From Candidatus Omnitrophota bacterium (GTDB lineage Bacteria; Omnitrophota; Gorgyraeia; JAFGHF01): a stretch of DNA of 43,149 nucleotides. The stretch spans positions 1-43,149 of the forward strand of contig JAFGHF010000035.1 of assembly GCA_016939375.1 (NCBI GenBank), in the 5' to 3' direction. The notes beneath the pieces were generated by a model. That model saw only the letters and a list, made by a program, of their open reading frames with translations. It ran no database searches and was not told the DNA's origin. How positions within the stretch are numbered: the stretch's first letter is position 1; the number at the start of each line of letters is the position of its first letter. A program made the position numbers and the translations under genes. This document shows, piece by piece, positions 1-43,149 of this stretch.

Positions 1-1
1 A

Positions 2-496
2 ATATCCAGCGAGGATGCCGAGTGGTTAAAAATAAGATATGGTTTCGCTGATTACCGAAAAGAGGCCAGCAGTCAAAAAATACTTATTGGTGAGAGGTCA
101 GCAAGAAGGATTGTGCTTCCCGGCAAGCTATATGAAATTATCGCATCCAAGTCAGATGTCCTTTTATATAAGACGAAAAGGGCTTTCTTAGAATTGACAT
201 CAGGCATTAAGGATTTAAATATAAAAGAGATGCTAGTAACAGGAGGAGGCTCTGTCTTGGAGGGGTTTTTAGAGAGAGCCGAGAAGGTATTTGATATGCC
301 CGTGAAGATGGGTTTTCTTTATGGTGTCAACGATAGCCAGATTCAAGCTAGAAGCGCTTTATATTCTACAGGTGTTGGGCTGATATGTTATGGCCTAGGA
401 CAAAAAAAAGGTACCAGAAGATATTCTAGGATAAGGTTAAAGACGTTCCGAAACCTGCTTAGAAAGGCACACAATCTGTATTACGAATATTTTTAG
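2..496 (+). CDS. ftsA: Cell division protein FtsA-like, 3' end (partial)
   Basis: The reading frame is open from the left edge, so only the C-terminal 164 residues are present. An AEWLKIRYG stretch near the start matches the FtsA segment usually written AE-LKI-YG. A VTGGGSVLEGF motif is the phosphate-2/adenosine region of actin-fold ATPases, and ALYSTGVGL is the usual closing block. FtsA tethers FtsZ to the membrane at the division site. The basic, aromatic last 25 residues (RLKTFRNLLRKA) resemble the amphipathic membrane-targeting helix of FtsA. It is not followed by ftsZ: a convergent HD-GYP gene ends 6 nt downstream with no terminator between. A PilM-type relative is possible but fits the C-terminus less well. 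Confidence 0.75.
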   Translation: MSSEDAEWLKIRYGFADYRKEASSQKILIGERSARRIVLPGKLYEIIASKSDVLLYKTKRAFLELTSGIKDLNIKEMLVTGGGSVLEGFLERAEKVFDMPVKMGFLYGVNDSQIQARSALYSTGVGLICYGLGQKKGTRRYSRIRLKTFRNLLRKAHNLYYEYF

Positions 497-502
497 TATT
501 AT

Positions 503-1924
503 TTAGATTACCCTGTCGAATGTTTCTACTACTTGAGGGTCAAAGTAAATTCCGCTGTATTTTTTTAATTCCTTTTTTGCCTGTTGTTTCGTCATCCCTT
601 TTCTGTAGGGCCTGTCAGAGCTCATAGCATCAAAGGCGTCTGCGACAATCAGGATTTTTAAGGGCAGGTTCATTTCTTCGCCAGTAAGCCCATCTGGATA
701 GCCTTTGCCGTTTACCTGTTCTTGATGGTGCCTGGCCAAATAAGCCACTTTTTTCAAGGAGCGGATTGGTTTTAATATATTTTCACCGATGATGGCATGT
801 CTTTGCATTTGCTTTCTTTCTTCGGAATTTAAGACCGCCGGTTTAAGCAAGACGTCATCTCTTATACCGATCTTACCTATATCGTGAAGCATGGCAGCGT
901 CTTGGAGCGTACGCACTGTTTCATCGTCTAAATTAAATTCCTTGGCCAGGATGGTCACATATTCTTTGACCCGTTTAGTATGACCGCGGCTGTAAGGGTC
1001 TTTAGCTTCTACTGCCATAGCCAAAGCTGAGATTGTCTCCACATAAGTCCGTTCAATGTCTTCGTTAAGGCGGCTGTTTTCTATCGCAACAGCAGTCTGT
1101 AATGCCATATTTTCCAAAAGCATAACGTCATCTTCGCTAAATTCTTCTTCGCTATTTTTATCATTAAGTGAAATAGTGCCCAGTATTTTGTCTTTATACA
1201 TCAGGGGTACGCATACAGTCGACTTATGCGCGAAGCCCATTTTTACCTCGACGTCGAAACGCCGATCTTGTTGAATTCTGGTAATATTTTGGGGCTTGCC
1301 TTCTTTGGCTACCCAGCCGATTATGCCTGCACCTCTTTTTATTTCCACTGAATGCTGGTTCTCAATATTCAGTCCGCAGGATACAAAAATTGTAAGTACA
1401 TCGTCTTTAAGTAACATGACCACTCCAGATGATGCGCCGACAGCATTTACCAAGGTCTCTAAGGTCAGTTCCAAGATACTGCCTATTTTTTGGTCGGAAG
1501 ACATGGCGTTGCCAATGCGCAGTAGTACATTCTGCAAGACTTTTTTCGATTCTTTTAATTGGTTGATATTTTTTTCCAATTCACTAGTGATTTTATTAAA
1601 ATACTGGGCCAGTTCGTTTACTTCGTCCTCTTCCTGTGTTTGGATGCGTTTTTTTAAATCTCCTTGCGTGACGGCTTGGACATCTTTAGCCAGCCTGACT
1701 ACGGACATAGCCACTTTTCTAGTTAAGATATATCCACAAGTAGCTGCCGCGACGATAAAGAAGATTGTCACCTGTACTGAATCTTTGAGCAACAGCGCAG
1801 ATGCTTCTGTCAGCAAAAGATAGCCCATTAAAAGAAAGGGGATAATTACCATCAGCATAATGCCAATGACAAGTTTCTGTAATACGCCTTGTTGATTTAA
1901 AGACTTGATGGTTATTTTTGCCAT
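503..1924 (-). CDS. Membrane HAMP-GAF-HD-GYP protein (putative c-di-GMP phosphodiesterase)
   Basis: This 473-residue protein has two N-terminal membrane segments (about residues 20-40 and 50-70), a HAMP linker, a GAF domain (about 140-285) and a C-terminal HD-GYP domain. HD-GYP domains hydrolyse cyclic di-GMP. The metal-site LHDIGK is present and GYP is intact, but the usual HHE-x2-DG-x-GYP block reads HHQEQVNGKGYP, so E and D are replaced. The start at 1924 is chosen because GGAGAGG lies 7 nt upstream; longer ORF starts lack a ribosome site and precede the first hydrophobic helix awkwardly. It is transcribed alone from a consensus promoter and converges on the ftsA end. Activity is plausible but not certain. 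Confidence 0.88.
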   Translation of the reverse strand: MAKITIKSLNQQGVLQKLVIGIMLMVIIPFLLMGYLLLTEASALLLKDSVQVTIFFIVAAATCGYILTRKVAMSVVRLAKDVQAVTQGDLKKRIQTQEEDEVNELAQYFNKITSELEKNINQLKESKKVLQNVLLRIGNAMSSDQKIGSILELTLETLVNAVGASSGVVMLLKDDVLTIFVSCGLNIENQHSVEIKRGAGIIGWVAKEGKPQNITRIQQDRRFDVEVKMGFAHKSTVCVPLMYKDKILGTISLNDKNSEEEFSEDDVMLLENMALQTAVAIENSRLNEDIERTYVETISALAMAVEAKDPYSRGHTKRVKEYVTILAKEFNLDDETVRTLQDAAMLHDIGKIGIRDDVLLKPAVLNSEERKQMQRHAIIGENILKPIRSLKKVAYLARHHQEQVNGKGYPDGLTGEEMNLPLKILIVADAFDAMSSDRPYRKGMTKQQAKKELKKYSGIYFDPQVVETFDRVI

Positions 1925-1948
1925 TTTTTTCCTCTCCAAAACAATTTT

Positions 1949-1977
1949 ACTATACCTTAAAAGCATACAGCTGTCAA
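1949..1977 (-). promoter_or_regulatory. Sigma70-type promoter of the HD-GYP gene
   Basis: Read on the minus strand, TTGACA (1977-1972) and TATAGT (1954-1949) are separated by 17 nt, about 25 nt upstream of the chosen start codon. It faces away from the proC promoter 45 nt further right. Confidence 0.8.
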
Positions 1978-2021
1978 GTTAAACCAGAGTAGTTTAATAG
2001 GGGAGAAGACATACGAATGTG

Positions 2022-2050
2022 TTGACATAAAAAGGCTTTTGTGCTACATT
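2022..2050 (+). promoter_or_regulatory. Sigma70-type promoter of proC
   Basis: TTGACA (2022-2027), a 17-nt spacer and TACATT (2045-2050) with an extended -10 TGC. The 11 nt before the -35 (ATACGAATGTG) are identical to those before the mreB promoter. The predicted 5' UTR is about 60 nt. Confidence 0.75.
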
Positions 2051-2118
2051 AAACTGATGTTTTTTGCTATCGGAACAAACTTTGACATATTGCGAAACTT
2101 AAAGCCAGGGATATAGTT

Positions 2119-2922
2119 ATGAAGATGAAGATTGGAATAATCGGCTGTGGTAATATGGGACAGGCGCTTTTAAGCGGTATCCTGGCAGAAGGGTATACGC
2201 ACAAAAGCAACATTCTCTGTAGTGACCGGGATAAGAAAAAAGCGGCATTTGTGCGTTCCAGGTTCAAGGCATCTATTTGCAGTACTAATAGCCAGCTTTT
2301 TGATAGGTGCGATCCCATTATTATTGCGGTAAAGCCATCAGATGTACAAGCAGTGCTTGCAGAGGCACATTTGCCTTTGCGAGATAAGCTGGTCATTTCC
2401 GTTTGTGCTGGGATAGGCACAAGACTATTTGAGAGGATATTGGGAAAGGTCGCTGTGGTCAGGGTGATGCCTAATATGCCAGCCCGAATAGGAGAGGGCA
2501 TTTCGGCGGTTGCCTTAGGGCGCTTTGCTAAAGAAAGAGACAAAAAGGTAACTTTTTCAATTTTTTCTTGTGTGGGAGAAGTAGTGGAGATAAAGGAGCG
2601 GTTGATGGATGCAGTGACTGCTATCAGCGGATCAGGACCTGCCTACTTTTTTTATTTAGTTGAAAAACTAATCGATGCAGCAGAAGAACTAGGTATTTCC
2701 CGTAATATTGCCCAACGGCTGGCCATAAAGACAGCTTTAGGTAGCGCCAGTTTGTTGAATAAATCCGAAGAAGATGCCCAGGTATTAAGAAGAAAGGTGA
2801 CCTCTAAAGGAGGGACTACGCAAGCGGCATTTGCTGTTTTCCAGAGAAGAGGCTTGGAAGGAATTTTAAATGCTGCCTTTAAGGCGGCAGCGAAAAGATC
2901 GAAAGAATTGGAAGCTAAATGA
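2119..2922 (+). CDS. proC: Pyrroline-5-carboxylate reductase
   Basis: ProC reduces 1-pyrroline-5-carboxylate to proline with NAD(P)H, the last step of proline synthesis. The 267-residue length is normal. The N-terminal Rossmann motif reads GIIGCGNMGQALLSG, followed by VKP and VRVMPNMPA, and the C-terminal helical domain has AISGSGPAYFF and VTSKGGTTQAA, all family hallmarks. proB and proA, the two earlier steps, lie 34 kb downstream in the same window, so the pathway is complete here although unlinked. The start follows its own promoter and a weak ribosome site (AGGGAT). The next gene begins about 100 nt on, across a palindromic repeat. Confidence 0.96.
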   Translation: MKMKIGIIGCGNMGQALLSGILAEGYTHKSNILCSDRDKKKAAFVRSRFKASICSTNSQLFDRCDPIIIAVKPSDVQAVLAEAHLPLRDKLVISVCAGIGTRLFERILGKVAVVRVMPNMPARIGEGISAVALGRFAKERDKKVTFSIFSCVGEVVEIKERLMDAVTAISGSGPAYFFYLVEKLIDAAEELGISRNIAQRLAIKTALGSASLLNKSEEDAQVLRRKVTSKGGTTQAAFAVFQRRGLEGILNAAFKAAAKRSKELEAK

Positions 2923-2925
2923 CCC

Positions 2926-2978
2926 ATTCGACTGCGCTCAGGGTCGAATATTGAGCGAAGTCGCATGTATTCGAAGCA
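2926..2978 (+). repeat. REP-like palindromic repeat (TTCGACTGCGCTCA type)
   Basis: TTCGACTGCGCTCA (2927-2940) is followed by GGTCGAA and then by TGAGCGAAGTCG (2952-2963), giving alternative nested pairings (TTCGAC with GTCGAA, CGCTCA with TGAGCG). A diverged relative lies at 33121-33172. It occupies the proC-DUF167 gap and removes any clear ribosome site for the next gene. Confidence 0.7.
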
Positions 2979-3021
2979 TGGCGGGCAAAGTCGAACCAAG
3001 CGAACGAACGTGAGTCGAACG

Positions 3022-3240
3022 ATGAGGTTTTCGGTACGCGTACATCCGGGTACTTCTAGGGAGAAAGTAGTTAAAAATGCCGATAACAGCCTGAGTGTAT
3101 ATTTGACCAAGAAAGCACAAAAGGGCCAAGCCAATAAAGCCTTAAAGAAGTTGTTGGCCAAAGAGTTTGATCTGGCGCAATCGAGGATTAAGATAATCTA
3201 TGGTAAACAGGCCAGGGATAAAGTGGTCGAAATAGGGTAG
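3022..3240 (+). CDS. DUF167 / YggU-family small protein
   Basis: This 72-residue protein begins MRFSVRVHPGTSREKV and contains the family pattern of a basic, lysine-rich core (KKAQKGQANKALKKLLA) ending in a second beta strand (IKIIYGKQARDKVVEI). DUF167 proteins are small alpha/beta proteins of unknown function, often beside proC and other housekeeping genes, as here. The open frame extends upstream into the palindromic repeat, but only the ATG at 3022 gives a protein matching the family. No good Shine-Dalgarno is visible. It is 8 nt from mtnP and probably cotranscribed with it. Confidence 0.85.
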   Translation: MRFSVRVHPGTSREKVVKNADNSLSVYLTKKAQKGQANKALKKLLAKEFDLAQSRIKIIYGKQARDKVVEIG

Positions 3241-3248
3241 GTTAAGAG

Positions 3249-4106
3249 ATGAGCAAGATTGGTATTATCGGTGGAAGCGGCCTATATAGTATTGAGGGCA
3301 TGAAGTTGAAAGAGAGGATCAGGTTGGACACCCCTTTCGGCCGGCCTTCAGATGAATTCATATCGGGTGAACTGGAAGGCAGGCCGGTAATATTTTTGCC
3401 CCGCCATGCCCGTGGACATAAAATTTCTCCCACAGAGATCAACTTCCGGGCCAATATTTATGGAATGAAGAAATTGGGAGTGGAGCGGATTATCTCAGTG
3501 TGCGCGGTGGGTAGCCTAAAGGAAGAAATCAAGCCCTGCGACCTATTGATTCCGGATCAGTTTGTTGACCGCACAAATCAGGCTCGCAAGAGCACTTTTT
3601 TTGAGGACGGCATAGTGGCCCATATCGCTTTTGCCGAGCCGGTCTGCCCAATAACAGCCCGGATTCTCAACCAAGCCGCGACAGGATTGGGTTTGACTGT
3701 GCATCCTAAGGGGACCTATATCAACATGGAGGGCCCGGCATTTTCGACAAGGGCTGAATCCAATCTCTACAAAAGCTGGGGGATGGATATAATCGGCATG
3801 ACCAATATGGCGGAAGCCAGGTTGGCCCGGGAGGCAGAGTTGTGTTATGTTACCCTGTCTATGGTTACTGATTACGATTGCTGGCGCCAGGGTAGCGAAG
3901 AAGTAAGCGTGGATTTGATCCTTGAGAACGCAAATAAAAATATCGAAAATGCCAAGAGGGTGATTAAAGAGGCGATTAGGCATATGCCAGCTGAAAGAAA
4001 TTGCCTTTGTGTGCATGCGCTTAAAGGGGCAATCGCTACGGCACCCCAGAACATCTCTGCTGAAGCGAAAAAGAAACTAAGTATCATTATAGGTAAATAT
4101 TTATGA
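3249..4106 (+). CDS. mtnP: S-methyl-5'-thioadenosine phosphorylase (MTAP/PNP family)
   Basis: The enzyme phosphorolyses methylthioadenosine to adenine and methylthioribose-1-phosphate in methionine salvage. The 285-residue protein opens with IGIIGGSGLY and has the phosphate-site FLPRHARGHKISP, then NMEGPAFSTRAES, and finally GMTNMAEARLAREAELCY and TDYDCW. The TDYDCW block is typical of MTAP rather than of inosine/guanosine phosphorylases. The start ATG lies 8 nt after the DUF167 stop, and the stop overlaps ileS by 4 nt (ATGA), indicating translational coupling. Substrate preference within the MTAP/MTIP group cannot be settled by eye. Confidence 0.92.
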   Translation: MSKIGIIGGSGLYSIEGMKLKERIRLDTPFGRPSDEFISGELEGRPVIFLPRHARGHKISPTEINFRANIYGMKKLGVERIISVCAVGSLKEEIKPCDLLIPDQFVDRTNQARKSTFFEDGIVAHIAFAEPVCPITARILNQAATGLGLTVHPKGTYINMEGPAFSTRAESNLYKSWGMDIIGMTNMAEARLAREAELCYVTLSMVTDYDCWRQGSEEVSVDLILENANKNIENAKRVIKEAIRHMPAERNCLCVHALKGAIATAPQNISAEAKKKLSIIIGKYL

Positions 4107-6958
4107 GCGCAGAAGAAAAGATGAATTATAAACAGACCCTAAATTTACCTAAGACCGATTTTCCTATGCAGGCTAAGCTAAAGGAGCTTGAGCCTAAAAT
4201 ATTGGCTTTTTGGGAAAAACAAAATATATATGAGTTGATTCGGAATAGGTCAAAAAAACTGCCTAAATACATATTGCATGATGGCCCGCCTTATGCAAAC
4301 GGCGATATACATATAGGCCATGCGTTGAATAAGACCCTTAAGGATTTTGTGGTCAAATACAAGATTATGCGGGGATTTAATGTGCCTTTTGTGCCGGGCT
4401 GGGATTGCCACGGTCTTCCTGTGGAACACCAGCTTTTTAAGGAATTGGGGATCAATAAGCATGAAATCGATAAGGTGGAATTTAGAAAAAAGGCCAAACA
4501 GTTTGCCTTAAGGTTTGTCGATATCCAAAGGCAACAGTTCAAGAGATTAGGGCTTTTAGCCGATTGGGAGCATCCTTATTTGACCTTGGATCCTTTATAT
4601 GAAGCTGAGATCGTAAGGGCGATAGCCAAGCTGGTCAAGGACAATTATATTTATCATGGTCTTAAACCGATCAACTGGTGTAAGAGTTGCGAGACTGCTT
4701 TAGCTGAAGCAGAGCTAGAATATGAAGACCATCGCTCTCCATCCATATTCGTAAAGTTTCCTCTACCGGAGGCAGAAAATGCGTTAAAAGATCTTGTACA
4801 AATCACGAGCCACGCATCACGAACCACGGTCTCATTTCTGATCTGGACTACTACCCCCTGGACATTATTGGCAAATGTAGCCATTGCGCTTCATCCCGAT
4901 TTTAATTATAGCTTAATCGAGATATCTTCCGCTGCTGGTGCTAGAGAGATATTTATTTTAATGGATGAGCTTGTGCCAAGCGTAATGCGCCAGGCGGCAA
5001 TAAAAGAATATAAAAAGATCGGCGAACTCAAAGGGTCGCGTTTGGAAGGCTTAAAAGCCAGGCATCCTTTTATCCAGCGTGATTCAGAAATCGTCTTGGC
5101 AGAATATGTCTCTAACGAAGAAGGTACTGGTTGTGTGCACACTGCCCCCGGCCATGGAGAGGAAGATTATATGACCGGGCTGAAATACAAACTGCAAGTG
5201 ATAATGCCTGTGGACGAAAAGGGCGTGTTTGATAACACCTGTGGTGAATTTTCCGGAGTTGATGTGTTTAAAGCTAATGATATGATAATTGAGGCCATGA
5301 AGAAAAACCAAACATTGTTCTATGCCTGCGATATTTTACATTCATATCCACATTGTTGGAGGTGTAAATCGCCGTTAATTACCAGAAGCACCAGGCAATG
5401 GTTTATCAATGTCGACCATAAGGATTTAAGGAAAAAGGCGTTAGAAGTAGTCAAACGCGTACGCTGGATACCCGAAGGAGGCGCAAGCCGTATTTCCGGC
5501 ATGATCGAGTCCCGACCAGACTGGTGTCTTTCGCGACAGAGATATTGGGGGGTGCCCATCCCCGTATTTTATTGTAAATCTTGCGGAAAGGAAATTGTAG
5601 ACGCAAGGGCCATCGAAAACTTTGCAGAGATCGTTGCCCGGGAGGGTACTGATGCTTGGTTCCTCAGGAGCGTGGATGAACTTCTGGGAAAGAAAGTCAA
5701 ATGCCCTGAATGTAAAAAGGAGGAGTTTGTAAAAGAAGAGGATATCATCGATGTTTGGTTTGATTCAGGAGTGAGCCATCAGGCAGTTTTGGCCAGGAAT
5801 AAGGAATTGGGTTTTCCTGCTTCGCTTTACCTTGAAGGTAGCGATCAACATCGCGGATGGTTTCAGACGGCACTTTTGACTTCCATACCTTTGACCGGCA
5901 AGGCCCCTTACGATAGCGTTTTGACCCATGGTTTTACAGTGGACGGCGATGGTAAAAAGATGTCTAAATCCAGAGGTAATGTAGTCTCTCCTTTAGAGAC
6001 GATCGACCAATATGGCGCAGAGATATTGAGATTATGGGTAGCTTATTGCGATTATAGTGATGATGTCAGGATTTCTCCTAAGATCTTGACAGGCATAGCC
6101 GATGCCTATCGCAAGATTCGTAACACACTGCGTTTTCTCTTGGGCAACCTTTACGACTATAGACCGCAAAAAAAGGTTGAATACAGCCAACTTTGGGAGA
6201 TTGACAAGTGGGCGCTTTCTGCGTTGTCTGGTTTGCTGGAAAAAGCGAGCGAAGACTTTGAAGACTTCCTTTACTATAAGATGTTTCGCCGGCTTTATAA
6301 CTTTTGTACTGTAGAGATGTCTTCTTTCTATCTGGATATTTTAAAAGACAGATTGTATACCATGGGAAGTGATTCACTTGCCCGTCGTTCAGCGCAGACA
6401 GTGATGTACGAGATATTATCGGCACTAAACAGGGTCATTGCGCCTATCCTTAGCTTTACCGCTGAAGAACTATGGGGCTATTTCTATAAAATTCAAAAGT
6501 TGGAAAAGCTGGAGCCGGTCATCTTAAGTGGGTGGCCTAAAGTAGAGAGTAGTTGGATCGATCCTGAGCTGGATGAAAAGTTTAAGCGTTTGGAAGATAT
6601 AAGAGATGCCGCGCTGAAAGTGATTGAGAACGAGAGAGAAAAAGGTTTGATTAAGAGCTCATTAGAGGCACGAGTCGGAATTTTTACTACGGATGAACAA
6701 CTTTATCTGTTTTTGAAGGAAAATCTTGAGCTTTTAGTTTCTATTTTTATTGTTTCTGATGTAACCTTGGAGAAGGTGAGAAGTTTTCCTGAACAATGTA
6801 CCAAGGCCGAGGATGTCGCAGGCCTTGCCATAAAAGCGGAGAAAATCGAATTTGCTAAATGCGAGCGCTGTTGGAACTACCGCCGCTCTGTCGGAAAAGA
6901 TATGGGGTTCCCCAAATTATGCAAAAGATGTATAGAAGTAATAGATAAGGAGGAGTAG
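4103..6958 (+). CDS. ileS: Isoleucyl-tRNA synthetase
   Basis: This 951-residue class I synthetase charges tRNA-Ile. HIGH is at residues 70-73 within DIHIGHALNKTLKD, and KMSKS at 619-623. The editing (CP1) domain shows TTPWTLLANVAIA and GHGEEDY. Two internal cysteine pairs (YCKSC and CPEC) are present, and the C-terminal zinc finger CERCWNYRR with CKRC shows the long bacterial form. The first ATG overlaps mtnP; an alternative start at residue 7 also precedes the conserved PKTDFPM. The gene sits in a dense operon with mtnP upstream and a DksA-type gene 5 nt downstream. Confidence 0.97.
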   Translation: MSAEEKMNYKQTLNLPKTDFPMQAKLKELEPKILAFWEKQNIYELIRNRSKKLPKYILHDGPPYANGDIHIGHALNKTLKDFVVKYKIMRGFNVPFVPGWDCHGLPVEHQLFKELGINKHEIDKVEFRKKAKQFALRFVDIQRQQFKRLGLLADWEHPYLTLDPLYEAEIVRAIAKLVKDNYIYHGLKPINWCKSCETALAEAELEYEDHRSPSIFVKFPLPEAENALKDLVQITSHASRTTVSFLIWTTTPWTLLANVAIALHPDFNYSLIEISSAAGAREIFILMDELVPSVMRQAAIKEYKKIGELKGSRLEGLKARHPFIQRDSEIVLAEYVSNEEGTGCVHTAPGHGEEDYMTGLKYKLQVIMPVDEKGVFDNTCGEFSGVDVFKANDMIIEAMKKNQTLFYACDILHSYPHCWRCKSPLITRSTRQWFINVDHKDLRKKALEVVKRVRWIPEGGASRISGMIESRPDWCLSRQRYWGVPIPVFYCKSCGKEIVDARAIENFAEIVAREGTDAWFLRSVDELLGKKVKCPECKKEEFVKEEDIIDVWFDSGVSHQAVLARNKELGFPASLYLEGSDQHRGWFQTALLTSIPLTGKAPYDSVLTHGFTVDGDGKKMSKSRGNVVSPLETIDQYGAEILRLWVAYCDYSDDVRISPKILTGIADAYRKIRNTLRFLLGNLYDYRPQKKVEYSQLWEIDKWALSALSGLLEKASEDFEDFLYYKMFRRLYNFCTVEMSSFYLDILKDRLYTMGSDSLARRSAQTVMYEILSALNRVIAPILSFTAEELWGYFYKIQKLEKLEPVILSGWPKVESSWIDPELDEKFKRLEDIRDAALKVIENEREKGLIKSSLEARVGIFTTDEQLYLFLKENLELLVSIFIVSDVTLEKVRSFPEQCTKAEDVAGLAIKAEKIEFAKCERCWNYRRSVGKDMGFPKLCKRCIEVIDKEE

Positions 6959-6963
6959 GCACA

Positions 6964-7341
6964 ATGAATAAGAAAACATTGGAGAAATACAAAAAGTTGC
7001 TTTTAAAGATGAGAGAGGATGTTGTCTCGGAAATGGACAATATCACCAAGGAATCTTTAAATAAGTCACAAAGAGAAGCCTCTGGCGACTTATCGGGATA
7101 TGCCTTTCATATGGCTGATGCGGCTACTGATAATTACGACAGAGAGTTTTCTTTGAATCTAGCCTCAGATAGCCAAAAGTTGATTTATGCGATTGACGAG
7201 GCATTGAACAGGATAAAGGATAAAAGTTATGGCCGATGCGTAAGCTGTGGCAAGGAAATCAGCCGCAAGCGATTGCAGGCCGTACCTCACACCACCCTTT
7301 GCATTAAATGTCAGAGAGAAGAAGAAAAAAAGAAAACCTAA
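6964..7341 (+). CDS. DksA/TraR-type C4 zinc-finger protein
   Basis: This 125-residue protein has a coiled-coil N-terminal half (about 1-80) with a DNYDREFSL segment, followed by a C4 zinc finger, CVSCGKEI and CIKC, about 18 residues apart. DksA/TraR proteins bind RNA polymerase through the secondary channel and alter promoter response; the length and finger fit the short Gram-negative/PVC form rather than classical 151-residue DksA. The acidic coiled-coil tip residues of true DksA are not evident, so a transcriptional role is inferred from the fold only. It follows ileS and precedes lspA, a common neighbourhood. Confidence 0.8.
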   Translation: MNKKTLEKYKKLLLKMREDVVSEMDNITKESLNKSQREASGDLSGYAFHMADAATDNYDREFSLNLASDSQKLIYAIDEALNRIKDKSYGRCVSCGKEISRKRLQAVPHTTLCIKCQREEEKKKT

Positions 7342-7362
7342 GCGTATCAACCCACTAAGGTT

Positions 7363-7839
7363 ATGGCGGCGATCTATTTTGCATTTGCAGTTTTAACCGT
7401 AGATCAATTAAGCAAATTCATCATTTTAAAAAGTCTCCACCCCGGAGAATCTCTACCCGTCATAAAAGGCATTTTTCATATCAGCCTCATTTTCAACAAA
7501 GGATTTGCCTTTGGCCTGTTTTCCCGCCAGAGTACCGTGTTTATATGGGTAGTATACGTCGCGGTCATATTTATAATATTTATCACTGCCTTACACAGAA
7601 ACATTCTGTTGCGTGAGAAAAATACGCGGTTTTTCCTATCTTTGGTTCTGGCCGGGGCCATAGGCAATCTCATTGACCGTATACGTTTTGGTGCTGTGGT
7701 CGATTTCTTGGATTTTCGCATCTGGCCAGTATTCAATATGGCCGATGCGGCTATTACTGTCGGCATCAGCCTATTGTTGCTGCAGATGCTTAAGCAAAAA
7801 CAAAGAAGTCCTAAGCCCGTAGATAAACTTAAAACTTAA
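7363..7839 (+). CDS. lspA: Lipoprotein signal peptidase II
   Basis: LspA cleaves the signal peptide of diacylglyceryl-modified prolipoproteins in the inner membrane. The 158-residue protein has four hydrophobic segments and the two catalytic aspartates: D105 in GNLIDR and D128 in FNMADA. VDQLSKF and the asparagine in FNKGFAFG are also family signatures. The gene is followed 27 nt later by lgt, which performs the preceding step of lipoprotein maturation; clustering of the two supports both calls. The short N-terminus is within the normal range. Confidence 0.95.
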   Translation: MAAIYFAFAVLTVDQLSKFIILKSLHPGESLPVIKGIFHISLIFNKGFAFGLFSRQSTVFIWVVYVAVIFIIFITALHRNILLREKNTRFFLSLVLAGAIGNLIDRIRFGAVVDFLDFRIWPVFNMADAAITVGISLLLLQMLKQKQRSPKPVDKLKT

Positions 7840-7866
7840 AGCTTATAGCTTTAAATGTGAACTACA

Positions 7867-8622
7867 ATGCATCCCATACTCTTTCAAATAGGGCCTTTGA
7901 CCATCTATTCATACGGTTTAATGGTGGCTTGTGCTTTTATAGTAGGTACGTATCTTGCCAGTCGTGAGGCCATACGTCAGAATATTCCCGAACAAAAGAT
8001 TGTTGATATTGCTTTGATCCTAGCGATTTCGGGAATCGTGGGGGGCCGTCTTTTATATGTATTGCAGAATTTTGATTTTTATTTGAAATATCCCTTGCAA
8101 ATAATTATGTTGCATAAAGGGGGCTTGAGCTTTTTTGGCGGATTGTTTTTTGCCCTCATCTGCATGTTATTTTTTTTGAAATTACAAAATTTACCCGTGC
8201 TTAAGACAGTAGATCTGTTTACCCCTTACCTGGCTTTGGGACATGCCATAGGCAGGATCGGCTGCCTTCTTAACGGCTGCTGTTACGGAAAACAGACATC
8301 TCATTTTTTTGCGCTTTACTTTCCCGCAGATAATATTCCCCGCTATCCGGTGCAAGTTTACAGCTCTTTGGGGTTAGTGGTTATTTTTATTATTTTACGC
8401 TTTTGGCAGGAGAGATTGAGAGACAAGCCGCGTTTTCAAGGACAGATATTCATCTTTTATTGTTTTCTTTACAGCATGATGCGCTTTTTTATGGAATATT
8501 TGCGCGGCGACCACCAACCGGTCTTTGCCGGTGTAAACGTTTATCAGTTAGTTAGTATTGTAATTTTCATTTTCTCAGGGGCTTTATTGTGGAAGAGGAG
8601 AAAAGGGTTTCTCTTAAAGTAG
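7867..8622 (+). CDS. lgt: Prolipoprotein diacylglyceryl transferase
   Basis: Lgt transfers diacylglycerol from phosphatidylglycerol to the lipobox cysteine of prolipoproteins. The 251-residue polytopic protein contains GGRLLYVL, HKGGLSFFGG and the signature GHAIGRIGCLLNGCCYG, and ends with YCFLYSMMRFFMEYLRGD, the conserved arginine-containing C-terminal segment. At least six hydrophobic helices can be seen. It is downstream of lspA and overlaps the following pseudouridine synthase gene by 34 nt, so the three genes are likely cotranscribed. Confidence 0.95.
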   Translation: MHPILFQIGPLTIYSYGLMVACAFIVGTYLASREAIRQNIPEQKIVDIALILAISGIVGGRLLYVLQNFDFYLKYPLQIIMLHKGGLSFFGGLFFALICMLFFLKLQNLPVLKTVDLFTPYLALGHAIGRIGCLLNGCCYGKQTSHFFALYFPADNIPRYPVQVYSSLGLVVIFIILRFWQERLRDKPRFQGQIFIFYCFLYSMMRFFMEYLRGDHQPVFAGVNVYQLVSIVIFIFSGALLWKRRKGFLLK

Positions 8623-9500
8623 AAGAGGGCTCCCAGGGTTTAAGGTTGGATCAATTTATAATCGGCCATTTGGGTCTTGCGGTTTCGCGTTCTCGGATCC
8701 AACAACTGATCGATGAAAAAGAGGTCACCGTCAACCAAAGACCCGCCAAGGCGCATTATAAGACAAAAAAAGGCGACTCTGTCATGGTGGTGATACCAGC
8801 ACCTAAAAGCCCCCAAGCCCTTCCAGAAGACATCCCTTTGGATATAGTATTTGAGGATGAAGACATTTTGGTGATCAATAAGCCAAAAGATATGGTTATC
8901 CACCCTGCTTGCGGCAATTATTCGCATACATTAGTGAATGCGCTGTTACACTATGGTTGTAAGCTTTCCACGATCAGCGGTCCTACCAGGCCAGGGATAG
9001 TTCACCGTTTGGATAAAGACACTTCAGGCTTGATGGTTGTAGCCAAAAATGACCTTGCCCATCAAAACCTAGCTAGGCAATTTCAAAAGCATACTGTACA
9101 GCGTAAATATATTGCCATAGTTAAAGGTAAGGTTGAGCATGACGAAGGTGTGATCGATTATCCGCTGGCCAGACATCCTCAGCATCGTCAACAATTTACG
9201 GTCAGTTATTTAAAAAGTAAAGAGGCGCTTACAAAATATAAAGTGCTCAAAAGATACAAAGATGTGACATTGCTGGAGCTTATGCCGCATACCGGAAGGA
9301 CGCATCAGCTGCGCGTACATCTGAAGTTTCTGGGGCATTCCATACTCGGTGATACCAGATACGGAAAAGCGAATGACTTTGAGCGCATGGCCTTGCATGC
9401 GGTAGAACTAGGCTTTTACCATCCCCGTTCTGGTGATTTTGTGTCTTTTAAATTAGACATACCAAAAAGTTTCAGCGGCTATCTTGATAGAATGCAATAA
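8589..9500 (+). CDS. rluD: RluA/RluD-family 23S rRNA pseudouridine synthase
   Basis: The 303-residue protein has an N-terminal S4 RNA-binding domain (about 10-75, LRLDQFI...SRSRIQQLI) and an RluA-type catalytic domain with HRLDKDTSG; the catalytic aspartate is D142. It also contains INKPKDMVIHPA and TGRTHQLRVHL, two family motifs. The S4-plus-RluA layout is that of RluD, which modifies helix 69 of 23S rRNA, but RluC and other subgroups share it, so exact targets are uncertain. The GTG start at 8589 lies inside lgt; no later start keeps the S4 domain complete. The next gene, aroA, has its own promoter. Confidence 0.87.
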   Translation: MEEEKRVSLKVEEGSQGLRLDQFIIGHLGLAVSRSRIQQLIDEKEVTVNQRPAKAHYKTKKGDSVMVVIPAPKSPQALPEDIPLDIVFEDEDILVINKPKDMVIHPACGNYSHTLVNALLHYGCKLSTISGPTRPGIVHRLDKDTSGLMVVAKNDLAHQNLARQFQKHTVQRKYIAIVKGKVEHDEGVIDYPLARHPQHRQQFTVSYLKSKEALTKYKVLKRYKDVTLLELMPHTGRTHQLRVHLKFLGHSILGDTRYGKANDFERMALHAVELGFYHPRSGDFVSFKLDIPKSFSGYLDRMQ

Positions 9501-9503
9501 CTC

Positions 9504-9531
9504 TTGATTTTTTAGGCAGTTATGCTATACT
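9504..9531 (+). promoter_or_regulatory. Extended -10 promoter of aroA (predicted leaderless mRNA)
   Basis: TTGATT (9504-9509), a 16-nt spacer and TGC-TATACT (9523-9531). A start site about 7 nt after the -10 falls on or next to the aroA ATG at 9539, and no Shine-Dalgarno is visible, so the transcript is probably leaderless. Confidence 0.75.
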
Positions 9532-9538
9532 GCAGACT

Positions 9539-10840
9539 ATGTCCACTGTTACCATTGAACCAAAAAGAATACATGGCGAATTAACACTCCCGCCCGATAA
9601 ATCTATTTCCCATCGTGCAGTGATTATAGGTTCCTTGGCCCAGGGCCGAACAAGGGTCAAGAACCTTTCTTTTTGTGATGATTGCACGCGCACTTTGAGC
9701 GCTTTCAAGGAAATGGGGGTTTCTATAGCCCAAGAGGATGGGGGGCTTTCTATTGAGGGCAAAGGCCTGCTTGGTTTGCAAAAACCGAAAAAAGAGCTAT
9801 ACTTGGGAAATTCCGGGACATCAATGCGCCTGATCTTAGGAGTTTTAGCTGGCCAGAAATTTAGCTGCATGCTTACGGGTGATGATTCGCTTTCACACAG
9901 ACCCATGAAAAGAGTCACTGAGCCTCTTTCTCTAATGGGGGCGAAGATCGAAGGAAGAGAAGGGGGTAATTTCGCGCCTTTGTCCATTCAAGGGGGAAAC
10001 CTTAGGGCGATTTCATATCGCACTCCTATGGCCAGTGCTCAGGTAAAGTCGGCCATACTCCTGGCTGGGTTGTATGCCACAGGCAATACGGTGGTGAGTT
10101 TTTCTGCTCAATCCAGAGACCACACCGAAAGAATGCTTAAAAAGTTTGGCGCCGATGTTCTAATGCAAGGGCTTTCTGTATCTATATTTGGCAAGAGGGG
10201 GTTAATTGCCAGGGACCTAGAAGTACCGGGAGATATTTCTTCGGCAAGTTTCTTTTTGGCCGCAGCCTGCATTAACCGGGATTCGCAAATTGCAACCAAG
10301 TCCATAGGGCTTAATCCTACCCGTACGGCTTTTTTAGACGTTTTAAAGGAAATGGGAGCCTCTCTAAGCATAAAATACGATGATCCTCAGATGGCAAAAG
10401 AAGAATATCAGGATGAGGCAACAGGTGAAGTAGTCGCCAGCTATAGCCAGCTTAGGGGAATCACTATTTATCCGGAACGGATTCCGTTAGTAATTGATGA
10501 ACTGCCTGTCTTGATGGTGGTAGCCACGCAAGCAAAAGGAGAGACCAAAATTTGTGGCGCTGGAGAGTTGAGGGTGAAAGAGACCGACAGGATTAATGCC
10601 ATGGTGATCAATCTTTCCAAAATGGGTGCTGATATTGAGAATTGCGGCGATGATATAGTTGTCCATGGCCCTACGAGACTAAAAGGGGTTTTAGTGGACA
10701 GCTTTCATGATCATCGGACTGCAATGAGTATGGCCGTTGCCGGTCTAATTGCTGAAGGCCGTACAACAATAGAAAGCGCTGATTGTGTCGATATCTCTTT
10801 TCCTGGATTCTTTGACAAGCTCTCTGGCCTTGTATGCTAA
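9539..10840 (+). CDS. aroA: 3-phosphoshikimate 1-carboxyvinyltransferase (EPSP synthase)
   Basis: AroA joins phosphoenolpyruvate to shikimate-3-phosphate in the shikimate pathway. Visible motifs in the 433 residues are PPDKSISHRAVIIGSLAQG (shikimate and PEP binding), LGNSGTSMRLI, SAQVKSAILLAGL, DELPVLMVVA and the C-terminal RVKETDRI. Length is normal. The gene is a single-gene unit between rluD and the mre operon. Its ATG lies 8 nt after a well-formed -10 and lacks a ribosome site, suggesting leaderless translation. Glyphosate sensitivity class is not assigned. Confidence 0.96.
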   Translation: MSTVTIEPKRIHGELTLPPDKSISHRAVIIGSLAQGRTRVKNLSFCDDCTRTLSAFKEMGVSIAQEDGGLSIEGKGLLGLQKPKKELYLGNSGTSMRLILGVLAGQKFSCMLTGDDSLSHRPMKRVTEPLSLMGAKIEGREGGNFAPLSIQGGNLRAISYRTPMASAQVKSAILLAGLYATGNTVVSFSAQSRDHTERMLKKFGADVLMQGLSVSIFGKRGLIARDLEVPGDISSASFFLAAACINRDSQIATKSIGLNPTRTAFLDVLKEMGASLSIKYDDPQMAKEEYQDEATGEVVASYSQLRGITIYPERIPLVIDELPVLMVVATQAKGETKICGAGELRVKETDRINAMVINLSKMGADIENCGDDIVVHGPTRLKGVLVDSFHDHRTAMSMAVAGLIAEGRTTIESADCVDISFPGFFDKLSGLVC

Positions 10841-10856
10841 AGCCTTGACACATTCG

Positions 10857-10902
10857 GTGGTCCCGCTAATATGGGACCACGCTCAGTGTCGACACTGAGC
10901 GT
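10857..10902 (+). repeat. Two adjacent palindromes between aroA and mreB
   Basis: GTGGTCCC (10857-10864) pairs with GGGACCAC (10873-10880). This is immediately followed by a perfect 24-bp palindrome at 10879-10902 centred on GTCGAC (arms ACGCTCAGTGTC / GACACTGAGCGT). Neither is followed by a T tract, so these are not standard terminators. Short inverted ACACATTCG / CGAATGTGT sequences (about 10849 and 10924) bracket them. Confidence 0.75.
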
Positions 10903-10931
10903 CTGCTATATAACAATAGTATACGAATGTG

Positions 10932-10960
10932 TTGACAATACCAGGTCTCTTTGATACAAT
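10932..10960 (+). promoter_or_regulatory. Sigma70-type promoter of the mreB operon
   Basis: TTGACA (10932-10937), a 17-nt spacer and TACAAT (10955-10960). Predicted start near 10967 gives a leader of about 105 nt. The 11 nt before the -35 are identical to those of the proC promoter. Confidence 0.8.
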
Positions 10961-10989
10961 TATCCAGATAAAGAAGGAGTGGGATAGCG

Positions 10990-11033
10990 ATGAACCTCGC
11001 TAGGCCTTTTTTGGTCTAGGGGGCAAGGTTCAT
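10990..11033 (+). promoter_or_regulatory. Structured mreB leader (hairpin, unassigned)
   Basis: ATGAACCT (10990-10997) pairs perfectly with AGGTTCAT (11026-11033). Inside, TAGGCC (11001-11006) pairs with GGTCTA (11013-11018) around a T6 loop. A nine-codon ORF (MNLARPFLV) begins at 10990 with AAGGAG 11 nt upstream. It matches no riboswitch class I know; cis-regulation is inferred only from position and structure. Confidence 0.5.
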
Positions 11034-11071
11034 TAAGAAATACGATTTATTCCATAGGGAGGTCTAGCGGG

Positions 11072-12148
11072 GTGAATATTTTATTGAAGATTTGGAAGCA
11101 GATAATAAAAGTCTTTAACTATTTTATGGGTTTGTTTTCCAATGACATGGGTATCGATCTAGGCACGGCCACCACTCTTGTCTTTGTCAAAGGGGAGGGA
11201 GTGGTCCTTTGTGAGCCTTCGGTAGTAGCTATTCAAAAGGGATCGCATCGAGTGCTGGCTGTTGGGGAAGAGGCAAAAAGAATGCTTGGCCGTACTCCAG
11301 GAAATATTGTCGCTATTAGGCCGATGAAAGATGGGGTAATCGCTGATTTTGAGATTACCGAAAATATGTTGCGCTATTTTATCAAAAAAGTACACAATCG
11401 CAGGGTGCTGGTACGACCACGTATGATTATTGCTATTCCCTCTGGCATTACCGAGGTAGAGAAAAGGGCAGTCAAGGATTCTGCGGAGCATGCTGGTGCT
11501 CGCGAGGTGTTTTTAGTGGAGGAACCTATTGCTGCCGCTGTAGGAGTAGGTTTGCCCATCCAGGAACCGGCAGGTAACATGATCATTGATATAGGCGGGG
11601 GGACCACGGAGATGGCGGTGATTTCCTTGGCCGGAATCGTCTATGCCAAATGCATCAGGATTGGCGGAGACGAGATGGATGAGGCGATTATAGAGCACCT
11701 GAAGAAGACCTATAACCTGATGATCGGCGAGAGGACTGCTGAAGAAATCAAGATAAGGATTGGTTCGGCATATCCTTTGGATGAAGAGCTTACTATGGAG
11801 GTAAAAGGAAGAGATTTAGTGGCCGGACTTCCTAAGGTGATTACTATATCTTCGGAAGAAATAAGAGAGGCCTTGTCCGGACCGATAAATGCTATTGTTG
11901 AAGCTTCGATGGTTACGCTGGAGCGCACACCTCCCGAATTATCCGCGGATTTGATCGAAAGAGGGATTGTCTTGGCCGGGGGAGGTTCGCTTTTACGTGG
12001 AGTCGATAAGCTTTTGTCTGAAGAGACCGGCCTTCCTGTCCACGTCGCTGAAGACCCTATTACTTCTGTGGCCTTAGGCACAGGTAAAGTTTTAGACGAA
12101 ATACACTATCTAAAAAAACTAATTGTCCCTTCAAAAGTAGAGTTATAA
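11072..12148 (+). CDS. mreB: Rod shape-determining actin homolog MreB
   Basis: MreB forms membrane-bound filaments that guide lateral peptidoglycan synthesis. The 358-residue protein has the phosphate-1 motif [14 protein letters not shown], the phosphate-2 motif [13 protein letters not shown] and the adenosine motif [13 protein letters not shown]. The GTG at 11072 is preferred because GGGAGG lies about 10 nt upstream. It gives an N-terminal extension of 18 residues ([18 protein letters not shown]) before MGLFSND, which looks like a strongly amphipathic membrane-binding helix longer than that of E. coli MreB. An internal ATG at 11126 would remove it. First gene of mreBCD-mrdA-rodA. Confidence 0.97.
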
Positions 12149-12169
12149 GCTTTAAATTAAGGTAAGGCT

Positions 12170-12970
12170 GTGAGGCTAAAGTGGTTCCAGAATTTACGCC
12201 CAAGCGTACAAATTTTTGTTTTAGCCGCTCTACTCTGCGTTTTTGTTCTTCTCTATCTGCCTTTTTCTAAATGCGTAGGTTCGCTGATAGTTTCTTTTCT
12301 TTCCCCGGCACTTTCCGTAAGTGAGAACATCTCTTCCAATGCGCAAGATTTCCTTGCATTTCAAAATTTAAATGAGGAAAATAAGCGTTTGAGAGGCAAG
12401 CTAGATCAACTGACTTCTCAGTTGGTTCAGCTACAAGATATTGCTTTAGAAAATGAACGCTTGCGCGGTCTTTTATCAATTCCCCAAAAGGCTTCTTATC
12501 AGGCTCAGGCAGCCATTGTGATTAGCAAAGATTCTTCCAACTGGACTAAGACAGTGATGATCAACAAAGGCTCTGTTGATGGTATATGCAAGGGAGCTAC
12601 CTGTGTTTTTCATGGTAGCTTGGTGGGTACAGTAATCGATGTGACCGCCTTGGTCAGCAAAGTGGCCTTAATCACAGATTTCAATTCTAAAATACCTGCT
12701 AAGATTGTAAGAAACCGCGAAGAAGGCATAGTCTTTGGGGGTTGGTGGGGCAATAGCGGTTTTTGCAGGATGAAATATATACAGAAAGCAGAAATAGGGG
12801 ACAAAGTCATAACTTCCGGGCTTGGCGGGATCTACCCCAAAGGTATTTTAATCGGAGAGGTCGAGTCTATAGCGGAAGAACAAAAAGATAAATTGTATAA
12901 AATAGCTACTGTCCGCCCTGCACTGGAACTGTCCAACTTGGAAGAAATAATGGTCATTACGCAAGAATGA
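12170..12970 (+). CDS. mreC: Rod shape-determining protein MreC
   Basis: MreC is a bitopic inner-membrane protein that links MreB to PBP2 in the periplasm. The 266 residues comprise a short cytoplasmic start, one membrane helix (about 12-33), a coiled coil (about 60-100, NEENKRLRGKLDQL and ENERLRGLL) and the beta-barrel pair characteristic of MreC (VINKGS, GLVGTV-like GSLVGTVID, GDKVITSGLGGIYPKGI). It starts with GTG 21 nt after mreB and overlaps mreD by 4 nt. Confidence 0.95.
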   Translation: MRLKWFQNLRPSVQIFVLAALLCVFVLLYLPFSKCVGSLIVSFLSPALSVSENISSNAQDFLAFQNLNEENKRLRGKLDQLTSQLVQLQDIALENERLRGLLSIPQKASYQAQAAIVISKDSSNWTKTVMINKGSVDGICKGATCVFHGSLVGTVIDVTALVSKVALITDFNSKIPAKIVRNREEGIVFGGWWGNSGFCRMKYIQKAEIGDKVITSGLGGIYPKGILIGEVESIAEEQKDKLYKIATVRPALELSNLEEIMVITQE

Positions 12971-13452
12971 AAGCCAAAAAGTCTCTAGTTCTTATATTAG
13001 TCGTACTATTTACTATGCTGCAGTGCACTGTTCTCAATTATCTCCAGGTCTTCAAAATTAAACCCGACATTTTATTAATCTTAGTACTTTTTTTTAGCCT
13101 CTACTATGGACGCTTTTATGCTTTAGGAGTCGGTGTGCTTTGCGGCCTTTTTGCGCAAGCAACTTCTGGAATCGGTTCGGGGGCGGTGGTGTTCGTATAC
13201 GCCTTAGGCGGGTTAATCTTAGCCCATTTAACCAGCTTTATTTACAAGCAAAATATACTAAGTCAGATGTTGATATCTTTTATTTTCACTTTCCTGGTTT
13301 ACCTTTCTTTGTTTTTTACCTTTCATCTTTTAGATATACAGCCGCCTCTATTAAATGCCCTGTTTTTTGTAATCTTGCCAGCCTCTTTTTACACTGCATG
13401 TATAGCTCCTTTTTTGTTCTACTTTTTAAAAATGGCTTTTAACATAAGATAG
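12967..13452 (+). CDS. mreD: Rod shape-determining protein MreD
   Basis: This 161-residue protein is almost wholly hydrophobic with five to six membrane segments, as in MreD, a poorly conserved partner of MreC. The segment LQVFKIKPDILLILVLFFSL matches the usual KPDLLLI signature, and GLFAQATSGIGSGA matches the GL-D-L-G loop region. Identification relies on this motif and on position between mreC and mrdA. The start ATG overlaps the mreC stop (ATGA). Confidence 0.88.
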   Translation: MKAKKSLVLILVVLFTMLQCTVLNYLQVFKIKPDILLILVLFFSLYYGRFYALGVGVLCGLFAQATSGIGSGAVVFVYALGGLILAHLTSFIYKQNILSQMLISFIFTFLVYLSLFFTFHLLDIQPPLLNALFFVILPASFYTACIAPFLFYFLKMAFNIR

Positions 13453-13459
13453 ATATACT

Positions 13460-15190
13460 ATGCGCATCGGATTATTAAAGAGAATATTCATAGTTTTGAT
13501 TCTCATGCTTTTTGCCAGTCTTGCCTACAATCAGCTTATTAAAGGGCCTGACTATCTGCAATTAAGCCAAAATAACAGAATCAAGCTTATCAGGTTGGAT
13601 GCCCCCAGAGGCTTGATTTACGACCGCAACGGAGAATTGGTAGCTGGCTTAAGGCTTGTCTTTAATGTAGCGCTTTTTCCTCAGGAGGTAGAAGATATCC
13701 AGAAGGCCCTGCAGGCGATTAGCCCGCTAGTGGGGCTTTCTAAGGAATCCTTGATGGCGCAATATAAAAATAATTTTTCTGCCCCTTTTATTCCCGTAGT
13801 AATCGCTCAAGACGTTCCTAAAGAAACAGCCATAATCCTAGAATGCCAGGAATCGAATATTCCGGGATTAGTCATTCAGACCCAGTCGCTAAGGGACTAC
13901 ATATATGGCGAGACCCTATCCCATGTTTTGGGCTATTTAGGTAAGATTACCGAGGAGGAGTTAAAAAAGTTTAAAGTCTACGGTTTATGGGATAAAAATC
14001 TATTAGGCAGAAGCGGGGTGGAGCAGGTCTACGATTCCCTTTTAAGAGGGCAGGTAGGAGGGATGCAGGTAGAAGTAAATAACAGAGGTCACCGGGTAAG
14101 AATGTTGGGAGTCAGGTACCCCCAGTCAGGAGAAGATTTGTATTTGACTATCGACATACACCTTCAAAAACTTGTAGACGAGTTATTATCCGGCAAAAAA
14201 GGTGTCTGTATCGTCATGGATCCTCAGAATGGTGAGATTTTATCCATGGTAAGCAAGCCTAGCTTTGACCCCAATCAGTTTATTCTGGCGCTTAATGGTA
14301 ATCCCGGGGCAAGACGGATAATAGCAAAACTGCTCAATTCCCAAGACGCGGCATTGATCAACAGGGCAATTTCAGCTACTTACCCCCCAGGGTCGATTTT
14401 TAAAATCGTAGTCGCTGCTTGTGGTTTGGAGACAGGCGAGATTGACTCGCGTTCAACAGTGCACTGTTCGGGCAGTATAAGAGTTGGCAAGCGGGATCTG
14501 CATTGCTGGAAGCTTGATGGCCATGGGGATGAAGACATATATTCGGCTCTGGGCCATTCTTGCAATGTCTTCTTTTACAGGTTGGCCTTGGAGCTGGGGC
14601 CGGATAAGCTCTCCATGTTTGCCCATAAATTTGGATTAGGTTCTCTCACAGCCATAGATTTACCTTTTGAATCTGATGGCTTGGTGCCATCTAAGAGCTG
14701 GAAAATAAAGACGAAGAAAGAAAAATGGTATGATGGAGAGACCGCTAACTTTGCCATCGGCCAAGGGTATCTTTTGACCACTCCTTTGCAAATGGCTAGA
14801 TTGATTTCTGCCGTAGCCAATGGCGGCTACCTTATTCAGCCTCATGTCGTCAGGAGGGCTGGTGCAAGAGTAACTAAAAACACATCTTTGACAATGGCTT
14901 TCAAGGATTTTACCTGGAGGACCATTAGAGAAGGGATGCGTATGGTCGTACAAGATGAAGAAGGGACCGGGCATAGGGCATATATCCCTGGTTGTCAATG
15001 GGCGGCCAAGACCGGTACAGCGCAGACGTTTCAAGGCATGGCTCATGGTTGGTTCGGCGGTTTTTATCCATACGACCAACCTCGGATCGCAATTTTGGTA
15101 TTTTTGGAGCACGGAGGAAGCGGGGGAGATGCCCCAGCTTCTATTGCTAAAGAAGTAATACAATATTTAAGGAAAAATAAGGAATTATAA
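13460..15190 (+). CDS. mrdA: Penicillin-binding protein 2 (elongation transpeptidase)
   Basis: PBP2 cross-links peptidoglycan in the elongasome with RodA. The 576 residues hold one N-terminal membrane helix (about 8-28), the non-penicillin-binding dimerisation domain beginning RGLIYDRNGE, and a transpeptidase domain. The transpeptidase motifs are S312-I-F-K (active serine), S367-C-N and K517-T-G. The sequence YPPGSIFK and the GRSGVEQVYD block are typical of PBP2 rather than PBP3. It lies directly before rodA with a 6-nt gap, its functional partner. Confidence 0.96.
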   Translation: MRIGLLKRIFIVLILMLFASLAYNQLIKGPDYLQLSQNNRIKLIRLDAPRGLIYDRNGELVAGLRLVFNVALFPQEVEDIQKALQAISPLVGLSKESLMAQYKNNFSAPFIPVVIAQDVPKETAIILECQESNIPGLVIQTQSLRDYIYGETLSHVLGYLGKITEEELKKFKVYGLWDKNLLGRSGVEQVYDSLLRGQVGGMQVEVNNRGHRVRMLGVRYPQSGEDLYLTIDIHLQKLVDELLSGKKGVCIVMDPQNGEILSMVSKPSFDPNQFILALNGNPGARRIIAKLLNSQDAALINRAISATYPPGSIFKIVVAACGLETGEIDSRSTVHCSGSIRVGKRDLHCWKLDGHGDEDIYSALGHSCNVFFYRLALELGPDKLSMFAHKFGLGSLTAIDLPFESDGLVPSKSWKIKTKKEKWYDGETANFAIGQGYLLTTPLQMARLISAVANGGYLIQPHVVRRAGARVTKNTSLTMAFKDFTWRTIREGMRMVVQDEEGTGHRAYIPGCQWAAKTGTAQTFQGMAHGWFGGFYPYDQPRIAILVFLEHGGSGGDAPASIAKEVIQYLRKNKEL

Positions 15191-15196
15191 GAGGCT

Positions 15197-16339
15197 ATGT
15201 TTTTTAGGTATGGTAATTGGAAAAACTTTGATTTTATTTTACTTGCAGTTACCTTAGTCATTTTTGCTATAGGACTCTCTTTTCTTTTTAGTGCAAGCTA
15301 TCAGCAATACGATGCAGAGGAGGGCTTGACCTTACATAGTCTAGTGGTTAAACAGATTATCCGTTTCGCGCTCGCATTTTTTATTGCCATAATCATTTTG
15401 AAAGTAGATTATCAGAAATGGTTAGAACTGGCCTATCCGCTTTATCTATTGAATGTAATCCTTTTGGCTATGGTCTTGTTGTTGGGGCAGACAAGATTAG
15501 GTGCGCAGCGATGGATAAGTCTAGGTTTTATAGGCTTTCAACCTTCAGAATTCAGTAAGCTTATAGTAATCTTTACTCTGGCAAGATATTTAGGTCAAAA
15601 AGAGAATGCCCTGGGTAACAATCTATTTTGGCGCAAAGGCTTAAAATATAGCAAAACATTAGTAGTCTCATTTTTAATAGTAGGTGCCCCTTTTATATTG
15701 ATCGTAAAACAGCCCGACTTGGGTACGGCATTGACATTAATCCCTATCCTCTTGGCCATGCTTTATGTCTGGGGGACTTCTATTAAGACATTGCTGCTTG
15801 TCTCGTTACCCTGTGTTGTGGCCTCGCCCTTTTTATGGCATATGCTTAAGCCTTATCAAAAAAGAAGGGTTTTAGTCTTTTTGGACCCCAATATCGATCC
15901 CTTGGGGGCCGGATATACTGTGATCCAGTCCAAAATCGCTATTGGTTCGGGGGGATTATTGGGCAAGGGTTGGTTGGCGGGGACCCAGAACCAGCTCAAT
16001 TTTTTACCTGAACGGCACACAGATTTTATTTTTTCGGTTGTCGGTGAAGAATGGGGGTTTTTGGGCGCGGCCTTACTTTTGACCTTATATATGGTTTTGA
16101 TTTTAAAGGGGTTTTCTATTGCTCAGCGTACGCTGAATACTTCGGGCAGGCTTTTGGCCTGTGGTATAGTTGTCCTGTTCGCTTTTCAGGTGGTGGTCAA
16201 TATAGCCATGACCATTGGCCTGGTTCCGGTAGTAGGACTGCCTCTTCCTTTGATCAGCTATGGTGGCTCGTCATTGTTTTTAAACATCGCCTCAATCGCC
16301 TTTTTGCTAAATGTGGGCATGAAAAGGGCCGTTTTCTAA
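15197..16339 (+). CDS. rodA: SEDS peptidoglycan polymerase RodA
   Basis: RodA is the SEDS-family glycosyltransferase that polymerises lipid II with PBP2. The 380-residue polytopic protein contains GAQRWISLGFIGFQPSEFSK, KQPDLGTAL, LNFLPERHTDFIFSVVGEEWG and the C-terminal GLPLPLISYGGSS, all SEDS signatures including the catalytic aspartate region around the fourth extracellular loop. FtsW is the alternative, but the mrdA neighbour and HTDFIFSV support RodA. It ends the mre operon; a weak A/T-rich inverted repeat follows (about 16347-16396), so termination before the T4P promoter is likely but not clear-cut. Confidence 0.95.
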   Translation: MFFRYGNWKNFDFILLAVTLVIFAIGLSFLFSASYQQYDAEEGLTLHSLVVKQIIRFALAFFIAIIILKVDYQKWLELAYPLYLLNVILLAMVLLLGQTRLGAQRWISLGFIGFQPSEFSKLIVIFTLARYLGQKENALGNNLFWRKGLKYSKTLVVSFLIVGAPFILIVKQPDLGTALTLIPILLAMLYVWGTSIKTLLLVSLPCVVASPFLWHMLKPYQKRRVLVFLDPNIDPLGAGYTVIQSKIAIGSGGLLGKGWLAGTQNQLNFLPERHTDFIFSVVGEEWGFLGAALLLTLYMVLILKGFSIAQRTLNTSGRLLACGIVVLFAFQVVVNIAMTIGLVPVVGLPLPLISYGGSSLFLNIASIAFLLNVGMKRAVF

Positions 16340-16429
16340 CCATATGGAAAACATAGAGTTAAGAGTTAAAAAAGCATTAAAATCTATATGTTTTTAGAAA
16401 GGAGACCTCTGGACTTAATGTTGTTAAAA

Positions 16430-16458
16430 TGTGCAAATGCACATCTGTCAACTTGACA
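16430..16458 (+). promoter_or_regulatory. Candidate operators upstream of and over the -35 of the T4P/riboswitch promoter
   Basis: Two dyads lie side by side: TGTGCA-AA-TGCACA (16430-16443) and TGTCAA-C-TTGACA (16446-16458). The second contains the -35 hexamer as its right arm. Binding by a repressor or activator is inferred only from symmetry and position. Confidence 0.45.
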
Positions 16459-16481
16459 AATGATGTTTTTTGTGCTATACT
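16453..16481 (+). promoter_or_regulatory. Sigma70-type promoter of the riboswitch and T4P operon
   Basis: TTGACA (16453-16458), a 17-nt spacer and TATACT (16476-16481) with extended -10 TGC. This is the best consensus promoter in the window; the predicted start is near 16488, about 18 nt before the aptamer. Confidence 0.85.
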
Positions 16482-16505
16482 TCACATTGTACGGATAGAA
16501 AAATA

Positions 16506-16680
16506 GCGTTTGAAAAAGGCAAACCCCGTTAGAGATAACGGGGGGAGCCACGTTAGAGTGAATCTCTAACGGGGCAAACCATTTGGCCGTTAAGGCCAGC
16601 CTTCGGTGGAAGGCCGCAAGAATGGGGCGCAAAGCCACAGACCCTAAGTAATCTTTAAGGGTAGCTGGGTTGCCAAGCGT
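16506..16680 (+). ncRNA. Cyclic-di-GMP-I (GEMM-I) riboswitch aptamer, interrupted by an insertion
   Basis: The conserved blocks appear in order: GGCAAACC (16573-16580), CCATT pairing with AATGG, GGGGCGCAAAGCC (16624-16636), a second helix beginning ACCCTAAG, and GTAGCTGGGTTGCC (16661-16674). P1 is formed by GCGTTTG (16506-16512) and CAAGCGT (16674-16680). A palindromic element (16525-16573) plus its duplicated target sits between the P1 5' strand and the core. The first helix is extended by two extra hairpins (TGGCC/GGCCA and GCCTTC/GAAGGC) instead of ending in a simple GNRA tetraloop. The guanosines of GGC at the ligand-reading position favour c-di-GMP over cGAMP. A terminator follows, implying transcriptional control of the T4P operon. 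Confidence 0.88.
16525..16573 (+). mobile_element. 49-bp palindromic insertion element inside the riboswitch
   Basis: The ends are CCCGTTAGAGA (16525-16535) and TCTCTAACGGG (16563-16573), perfect inverted repeats. Inside are a short hairpin, CCCCGTTA-GAGA-TAACGGGG (16524-16543), and a second, CGTTAGAG-TGAAT-CTCTAACG (16551-16571), so three half-sites are present. GCAAAC is duplicated on both sides (16519-16524 and 16574-16579). It encodes nothing. Related copies are at 27733 and 34853. Confidence 0.75.
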
Positions 16681-16700
16681 GGAGGGGCAGTAAATTTTGA

Positions 16701-16739
16701 GGCCCTAGGCTTTGCGTAAAAGCCTAGGGCCTTTGTTTT
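16701..16739 (+). terminator. Intrinsic terminator / riboswitch expression platform
   Basis: GGCCCTAGGCTTT (16701-16713) pairs perfectly over 13 bp with AAAGCCTAGGGCC (16719-16731) around GCGTA, followed by TTTGTTTT. It begins 20 nt after the aptamer and 34 nt before the first gene. Confidence 0.92.
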
Positions 16740-16772
16740 AGCGGCGTTAGATGAGCCAAAAAGGAAAGATAG

Positions 16773-17102
16773 ATGATAAAAAAACCAGACAATCCTAACG
16801 GAAATGCCCATCGCGTAATCACCTTTCTTACGCGAGAAGAATTGGATTTCTTGGATAAACTGGGAAAAGATGCCCTTTTCAGCGCAGGCATAAAGCTATC
16901 CAGAAGCAAGATCATTTCTGCCATAGTCAATGTCGTGCGCAAGCTCAATATTGATGCTTGTGGGCTGCGATCCAAAAGACAGCTAGAGGCAAGGATTATG
17001 GAGACGATCAAAGAGATAAATAAAAATAGTGAAGGTCGATCAAATAAAAAGAACGAAGATAATAAAGAAAACAAGGATGGCCAAGATGGAAAATCTATTT
17101 AG
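16773..17102 (+). CDS. Ribbon-helix-helix-like small protein
   Basis: I do not recognise a named family for this 109-residue protein. The first 70 residues fit a ribbon-helix-helix fold: a beta strand (HRVITFLT, about 13-20), a helix (REELDFLDKLGKDALF), a turn and a second helix starting SRSKIISAIVNVVRKL, which is the usual SRS-E-L-I start of RHH helix B. The C-terminal 25 residues are low-complexity, rich in K, N, D and E. An RHH fold would imply DNA binding, and as the first riboswitch-controlled gene it might regulate pilus genes; both points are inference. It overlaps the next gene by 26 nt. Confidence 0.55.
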   Translation: MIKKPDNPNGNAHRVITFLTREELDFLDKLGKDALFSAGIKLSRSKIISAIVNVVRKLNIDACGLRSKRQLEARIMETIKEINKNSEGRSNKKNEDNKENKDGQDGKSI

Positions 17103-18510
17103 AACCTTTTTGGATGCCCCTAAGGGCATAAAATACAAGCTGACCGTCGCCTTTGCGCTGATGTCAGTGATTCCCATGCTTGTCTTTGGATATTTGATCA
17201 TTCAGTATGTATTTCCAAAAGTATCGGATATTTGGGATATCTCTATAATGGTCGCCTTTACCATATTTTTGATGATTTCCGGGTTCTATTTAGCAAAAAT
17301 GATTATATATCCTGTAATTAAGATCAGCGCGCACGCCAAAGGGATCCTGGAAGGAGAATTCGACAAAAAAATAGACATATCCCGGGAAGACGAGATAGGC
17401 GAGCTGGGCAGTTCTCTAAACCGCCTTTCTACTAAGTTAAAACAAAATATGGGTGAGCTGCGTGGGTATGGAGAAAAGATCAAAGAGATCAATATGGAAA
17501 TAAACAGAAAGGTATTTGCCCTTTCCGGACTCCTGCAGATCAATAACCTGATAACCTCCGAGTTTAATTTAAGCGAAGTGCTTAACTTGATTATAGAAAA
17601 ACTTGCTCAGCTGCAACAACGTGGTCCGGCTTTTGTTATGCTTCTAAGAAAAGGTAAAGGGGATTTAGCTATAGCGGCACATGCCAACCTGACTCTACCG
17701 CAACCGGAGAAGGTAACAATTAATCCCGGGCAGGGATTATTGGGCAAGGTATACGCAAGCGGCCTTCCTTTAATTATTGATACCGAACGAAGCAAAATCG
17801 GCAATGACAAGGTCCTAGAGGAACTTCTACCTACAAACAACATAATGGTCTTACCGCTAGCTTCTTCGGGTAAGATAATAGGTATCTTGGGTGTGGGTAA
17901 CAATCTTTCCGGTTTTAGCTTTTCCGAGGAAGAGATAGAGGTGATCAGCATATTTGCCAAACAGATTATACTGGCTTTCGAAAATGAGACCCTGCAGCGT
18001 AAGACCAAAGAGTTGACAGTAAAAGATGAGCTGACCGGACTTTATAATGAAAAATATATTAGAGATCGTTTGGAAGAGGAAATAAAGAGGGCCATCTCAT
18101 ATCAAAGGCCGTGCTCGTTCATTATCTTAGAAATCAGCGATTTTGAGCGTTATCGCAATGCTGTTGGCGAGATGTTAGTGATAGATGCATTGAAGAAAAT
18201 AGCCCAGACCTTTAAGGAAAGTACCAGTGAGATTGATAAAGTGGCACGTTTTAGCGAAAGCCAGTTCGCCGCAATCCTGCCGGAAAAGAACAAACGGCAA
18301 TCCCTTGAGGTTGCTGAGAACATCCGGGCGGAGATAAGCAGATTTGCAGATAGCCAAAAAAAATCAGGGGATGGTGCTTTTCTAAGGATAAACGGGGGCA
18401 TTAGCTCTACTCCCTTGGATGGCGAGACGTCTATCGAGCTGATCAATAAAGCCTTGGCCTATACAGAGAAGGCTAAAGAAGAAGGGGAAAATAAAATAGT
18501 CATATCCTAA
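17077..18510 (+). CDS. Membrane HAMP-GAF protein with degenerate GGDEF domain
   Basis: The 477-residue protein has two membrane helices (about 20-42 and 52-75), a HAMP linker (about 78-130), a GAF domain (about 165-310) and a GGDEF-family domain (about 320-475, starting DELTGLYNEKYI). The active-site motif RxGGDEF is replaced by RFSESQF (18247-18267), and the upstream RxxD inhibitory site is missing, so diguanylate cyclase activity is not expected. It may act as a sensor or GTP/c-di-GMP-independent scaffold for the pilus. The start at 17077 lies before the first helix; 17086, with AGGATGG upstream, is an equally good choice. It is in the riboswitch operon, 30 nt before pilT. Confidence 0.82.
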   Translation: MAKMENLFRTFLDAPKGIKYKLTVAFALMSVIPMLVFGYLIIQYVFPKVSDIWDISIMVAFTIFLMISGFYLAKMIIYPVIKISAHAKGILEGEFDKKIDISREDEIGELGSSLNRLSTKLKQNMGELRGYGEKIKEINMEINRKVFALSGLLQINNLITSEFNLSEVLNLIIEKLAQLQQRGPAFVMLLRKGKGDLAIAAHANLTLPQPEKVTINPGQGLLGKVYASGLPLIIDTERSKIGNDKVLEELLPTNNIMVLPLASSGKIIGILGVGNNLSGFSFSEEEIEVISIFAKQIILAFENETLQRKTKELTVKDELTGLYNEKYIRDRLEEEIKRAISYQRPCSFIILEISDFERYRNAVGEMLVIDALKKIAQTFKESTSEIDKVARFSESQFAAILPEKNKRQSLEVAENIRAEISRFADSQKKSGDGAFLRINGGISSTPLDGETSIELINKALAYTEKAKEEGENKIVIS

Positions 18511-18540
18511 ATTAATAAAGAGAATATAAGGAGCAACGCT

Positions 18541-19599
18541 ATGTATGAGATGGGAAAATTGTTAAAAATGGTAGTAGAGAAAAACGCCTCAGACTTGCAC
18601 ATTACTGCCGGCACGCCGCCCCAAATACGCATAGATGAAAAACTTTTCAATGCCGGCGAGCAAATGTTGATGCCCGATGAGACAAAAAGGCTGTCCTATG
18701 GTTTGTTGAACCAGGAGGAAATCAAAGAATTCGAACAAAACCTAGAGCTGGATACTTCGTTTGGCATCGAAGGTCTAAGCCGTTTCAGAGTCAACATATA
18801 TCAGCAGAGAGAAGCTGTAGGCTGTGCCATAAGAAGGATACCCTTTGAGATTAGGAGCTTAGAACAGTGTGGCCTGCCAGTAAAGGTGGTTACACACTTT
18901 TGCCATAAAGGTAAGGGGCTGGTTTTAGTTACCGGGGCAACGGGAAGTGGAAAATCCACTTCCCTGGCGGCAATGTTGAATATGATTAATCAAGAAAGGC
19001 GTTGCCATATAATCACGGTTGAGGACCCTATTGAATATACCTTTAGAAATATTAAGGCTATTATCGAACAGCGCGAAGTAGGAAAGGACACGCACTCTTT
19101 TAGCGAGGCCCTGAGGCATGTCTTGCGCCAAGACCCCGATGTAATCCTTATCGGTGAAATGAGGGACTTAGAGACCGTCCAGGCCGCCTTAAACATTGCC
19201 GAAACGGGTCATCTGGTCTTTGCTACTTTGCATACATCCGACTGCGTGCAGACCGTGAACAGGATCGTTGATATATTTCCTGCTCATCAACAGCAGCAGA
19301 TACGCACGCAATTGTCTTTTGTTTTGCTGGGCATTTTATCCCAGCAGTTGATACCAAAGCCGGGCGGAGGCAGGATCTTGGCTACAGAAGTTTTAGCTGC
19401 CAACCATGCCGTACGCAGCCTTATTCGAGAAGCAAAGACACATCAGATATATTCGGTAATCCAGACTGCGCAAAAAGAAGGCATGAGCACAATGAATCAG
19501 GCCCTTTATGAATTAGTCTTAAGAAACGTTATTTCTCAGGATGAAGCGATGCTGCGTACAACCGAACCCAAAGACTTAGAGAGATTGTTTAAAAGATAA
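18541..19599 (+). CDS. pilT: Type IV pilus retraction ATPase PilT
   Basis: PilT is the hexameric cytoplasmic ATPase that depolymerises the pilus and powers twitching. The 352 residues show the N-terminal DLHITAGTPPQIRID, Walker A GATGSGKST, the Asp box, Walker B LIGEMRDLETV, and the His box ETGHLVFATLHTSD. The near-AIRNLIREGK motif, here AVRSLIREAK followed by HQIYS, is the PilT-specific C-terminal signature. AAGGAG lies about 8 nt before the ATG. Its stop codon is inside the left arm of a structured intergenic region. Confidence 0.95.
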   Translation: MYEMGKLLKMVVEKNASDLHITAGTPPQIRIDEKLFNAGEQMLMPDETKRLSYGLLNQEEIKEFEQNLELDTSFGIEGLSRFRVNIYQQREAVGCAIRRIPFEIRSLEQCGLPVKVVTHFCHKGKGLVLVTGATGSGKSTSLAAMLNMINQERRCHIITVEDPIEYTFRNIKAIIEQREVGKDTHSFSEALRHVLRQDPDVILIGEMRDLETVQAALNIAETGHLVFATLHTSDCVQTVNRIVDIFPAHQQQQIRTQLSFVLLGILSQQLIPKPGGGRILATEVLAANHAVRSLIREAKTHQIYSVIQTAQKEGMSTMNQALYELVLRNVISQDEAMLRTTEPKDLERLFKR

Positions 19600-19807
19600 G
19601 CGAGGACATAAGTTATGGAGATTTATAGTTGTTATAATACAAATAGGGGAATAGGCGACATAACTTATGTGTCCGAGCTTATCCCGCACCTTTTAGATAT
19701 TAAAAATCTAACTTCACTGTATTCAAGAAAGCGTGAATACCAAAATGGTGCGGGATCAATTCGCACTTATCGCTTAGCTTCACTTCGTTCGCTAATAAAC
19801 GATGTGC
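19595..19807 (+). repeat. Structured 210-bp region between pilT and the MshEN-like gene
   Basis: Three consecutive inverted repeats fill the gap. (1) 19595-19617 pairs with 19659-19683 (ATAAGTTATG / CATAACTTAT core). (2) ATCCCGCACC (19681-19690) pairs with GGTGCGGGAT (19747-19756) and encloses two smaller hairpins, TTAGAT/ATCTAA and GTATTCA/TGAATAC, making a three-way junction. (3) 19763-19778 pairs imperfectly with 19791-19807 (GCAC/GTGC, ATCG/CGAT, TTAGC/GCTAA). A 70-codon open frame crosses it but has no coding character. The function is unknown. Confidence 0.65.
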
Positions 19808-19826
19808 TCATTGAAGGAATTGTATA

Positions 19827-20294
19827 ATGGAACCTCTAAGGGATCCACATGCTTTAAAAGGCCAATTAGGCAATGCCCTTCTTCAGAAAGGGGTCATTAC
19901 TGAAGAACAGTTAAGACATGCCCTGGAAGTACAGCACAAGGAAAACGGCCTGTTAGGAGAAATCTTAGTCCAACTTGGTTACGCCTCTGAGGAAGATATC
20001 GTACAGGCTTTAGCTGTACAGCATGATTTTCCTTATCTTCCTTTGTCAAACTATGAGATAGACTCCGAAGTTATCAAGCTTATTCCTGAAGAAATAGCAA
20101 GAAAATACCATGTTTTGCCGGTTGATAAAATGGGAGACATACTCACAATAGTAATAGACAACCTTTTAGATAGCGAAGCGGTCAAAGAAATAGAGAAGTT
20201 AGTTAATTGCAAGATAGAGATATTTGTATCGACTAACAAGGAAATAAAAGAGGCCATCGAGTATTATTATTCTAAAAAAGATAAGTCGAATTAA
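19827..20294 (+). CDS. Stand-alone MshEN / T2SSE_N domain protein (candidate c-di-GMP receptor)
   Basis: The 155 residues equal the N-terminal domain of GspE/PilB ATPases with no ATPase attached. Residues 13-36 and 42-65 form two 24-residue MshEN-type motifs separated by a 5-residue spacer: QLGNALLQKG...L...L..Q and LLGEILVQLG...I...L..Q. All four motif glycines (LG and G at position 10) are kept. The first-position arginine of the published motif is Q and L here, a caveat for ligand binding. The remainder (IDSEVIKLIPEEIARKYHVLP) is the usual second half of the domain. It lies directly upstream of two PilB genes whose own motifs have lost these glycines. GAAGGAA precedes the ATG. Confidence 0.8.
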   Translation: MEPLRDPHALKGQLGNALLQKGVITEEQLRHALEVQHKENGLLGEILVQLGYASEEDIVQALAVQHDFPYLPLSNYEIDSEVIKLIPEEIARKYHVLPVDKMGDILTIVIDNLLDSEAVKEIEKLVNCKIEIFVSTNKEIKEAIEYYYSKKDKSN

Positions 20295-20312
20295 GCCAGG
20301 AGAACAAAAGAC

Positions 20313-22028
20313 ATGCCTAAGCCGCTTAAGGAGCAATTAATAAATATTTTGGTCGAGAATAAACTGCTTACAGCCGAGCAACTAGAAGAGGCTCTTAAGA
20401 TACAAAAGCAAAAAGGGGGTAGGCTGAGCAATATTTTAGTCTCGCTAAAATTCATCAAAGAGAAAGACCTGATGTTGGCTTTGAGCAAAAGCCTTAATAT
20501 TCCTCCTATAAATCTAGCTAAGCTGGATATTAAGCCAGAGGCGATCAAATCCATCCCTGAGCACGTAGCCAGGCATTATCAACTGATTCCTATCGCCAAG
20601 ATGTCCAGTAGCCTGACTGTGGCAGTGAGCGATCCGCTCAACATATTTGCTTTAGATGATATCCGCGCCCTTACTAATTATAAGATCAAGACGGTCTTAA
20701 GCACCGAAGAAGATATTAAAGAAGCTATCCGCAAATACTATGCTAAAAATGCCGGGGACTTGATCAAAGACGTAATTAAGGATAAGGAAGCAAAAGTGGT
20801 TGCGGTGGCCCTAGAGGAAGCCAAGCTCGATACCCAGACGCTCCTGGAGATGGTAAATGAAGCACCGATCGTAAAGATCACTAATATGATTTTGAGTGAG
20901 GGGATTAAGCGTAAGGCCAGTGATGTGCTTATCGAGCCGTTAGAAAAAACCATGCAGGTACGCTACCGCGTTGACGGGGTATTGGAAATGGGCGAGTCCC
21001 CGCCTAAGAGTATGCACGAAGCTATAGTGACAAGGATCAAGGTTATGTCTCGGCTGGATGTGGCCGAACACAGATTACCTCAAGATGGCCGATTTAAGAT
21101 CAAACTACCTCATAAAGAAGTAGATTTCCGTGTCTCGGTACTTCCTTCTAGCTTAGGAGAAAAACTTGCGCTGAGGATTTTGGATAAAAGCAGTTTGCTG
21201 TTAGATGTAGAAAAGCTGGGCTTGGAAGAACATCCTCTGAAAGTATTGACAAAATGCGCCCAGCAGCCACACGGAATGATCTTAGTCTGCGGCCCTACGG
21301 GGTGTGGTAAAACAACCACCTTGTATTCCGTGCTTAACTATATCGATTCAATAGAAAAAAACTTGGTCACGGTCGAAGACCCGATCGAATATTTGTTGGA
21401 TGGGATAAACCAGGTTTCTGCCTTGCCTGAGATCGGTCTTACCTTTGCCGCTGCCTTGCGTTCGATGTTGCGCCAGGACCCCGATGTGATCATGGTTGGC
21501 GAGATCCGCGATTTCGACACGGTAGATATCGCGATCAAAGCCGCGCTTACCGGCCATCTTGTGTTAAGTACGTTACATACCACAGATGCCCCGGGTTCTT
21601 TGGTCCGCTTGGCCAATATGGGAGTGGAGCCCTTTTTGATTACCGCATCGTGCCTTATGGTCGGCGCGCAGAGGCTAGTAAGGATACTTTGTCCACATTG
21701 CAAGGAAGAGTATAAGGCCATGCCGGATCTAAAAAAGAAACTTGGTATTAAAGATAATAAGGAAATAACTTTTTATCGCCCCAAAGGTTGCGCAAAGTGC
21801 AATGACGCCGGGTATAAAGGGCGTATAGGGATTATGGAAGCCCTGGAGATCTCCGCTAAAATAAAAGAATTGATTCTGGCCAAGGCGGCTGAGGTGCAGA
21901 TAAAAAATGTAGCCCGTCGCGAAGGAATGCGCACATTGCGCGAGAACGGCTTGGCTAAAGCGCTAAAAGGGATTACTTCTGTGGAAGAGGTGCTGAGAGT
22001 TACCGCTCCAGATGAAGAGCTGGCTTAA
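20313..22028 (+). CDS. pilB: PilB/GspE-family pilus assembly ATPase, copy 1
   Basis: PilB hexamers drive pilus extension through PilC. The 571 residues contain a T2SSE_N domain (about 1-150), then the core ATPase with RASDVLIEP, DVAEHRLPQDGRFK, Walker A GPTGCGKTT, Walker B MVGEIRDFDTV and His box TGHLVLSTLHTTD. The C-terminal metal site has CPHC and CAKC followed by NDAGYKGRIG. In the N-terminal domain the two MshEN-like motifs keep leucine spacing but have I/S and K in place of glycines, so c-di-GMP binding is unlikely. It begins 18 nt after the MshEN-like gene and 33 nt before the second copy. Confidence 0.93.
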   Translation: MPKPLKEQLINILVENKLLTAEQLEEALKIQKQKGGRLSNILVSLKFIKEKDLMLALSKSLNIPPINLAKLDIKPEAIKSIPEHVARHYQLIPIAKMSSSLTVAVSDPLNIFALDDIRALTNYKIKTVLSTEEDIKEAIRKYYAKNAGDLIKDVIKDKEAKVVAVALEEAKLDTQTLLEMVNEAPIVKITNMILSEGIKRKASDVLIEPLEKTMQVRYRVDGVLEMGESPPKSMHEAIVTRIKVMSRLDVAEHRLPQDGRFKIKLPHKEVDFRVSVLPSSLGEKLALRILDKSSLLLDVEKLGLEEHPLKVLTKCAQQPHGMILVCGPTGCGKTTTLYSVLNYIDSIEKNLVTVEDPIEYLLDGINQVSALPEIGLTFAAALRSMLRQDPDVIMVGEIRDFDTVDIAIKAALTGHLVLSTLHTTDAPGSLVRLANMGVEPFLITASCLMVGAQRLVRILCPHCKEEYKAMPDLKKKLGIKDNKEITFYRPKGCAKCNDAGYKGRIGIMEALEISAKIKELILAKAAEVQIKNVARREGMRTLRENGLAKALKGITSVEEVLRVTAPDEELA

Positions 22029-22061
22029 AATATGGGACTTATAAATAAGCAGGAGTGAAAA

Positions 22062-23774
22062 ATGCCTAGATTAGGTGCGTTGAAAAAGAAGCTGAACGAA
22101 ATACTGCTGGAGAACAAGCTTATTAGCGAAAAGGACCTTAAAAAAGCCCTGGATATCCAAAGGGAAAAAGGAGGCCAGCTAAGCAAGATCCTGGTCGACC
22201 AAAAGATGATCTCCCAAAAAGATTTAGCTGTTTGCCTGGGTACTCAGTTAGGCATTCCGCCGATCAATCTGTCCAAATATAAGATCGACCCGGAGGTAGT
22301 AAAGTTGATCCCTGAGCGCATAGCACGTCATTATATGGTTATTCCCATTTCCAGGATCAAGAATGTTATTAGTGTAGCCATGGCCGACCCCTTGAATATA
22401 TTCGCGCTAGACGATATCAAAGTTTTGACTAAGCTGGAGGTACAGACTGTAGTCACCACTGCTGACGAGATCATCCAGGCGATTGATAAATATTACGCGG
22501 GCAAGACTCAGGAGATGGCCGAAATCGTCGAAAAAGCACAAGAGACCATCGAAATGCAGACGGTAGATGAGGGCCAGGGCATTACCGATGTGGCTGAGCT
22601 GACCAAGGCCAGCGGTGAGGCCCCCTTGATAAAATTGGTCAACGTGGTTATTAATGAGGCATTGAAAAGCAGGGCCAGCGACATTCATCTTGAGCCCTTT
22701 CAGGACAGGGTGCGCGTGCGTTATCGCATCGATGGTATTTTGCAAGAATTTTTTACTTTTCCAGTTAAGATAAAAAATGCGCTGATAACGCGTCTAAAGA
22801 TAATGTCTACCTTGGATATTACACAGAAACGCATCCCCCAAGACGGGCGTTTTAAGGTCAAGGTAGATAAAAAAGAGATAGATTTTCGTGTTTCGGTCTT
22901 GCCTACTGCTTTTGGGGGCAAGATCGTTTTAAGGGCACTGGACAAAGCCAATTTATCTATCGGCCTTGACCGTTTAGGGTTTTTGCCGGACTCGCTAGAA
23001 AAATTTAAGGACGCTATCTCCAAGCCATACGGCATGGTCCTTCTCACCGGCCCTACTGGTTGCGGAAAGTCGACCACGCTCTATTCGATACTTAATCAAT
23101 TAAACACAACTGACAAAAACATTGTTACCATAGAGGATCCTGTCGAGTATCAGGTCGAACGCATCACACAAATAGCGGTCAAGCCAGAGATCGGCCTTAC
23201 CTTTGCCAGTGGACTGCGTTCCATACTCAGGCAGACCCCGGATATTATAATGGTAGGTGAGATTCGTGACGGCGAGACAGCGGATATAGCTATCAAGGCC
23301 TCTTTGACCGGAGAGTTGGTTTTGAGTACATTGCATACTAATGACGCTGCTTCAGCGATAACGCGTTTAATGGATATGGGTGTGGAGCCGTTTTTGATAG
23401 CTTCATCGGTAATCATGGTTGCGGCGCAGAGGCTTTGCCGTAAGATATGCCCAAATTGTAAAGAACCTCAAGATATACCTAAGGCCGTATTGGATGAGAT
23501 GGGTATAAAAGTACCAAAGGGAGCCAAATTTTATCATGGAAAGGGTTGTTCCCGATGTAACCACACTGGTTATTATGGACGCATGGGCACTTTAGAGATT
23601 CTGACCCTAGATGATAACATAAGAGAGATGATTATAAAAGGTGCTTCCAGTACTGAGATCAAAAATTACGCCATCGCCCATGGCATGAGGACGTTACGCG
23701 AGAACGGAATTGAAAAATTCATCCGTGGTGAAACAACTCTGGAAGAAGTCTTAAGGATGACCGCCGAGGTATAA
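22062..23774 (+). CDS. pilB: PilB/GspE-family pilus assembly ATPase, copy 2
   Basis: This 570-residue paralog of the preceding gene shares its layout: T2SSE_N domain (about 1-150, motif glycines replaced by N/S and K), RASDIHLEP, RIPQDGRFK, Walker A GPTGCGKST, Walker B MVGEIRDGETA, and zinc cysteines CPNC and CSRC with NHTGYYGRMG. The His box reads TGELVLSTLHTND: the first conserved histidine is E418. RASDIHLEP and GETADIA are closer to typical PilB than copy 1. Two extension ATPases beside one PilC may form mixed or alternative motors. GGAG lies about 8 nt before the ATG, and pilC follows 19 nt after its stop. Confidence 0.93.
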   Translation: MPRLGALKKKLNEILLENKLISEKDLKKALDIQREKGGQLSKILVDQKMISQKDLAVCLGTQLGIPPINLSKYKIDPEVVKLIPERIARHYMVIPISRIKNVISVAMADPLNIFALDDIKVLTKLEVQTVVTTADEIIQAIDKYYAGKTQEMAEIVEKAQETIEMQTVDEGQGITDVAELTKASGEAPLIKLVNVVINEALKSRASDIHLEPFQDRVRVRYRIDGILQEFFTFPVKIKNALITRLKIMSTLDITQKRIPQDGRFKVKVDKKEIDFRVSVLPTAFGGKIVLRALDKANLSIGLDRLGFLPDSLEKFKDAISKPYGMVLLTGPTGCGKSTTLYSILNQLNTTDKNIVTIEDPVEYQVERITQIAVKPEIGLTFASGLRSILRQTPDIIMVGEIRDGETADIAIKASLTGELVLSTLHTNDAASAITRLMDMGVEPFLIASSVIMVAAQRLCRKICPNCKEPQDIPKAVLDEMGIKVPKGAKFYHGKGCSRCNHTGYYGRMGTLEILTLDDNIREMIIKGASSTEIKNYAIAHGMRTLRENGIEKFIRGETTLEEVLRMTAEV

Positions 23775-23793
23775 CCCAGGAAGGGGCAATCGA

Positions 23794-24993
23794 ATGCCTT
23801 ATTTTAGATATGTGGCCAAGGATCAAGAAGGCAAAACGGTTACCGCTACTTTAGAGGCCAAAAACAAGACCAGTGTAGTCGATTTGCTGAGAAAGAGGAC
23901 GCTGATAGTCATCTCGGTAGATGAGACTAAAGAAAAGGCAGCCAAAGCGCCACGTAGCGGCAGCGTTAAGACAGACGATCTGGTGATCTTTTCCCGTCAG
24001 TTGGCCACAATGGTCGATAGCGGGATACCTCTTGTGCAGGCCTTGGATGTCTTGGCAGAACAGATAGAAAAACCATTTTTTAAAGGCGTGGTCATTAACT
24101 TAAGAGATGATATCGAGACAGGAAGCAGCCTTTCTGACGCGCTTGGGCATCATGCCAAAATATTCTCAAATCTTTTTGTAAACATGGTCCGGGCAGGAGA
24201 GTCAAGTGGTATGCTTGACGATATACTGGAAAGGGTCGCTGAATATCTGGAAAAAGCAAGCGCCTTGCAGCGTAAGGTAAAATCAAGCCTTGTTTACCCT
24301 GCCTTAGTTGTGAGTATGGCAATAATCATAACCTCCCTTTTGATATTGAAAGTAGTCCCCACTTTTAAGGGGATTTTCGATTCCTTAGGAGGAGAATTGC
24401 CCAAGCTCACCCAGGTTTTGATTAATTTCAGTGATTTTTGTCGAGCCTACTTTTTGCATATGATAATCGGCATAGTTGCCTTTTTGGTTATTTACAAAAA
24501 AGTCACGTCTACGCCTAAGGGGAGGTTAAAAAGGGATAAGGTCTTGCTGAGATTACCGATTTTTGGTTTGCTTTTGCGCAAGGTAGCTATTGCCCGTTTT
24601 TCACGCACCTTGGCTACTTTGGTAAAAAGTGGAGTGCCGATTTTAAATTCTTTAGAAATAGTGGCCAGTACATCAGGCAATAAAGTGATTGAAATGGCCG
24701 TGGACCAGGTGCGCAATAACATCCGCGAAGGCGAAAATATCGCTGAGCCCTTGGCCAGGAGCGGCGTCTTTCCACCTATGGTGACGCGTATGATCCAAGT
24801 AGGGGAGCAGACCGGTGAGCTGGAGAAGATGTTGTCCAAAATCGCTGATTTCTATGAAGAACAGGTGGATGTGGCAGTGGGCAGCTTGACTTCACTGATC
24901 GAGCCGCTGATTATTGTATTTTTGGGTGTAGTCGTGGGCGGCATCGTGGCCGCAATGTTTCTGCCGATCTTTAAGATTACCCAAATGTTGTAA
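23794..24993 (+). CDS. pilC: Type IV pilus inner-membrane platform protein PilC
   Basis: PilC is the rotor-like platform coupling PilB/PilT to pilin addition and removal. The 399 residues contain two homologous T2SSF domains (about 60-185 and 265-390) and three membrane helices (about 168-190, 215-235, 370-392). Motifs are FSRQLATMVDSGIPLVQAL in the first domain, FSRTLATLVKSGVPILNSLE in the second, GESSG, and GEQTGELEKML before the last helix. AGGAAGGGG lies just upstream of the ATG. It ends a first block of motor genes; a separate promoter for the pilin follows 58 nt later. Confidence 0.95.
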   Translation: MPYFRYVAKDQEGKTVTATLEAKNKTSVVDLLRKRTLIVISVDETKEKAAKAPRSGSVKTDDLVIFSRQLATMVDSGIPLVQALDVLAEQIEKPFFKGVVINLRDDIETGSSLSDALGHHAKIFSNLFVNMVRAGESSGMLDDILERVAEYLEKASALQRKVKSSLVYPALVVSMAIIITSLLILKVVPTFKGIFDSLGGELPKLTQVLINFSDFCRAYFLHMIIGIVAFLVIYKKVTSTPKGRLKRDKVLLRLPIFGLLLRKVAIARFSRTLATLVKSGVPILNSLEIVASTSGNKVIEMAVDQVRNNIREGENIAEPLARSGVFPPMVTRMIQVGEQTGELEKMLSKIADFYEEQVDVAVGSLTSLIEPLIIVFLGVVVGGIVAAMFLPIFKITQML

Positions 24994-25051
24994 AAAAATT
25001 TTACATAAGAATTTTGCCTATCTTAGACACCCCTTTTTGACCAAAAAACCC

Positions 25052-25080
25052 TTGACACCTTATATCTTGAATGATAAACT
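25052..25080 (+). promoter_or_regulatory. Sigma70-type promoter of the first pilin
   Basis: TTGACA (25052-25057), a 17-nt spacer and TAAACT (25075-25080). A second TATAAT lies at 25082. No sigma54 -24/-12 signature (GG-N10-GC) typical of many pilA genes was seen. Confidence 0.7.
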
Positions 25081-25087
25081 TTATAAT

Positions 25088-25228
25088 AGGAGGAATCATA
25101 ACTTCCTGTGCTGAGTTGCGCTTGTTTGGAATCCGGGCGCGGATATTTATTTTTCTGTTTTTCCGTGTCAAGGCCCAGAGAAGGGCACCAGTGCTACCTA
25201 TTTTAGGAAGGAAGGAGGGAGAAACGAA
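25088..25228 (+). promoter_or_regulatory. Long structured 5' UTR of the first pilin (unassigned)
   Basis: About 140 nt separate the predicted start from the pilin ATG. Small hairpins are ATCCG-GGCG-CGGAT (about 25134-25147) followed by a T-rich run, GCCC-AGAGAA-GGGC, and CCTA-TTT-TAGG just before the AGGAAGGAAGGAGGG ribosome site. No known riboswitch core was found. The last hairpin could occlude the ribosome site. Confidence 0.4.
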
Positions 25229-25786
25229 ATGTCAAAGCGCAATAATAAAGGTTTTACGCTAGTTGAAATCATGATTGTAGTTGCCATCATAGCTTTATTA
25301 GCGGCAATCGCCATTCCTAACCTACTTCGTGCCAGGCTAAATGCCAATGAGAACGCTACCGTAAACACCCTAAAAACCATGGTCGCGGCTCTTAACTCAT
25401 TTGCGGGGGCCAATATAGCCTCAGGTGTTCCCACTTACCCCCTTACTGCAGCTGGAGCTGGTAGCGGGTTTGATGCATTGACCTCAAACTCAATTGCACC
25501 TCCGGAACCGCCTTATCTCGAGCTAAACTGGAGTGAGGCCGTCGGCCCCAATAATCCACCTAGAAGGTCTGGTTATAGTTACACCTACAACCAGCAAGAT
25601 ACAGATGCCGATGGTATCATAGAGAGGTTTTGGATAGATGCCATACCTCTTGCTTATCAGACCTCAGGCGTGCGTAGCTTCTATGTCAATGAACAGGGTG
25701 TAGTGTATGGTTTTGATAACGCTGGCGCGGCAGCCGGTGCATATTCAAATGGCCCTCCGGCCGCAGGCTGGGTAGTAGCGGAATAA
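25229..25786 (+). CDS. Type IV major pilin-like protein, copy 1
   Basis: The 185-residue prepilin has an 8-residue basic leader ending in G8, cleaved before F9 by prepilin peptidase, with E5 of the mature protein in FTLVEIMIVV. The N-terminal helix continues to about residue 55, and the rest is a globular domain ending SGVRSFYVNEQGVVYGFDNAG. That C-terminal block is nearly identical in the next gene. A strong ribosome site (GGAAGGAGGG) and private promoter and terminator suggest high expression, as expected of a main pilin. No prepilin peptidase is in the window. Cysteines are absent, so there is no disulfide loop. Confidence 0.9.
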   Translation: MSKRNNKGFTLVEIMIVVAIIALLAAIAIPNLLRARLNANENATVNTLKTMVAALNSFAGANIASGVPTYPLTAAGAGSGFDALTSNSIAPPEPPYLELNWSEAVGPNNPPRRSGYSYTYNQQDTDADGIIERFWIDAIPLAYQTSGVRSFYVNEQGVVYGFDNAGAAAGAYSNGPPAAGWVVAE

Positions 25787-25794
25787 AGTTTTAT

Positions 25795-25811
25795 GCAGCA
25801 CAATCAAGCGT
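25795..25811 (+). repeat. 17-bp direct repeat, copy 1 (GCAGCACAATCAAGCGT)
   Basis: GCAGCACAATCAAGCGT just before the pilin terminator is identical to 33229-33245 in the RNase G leader. Its role is unknown. Confidence 0.6.
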
Positions 25812-25814
25812 GAA

Positions 25815-25850
25815 GGAGGCGGTGGAGTTTTCCACCGCCTCCTTTCTTTT
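25815..25850 (+). terminator. Intrinsic terminator after pilin 1
   Basis: GGAGGCGGTGGA (25815-25826) pairs with TCCACCGCCTCC (25831-25842) around GTTT, followed by TTTCTTTTT. Confidence 0.95.
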
Positions 25851-25864
25851 TGTGTATTTGATGC

Positions 25865-25893
25865 TTGATTTTGTTTTGCTAACGTATTATAAT
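25865..25893 (+). promoter_or_regulatory. Promoter of pilin 2 (predicted leaderless or near-leaderless)
   Basis: TTGATT (25865-25870), a 17-nt spacer and a perfect TATAAT (25888-25893). The predicted start at about 25900 is 4 nt before the ATG at 25904, which leaves no room for a ribosome site. Confidence 0.75.
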
Positions 25894-25903
25894 ATTTAAA
25901 AAT

Positions 25904-26434
25904 ATGATAAAGAAAAACAAAGGATTCAGCTTAATAGAGATATTGATAGTTTCGGCAATCCTGGCTTTATTGACTGCCATTGCCATACCCTCTATGTTAC
26001 GCCATAGGCTTGATGCCAATGAAAGGGCTACTATAAAGAACTTAAAAGTCCTTTGCGATGGGCTCAACTCTTTTGCCGGAAAGAATATAATAAATAGCGT
26101 TCCTTCGTACCCCGCCAATTTAGATGCCTTGACCGTCAACCAGATAGCCATGCCCGAACCCCCTTATTTAGATATATCTTGGAGCGATGCCGGCAGCGGA
26201 AGCGTGCAGAAGTCAGGATATCGATATACCTATACGGGCACAGATCTAGATAGTAACGGTGTTAATGAGAGGTTTTTTCTTGACGCTGCCCCTATCTCTT
26301 ACCAGACTTCAGGGGTGCGCAGCTTCTATGTTGATGAACAGGGTGCTGTCTATGGTTTTGATAATGCCGGAGCGGCGGCAGGGGCATATGGTAGCGCAGC
26401 CCTGGTGGCGGCCGGGTGGAGCATATTAGAGTAA
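25904..26434 (+). CDS. Type IV pilin-like protein, copy 2
   Basis: This 176-residue prepilin is a tandem paralog of the preceding gene. It has the leader MIKKNKG, cleavage before F8, E5 in FSLIEILIVS and the same C-terminal block SGVRSFYVDEQGAVYGFDNAG. The two differ mainly in the middle of the globular domain and in how they are expressed: this copy has a TTGATT/TATAAT promoter almost on top of its ATG and no Shine-Dalgarno, so it is probably translated as a leaderless message. Differences in level between the two pilins are therefore likely. It could be a second major subunit or a minor one. Confidence 0.88.
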   Translation: MIKKNKGFSLIEILIVSAILALLTAIAIPSMLRHRLDANERATIKNLKVLCDGLNSFAGKNIINSVPSYPANLDALTVNQIAMPEPPYLDISWSDAGSGSVQKSGYRYTYTGTDLDSNGVNERFFLDAAPISYQTSGVRSFYVDEQGAVYGFDNAGAAAGAYGSAALVAAGWSILE

Positions 26435-26469
26435 AATAAAATTGAAACCACAAAGACTATATTATAGTG

Positions 26470-26508
26470 AGACGCTAAAAAGAACAAAAGGCGTCTTTTT
26501 TTATTTTG
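26470..26508 (+). terminator. Intrinsic terminator after pilin 2
   Basis: AGACGC (26470-26475) pairs with GCGTCT (26491-26496), loop of 15 nt, followed by a run of seven T (with the arm) and TATTTTG. The stem is short but the T tract is good. Confidence 0.7.
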
Positions 26509-26671
26509 TTGCCGCAAATATTATAATTTTGTGCTTGATTTTTATTTATATATATCATATTATAATAAGCAATATAGTCAGCAATGGAATGTGAAAGATT
26601 TTGCTAACCAATTTTTTACTAAAGAGTTAGGTTTTTGCATACTATTGGGAAATTTGCTGTTCAGCAAATTG
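26509..26671 (+). other. A/T-rich intergenic stretch before pilM
   Basis: About 230 nt lie between the terminator and pilM. The segment is very A/T-rich. A TTGATT...TATTATAAT arrangement (26535-26566, 20-nt spacer) resembles the pilin 2 promoter, and a 9-bp palindrome, AATTTGCTG-TT-CAGCAAATT, lies at 26651-26670. I see no gene in it. Confidence 0.5.
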
Positions 26672-26702
26672 TTTACCGAGTAATTGTTTTATGGTGTATA
26701 AT
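26672..26702 (+). promoter_or_regulatory. Possible promoter of pilM
   Basis: A perfect TATAAT (26697-26702) lies 41 nt before the pilM ATG; the best -35 (TTTACC, 26672-26677) has a long 19-nt spacer. A promoter is expected here because the terminator after pilin 2 would otherwise isolate pilM and the genes after it. Confidence 0.4.
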
Positions 26703-26742
26703 ATAATAATTAAGATTAAGTAAGTTTGGATTGACTCTAATT

Positions 26743-27711
26743 ATGGCTAAAGAGAAGATTTCTATAGGGTTAGATATCAATAACCGCTATATCAACATGG
26801 TCAAGCTGGCTAAAGAAGCCTCCGGCGCTATTAATCTGCTTGATTTTGCCAGTGTAGACATAGGCCTCAAAAAGGGGCAGGCGGAGAAATCTAAGCAGAT
26901 AGAGAGATTGGTGCAAGAGAAGGGGCTTACCGAATGTTTGGTCAATGTAGGGGTCTCAGGTGAATCAGTAGTGGTCAGGTACATAGATTTGCCCAAGATG
27001 AAAAAAAATGAAGTGGCCCAGGCTTTGCAATATGAGGCTCAGCAATACATCCCTTTTAAAATGGAAGAAGTGATTTTTGACTTTAATATTCTTGAGCCCG
27101 CGGATTTAGATAAGAGTAAGATGAGGATTCTTCTGGTGGCGGCAAAAAAACAGGCGATAATGGATTTTGTCAAACTTATCAAACAAGCAAAGTTAAAACC
27201 CAATCTTATTGATGTCAACTCCTTTTCCTTGATCAATTGCTTTCAGGTCTCGGGCACAAAAATAAAACCAGATCATGTATATGCTTTGGTCAATTTGGAG
27301 TTTGATTTAGTAAATATAAACATCTTACAAAAACAGACGCCTTATTTTACTCGCGATATTTCGCTAGAAAACGAGACGGTCTCTCTAGCCGACATAAACG
27401 GTGAAAAGAAGGGTCTTTTCGAATCGCTCAGGCCGCTTTTTGTAAACCTGATCCGCGAGATAAGGATTTCTATTGATTATTATGAAAGCGAATTTGAAAA
27501 ACAGGTGAGCACAATTTATGTCAGCGGCGAAGGCGCCAGGATCACTGAATTGGTCAGTGCCTTCGGGGCTGAGTTGGGTCGGGAAGTCTCTTTATGGAAT
27601 CCCGTGGGCAACCTAAAAGTCGATTCCTCGCGGATTGATTGTAAGGTTCTGGGGGATAAATCCGCTATGTTAGCCCTGGCCTGTGGGCTGGCGATAAGGG
27701 GATTGAATTAA
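26743..27711 (+). CDS. pilM: Type IV pilus assembly protein PilM
   Basis: PilM is an FtsA-like actin-fold protein in the cytoplasm that binds the N-terminus of PilN and couples the motor to the alignment complex. The 322 residues begin SIGLDINNRYINMVKL (phosphate-1 region) and contain VRYIDLPKM, EVAQALQYEAQQYIPFKMEEVIFDF (the diagnostic PilM block) and YVSGEGARI in place of the adenosine motif. The start at 26743 is preferred; the TTG four codons earlier has no support. It is followed by a 1-nt gap and a minor-pilin gene, and pilN lies further on in the same operon. Confidence 0.95.
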   Translation: MAKEKISIGLDINNRYINMVKLAKEASGAINLLDFASVDIGLKKGQAEKSKQIERLVQEKGLTECLVNVGVSGESVVVRYIDLPKMKKNEVAQALQYEAQQYIPFKMEEVIFDFNILEPADLDKSKMRILLVAAKKQAIMDFVKLIKQAKLKPNLIDVNSFSLINCFQVSGTKIKPDHVYALVNLEFDLVNINILQKQTPYFTRDISLENETVSLADINGEKKGLFESLRPLFVNLIREIRISIDYYESEFEKQVSTIYVSGEGARITELVSAFGAELGREVSLWNPVGNLKVDSSRIDCKVLGDKSAMLALACGLAIRGLN

Positions 27712-27712
27712 A

Positions 27713-28330
27713 ATGAAAAGAAAAGGTTTTACCCCGTTAGAAATAAAACGCTACAAGCAGCTTTTGTGCTCTAAGCATAGATTTCTAACGGGGTTTACTT
27801 TAGTAGAATTGATGATGGCCTCTGCTGTTACGGCGGTGGCTTTACTTGGCCTTTTAGGTGTTTTTAGCGGTTGTTTTGGCGTGGATGAATCAGCGAGAGA
27901 CTTGACCGCGGCCATGAATGGCGCCAGGCAAATTATGGAACAACTGCGTACTTTTCGCGATGAGGCCCGCATTACAAGGGATCCAAGCAGAGACGATTTT
28001 CCGGCCGATTTTCAAACCGAGATAAACAACTTTAGAAACAACGGTATACCCAATTGGGGTATTTTGCATAGAGTGTCTATAGACATAATTAGCGATGGCA
28101 GCGATCCCGATGGTATGAGCGAGGTTTGGGGAGGCAGCGCCGATACAGAAACACTGTTTTGGATAAGCGTTTCTGTGTCTTGGATGCAGGGGGGGGGAAG
28201 GATATACGGCGAAGACAATGGTGCAGGCGGCGGCGTAGCCTTGGACGGGGCCATCGGCGGGGCGGAAGATGTTAATAATAACGGCATATTGGACTCGCCA
28301 GCACAAGTAACCACTTTGATGAGGGAATAG
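27713..28330 (+). CDS. Minor pilin-like protein with a palindromic insertion in its signal peptide
   Basis: This 205-residue prepilin-like protein has the mature start FTLVELMMASAVTAVAL with the required E5, cleaved after G27. Its leader is unusually long (27 residues) because 66 bp were inserted in frame: GFT occurs at residues 5-7 and again at 27-29, with PLEIKRYKQLL...FLT between. Removing the insertion restores MKRKGFTLVEL, a normal leader. The globular domain is rich in D and G and may bind metal (DVNNNGILD). The position between pilM and a PilW-like gene suggests a PilV-like minor pilin. Whether the protein is still processed is not known. Confidence 0.8.
   Translation: MKRKGFTPLEIKRYKQLLCSKHRFLTGFTLVELMMASAVTAVALLGLLGVFSGCFGVDESARDLTAAMNGARQIMEQLRTFRDEARITRDPSRDDFPADFQTEINNFRNNGIPNWGILHRVSIDIISDGSDPDGMSEVWGGSADTETLFWISVSVSWMQGGGRIYGEDNGAGGGVALDGAIGGAEDVNNNGILDSPAQVTTLMRE
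27733..27793 (+). mobile_element. 61-bp palindromic insertion element inside the minor pilin gene
   Basis: Ends CCCGTTAGAAAT (27733-27744) and ATTTCTAACGGG (27781-27792) are perfect inverted repeats, and the inside is less symmetric. TTTAC flanks both sides (27728-27732 and 27794-27798). With the duplication the insertion is 66 bp, a multiple of three, without stop codons in the pilin frame. Confidence 0.8.
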
Positions 28331-28921
28331 GTGAGAAAGAAGAATCGCGGCTTTACTTTTGTAGAAGTAATGGTTGTTTTCTTTGTTTTTTCTGTCATCA
28401 TGGCCGCTATCTATGCCGTGCTGAATGTGGGCAAACAATCGTGGTATATGGGGATTACTCAGGAAGATGTACAGCAAGAGGCCAGGACAGCGATGGAGAT
28501 GATGGTCAGGGAACTGCGCGAGAGCCGGGATTCCGGTGTAGTCGTCGCTGCCGGTAATTCCAGGATTACTTTTGAAATGCCTTCGGGCACCGATGCCAAT
28601 GGTGACCTAGTATGGGATTACCAAGTACAATACTTTTTAGGTGGGGCCAATGGCGACCATCTGATGCGCACTTTTACGGATTTAAATGCCGGTACGACGC
28701 TGGCCAATAAGGTCATCGCTAAAGAGGTAAACAGTGTCCAGTTTACGCGCTTTCCCACATCAGTAGTGACGGATGACCCGGACGGAGTACCCAATTCCGG
28801 CGATGAGGTAATAGAGAATCTTGTAGCCATAGAAGTGACCCTGCAGACTCAGAAAGATGTGTTGCAGGGCAGGACCATGACTAATACCCTTACCTCACGG
28901 GCGATTTTAAGAAATGAATAA
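28331..28921 (+). CDS. PilW/PilJ-like minor pilin
   Basis: This 196-residue protein has the prepilin leader MRKKNRG, cleavage before F8 and E5 in FTFVEVMVVF, followed by a long hydrophobic helix. The segment TQEDVQQEARTAMEMMVRELRES resembles the helix extension of PilW-family minor pilins, and later strands are EVTLQTQKD and ..TLTSRAILRN, like the C-terminus of that family. It starts with GTG immediately after the previous stop. It is probably one of a set of minor pilins that prime assembly. Confidence 0.78.
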   Translation: MRKKNRGFTFVEVMVVFFVFSVIMAAIYAVLNVGKQSWYMGITQEDVQQEARTAMEMMVRELRESRDSGVVVAAGNSRITFEMPSGTDANGDLVWDYQVQYFLGGANGDHLMRTFTDLNAGTTLANKVIAKEVNSVQFTRFPTSVVTDDPDGVPNSGDEVIENLVAIEVTLQTQKDVLQGRTMTNTLTSRAILRNE

Positions 28922-28939
28922 AAAAGGAAAGAAAGGCAG

Positions 28940-29965
28940 ATGCAAAGAGAAATAAGGGACAAAAAAGGCATTATACTTGTTTCCTGCTATTTTGTGATTG
29001 CCACACTGGCGGTTTTAGGCAGTGCCTTTTTGGCCAGAAGCGTAGCCGAGAAAAGATTCGCCGAAAGACAAAGGGCATCAGTTCAAGCTTTTTATGTCGC
29101 CGAAGCAGGCCTAGAGCGGGCGGTTTGGTTTTTGACCGCTTACGAACCTGTTACCGGAACTGACAGTGATGGTTCCTGGCGTAGTTTGCCATACAATGGG
29201 GGTAGTAATCCCCCTGGTCCTGGCGCTAATGACCCACAAAATGAGCCTTGCGGTCAAGGTGACTATACAATTTGGGTAGAGGCAGAAGCAGGCAATACCG
29301 TAGTCGTCCATGCCGAAGGCATGGTTGGCGGAATCAACAGAGTGTTGAGGCAGCGGGGGACTGTAATTGAAGTACCGGAAGCCTTTGATTACGCTGCTTA
29401 TGTAGGCGGACAGATAAACGGAGATATTACCGTAAACGGGGATTCTCAAGAGAATGGAACAGAGCTGCCCACTGTCGATATGACTTATTATTCAAACAAC
29501 GCCGACCATAATATCGTGGGCAATCATAATTTTCCCTCGGGTGTATATAATGGAATGTGGTATGTCGACGGGAGCGTTACTTTTGACAATAACGTTACGA
29601 TTAACGGTTCAATTATCTCAACCGGCGGCATTTCTACAAACGGCAACAGCAATATATCCATCATCGCAGATTTGCCTAATCCGGCGTTGGTTGCCGAAGG
29701 GAACTTCAACTTCCAAAATAGCGCCAATGTTATGGTAGATGGGTTGATTTATGTGGGTTCAGATTTGACCGGCAATTTCCATCTTCAGCAGGCGCACAAC
29801 ATAGTCTTTACGGGGGTACTTATAGTCGGAGGCAACCTCAACTGCCAGAATAGCGATGTGACCGTCAATTATGACCCTGCAATAGCGGAAAATCCCCCGC
29901 CCGGTTTTACCGATGGCGGAAGAGTAGTATTTACGGAAGAGGATTGGCAGGAGCTGGATATATAA
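28940..29965 (+). CDS. PilX-like protein with a polymer-forming beta-repeat domain
   Basis: The 341-residue protein starts KKGIILVSCYFVIATLAVLGSAFL, a PilX_N-type anchor without the standard G/F-E5 prepilin motif, followed by ASVQAFYVAEAGLERAVWFL, a block typical of PilX N-terminal domains. After about residue 150 it changes to short beta repeats such as NGDITVNGD, NNVTINGSIIS and TNGNSNISIIA, then VMVDGLIYVGSDLTGN. These resemble bactofilin or beta-solenoid repeats and suggest a surface-exposed rod or adhesive domain. The solenoid reading is inferred from the repeat rhythm. It closes the minor-pilin group before pilN. Confidence 0.72.
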   Translation: MQREIRDKKGIILVSCYFVIATLAVLGSAFLARSVAEKRFAERQRASVQAFYVAEAGLERAVWFLTAYEPVTGTDSDGSWRSLPYNGGSNPPGPGANDPQNEPCGQGDYTIWVEAEAGNTVVVHAEGMVGGINRVLRQRGTVIEVPEAFDYAAYVGGQINGDITVNGDSQENGTELPTVDMTYYSNNADHNIVGNHNFPSGVYNGMWYVDGSVTFDNNVTINGSIISTGGISTNGNSNISIIADLPNPALVAEGNFNFQNSANVMVDGLIYVGSDLTGNFHLQQAHNIVFTGVLIVGGNLNCQNSDVTVNYDPAIAENPPPGFTDGGRVVFTEEDWQELDI

Positions 29966-29971
29966 ATCATA

Positions 29972-30610
29972 ATGATAGAGATCAATCTTTTACCCTCAGA
30001 ACTAAGGCCGAAGAAGAAGCTGCCTATTGATTTCGATATCAGCAATATCTTTCAGGCCAAACTGGTAGTCGTGATTTTGGTGGGCATAGTCCTGCTTCAT
30101 TTACTCCTTCACGCAGCAGGCGTGTTGAGCAACAGAAGGTTAGTCGGCCTGCAGGCACAATGGAGCCAGATGACTTCCAAGAATCAGGAGATCCAAAAGC
30201 TGCAGAACGAACTCGCCGCGGTGAACAAAAAGATACCGATGATCGAACAGCTGATGGAGAAGAGGATACTCTGGGCCGAAAAACTTAACCGCGTAAGCGA
30301 CCTTTTGGTTTCCGGGGTTTGGCTGGATGAGTTTTCGATTAGAGAAGAGGTAGTAGAGAGCCGCGGACGGACCGAAATAACGACAAAATACCTGTTGATC
30401 AGCGGCAGCGCCGCTTCCCGTACTCAAGACGAGCCAGCGTTGATAGGTATATTCATGCAGAATTTAAAAGACGACCCTGCCTTTGCCAAGGATTTTAAAG
30501 AGATCGAGCTGGGTCCGATAAGAAAAAGGTTAATCGAACAGACAGAGGTTATGGATTTTACTTTAATCTGCCGCTTTAAAGAAGATAGGCTAACGGCCCT
30601 GGAAAAATGA
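29972..30610 (+). CDS. pilN: Type IV pilus alignment protein PilN
   Basis: PilN is a bitopic inner-membrane protein whose cytoplasmic tail binds PilM. The 212 residues begin MIEINLLPSELRP, the exact motif known to dock in PilM, followed by a membrane helix (about 34-52), a coiled coil (about 60-100) and a ferredoxin-like periplasmic domain. The gene lies 6 nt after the PilX-like gene and overlaps pilO by 4 nt. Family length is normal. Confidence 0.92.
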   Translation: MIEINLLPSELRPKKKLPIDFDISNIFQAKLVVVILVGIVLLHLLLHAAGVLSNRRLVGLQAQWSQMTSKNQEIQKLQNELAAVNKKIPMIEQLMEKRILWAEKLNRVSDLLVSGVWLDEFSIREEVVESRGRTEITTKYLLISGSAASRTQDEPALIGIFMQNLKDDPAFAKDFKEIELGPIRKRLIEQTEVMDFTLICRFKEDRLTALEK

Positions 30611-31200
30611 GCCCAAAATTCAACACTCAACAATTAGATGCTGCGAAACTGAAAGAAATTTTTTCCGATAAGTCTACCTTGAGTTTGATAGGCGTAGTCT
30701 CGATAACGCTTATCTACCTGTTTATGTTATTTATTCCCAAGGTCAAATATATTTTTACTACCTTAAATGCGGGCAATAAAGTAAATGTCAATATAATAAA
30801 GACTGAAAGCGAATGGGCAAAATTACCTCAGTTAAAACAAAAAATAGCACTGCTGAATGAGAAAATAGATTATTATGAGAAGGAACTCCCCGGACAAAAA
30901 GAGATACCGGCCGTGCTGAAATATCTATCAGATTCAGCGCGGAAGTTGAAGGTGAAAATTACAGAGATCAAGCCGGCGACTGAAAGCGAGGTTTCCGGCC
31001 AAGAGACCTTGATCTATTATGGCGTACCTATTTCATTAAAGGCAGAATGCGCCTTTCATCAGCTGGGCAAGTTCTTAAGCGAGCTCGAAAGCGCTGACAG
31101 GTTTATAAAAATAACCGATATTAAAGTCGTAGACGACCCTATGAAAGTCGACAGCCATTATGTCAGGCTTACAGCTATAACCTATGTGATGAAAAAATGA
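30607..31200 (+). CDS. pilO: Type IV pilus alignment protein PilO
   Basis: The 197-residue protein has one membrane helix (about 25-45), a coiled coil (about 65-95, EWAKLPQLKQKIALLNEKI) and a C-terminal ferredoxin-like domain with LIYYGVPISLKAECAFHQLGKFLSELES, the usual PilO pattern. PilO pairs with PilN in the periplasm and connects to PilP. It overlaps pilN and pilP by 4 nt each, indicating coupled translation. Confidence 0.9.
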   Translation: MSPKFNTQQLDAAKLKEIFSDKSTLSLIGVVSITLIYLFMLFIPKVKYIFTTLNAGNKVNVNIIKTESEWAKLPQLKQKIALLNEKIDYYEKELPGQKEIPAVLKYLSDSARKLKVKITEIKPATESEVSGQETLIYYGVPISLKAECAFHQLGKFLSELESADRFIKITDIKVVDDPMKVDSHYVRLTAITYVMKK

Positions 31201-31565
31201 AAAACTCTATTGTGCTATTTTTCATTATCCTATTGCTTGCGTCTGATTTGGCACTTGGCCAGGTCAAAGAAGGCTTTAATTACGATGATCAGGGGAAGCG
31301 TGATCCCTTTGTGCCTCTAGTTGATGCAATGGGTCGCTATATTTTGGAAGAGGGAGAGATGTTGTCTATTACAGATTTAGATCTTTCGGGTATTCTCTGG
31401 GACCCGAATGGAAACAGCACTGCGCTGATCAACGACCAAATAGTGAGTACAGGCGACAGCTTTTATGGATTTTTGATCAAAGAGATCAATGAAAGCAGCG
31501 TGACTGTCTCGCAGAGCGGTCAGGATTATACGTTGTGGTTAACGATAGAAGAAGGAGGGGAGTAA
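31197..31565 (+). CDS. pilP: Pilus assembly protein PilP-like
   Basis: This 122-residue protein has a hydrophobic N-terminal signal (about 2-20, ending DLALGQ; no lipobox cysteine) and then GKRDPFVPLVD, the short conserved motif of PilP, and a small beta domain (LSGILWDPNGNSTALINDQ, TGDSFYGFLIKEI, VTVSQSGQDYTLWL). PilP links PilN/PilO to the secretin. Unlike most PilP it is not a lipoprotein. It shares one nucleotide with the secretin gene (TAATG). Confidence 0.83.
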   Translation: MKNSIVLFFIILLLASDLALGQVKEGFNYDDQGKRDPFVPLVDAMGRYILEEGEMLSITDLDLSGILWDPNGNSTALINDQIVSTGDSFYGFLIKEINESSVTVSQSGQDYTLWLTIEEGGE

Positions 31566-33013
31566 TGAAAATGAGGCGGTTGGGGATATGGTCGGTATGG
31601 ATTGTCTGCTTAGGCACCTTGGCATTTTTGGTTTATAGCCAGTGGACAGCGGCTACTTTACAGGCGCAAGAGGAGCAGGAGCCAGCGCCCGTGGCAGCCA
31701 TGCCTTTGCAGCCAGAGAAACAGGATCAGGAGACTGCGGAAAATATTACAGTTGACTTTAAAGATGCCGATGTCCACGATGTATTGAAAATTATTTCTTA
31801 TAAAAGCGGGGTGAACATAGTTGCCGGCAACGATGTACAGGGGACAGTGACAATCCGCTTGGTCGATGTCCCTTGGGAGAAAGCGCTGGATGTCATTTTG
31901 AAAAACGCCGGTTTTGTTTATGAGCGGGATCAGGATATTATCCGCGTCACCACTCTAGAAAATCTGGGCAAAGAGGAGTTGAGTACCGATATATTTATTT
32001 TGAATTATGCCGATGCCGAACAGGTCACCGAGTCTATCAAGTCTATGCTTACTGAAAGAGGCAGCGTAAAAATCGATGCCAGGACAAATCAGTTGGTGGT
32101 CACCGATGTCCCTACCAACTTATATAAGGTAGAGAAGGTAATCGAAAAACTAGATAAACGGACGGCCCAGGTTTTAATAGAAGCCAGGATTATCGAGACT
32201 ACCCTGGATGAGGATGAAAACTTAGGTATAGACTGGACTCTGCAGGCAACGGCAAGCGGCGCTATCAGGCCGATAAACTTCCCTTGGGCCTGGAGCAAGA
32301 CTTATGGCAAGACCGGGTTAGAATATTTTCCGCCCACCGATCCGGGCAACGATTCTTTTGACGCCACTCAAGTAAATACTTTTCCTTATGCGCCATATTC
32401 TGCACAGTCAGAGGGCGGTGATTTTAGATTCGGTACAATAAGTTTTAGCAACTTCCAGTTCGCGCTCGAACTTTTAAAATCACGTAGCGACACCAGGACG
32501 CTCTCTAATCCAAGGATCATGACTTTGAATAATAAAGAGGCGACGATCCATGTAGGCCGGGACTACGGTGTCCCTATTTATGAAAGAAATACTTCCACCG
32601 GGACTATGGAGATAACCGGTTACTCTACCAGAAAAGTAGGGGTAAAGCTGATAGTCACCCCCCATGTAAACGCAGCCGGCGAAATCGTAGTAGATCTACA
32701 TCCCGAAGTGAGTGCATTTTTGTCCAACCAGGCTTATGGAGATATCGTAGTGCCCGTTTTTACAGTACGCGAAGCGGTGACTCAGATCATGATCGCCGAT
32801 GGCGATACTATAGTCATCGGAGAGCTGATCACTGATACAGAAGTCGATTATGTGAAAAAGGTCCCTATTTTAGGGGATATACCTCTGATCAAATACGCCT
32901 TTCGTAAGACAGAGAAAGACGTAGATACCACTGATCTGATAATCTTTGTCACAGTACGTCTCATAGAAAAAGACGAAGAAGCAGACGGTAGCAAACAGGC
33001 AAAAGTTGACTAA
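31565..33013 (+). CDS. pilQ: Outer-membrane secretin PilQ-like
   Basis: The secretin forms the outer-membrane pore for the pilus. The 482 residues have an N-terminal hydrophobic segment (about 8-28), a STN-like N0 domain (about 58-120, VDFKDADVHDVLKII), an N1 domain (about 130-215) and the secretin domain ending VPILGDIPLIKYAF and DLIIFVTVRLI. It is shorter than PilQ of proteobacteria and has no AMIN domains, so the peptidoglycan-binding part is missing or supplied by another protein. The start at 31565 overlaps the PilP stop by 1 nt; the longer frame lacks a signal. It ends the T4P operon at a terminator. Confidence 0.92.
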   Translation: MKMRRLGIWSVWIVCLGTLAFLVYSQWTAATLQAQEEQEPAPVAAMPLQPEKQDQETAENITVDFKDADVHDVLKIISYKSGVNIVAGNDVQGTVTIRLVDVPWEKALDVILKNAGFVYERDQDIIRVTTLENLGKEELSTDIFILNYADAEQVTESIKSMLTERGSVKIDARTNQLVVTDVPTNLYKVEKVIEKLDKRTAQVLIEARIIETTLDEDENLGIDWTLQATASGAIRPINFPWAWSKTYGKTGLEYFPPTDPGNDSFDATQVNTFPYAPYSAQSEGGDFRFGTISFSNFQFALELLKSRSDTRTLSNPRIMTLNNKEATIHVGRDYGVPIYERNTSTGTMEITGYSTRKVGVKLIVTPHVNAAGEIVVDLHPEVSAFLSNQAYGDIVVPVFTVREAVTQIMIADGDTIVIGELITDTEVDYVKKVPILGDIPLIKYAFRKTEKDVDTTDLIIFVTVRLIEKDEEADGSKQAKVD

Positions 33014-33035
33014 TAGAATAAGATAGTTTTGTAAT

Positions 33036-33072
33036 AAAAAACGGGCGCCTGGCTAAGAAGCGTCCGTTTTTT
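33036..33072 (+). terminator. Intrinsic terminator after the T4P operon
   Basis: AAAAAACGGGCGC (33036-33048) pairs with GCGTCCGTTTTTT (33060-33072), one G-U pair, 11-nt loop. With A and T runs on both sides it may work in both directions. Confidence 0.88.
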
Positions 33073-33095
33073 GGCTACTCAACCTTAGCCTCAGT

Positions 33096-33194
33096 GAAAC
33101 TGTTTCCACCGGATAATTGGTCCTTCGATTGCACTCAGGATGTTTCGAAGGATGCTGAGTGTAAGTCGAAGCACAGAAGTTGGGAAACTGTTTC
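33096..33194 (+). repeat. REP-like palindrome flanked by GAAACTGTTTC dyads in the RNase G leader
   Basis: The diverged repeat TTCGATTGCACTCAGGA... with TGAGTGTAAGTCGAAG (33124-33171) matches the 2926 repeat in layout; TCCTTCGA (33121-33128) pairs with TCGAAGGA (33145-33152). The dyad GAAAC-T-GTTTC occurs on each side (33096-33106 and 33184-33194). Confidence 0.6.
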
Positions 33195-33228
33195 GAGTTC
33201 CGTCAGATAGGGGCATTTAACGGGACGA

Positions 33229-33245
33229 GCAGCACAATCAAGCGT
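33229..33245 (+). repeat. 17-bp direct repeat, copy 2 (GCAGCACAATCAAGCGT)
   Basis: Identical to 25795-25811, about 50 nt before the RNase G start codon. No function is apparent. Confidence 0.6.
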
Positions 33246-33296
33246 AGCCAGGTTAGTCGCACCAAAAAAGAAATCTTAAACTCAAAAAGGAGTCAT

Positions 33297-34811
33297 ATGT
33301 ACCAAGAAATACTTATAACCTGTGAGTCACAAGAGAAAAGAGTGGCTATACTGGAAGGCCGCAGTCTAGAGGAATTTTATGTCGAGCGCCAGGGGGCTCA
33401 GAGGTCAGTAGGCAATATCTATAAAGGCGTGGTGAACTCTATAGTGCCGGGTATTGGAGCGGCTTTTGTGAATATCGGCTTAGAAAAGAACGGCTTTTTA
33501 TATGTGCAAGACCTTACTCTGCCTGATTATGAAAAAATAGCCGAACTTGTCGATCGCTCTTACGTATATGAGGGGGCAATAGCGAATAATAACGCTAAGC
33601 GTCAGCCCGATATTAAAGACATGCTTAAGATGGGGCAAGAGATAATGGTCCAGCTGGTAAAGGAGCCCTTGGGCACGAAAGGTGCTCGTCTGACGACCAA
33701 TATTTCTTTGCCTGGCCGTTATTTAGTGCTTATGCCTCAAGCCAGCCACGTGGGCATTTCGCGGCGTATCCAGGATAACAAAGAAAGGCAGCGCCTGAGA
33801 GAATTACTTAAAGGCATAAAGCTCCCTCCGAATATGGGTATGATAGTACGGACTGCGGGGTGCGGTGCGAATAAACGGGAATTTTTGCAGGATCTGCGTT
33901 ATTTGATGGGCCTGTGGAGGAAGATCAGGAATACTTTTAACAGAAAGACCGCTCCTTCGCTAGCGCACGAGGAATATGATCTGGTTTTACGGGTGATCAG
34001 AGATAGTTTTACCGCCCAGGCAAACAGGTTGCTGGTAGATTCCAAACAGGAATATAAAAGGATAATGCATTTTCTTAACATCGTCGCCCCTAGCCTAAAA
34101 AACAGAGTACATTATTATACTCAGGATGTGCCTTTGTTTGAGAAAAAGGGAGTAGAGGACGAAATCGCAAAGATACACGACCGCAAGGTAAATCTGAAGT
34201 CAGGCGGGTATATCACGATAGATCCGACCGAGGCCTTGGTGGCGATAGATGTAAACAGCGGTAGGTTCACGCGCAAAAAGGACCCCGAGGAGACAGCAAC
34301 CATGGTCAATTTAGAAGCAGCCCGGGAAATAGCCAGGCAGGTCAGGCTGCGCGACATAGGGGGGATCATAATCATAGACTTTATCGATATGAAATCCCGT
34401 CGCAATAGAAACAAGGTGCTTGATACTTTAAGCAGTGCCCTGAAGCGGGACCATCATGCAAAGACAGATATATCAAATGTGTCTGAGCTGGGCCTTGTGG
34501 AGATGACCAGGCAGAGGGTACGCAAGAGCTTGGAAAGCGTGGTCTACCAGACCTGTTCCTACTGCCAGGGAAGGGGCCTGGTGAAATCCTCGGCCACAAT
34601 GTCCATAATGGCTTTAAGAAAGATAAAAAAGGTGCTTCAGACGAATAAGAAGAAGACGATACTTGTGTTTGCCCATCCGGAAGTGGCCTCATATCTGGTC
34701 AATGAACATAGGCTGGCGCTGGCTGAGCTGGAAAACAAATTCAGGGCCAAGGTCTTAATAAAGCAGGACACTGGTTTGCATGTGGAGAAGCTGACCATAG
34801 AACCCGTCTAA
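33297..34811 (+). CDS. rng: Ribonuclease G/E family endoribonuclease
   Basis: RNase G cleaves single-stranded A/U-rich RNA and matures the 16S rRNA 5' end. The 504 residues contain an S1 domain (about 35-110, GNIYKGVVNSIVPGIGAAFVNIG), the RNase H-like core with catalytic aspartates in ALVAIDVNSGRF and IIIIDFIDM, and the zinc-link CSYCQGRG. There is no long C-terminal scaffold region, so it is the RNase G type, not full RNase E. The ATG at 33297 is preceded by AAAAAGGAG; the frame extends upstream through repeats but without homology. The rplU promoter follows at once. Confidence 0.93.
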   Translation: MYQEILITCESQEKRVAILEGRSLEEFYVERQGAQRSVGNIYKGVVNSIVPGIGAAFVNIGLEKNGFLYVQDLTLPDYEKIAELVDRSYVYEGAIANNNAKRQPDIKDMLKMGQEIMVQLVKEPLGTKGARLTTNISLPGRYLVLMPQASHVGISRRIQDNKERQRLRELLKGIKLPPNMGMIVRTAGCGANKREFLQDLRYLMGLWRKIRNTFNRKTAPSLAHEEYDLVLRVIRDSFTAQANRLLVDSKQEYKRIMHFLNIVAPSLKNRVHYYTQDVPLFEKKGVEDEIAKIHDRKVNLKSGGYITIDPTEALVAIDVNSGRFTRKKDPEETATMVNLEAAREIARQVRLRDIGGIIIIDFIDMKSRRNRNKVLDTLSSALKRDHHAKTDISNVSELGLVEMTRQRVRKSLESVVYQTCSYCQGRGLVKSSATMSIMALRKIKKVLQTNKKKTILVFAHPEVASYLVNEHRLALAELENKFRAKVLIKQDTGLHVEKLTIEPV

Positions 34812-34815
34812 ATGC

Positions 34816-34844
34816 TTGACATATAAAGGTGTTTGTGGTAACAT
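34816..34844 (+). promoter_or_regulatory. Sigma70-type promoter of rplU-rpmA-obgE
   Basis: TTGACA (34816-34821), a 17-nt spacer and TAACAT (34839-34844). The predicted start, near 34851, falls within the left target duplication of the palindromic element. Confidence 0.8.
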
Positions 34845-34852
34845 AACTGAAC

Positions 34853-34879
34853 CCCGTTAGAGAAGGTCCTTCTAACGGG
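34853..34879 (+). mobile_element. 27-bp palindromic insertion element at the rplU mRNA 5' end
   Basis: CCCGTTAGA (34853-34861) pairs with TCTAACGGG (34871-34879), with AAGG/CCTT pairing inside. CTGAAC is duplicated on both sides (34847-34852 and 34880-34885). It is the shortest copy of the family seen at 16525 and 27733. Confidence 0.75.
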
Positions 34880-34914
34880 CTGAACATATAGAGAGGGTTT
34901 TAGGAGAAGATAAT

Positions 34915-35229
34915 ATGTATGCTATAGTTGAAGTCGGCAACAAACAATATAGGATCGCCCAAAATGACCAGATTTTGGTCGAAAAAGCTGTTTCTCCGCG
35001 TACCCAAAAGGTGTCTTTAGATAAGGTATTGCTTGTAGTTAAGGATAAAAAGGCGCAATTCGGCAATCCATATCTGAAAGATGCGCGGGTGCAATGTGAG
35101 GTCGTAAATCAGGTTAAGGGCAAAAAGAAGATTGCTTATAAGTGTCGCAGGCGTAAAAGTTCCCGCACTAAAAGGGGGCATCGCCAGAAGATGGTTTTGT
35201 TGAGAGTGAAAGAAGTGGTTGTAAAATAG
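34915..35229 (+). CDS. rplU: 50S ribosomal protein L21
   Basis: The 104-residue protein begins [24 protein letters not shown], the L21 signature start, and ends with the basic [26 protein letters not shown]21 binds 23S rRNA domain I and is almost always beside rpmA, as here. TAGGAGAAG lies just before the ATG. The 5' UTR carries a palindromic insertion. Transcription likely runs on through rpmA, obgE and proB. Confidence 0.97.
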
Positions 35230-35247
35230 TAAGTCAAGGAGTGTACG

Positions 35248-35502
35248 ATGGCACATAAGAAGGGAATGGGTAGTACGCGTAATGGCCGTGATAGCCATTC
35301 GCAGCGATTGGGTATCAAGCGTTTTGGCGGAGAGGCAGTCAAGGCCGGCAGTATACTCATCAGGCAAAGAGGAACGAGGTTTTTCCCTGGTCTAAATGTA
35401 GGCATGGGAAAGGACCACACCCTTTTTGCTAAGGTTGATGGTACGGTAGAGTTTCCCAAATCCCGCGTTGTGAGCGTTAAAGCTCTACGCGCTACTCAAT
35501 GA
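35248..35502 (+). CDS. rpmA: 50S ribosomal protein L27
   Basis: The 84-residue protein opens [20 protein letters not shown], the conserved start of L27, followed by [22 protein letters not shown] and [10 protein letters not shown]27's N-terminus reaches the peptidyl transferase centre. It starts at the second residue-type MAHK with no N-terminal extension needing cleavage, unlike Firmicutes. It overlaps obgE by 4 nt (ATGA). Confidence 0.97.
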
Positions 35503-36473
35503 TCGATAAGGTAAAAATATACGTAAAAGCAGGAGATGGCGGAAGCGGTTGTACTAGTTATAAGGGCATAAAGTTCACTCGGTCGCGAAGACCTGACGGT
35601 GGACCAGGGGGTAAGGGCGCAGATATTATCATCAAGGTTGACGACAACGTGCTTTCACTGGAGGGGCTCAAGTTTAAGCAGCATATTCGGGCCGAGAATG
35701 GAAAGCAAGGTCAGGCAAATAACAAGAAAGGGGCGGATGCACGCCCCTATATTATTAAAGTACCCCAAGGCACGATCATCCGTGACTTTGAAAACGACCT
35801 GTTGCTTCGCGATCTGGTAGGACCAGAAGAAGAGTTGGTTGTAGCAAAAGGAGGAGTGGGCGGTAAAGGCAATACGGGGACTAAACCAGCGACAGCCGGC
35901 CAACCAGGAGATCAGAGAAGGCTCTCTTTAGAATTAAAGCTTATCGCCGACTTAGCGCTCATAGGCTATCCCAATGCCGGCAAATCGACTTTATTAAGCA
36001 AACTTACCTCAGCTCACCCCAAAATCGCAGCTTATCCTTTTACCACGGTAGTGCCTTTCTTAGGCGTACTGGAATTTCCAGACTTCCAAGAGCCGCAAAA
36101 GTTAATATTGATAGAATTGCCAGGATTAGTTGAGGGTGCAACCCAAGGCAAGGGTTTAGGGGCAGGGTTTTTGCGGCACGCTGAAAGGGCAAAGGCCATA
36201 GCCTATATTATCGATATGTCTGCCCAAGAAGGCAGAGACCCTTGGGAAGATTTTTGTAATATCGAACATGAGCTCCAGAGCTACAGCCCCGGATTTAGCA
36301 GAAAGTCTAAGTTGGTAATAGCAAACAAGATGGATTTGCCTAAAGCCGAGGACAACCTAATTAGATTTTCGGCCAAATACAAAAATAAAGTCTATCCAGT
36401 GAGCGCGCTAAATGGTTCTGGTCTCAGCGCCCTAGGCCCGATCATGAGGCATTGTTTAAAAAACGCAGATTAA
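35499..36473 (+). CDS. obgE: Obg-family GTPase
   Basis: Obg is a ribosome-associated GTPase in 50S assembly and stress control. The 324 residues hold an Obg fold (1-155, glycine-rich [10 protein letters not shown]) and a GTPase domain: G1 [10 protein letters not shown], switch [14 protein letters not shown]3, G4 NKMD and G5 SALNGSG. The G3 motif, normally DxPG, reads ELPGLVEGA, with E206 in place of aspartate, which is unusual because that residue positions the magnesium water. The C-terminal OCT domain is absent, as in many phyla. It overlaps rpmA by 4 nt and proB by 1 nt. Confidence 0.95.
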
Positions 36474-37612
36474 TGGAAAAAAGAAGAATATCTGATAAGT
36501 TGACAAGGATTGTCGTAAAGGTAGGGACTCGGGTATTGACTTGCGGTGACTACCGAATAGATAAATCCTGGATAAAAGAGCTAGTGGCCCAAATTGCGCT
36601 GCTTTTGGAAAGAAATATCGAAGTCATCCTGGTGACCTCCGGAGCTATCGGGGCGGGCATGGGGATGCTCAAAGCCAAAACAAGACCAAAATTACTGCCT
36701 CAACAGCAGGCTTGCGCCGCCATCGGTCAAAGCCAGTTAATGAAAATATACGATACCCTTTTTAGAGAACATGGTCTTTTAACCGCACAGATATTGCTTA
36801 CTGCCGAGGATTTAGGTAATCGCAAGAGGTATCTAAACGCCAAAAATACGTTACTTACTTTATTGGGTTATAAAAACGTAGTACCTATTATCAACGAAAA
36901 TGATACTGTATCGGTAGATGAGATAAAATTTGGCGATAATGATAGGCTCTCAGCGCAAGTCGCCACTCTTACGCATGCAGATCTACTAATTATCCTTTCC
37001 AATGTAGATGGGCTTTATGATACAAGGCCCAGCAAAAGCCAGCATAAACTCTTAAAAAAATGTGTGATTTCGAGAGTGGATAAAATCGATTGTGAGATCG
37101 AAAAGGTGGCTACCAAAAGCCTGGATTCAATAGGCACAGGAGGAATGGCCACTAAGGTGCAGGCAGCTAAGATGTGCGGTACTTCGGGGATTGCCTGCAT
37201 TGTAGGCAACGGAAGAGAAAAAAACATATTGCTTAAGATCGTCGAGGGACAGGATGTAGGCACCCTTTTTGTGCCCAAGTCAGAAAAATTGGAAGCCAAA
37301 AAAAGATGGATCGGCTTTAGCACAAAGCTGAAAGGTGAAGTTTTTGTCGATGAAGGGGCAAAACAGGCGCTAACGGTCAGCAAAAAGAGCTTACTTGCCA
37401 AGGGTATAGTCAAGATTCGAGGCAATTTTGCCGTAGGAGATACAGTTAGCATTATGGATATAAATGGCAAAGAATTTGCCCGGGGATTGGCTAATTATTC
37501 TTCGACTGAACTCTCAAAGATAAAGGGGCAAAAAAGCGACCAGATCGCAGAGATATTAGGCTATAAATATTACGATGAGGCGATACACCGCGATCACCTA
37601 GTCATCCTATAG
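36473..37612 (+). CDS. proB: Glutamate 5-kinase
   Basis: ProB phosphorylates glutamate in the first step of proline synthesis. The 379 residues have an amino-acid kinase domain (VVKVGTRVLT, VTSGAIGAGMGML, NENDTVSVDEIKFGDNDRLSA, SNVDGLYDTRP, GTGGMATKVQAA) and a C-terminal PUA domain (about 285-370, RGNFAVGDTVSI, ARGLANYSSTEL). The ATG at 36473 overlaps the obgE stop by one base (TAATG) and is preferred to an upstream TTG inside obgE. proA follows across a 104-nt gap with a long inverted repeat. Confidence 0.97.
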   Translation: MEKRRISDKLTRIVVKVGTRVLTCGDYRIDKSWIKELVAQIALLLERNIEVILVTSGAIGAGMGMLKAKTRPKLLPQQQACAAIGQSQLMKIYDTLFREHGLLTAQILLTAEDLGNRKRYLNAKNTLLTLLGYKNVVPIINENDTVSVDEIKFGDNDRLSAQVATLTHADLLIILSNVDGLYDTRPSKSQHKLLKKCVISRVDKIDCEIEKVATKSLDSIGTGGMATKVQAAKMCGTSGIACIVGNGREKNILLKIVEGQDVGTLFVPKSEKLEAKKRWIGFSTKLKGEVFVDEGAKQALTVSKKSLLAKGIVKIRGNFAVGDTVSIMDINGKEFARGLANYSSTELSKIKGQKSDQIAEILGYKYYDEAIHRDHLVIL

Positions 37613-37613
37613 C

Positions 37614-37671
37614 CTTGGAAACATTTTCCGGAGCTCTTTATAGATCTTATGAAAAGGAAAATGTTTCCAAG
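37614..37671 (+). repeat. 16-bp perfect inverted repeat between proB and proA
   Basis: CTTGGAAACATTTTCC (37614-37629) and GGAAAATGTTTCCAAG (37656-37671) are exact inverted repeats separated by 26 nt. There is no T tract after it, so it is not an ordinary terminator. It could be a regulatory hairpin or an insertion remnant; the GGAAAC start echoes the dyads at 33096 and 33184. Confidence 0.75.
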
Positions 37672-37716
37672 TAAAACTATGCGCTCGCCTAAAGCTTAAA
37701 GCCAAAAAGGAAATAT

Positions 37717-38973
37717 ATGGATATTGCAAAGGAAGTCACTAGCATCGCCAAAAGAGCAAAGTCTGCATCCAGAGCTTTGAGCGGCATAAGCTGCGAAGCC
37801 AAGAATAAGGCATTGCTGGCAATGGCCCAGAGCCTGATTAAAAATTCTCAGATCTTGATCAGGGCAAATAAGAAAGACTTGCTTGCGGCAGGGGGGATGA
37901 GGCTGAATGCTGCCATGATCGATAGATTAAGGCTTACCGAGAAAAGCATCCAGCAGATGAGCGCTTCGCTTAAGGCCATAGCTGCCTTAAAAGACCCCTT
38001 GGGCCGCGTAATCCGCAGCGTTAAACGTCCCAACGGTCTGGTGATTAAAAAAGTAAGCACCCCTATCGGCGTAGTGGCAATTATATATGAATCGCGTCCT
38101 AATGTTACCAGCGATTGCATAGGATTGTGTCTGAAGTCAGGCAATGCCGTGATCTTGCGCGGTGGACGTGAAGCGATACATTCCAACATCGCGATTTACA
38201 ACCTATTGAAGGCCCAACTGCGCAGGTACAATATTTCCCAAGATGCTGTCGGTATTATAAAAAGCGTTGACAGAAAGGCCGTAGATATACTGCTTGGCCT
38301 AAATGAGCTTGTGGATTTGGTTATTCCTCGGGGGGGAGAAGGGCTGATCAAGGCTGTGGCAGAGAAATCCAAAATACCGGTGATCAAGCATTATAAAGGC
38401 ATATGCCATACTTATGTAGATAACAAGGCGGATTTGAATTTAGCCCGTAAGGTGGCTTTCAACGCTAAGGTACAAAGGCCCGGTGTCTGTAATGCGATGG
38501 AGACCCTTTTGGTGCATAAGGATATAGCTAAAAAATTCTTACCGAAGATGGTCAAAGATCTTAAAGACGCCGGAGTGGAAATTAGAGCCGATGCTGCTAC
38601 GCGCCATATCGTCAAAGGATTGAAGAAAGCTAAACCAGAAGACTGGGGCAGGGAATATCTGGATTTGATCCTATCGGTCAAGGTCGTAGGCGGCCTGGAG
38701 GAGGCGATTAGGCATATCGACGATTATGGTTCCGGTCATTCAGACGCCATAATCACTAAAGACAAAAAGAGGGCCGAAAGGTTCCTGGAGAGAGTTGATA
38801 GCGCTTGCCTGTTTGTGAACGCCTCTACGCGTTTTACCGATGGATATGAATTTGGCTTAGGCGCCGAGATGGGTATTAGCACCGATAAGCTGCATGCCCG
38901 CGGACCGATGGCTTTAGAAGAATTGACCACTTACAAGTATAAGATATTTGGCAAGGGTCAAATTAGGACCTAG
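37717..38973 (+). CDS. proA: Glutamate-5-semialdehyde dehydrogenase (gamma-glutamyl phosphate reductase)
   Basis: ProA reduces glutamyl-5-phosphate with NADPH in the second step of proline synthesis. The 418 residues have the aldehyde dehydrogenase fold with VIYESRPNVTSD, SGNAVILRGGREA, IPRGGEGLI and the catalytic cysteine C258 in RPGVCNAMETLLVH. The C-terminus holds SACLFVNASTRFTDGYEFGLGAEMGIS. The ATG follows AAAAGGAAA by about 6 nt. Only 3 nt separate it from nadD, so the two are likely cotranscribed. Confidence 0.97.
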   Translation: MDIAKEVTSIAKRAKSASRALSGISCEAKNKALLAMAQSLIKNSQILIRANKKDLLAAGGMRLNAAMIDRLRLTEKSIQQMSASLKAIAALKDPLGRVIRSVKRPNGLVIKKVSTPIGVVAIIYESRPNVTSDCIGLCLKSGNAVILRGGREAIHSNIAIYNLLKAQLRRYNISQDAVGIIKSVDRKAVDILLGLNELVDLVIPRGGEGLIKAVAEKSKIPVIKHYKGICHTYVDNKADLNLARKVAFNAKVQRPGVCNAMETLLVHKDIAKKFLPKMVKDLKDAGVEIRADAATRHIVKGLKKAKPEDWGREYLDLILSVKVVGGLEEAIRHIDDYGSGHSDAIITKDKKRAERFLERVDSACLFVNASTRFTDGYEFGLGAEMGISTDKLHARGPMALEELTTYKYKIFGKGQIRT

Positions 38974-38976
38974 ATA

Positions 38977-39552
38977 ATGGCTAAACGGCGCATAGGGGTA
39001 TTAGGAGGGACGTTCAACCCTGTCCATATAGGACACTTGATCTTAGCCCAGGGGGCAAAAGAGCTCCTTGGTCTAGAGAAAGTTATTTTTGTTCCCACGT
39101 TTCATCCTCCGCACAAGAGGCTAAGAGGTCTTGTTTGTGCAAAAGAGCGATACCATATGCTTTCTTTAGCCATTAGATCGAATCCAGATTTTTTGCTTTC
39201 TGACATTGAAATAAAACGCCGCGGCGTATCTTATTCTGTTGAGACCGTCCTTGAGCTTAAGTCGAAACTGGGCAAAGTAGATTTATATTTTATAGTCGGC
39301 TCTGACTTTCTTCGGGAATTTTCTAGCTGGAAGGATACGCAGGTACTTAGGAAGATCTGCAGGTTTGCGGTCGTTCAGAGACCGGGCTACCCTTACCAGA
39401 AGCTACCCAGAAATATGTCGGCAATAGACGTAGAGACGCTGGATATTTCATCGACTTTTATACGTAAGCGCATTAAAAGCGGCAGATCAATACGTTACTT
39501 TGTTCCCGATGATGTAGGCAAGTATATTGTCAAAAAAAAGATGTATCGCTAG
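38977..39552 (+). CDS. nadD: Nicotinate-nucleotide adenylyltransferase
   Basis: NadD adenylates nicotinate mononucleotide in NAD synthesis. The 191 residues start with the nucleotidyltransferase motif GVLGGTFNPVHIGHL, followed by FVPTFHPPHKR, and end with the second ATP-binding motif ISSTFIRKRIKSG. Length is typical. It is followed by a promoter, a tiny zinc-ribbon gene and rsfS; the nadD-rsfS neighbourhood is common in bacteria and supports the rsfS call. Confidence 0.95.
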   Translation: MAKRRIGVLGGTFNPVHIGHLILAQGAKELLGLEKVIFVPTFHPPHKRLRGLVCAKERYHMLSLAIRSNPDFLLSDIEIKRRGVSYSVETVLELKSKLGKVDLYFIVGSDFLREFSSWKDTQVLRKICRFAVVQRPGYPYQKLPRNMSAIDVETLDISSTFIRKRIKSGRSIRYFVPDDVGKYIVKKKMYR

Positions 39553-39570
39553 ATCGAAAGCGCAAAATTA

Positions 39571-39599
39571 TTGCAAGTGCGTATAATTTATGGTAAAAT
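39571..39599 (+). promoter_or_regulatory. Promoter of the small zinc-ribbon gene
   Basis: TTGCAA (39571-39576), a 17-nt spacer and TAAAAT (39594-39599), ending 33 nt before the ATG at 39633, with AGGAGG at 39621 between. Confidence 0.65.
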
Positions 39600-39632
39600 A
39601 AAGCCACTTAAAACTGCCAAAGGAGGTGTGTA

Positions 39633-39770
39633 ATGGAGGCTTATTGCGTAAAGTGCAAAGCTAAAAAAGAAATGAAAGATGCTCAAAAAGTGACGATGAA
39701 AAACGGGCGCAATGCGATGAAGGGTAAATGCCCGGATTGCGGGACATCGCTTTTCAGAATCATGAAATAA
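39633..39770 (+). CDS. Small zinc-ribbon protein (DUF5679-like)
   Basis: This 45-residue protein has two cysteine pairs: CVKC at residues 5-8 and CPDC at 33-36, spaced as a four-cysteine zinc ribbon, with a lysine-rich middle (KKEMKDAQKV). The pattern EAYCVKCKAKKEM...G-CP-CGT matches the small DUF5679 family, whose function is unknown. It has a strong AGGAGG ribosome site and its own promoter. It is too short for usual ORF cut-offs, but the cysteine pattern and signals make it convincing. Confidence 0.85.
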   Translation: MEAYCVKCKAKKEMKDAQKVTMKNGRNAMKGKCPDCGTSLFRIMK

Positions 39771-39807
39771 TTTTTGCTGCATTTTGAGTAAAAGGGGGTG
39801 ATATTAT

Positions 39808-40167
39808 ATAAACGCGCGTACTAAAGCATTATTGACTGCTCAAGCCGCAGAGGACAAAAAGGCACGCGATGTAATAATATTGGATATGCGCAAAATATCC
39901 GATATTGCGGATTTCTTTATGATCTGCAGTGGAAGCTCCACCCGCCAAGTCAAAGCGATAAGCGATCACATAGTCGAAAAGCTTGAAAAGTCGGGACAAA
40001 AAGTTTGGCATGTCGAAGGCCATCACCATGCGCTGTGGGTATTATTGGACTGCGGCGATGTAGTGGTGCATATCTTTGAAGGCCGCACCCGAGAATTTTA
40101 TAACTTAGAGAGATTATGGGGTGATGCGCCGATAATAACCTTAAAAAGCAATGAGAAAAAACAATAA
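39808..40167 (+). CDS. rsfS: Ribosomal silencing factor RsfS (apparent AUA start)
   Basis: RsfS binds L14 on the 50S subunit and blocks subunit joining during starvation. The 119-residue reading contains EDKKARDVIILDMRKISDIADFFMICSGSS, VKAISDHI and HVEGHHHALWVLLDCGDVVVHIF, all family motifs. The start is odd: the family usually has about eight residues (here NARTKALL) before TAQAAEDKK, preceded in frame by ATA at 39808, and GGGGGTG lies about 8 nt before that codon. In-frame ATG and GTG are absent; a TTG at 39832 lacks a ribosome site. A TGA lies two codons upstream of ATA. It overlaps the next gene by 17 nt. Confidence 0.85.
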   Translation: MNARTKALLTAQAAEDKKARDVIILDMRKISDIADFFMICSGSSTRQVKAISDHIVEKLEKSGQKVWHVEGHHHALWVLLDCGDVVVHIFEGRTREFYNLERLWGDAPIITLKSNEKKQ

Positions 40168-41284
40168 GGACATCAATCGGTTTCCTTTAAAAAAGAGACG
40201 AAGAACGTCGTCTTCTGTTTCTGAGCTAGCTGCGCTTTATGAGATTATAAAAGCGGTTACGTCCACCCTGCATCTTTCGCAGACACTAAGACTGATCACA
40301 AAGAAGGCCACTCAGATCATGCGGGCGGAAGGCTGTTCCTTGAGGTTGATCCATGAAAACAAGAAAGAACTGATCTTAAAAGCCAGCTATGGTTTAAATA
40401 AGCTTTCTCATTTACGTAAAGGTAATATTAAGCTAGGCGAGAGCATCGCTGGGAGAGTACTACAGGAATGCCGCCACTATATTATCAAAGACCTATTTAA
40501 AAAATCCGCCTACAAGTATAGCGCTATCGCCCGTAAAGAGGAGTTCCGTTCTTTACTTTCTGTGCCTTTAGTGGAAAAAGGCAAGGCCTTTGGCGTCCTG
40601 AGCATTTACAGTAAAAGACCAAAATACTTTCACAATGCCGATGTAAGGCTACTTTCAATATTTGCTTCTCAGGCCTCTGTGGCCATATCAAATGCAAGAT
40701 TATACGAAAAAGCCAAGGCTAACTATATCGGCGCGATAAAATTCCTATCTAATGCCCTAGATGCTAAAGATAGCTATACATCCGGACACTCTGAAAGAGT
40801 AGCCGCAATCGCTTTGAATATTGCCAGGCAGCTTCGGCTTTCTGATATACAGAGAGACGCGATACAATATGCAAGCTACCTGCACGATCTGGGCAAAGTC
40901 AGCATTGATATAAATATCTTGAGAAAAGAAAGCTCTTTGACTAAAAGCGAATGGAGTAGCATATATAGCCATCCGGAAGTAGGGGCCCGGATTATCAGTA
41001 ATATAGAATCCTTAAGCACTCTAGTCCCCATAATATTGTACCATCACGCCCACTATGCAGGCGGTGGGTATCCCGATAGCGATATGAAATCCGAAAGAAT
41101 CCCCATCGGCGCACGTATTTTAGCAGTAGCCGATGCTTATGAGGCAATGGTTTCTCACCGCCCCTATCGCAAAGCGTTATCTCACGAAGAGGCCTGCGAG
41201 GAATTAAAAAGGTGTGCCGGAACGCAATTTGACCCCAAGGCGGTGAATGCCTTTTTGAAGACTAAAGAGGCCTCATCAAACTAA
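40151..41284 (+). CDS. GAF-HD-GYP protein
   Basis: The 377-residue soluble protein has a basic N-terminus, a GAF domain (about 30-185, GCSLRLIHENKKELILKASYGL) and an HD-GYP domain (about 200-370). HD is conserved in LHDLGK, but the signature reads HHAHYAGGGYPD, so the HHE and DG positions are altered while GYP remains. HD-GYP enzymes degrade c-di-GMP; loss of these residues may reduce activity or change specificity. It has no membrane segment, unlike the other two HD-GYP proteins in the window, and is translated from inside rsfS. Confidence 0.87.
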   Translation: MRKNNKDINRFPLKKRRRTSSSVSELAALYEIIKAVTSTLHLSQTLRLITKKATQIMRAEGCSLRLIHENKKELILKASYGLNKLSHLRKGNIKLGESIAGRVLQECRHYIIKDLFKKSAYKYSAIARKEEFRSLLSVPLVEKGKAFGVLSIYSKRPKYFHNADVRLLSIFASQASVAISNARLYEKAKANYIGAIKFLSNALDAKDSYTSGHSERVAAIALNIARQLRLSDIQRDAIQYASYLHDLGKVSIDINILRKESSLTKSEWSSIYSHPEVGARIISNIESLSTLVPIILYHHAHYAGGGYPDSDMKSERIPIGARILAVADAYEAMVSHRPYRKALSHEEACEELKRCAGTQFDPKAVNAFLKTKEASSN

Positions 41285-41293
41285 CAGACTAAA

Positions 41294-42793
41294 ATGAGTG
41301 GATTTAGAAGAAGATTGATATTTTCTATCCTTCTGCTGGTCTTGCTGACCAGCTTTTCCTACTTTTTATTCCTCTTTGAGATTACGAATGAGATCCTTAG
41401 TGTCGAGACTATAGAAGAGCTGCGCAGAATAGTAATCATCTCTGGTTTGGCGATAACTACTGTGGCGGTTATAGGGGCGCTATCTATCTCATTTCTTTTG
41501 ACCCGCAGGATAACAAGGCCAATAGAGGAGCTGAGCAAAGCAGTAAAGGCAATAACAAAGGGTGAGTTTGACCAGCACATCAAGGCCCACTCCTATGCCG
41601 AAGTCGAGGAGCTGATTTTCAACTTTAATTACATGGCCCAGCAACTTAAGAAATTGCACCAGGAGACGAAAAGGCACAGTCGAGATTTGGAGCTAGTTGC
41701 CCAGAACAGGACTAAGGAGTTAAGTTATATATATAAGATCAGCAGGGAAGTGTCTTCGTCTTTAGAGTTGGATGAAGTCTTGGATGCAGTAGTAAAAAGG
41801 ACTACAGAGGCCTTGAATTTAAGGATTTGTGCAATACTTTTGGTCGATGAGATCACTGAGGATAGTTTGCATGTAGTACGTTCTCAGGGCATGAACATAA
41901 AAAGGATAGAAAAACACCCGCTGAAGCAAGGAGAAGGGATTTCTGGTTGGGTGTGGGACCACAAAGAGGCGCTTTTGGTCAAAGATGTCGACCAAGACCC
42001 CCGCCTGATCGAGAGAAAAAAGGAAAAATATTATACTGGCGGCATTATCGCTGTTCCCTTGGAGGCCAAAGGCAAGACCATCGGAGTGATTATCGGCAAT
42101 AACAAGGTAGATGGAGGACAGTTTAAAAAAGATGATTTGTTGTTGCTGACCGAGATTGCCAATGAGTCTGCCGTAGCCTTAGAGAACGCTTTGTTGTACA
42201 AAAGCCTCAAGCAGGTCTATGTACATACCATCTCCGCTTTAGCCGGTGCCTTGGATGCTAAAGATCACTATACCCGTAGCCATTCAGAGAACGTCACCAG
42301 ATACGCGGTGGCCATAGCTAAGGAAATGGGGCTCGATGATGCTCAAATAGAGCTTATTCGCCAGGCCTGTCAGCTGCATGACTTAGGAAAAATAGGTATT
42401 CACGATTATATTCTGAGCAAGAAAGGTAAGCTATCTCCGGAAGAATGGGAGGAAATACGCGCTCATGCCTTAAGGGGAGCCCAAATCTTGCAGCCGATAG
42501 GATTTTTAAATGAAGTGGCAGAATTAGTCAGGCAGCATCACGAACGCTACGATGGTTCTGGCTACCCGCTTCGACTGAGCGGACAGGATATTCAATTAGG
42601 TGCCAGGATAATGGCAGTTGCCGATTCTTTTGATGCCATGGTTTCAGAAAGACCTTACCGCAAGGCCTTTGCTTTGTCCAAAGCCATAGCGGAGCTGAAG
42701 ACCAATAGCGGTACCCAATTCGATCCCGGTATAGTAAAGATATTTTTAAAGGTTTTGGATAAAAATCCAGAGTTGATCAGAGAATCCGAATAA
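41294..42793 (+). CDS. Membrane HAMP-GAF-HD-GYP protein (putative c-di-GMP phosphodiesterase)
   Basis: The 499-residue protein has two membrane helices (about 8-30 and 45-68), HAMP (about 70-120), a short coiled coil, GAF (about 155-305) and HD-GYP (about 310-490). Unlike the other two copies its active-site block is canonical, HHERYDGSGYP, and LHDLGKIG and HSENVTR are intact, so it is the most likely active phosphodiesterase here. It begins 9 nt after the previous HD-GYP gene. argS follows 5 nt after its stop, so it may be cotranscribed with housekeeping genes. Confidence 0.92.
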   Translation: MSGFRRRLIFSILLLVLLTSFSYFLFLFEITNEILSVETIEELRRIVIISGLAITTVAVIGALSISFLLTRRITRPIEELSKAVKAITKGEFDQHIKAHSYAEVEELIFNFNYMAQQLKKLHQETKRHSRDLELVAQNRTKELSYIYKISREVSSSLELDEVLDAVVKRTTEALNLRICAILLVDEITEDSLHVVRSQGMNIKRIEKHPLKQGEGISGWVWDHKEALLVKDVDQDPRLIERKKEKYYTGGIIAVPLEAKGKTIGVIIGNNKVDGGQFKKDDLLLLTEIANESAVALENALLYKSLKQVYVHTISALAGALDAKDHYTRSHSENVTRYAVAIAKEMGLDDAQIELIRQACQLHDLGKIGIHDYILSKKGKLSPEEWEEIRAHALRGAQILQPIGFLNEVAELVRQHHERYDGSGYPLRLSGQDIQLGARIMAVADSFDAMVSERPYRKAFALSKAIAELKTNSGTQFDPGIVKIFLKVLDKNPELIRESE

Positions 42794-42798
42794 AGAAT

Positions 42799-43149
42799 AT
42801 GACAATGGATATTCAAGAACAAATCGCCGATTTGATTAAAACCGTTATCAAGAGAAGCCAATGGGCAGGCGTCTTTGAGGATGTTTCTTTTTTTGGGCTG
42901 GACATACCGAATAATAGAGTTTTTGGCGATTTTTCGAGCAATGTGGCCATGGCCTTGGGGCGCAAGACCAAGGAACCTGCCCAAGAAATCGCTGTGCAGA
43001 TAAGACAAGGGCTGGAAAGCGAGCTGAGAAAATCGGTATTGGCAGAAAAAATCGAAAAAATCGAAGTAAAGACTCCGGGTTTCATAAACTTTTTTCTTAG
43101 CGCGAGCTATCTGTATGATGTTTTGTCGGAGATATGTAAGCGCAGGGAT
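42799..43149 (+). CDS. argS: Arginyl-tRNA synthetase, 5' end (partial)
   Basis: The reading frame runs off the right edge after 117 codons. It shows the N-terminal additional domain of ArgS: FGDFSSNVAMALGRK (the DFSSNVA block), then KTPGFINFFLS at the end of the domain just before the catalytic core would begin. The HIGH and later motifs lie outside the window. The start is ATG at 42799; an ATG two codons later is an alternative. Confidence 0.93.
   Translation, partial: MTMDIQEQIADLIKTVIKRSQWAGVFEDVSFFGLDIPNNRVFGDFSSNVAMALGRKTKEPAQEIAVQIRQGLESELRKSVLAEKIEKIEVKTPGFINFFLSASYLYDVLSEICKRRD

Follow-up and report, generated by a model that had tools for sequence, protein, structure and literature searches.

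A mobile palindrome inserted into the core junction of a c-di-GMP-I riboswitch in Omnitrophota

The c-di-GMP-I riboswitches (RF01051) include Vc2, in which the P1 helix is essential, and the OFF switch Cd1, from which P1 is absent (PMC9262584). For mobile DNA, a review of prokaryotic MITEs treats the formation of riboswitches by such elements as merely conceivable (PMC10969869). Here we analyse a window of 43,149 nucleotides, contig C56 of the 1.74-Mb Omnitrophota genome G000, in which a c-di-GMP-I riboswitch lies at 16506-16739. An earlier sequence-only reading had proposed this riboswitch, and cmscan bears it out with an RF01051 match at 16563-16677 that scores 50.3 bits against a gathering score of 35. 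The locus resembles Cd1 in its OFF logic by terminator and antiterminator (PMC9262584), which for the window is predicted from sequence. In common with the class, it has the core motifs, P1a, strands that can pair as P1b and P1, a downstream terminator and a cyclase gene downstream, whereas it differs in that its P1 5′ strand is set off from the core by a mobile 51-bp element, its P1b loop is interrupted and the motif GGCAAACC is duplicated. The GEMM-Ib (3′,3′-cGAMP) riboswitches share the family and the fold, and the ligand-specificity position of their core is A (A-G-C-AAA). In the window, by contrast, the first G of the core motif GGCAAA stands at the c-di-GMP-type position of the cmscan alignment, so that c-di-GMP is presumably the ligand.

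The locus runs from a rodA-type gene through a promoter, the riboswitch, a strong intrinsic terminator and a small open reading frame (ORF) to a HAMP-GAF-GGDEF gene, and the block TTGACA..GTGCTATACTT is likewise found upstream of the orthologous riboswitches. The features of the window are as follows.

15197-16339: rodA-type gene (Pfam FTSW_RODA_SPOVE)
16453-16481, plus strand: promoter, TTGACA (16453-16458), 17 nt, TATACT (16476-16481), from the sequence
16507-16512, plus strand: P1 5′ strand CGUUUG, pairing with 16674-16679; helix also in L123, L124 and L131
16518-16525, plus strand: decoy (5′) copy of GGCAAACC, composed of host GG, duplicated CAAA and element CC (sequence and duplication analysis)
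16520-16523, plus strand: left copy of the target-site duplication CAAA (4-bp duplication rule, target G-YWWR-C)
16524-16574, plus strand: inserted element, E1, spacer and E2, 51 bp, between P1 5′ strand and working core
16524-16543, plus strand: E1, first hairpin CCCCGUUA-GAGA-UAACGGGG, 20 nt (folding; pairing in 14 homologs, 98% of cells)
16544-16547, plus strand: spacer GGAG, 4 nt, between the element copies (alignment, other loci)
16548-16574, plus strand: E2, second hairpin CCACGUUAGAGUGAAUCUCUAACGGGG, 27 nt (folding; 94% of cells paired)
16573-16580, plus strand: working core GGCAAACC, composed of element-end GG, CAAA duplication and host CC (cmscan alignment)
16575-16578, plus strand: right copy of the target-site duplication CAAA, within the working core (duplication analysis)
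16579-16625, plus strand: P1b arm, CCAUUU (16579-16584) and GAAUGG (16620-16625) (sequence and fold)
16628-16636, plus strand: CGCAAAGCC, 3′ strand of the core and predicted antiterminator (cmscan; complement to 16708-16716)
16633-16671, plus strand: P1a arm (cmscan alignment, listed pairs)
16674-16679, plus strand: P1 3′ strand CAAGCG, pairing with 16507-16512
16700-16739, plus strand: intrinsic terminator AGGCCCTAGGCTTT / AAAGCCTAGGGCCT with T tract (fold)
16708-16716, plus strand: antiterminator partner GGCUUUGCG, in the terminator 5′ arm and loop (fold)
16773-17102, plus strand: 109-aa ORF, the first under predicted control of the switch, matching no Pfam family and conserved at the orthologous loci
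17029-18510, plus strand: HAMP-GAF-GGDEF protein of diguanylate cyclase type (Pfam GGDEF, 1.4e-26)
27732-27793: second copy of the element family, a single 62-bp palindrome with TTTA duplication, in frame in a pilin-like gene (27713-28330)
34852-34879: third copy, 28 bp, CTGAA on both flanks, just upstream of an rplU-like ORF (named by eye from its translated start)

Reading from the P1 5′ strand, CGUUUG is followed by AAAAA, GG, CAAA, the 51-bp element, CAAA, CC and the P1b arm. The core is the 3′ copy of GGCAAACC, and the RF01051 match therefore begins within the insert. In the orthologs the P1 helix reads CGTTTG..CAGACG (L123) and GCGTTTG..CAGACGC (L124). The GNRA loop of P1b (GCAA) is itself split at about 16585-16619 by a second two-hairpin insertion (GGCCGUUAAGGCC and GCCUUCGGUGGAAGGC), which is unrelated to the palindrome and of which a search for dispersed copies found no other in genome G000. 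The palindrome had been described as a 49-bp element that separates P1 from the core; the separation stands, but the element measures 51 bp and comprises two tandem palindromes. Similarly, a duplication does border it, though its unit is CAAA rather than GCAAAC, the flanking G and C stemming from the GGGG/CCCC ends of the element. With the anatomy corrected in this way, the insertion is confirmed and its interpretation supported.

Two copies of a palindromic repeat (CCCCGTTAG...CTAACGGGG), arranged in tandem, make up the insert; the repeat is dispersed through Omnitrophota, and E1 and E2 each fold into a stable hairpin (z about -6). The element arms match six times in the window, compared to 0.7 expected, and 32 times in genome G057, where the reversed pattern matches three times; elsewhere in G000, the exact arms occur only in two other c-di-GMP-I riboswitches (C20, C31). 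A perfect 4-bp duplication flanks 51 of 98 non-redundant placements in the class loci examined, as opposed to 10.5% in shuffled sequence. The target has the form G-YWWR-C, and GGCAAACC contains one such site (G-CAAA-C). Because the element ends in CCCC/GGGG and duplicates CAAA, a complete GGCAAACC motif results on both sides of it. In many other dimers the spacer is TTTG or TTTA, the reverse complement of the duplicated CAAA or TAAA, so that E1 can extend into the left flank. Such spacers may have arisen when the loop enclosed by two inverted arms was itself inverted. At other loci there are also tandem pairs whose spacers are direct repeats (TAAA, TTCA). With its terminal inverted repeats (CCCCGTTAGAGAT / ATCTCTAACGGGG), direct target-site duplications, many dispersed copies, short length and stable RNA hairpins, the element resembles MITEs (PMC10969869). 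It differs from them in entering a riboswitch core, and three complete single-contig genomes searched for an autonomous parent IS with the same ends contained no inward-facing end pair 0.8-3 kb apart. By analogy only, it also recalls the Rickettsia palindromic elements (RPE), being palindromic and inserted in frame within protein-coding genes (pilin in the window, birA in L143), but it belongs to another phylum and spans 20-125 bp rather than about 150 bp.

Orthologs of the window locus were identified in three genomes of the family by rodA upstream and by the 109-aa ORF and GGDEF gene downstream. Orthologs that all carried the segment would have refuted the sequence-only reading; all three (L124, L123, L131) are uninterrupted at the window site, L131 having an extra arm elsewhere in the aptamer. 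Since these orthologs occupy the same gene boundary without the insert, the insertion is the derived state. Two sister riboswitches of G000, C20 (between PP2C and peptidase genes) and C31 (between ribE and the gene of a TIGR04073 protein), are occupied by the same element, inserted at precisely the nucleotide seen in C56, and empty syntenic orthologs exist for C20 (L122, L128) and for C31 (L011). The three occupied riboswitches of G000, each with empty orthologs, thus represent three acquisitions in the lineage, and all three have intact cores. Their left flank is GAAAAAGGC, whereas the own orthologs of C20 and C31 have GATAAAGGC; this sharing would fit short gene-conversion tracts, but as a difference of one base it is only suggestive.

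To follow the element through the class we used two covariance models, R1 built from the insert with its flanks and R2 free of flanks. R1 matched the same architecture in G209/G176, G018, G258, G019, G037 (two loci), G134, G306 and record JADHWR (L164), while a rearranged c-di-GMP-I aptamer of G315 also carries the element. In G006 and G066 it sits at TAAA/AAA just before GGC, and in G236 two riboswitches bear it at the 3′ core site GCGCAAAG, in one case with the dimer repeated in tandem. Three different conserved aptamer sites are hence occupied across the class, with a few members using the two other AAA sites. The E2 variant CCRC is common to most dimers at the GGYAAA site. R2 gave 19 matches above 42 bits, and 16 of these fall in c-di-GMP-I aptamers, a proportion biased by seeds that were mostly riboswitch-borne; dimers outside riboswitches occur in birA (L143) and at G019:C14 (L197). 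Overall, c-di-GMP-I riboswitches are present in 333 of the 384 genomes of the class, and the occupied ones are a small minority. As to the details of single loci, the tandem repeat in G236 (L198, G236:C81, about 230-430) has the dimer twice at the 3′ core site, the second copy being diverged. In L143 (G274:C210), the in-frame dimer adds ..NPVRDNGGYSVGDKISNGVN.. to the product of a minus-strand birA ORF (1185-2216), the frame stays open, and the BirA match spans the whole protein.

We then consider what the insertion does to the aptamer. When core, P1 and both hairpins were forced, the native RNA lay 1.5 kcal/mol above the MFE, compared to 1.4 with the flanks joined as at the empty site, which lends energetic support to the earlier proposal that P1 closes with extra arms. 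The insert is accordingly predicted to be neutral for folding, P1 and core being kept and the insert forming two additional arms. A gain in score upon removal of the element, the lack of which would also have counted against the earlier reading, was obtained with a DNA sequence profile: joining the flanks converted a 39.5-bit match and a separate 8.7-bit 5′ fragment into one contiguous match of 46.0 bits. RF01051 itself lacks P1, and a scan with it would be little affected by joining. For C31 the score rose from 35.7 to 42.5 (+6.8 bits), and the 5′ pieces of G209 and C20 contributed 7.4 and 7.9 bits, respectively. The insertion alters the P1-to-core distance by 55 nt. Moreover, the conserved A residues directly 5′ of GGC are gone in the 3′ core copy (ACGGGGC vs AAAAAGGC), and this replacement, together with the interruption of the P1b tetraloop, may reduce or abolish ligand affinity. 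In G306, an aged and diverged insert adjoins a 78-bit aptamer, which argues at the sequence level for long-term tolerance. The duplicate motif may compete in folding, as had been suggested: the GCC of the spacer can pair with the GGC of the decoy as well as with that of the core, but the predicted preference varies among homologs, and no preference consistent across them was found. Decoy-core competition is thus possible in the folding models, though not a conserved feature. E1 was also considered as a replacement P1b and ruled out, given its 8-bp stem and the lack of AAAGCC downstream.

As regards regulation, CGCAAAGCC (16628-16636) matches GGCUUUGCG by perfect complementarity over 9 bp, a run equalled in 12 of 2000 shuffles, and the pairing is part of the MFE structure of the nascent RNA up to 16719. 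Complementary pieces can be seen by eye in the orthologs (AAGCCAA/TTGGCTT in L123, AACCA/TGGTT in L124). As a ligand-held core would free the terminator, the predicted 9-bp antiterminator suggests an OFF switch for the operon with the diguanylate cyclase. Taking these data together, a MITE-like palindrome has invaded the c-di-GMP-I riboswitch of a diguanylate-cyclase operon, probably leaving an OFF switch with a retained core motif and a closable P1. The element selects G-YWWR-C and duplicates its central 4 bp; the invariant GGCAAACC of the aptamer offers such a target, with entry after GGCAAA, and the 3′ GGCAAACC copy, adjoining the P1b strand, would serve as working core. Because both hairpins would be self-contained, the P1 5′ strand could still reach its partner across the enlarged junction. 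With no ligand present, CGCAAAGCC would pair with GGCUUUGCG and transcription would go on, whereas bound c-di-GMP would hold the core, allow the terminator to form and halt transcription. The sequences show the insertion with its duplication, the empty orthologs, the recurrence and a potential for pairing that has been retained; we infer that the aptamer still binds its ligand, that the switch acts in the OFF direction and that the insert is neutral.

A less benign outcome, that the insertion was destructive and left a riboswitch in decay, locked in the on or the off state, seems unlikely to us. It could account for the replaced A residues, the second insertion in the P1b tetraloop, the ability of the spacer GCC to mispair the GGC copies and the need of Vc2 for P1 (PMC9262584). 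However, P1, core, P1a, terminator and antiterminator complement are all still there, three riboswitches of G000 combine the same insert with intact cores, the aptamer of G306 persisted while its insert aged, and Cd1 is functional without P1 (PMC9262584). Much more improbable is that the two arms between P1 and core belong natively to an extended class of aptamers and have been lost by relatives. Several families of the class do share the architecture, and the pairing of both hairpins is kept in 14 sequences; against this stand the three empty syntenic orthologs of the window and three more at the sister loci, the 4-bp duplications flanking the element, and the presence of this element within pilin and birA genes as well as at other sites of aptamers. 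Least credible of all is that the first hairpin of the riboswitch itself (GGCAAA-stem-GNRA-stem-GCC) was partly duplicated in tandem, with no foreign element involved. Although E1 is similar to P1b in its GAGA loop and closing GGC/GCC and echoes the canonical GEMM order, its stem has 8 bp where that of the native P1b has 6, its termini are identical to those of the dispersed repeat, copies of the repeat exist outside riboswitches, and at other sites the spacer matches the local flank (GATAAA / TTTATC in G006).

Compatible with the preferred reading of an invaded but working switch, and tentatively entertained here, is the notion that recurrence is due mainly to a riboswitch-tropic (homing) subfamily of dimers, spreading either through targeted transposition or through gene conversion over short tracts between riboswitch paralogs. 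That a single lineage acquired the element three times at one nucleotide, with empty orthologs in each case, would be expected on this basis, as would the shared GAAAAAGGC flank, the predominance of c-di-GMP-I aptamers among compact dimers above 42 bits and the CCRC variant of E2. Yet this predominance is biased by the seeding of the model, dimers also reside in birA and other places, three different aptamer sites are used, and GGCAAACC already fits the general target. A bolder version, in which a riboswitch-homing dimer prefers GGCAAACC of c-di-GMP-I aptamers, rebuilds the motif and is kept as a two-hairpin domain whose spacer GCC tunes the switch, strikes us as rather doubtful.

What the locus presents is a riboswitch of a known class that has been invaded by a mobile palindrome of a new kind, in an event that recurs. 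A search of the open-licence literature yielded no account of an Omnitrophota repeat of this kind, nor of mobile DNA inserted into the aptamer of a riboswitch. To our knowledge, the cores of riboswitches are regarded as unable to tolerate insertions. In the present case the most conserved motif is the one repeatedly entered by a mobile element, and it stays readable, since the ends of the element complete it; invasion of the core junction, even when repeated, appears to be tolerated by the switch. The occupied and empty orthologs constitute natural before-and-after pairs for the tolerance of an aptamer to a domain between P1 and the ligand site, and the locus is an instance in which an uncultured phylum has obtained new RNA architecture from mobile DNA.

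Further observations concern neighbouring features. At L218 (G001:C59), upstream of a TIGR04073 gene of the C31 type, promoter and terminator-like hairpin are kept, and the intervening aptamer has seemingly been lost. The pilin-like ORF of the window reads MKRKGFT-PLEIKRYKQLLCSKHRFLTG-FTLVELMMAS across its palindrome, one end of which encodes FTPLE, so that a GFTxxE-like cleavage motif occurs twice. In six loci (L064, L065, L066, L067, L128, L131), two extra hairpins unrelated to the palindrome lie between P1b and the GCAAAGCC core strand; this junction is often occupied in the aptamers of the family and constitutes a second one that accepts extra arms.
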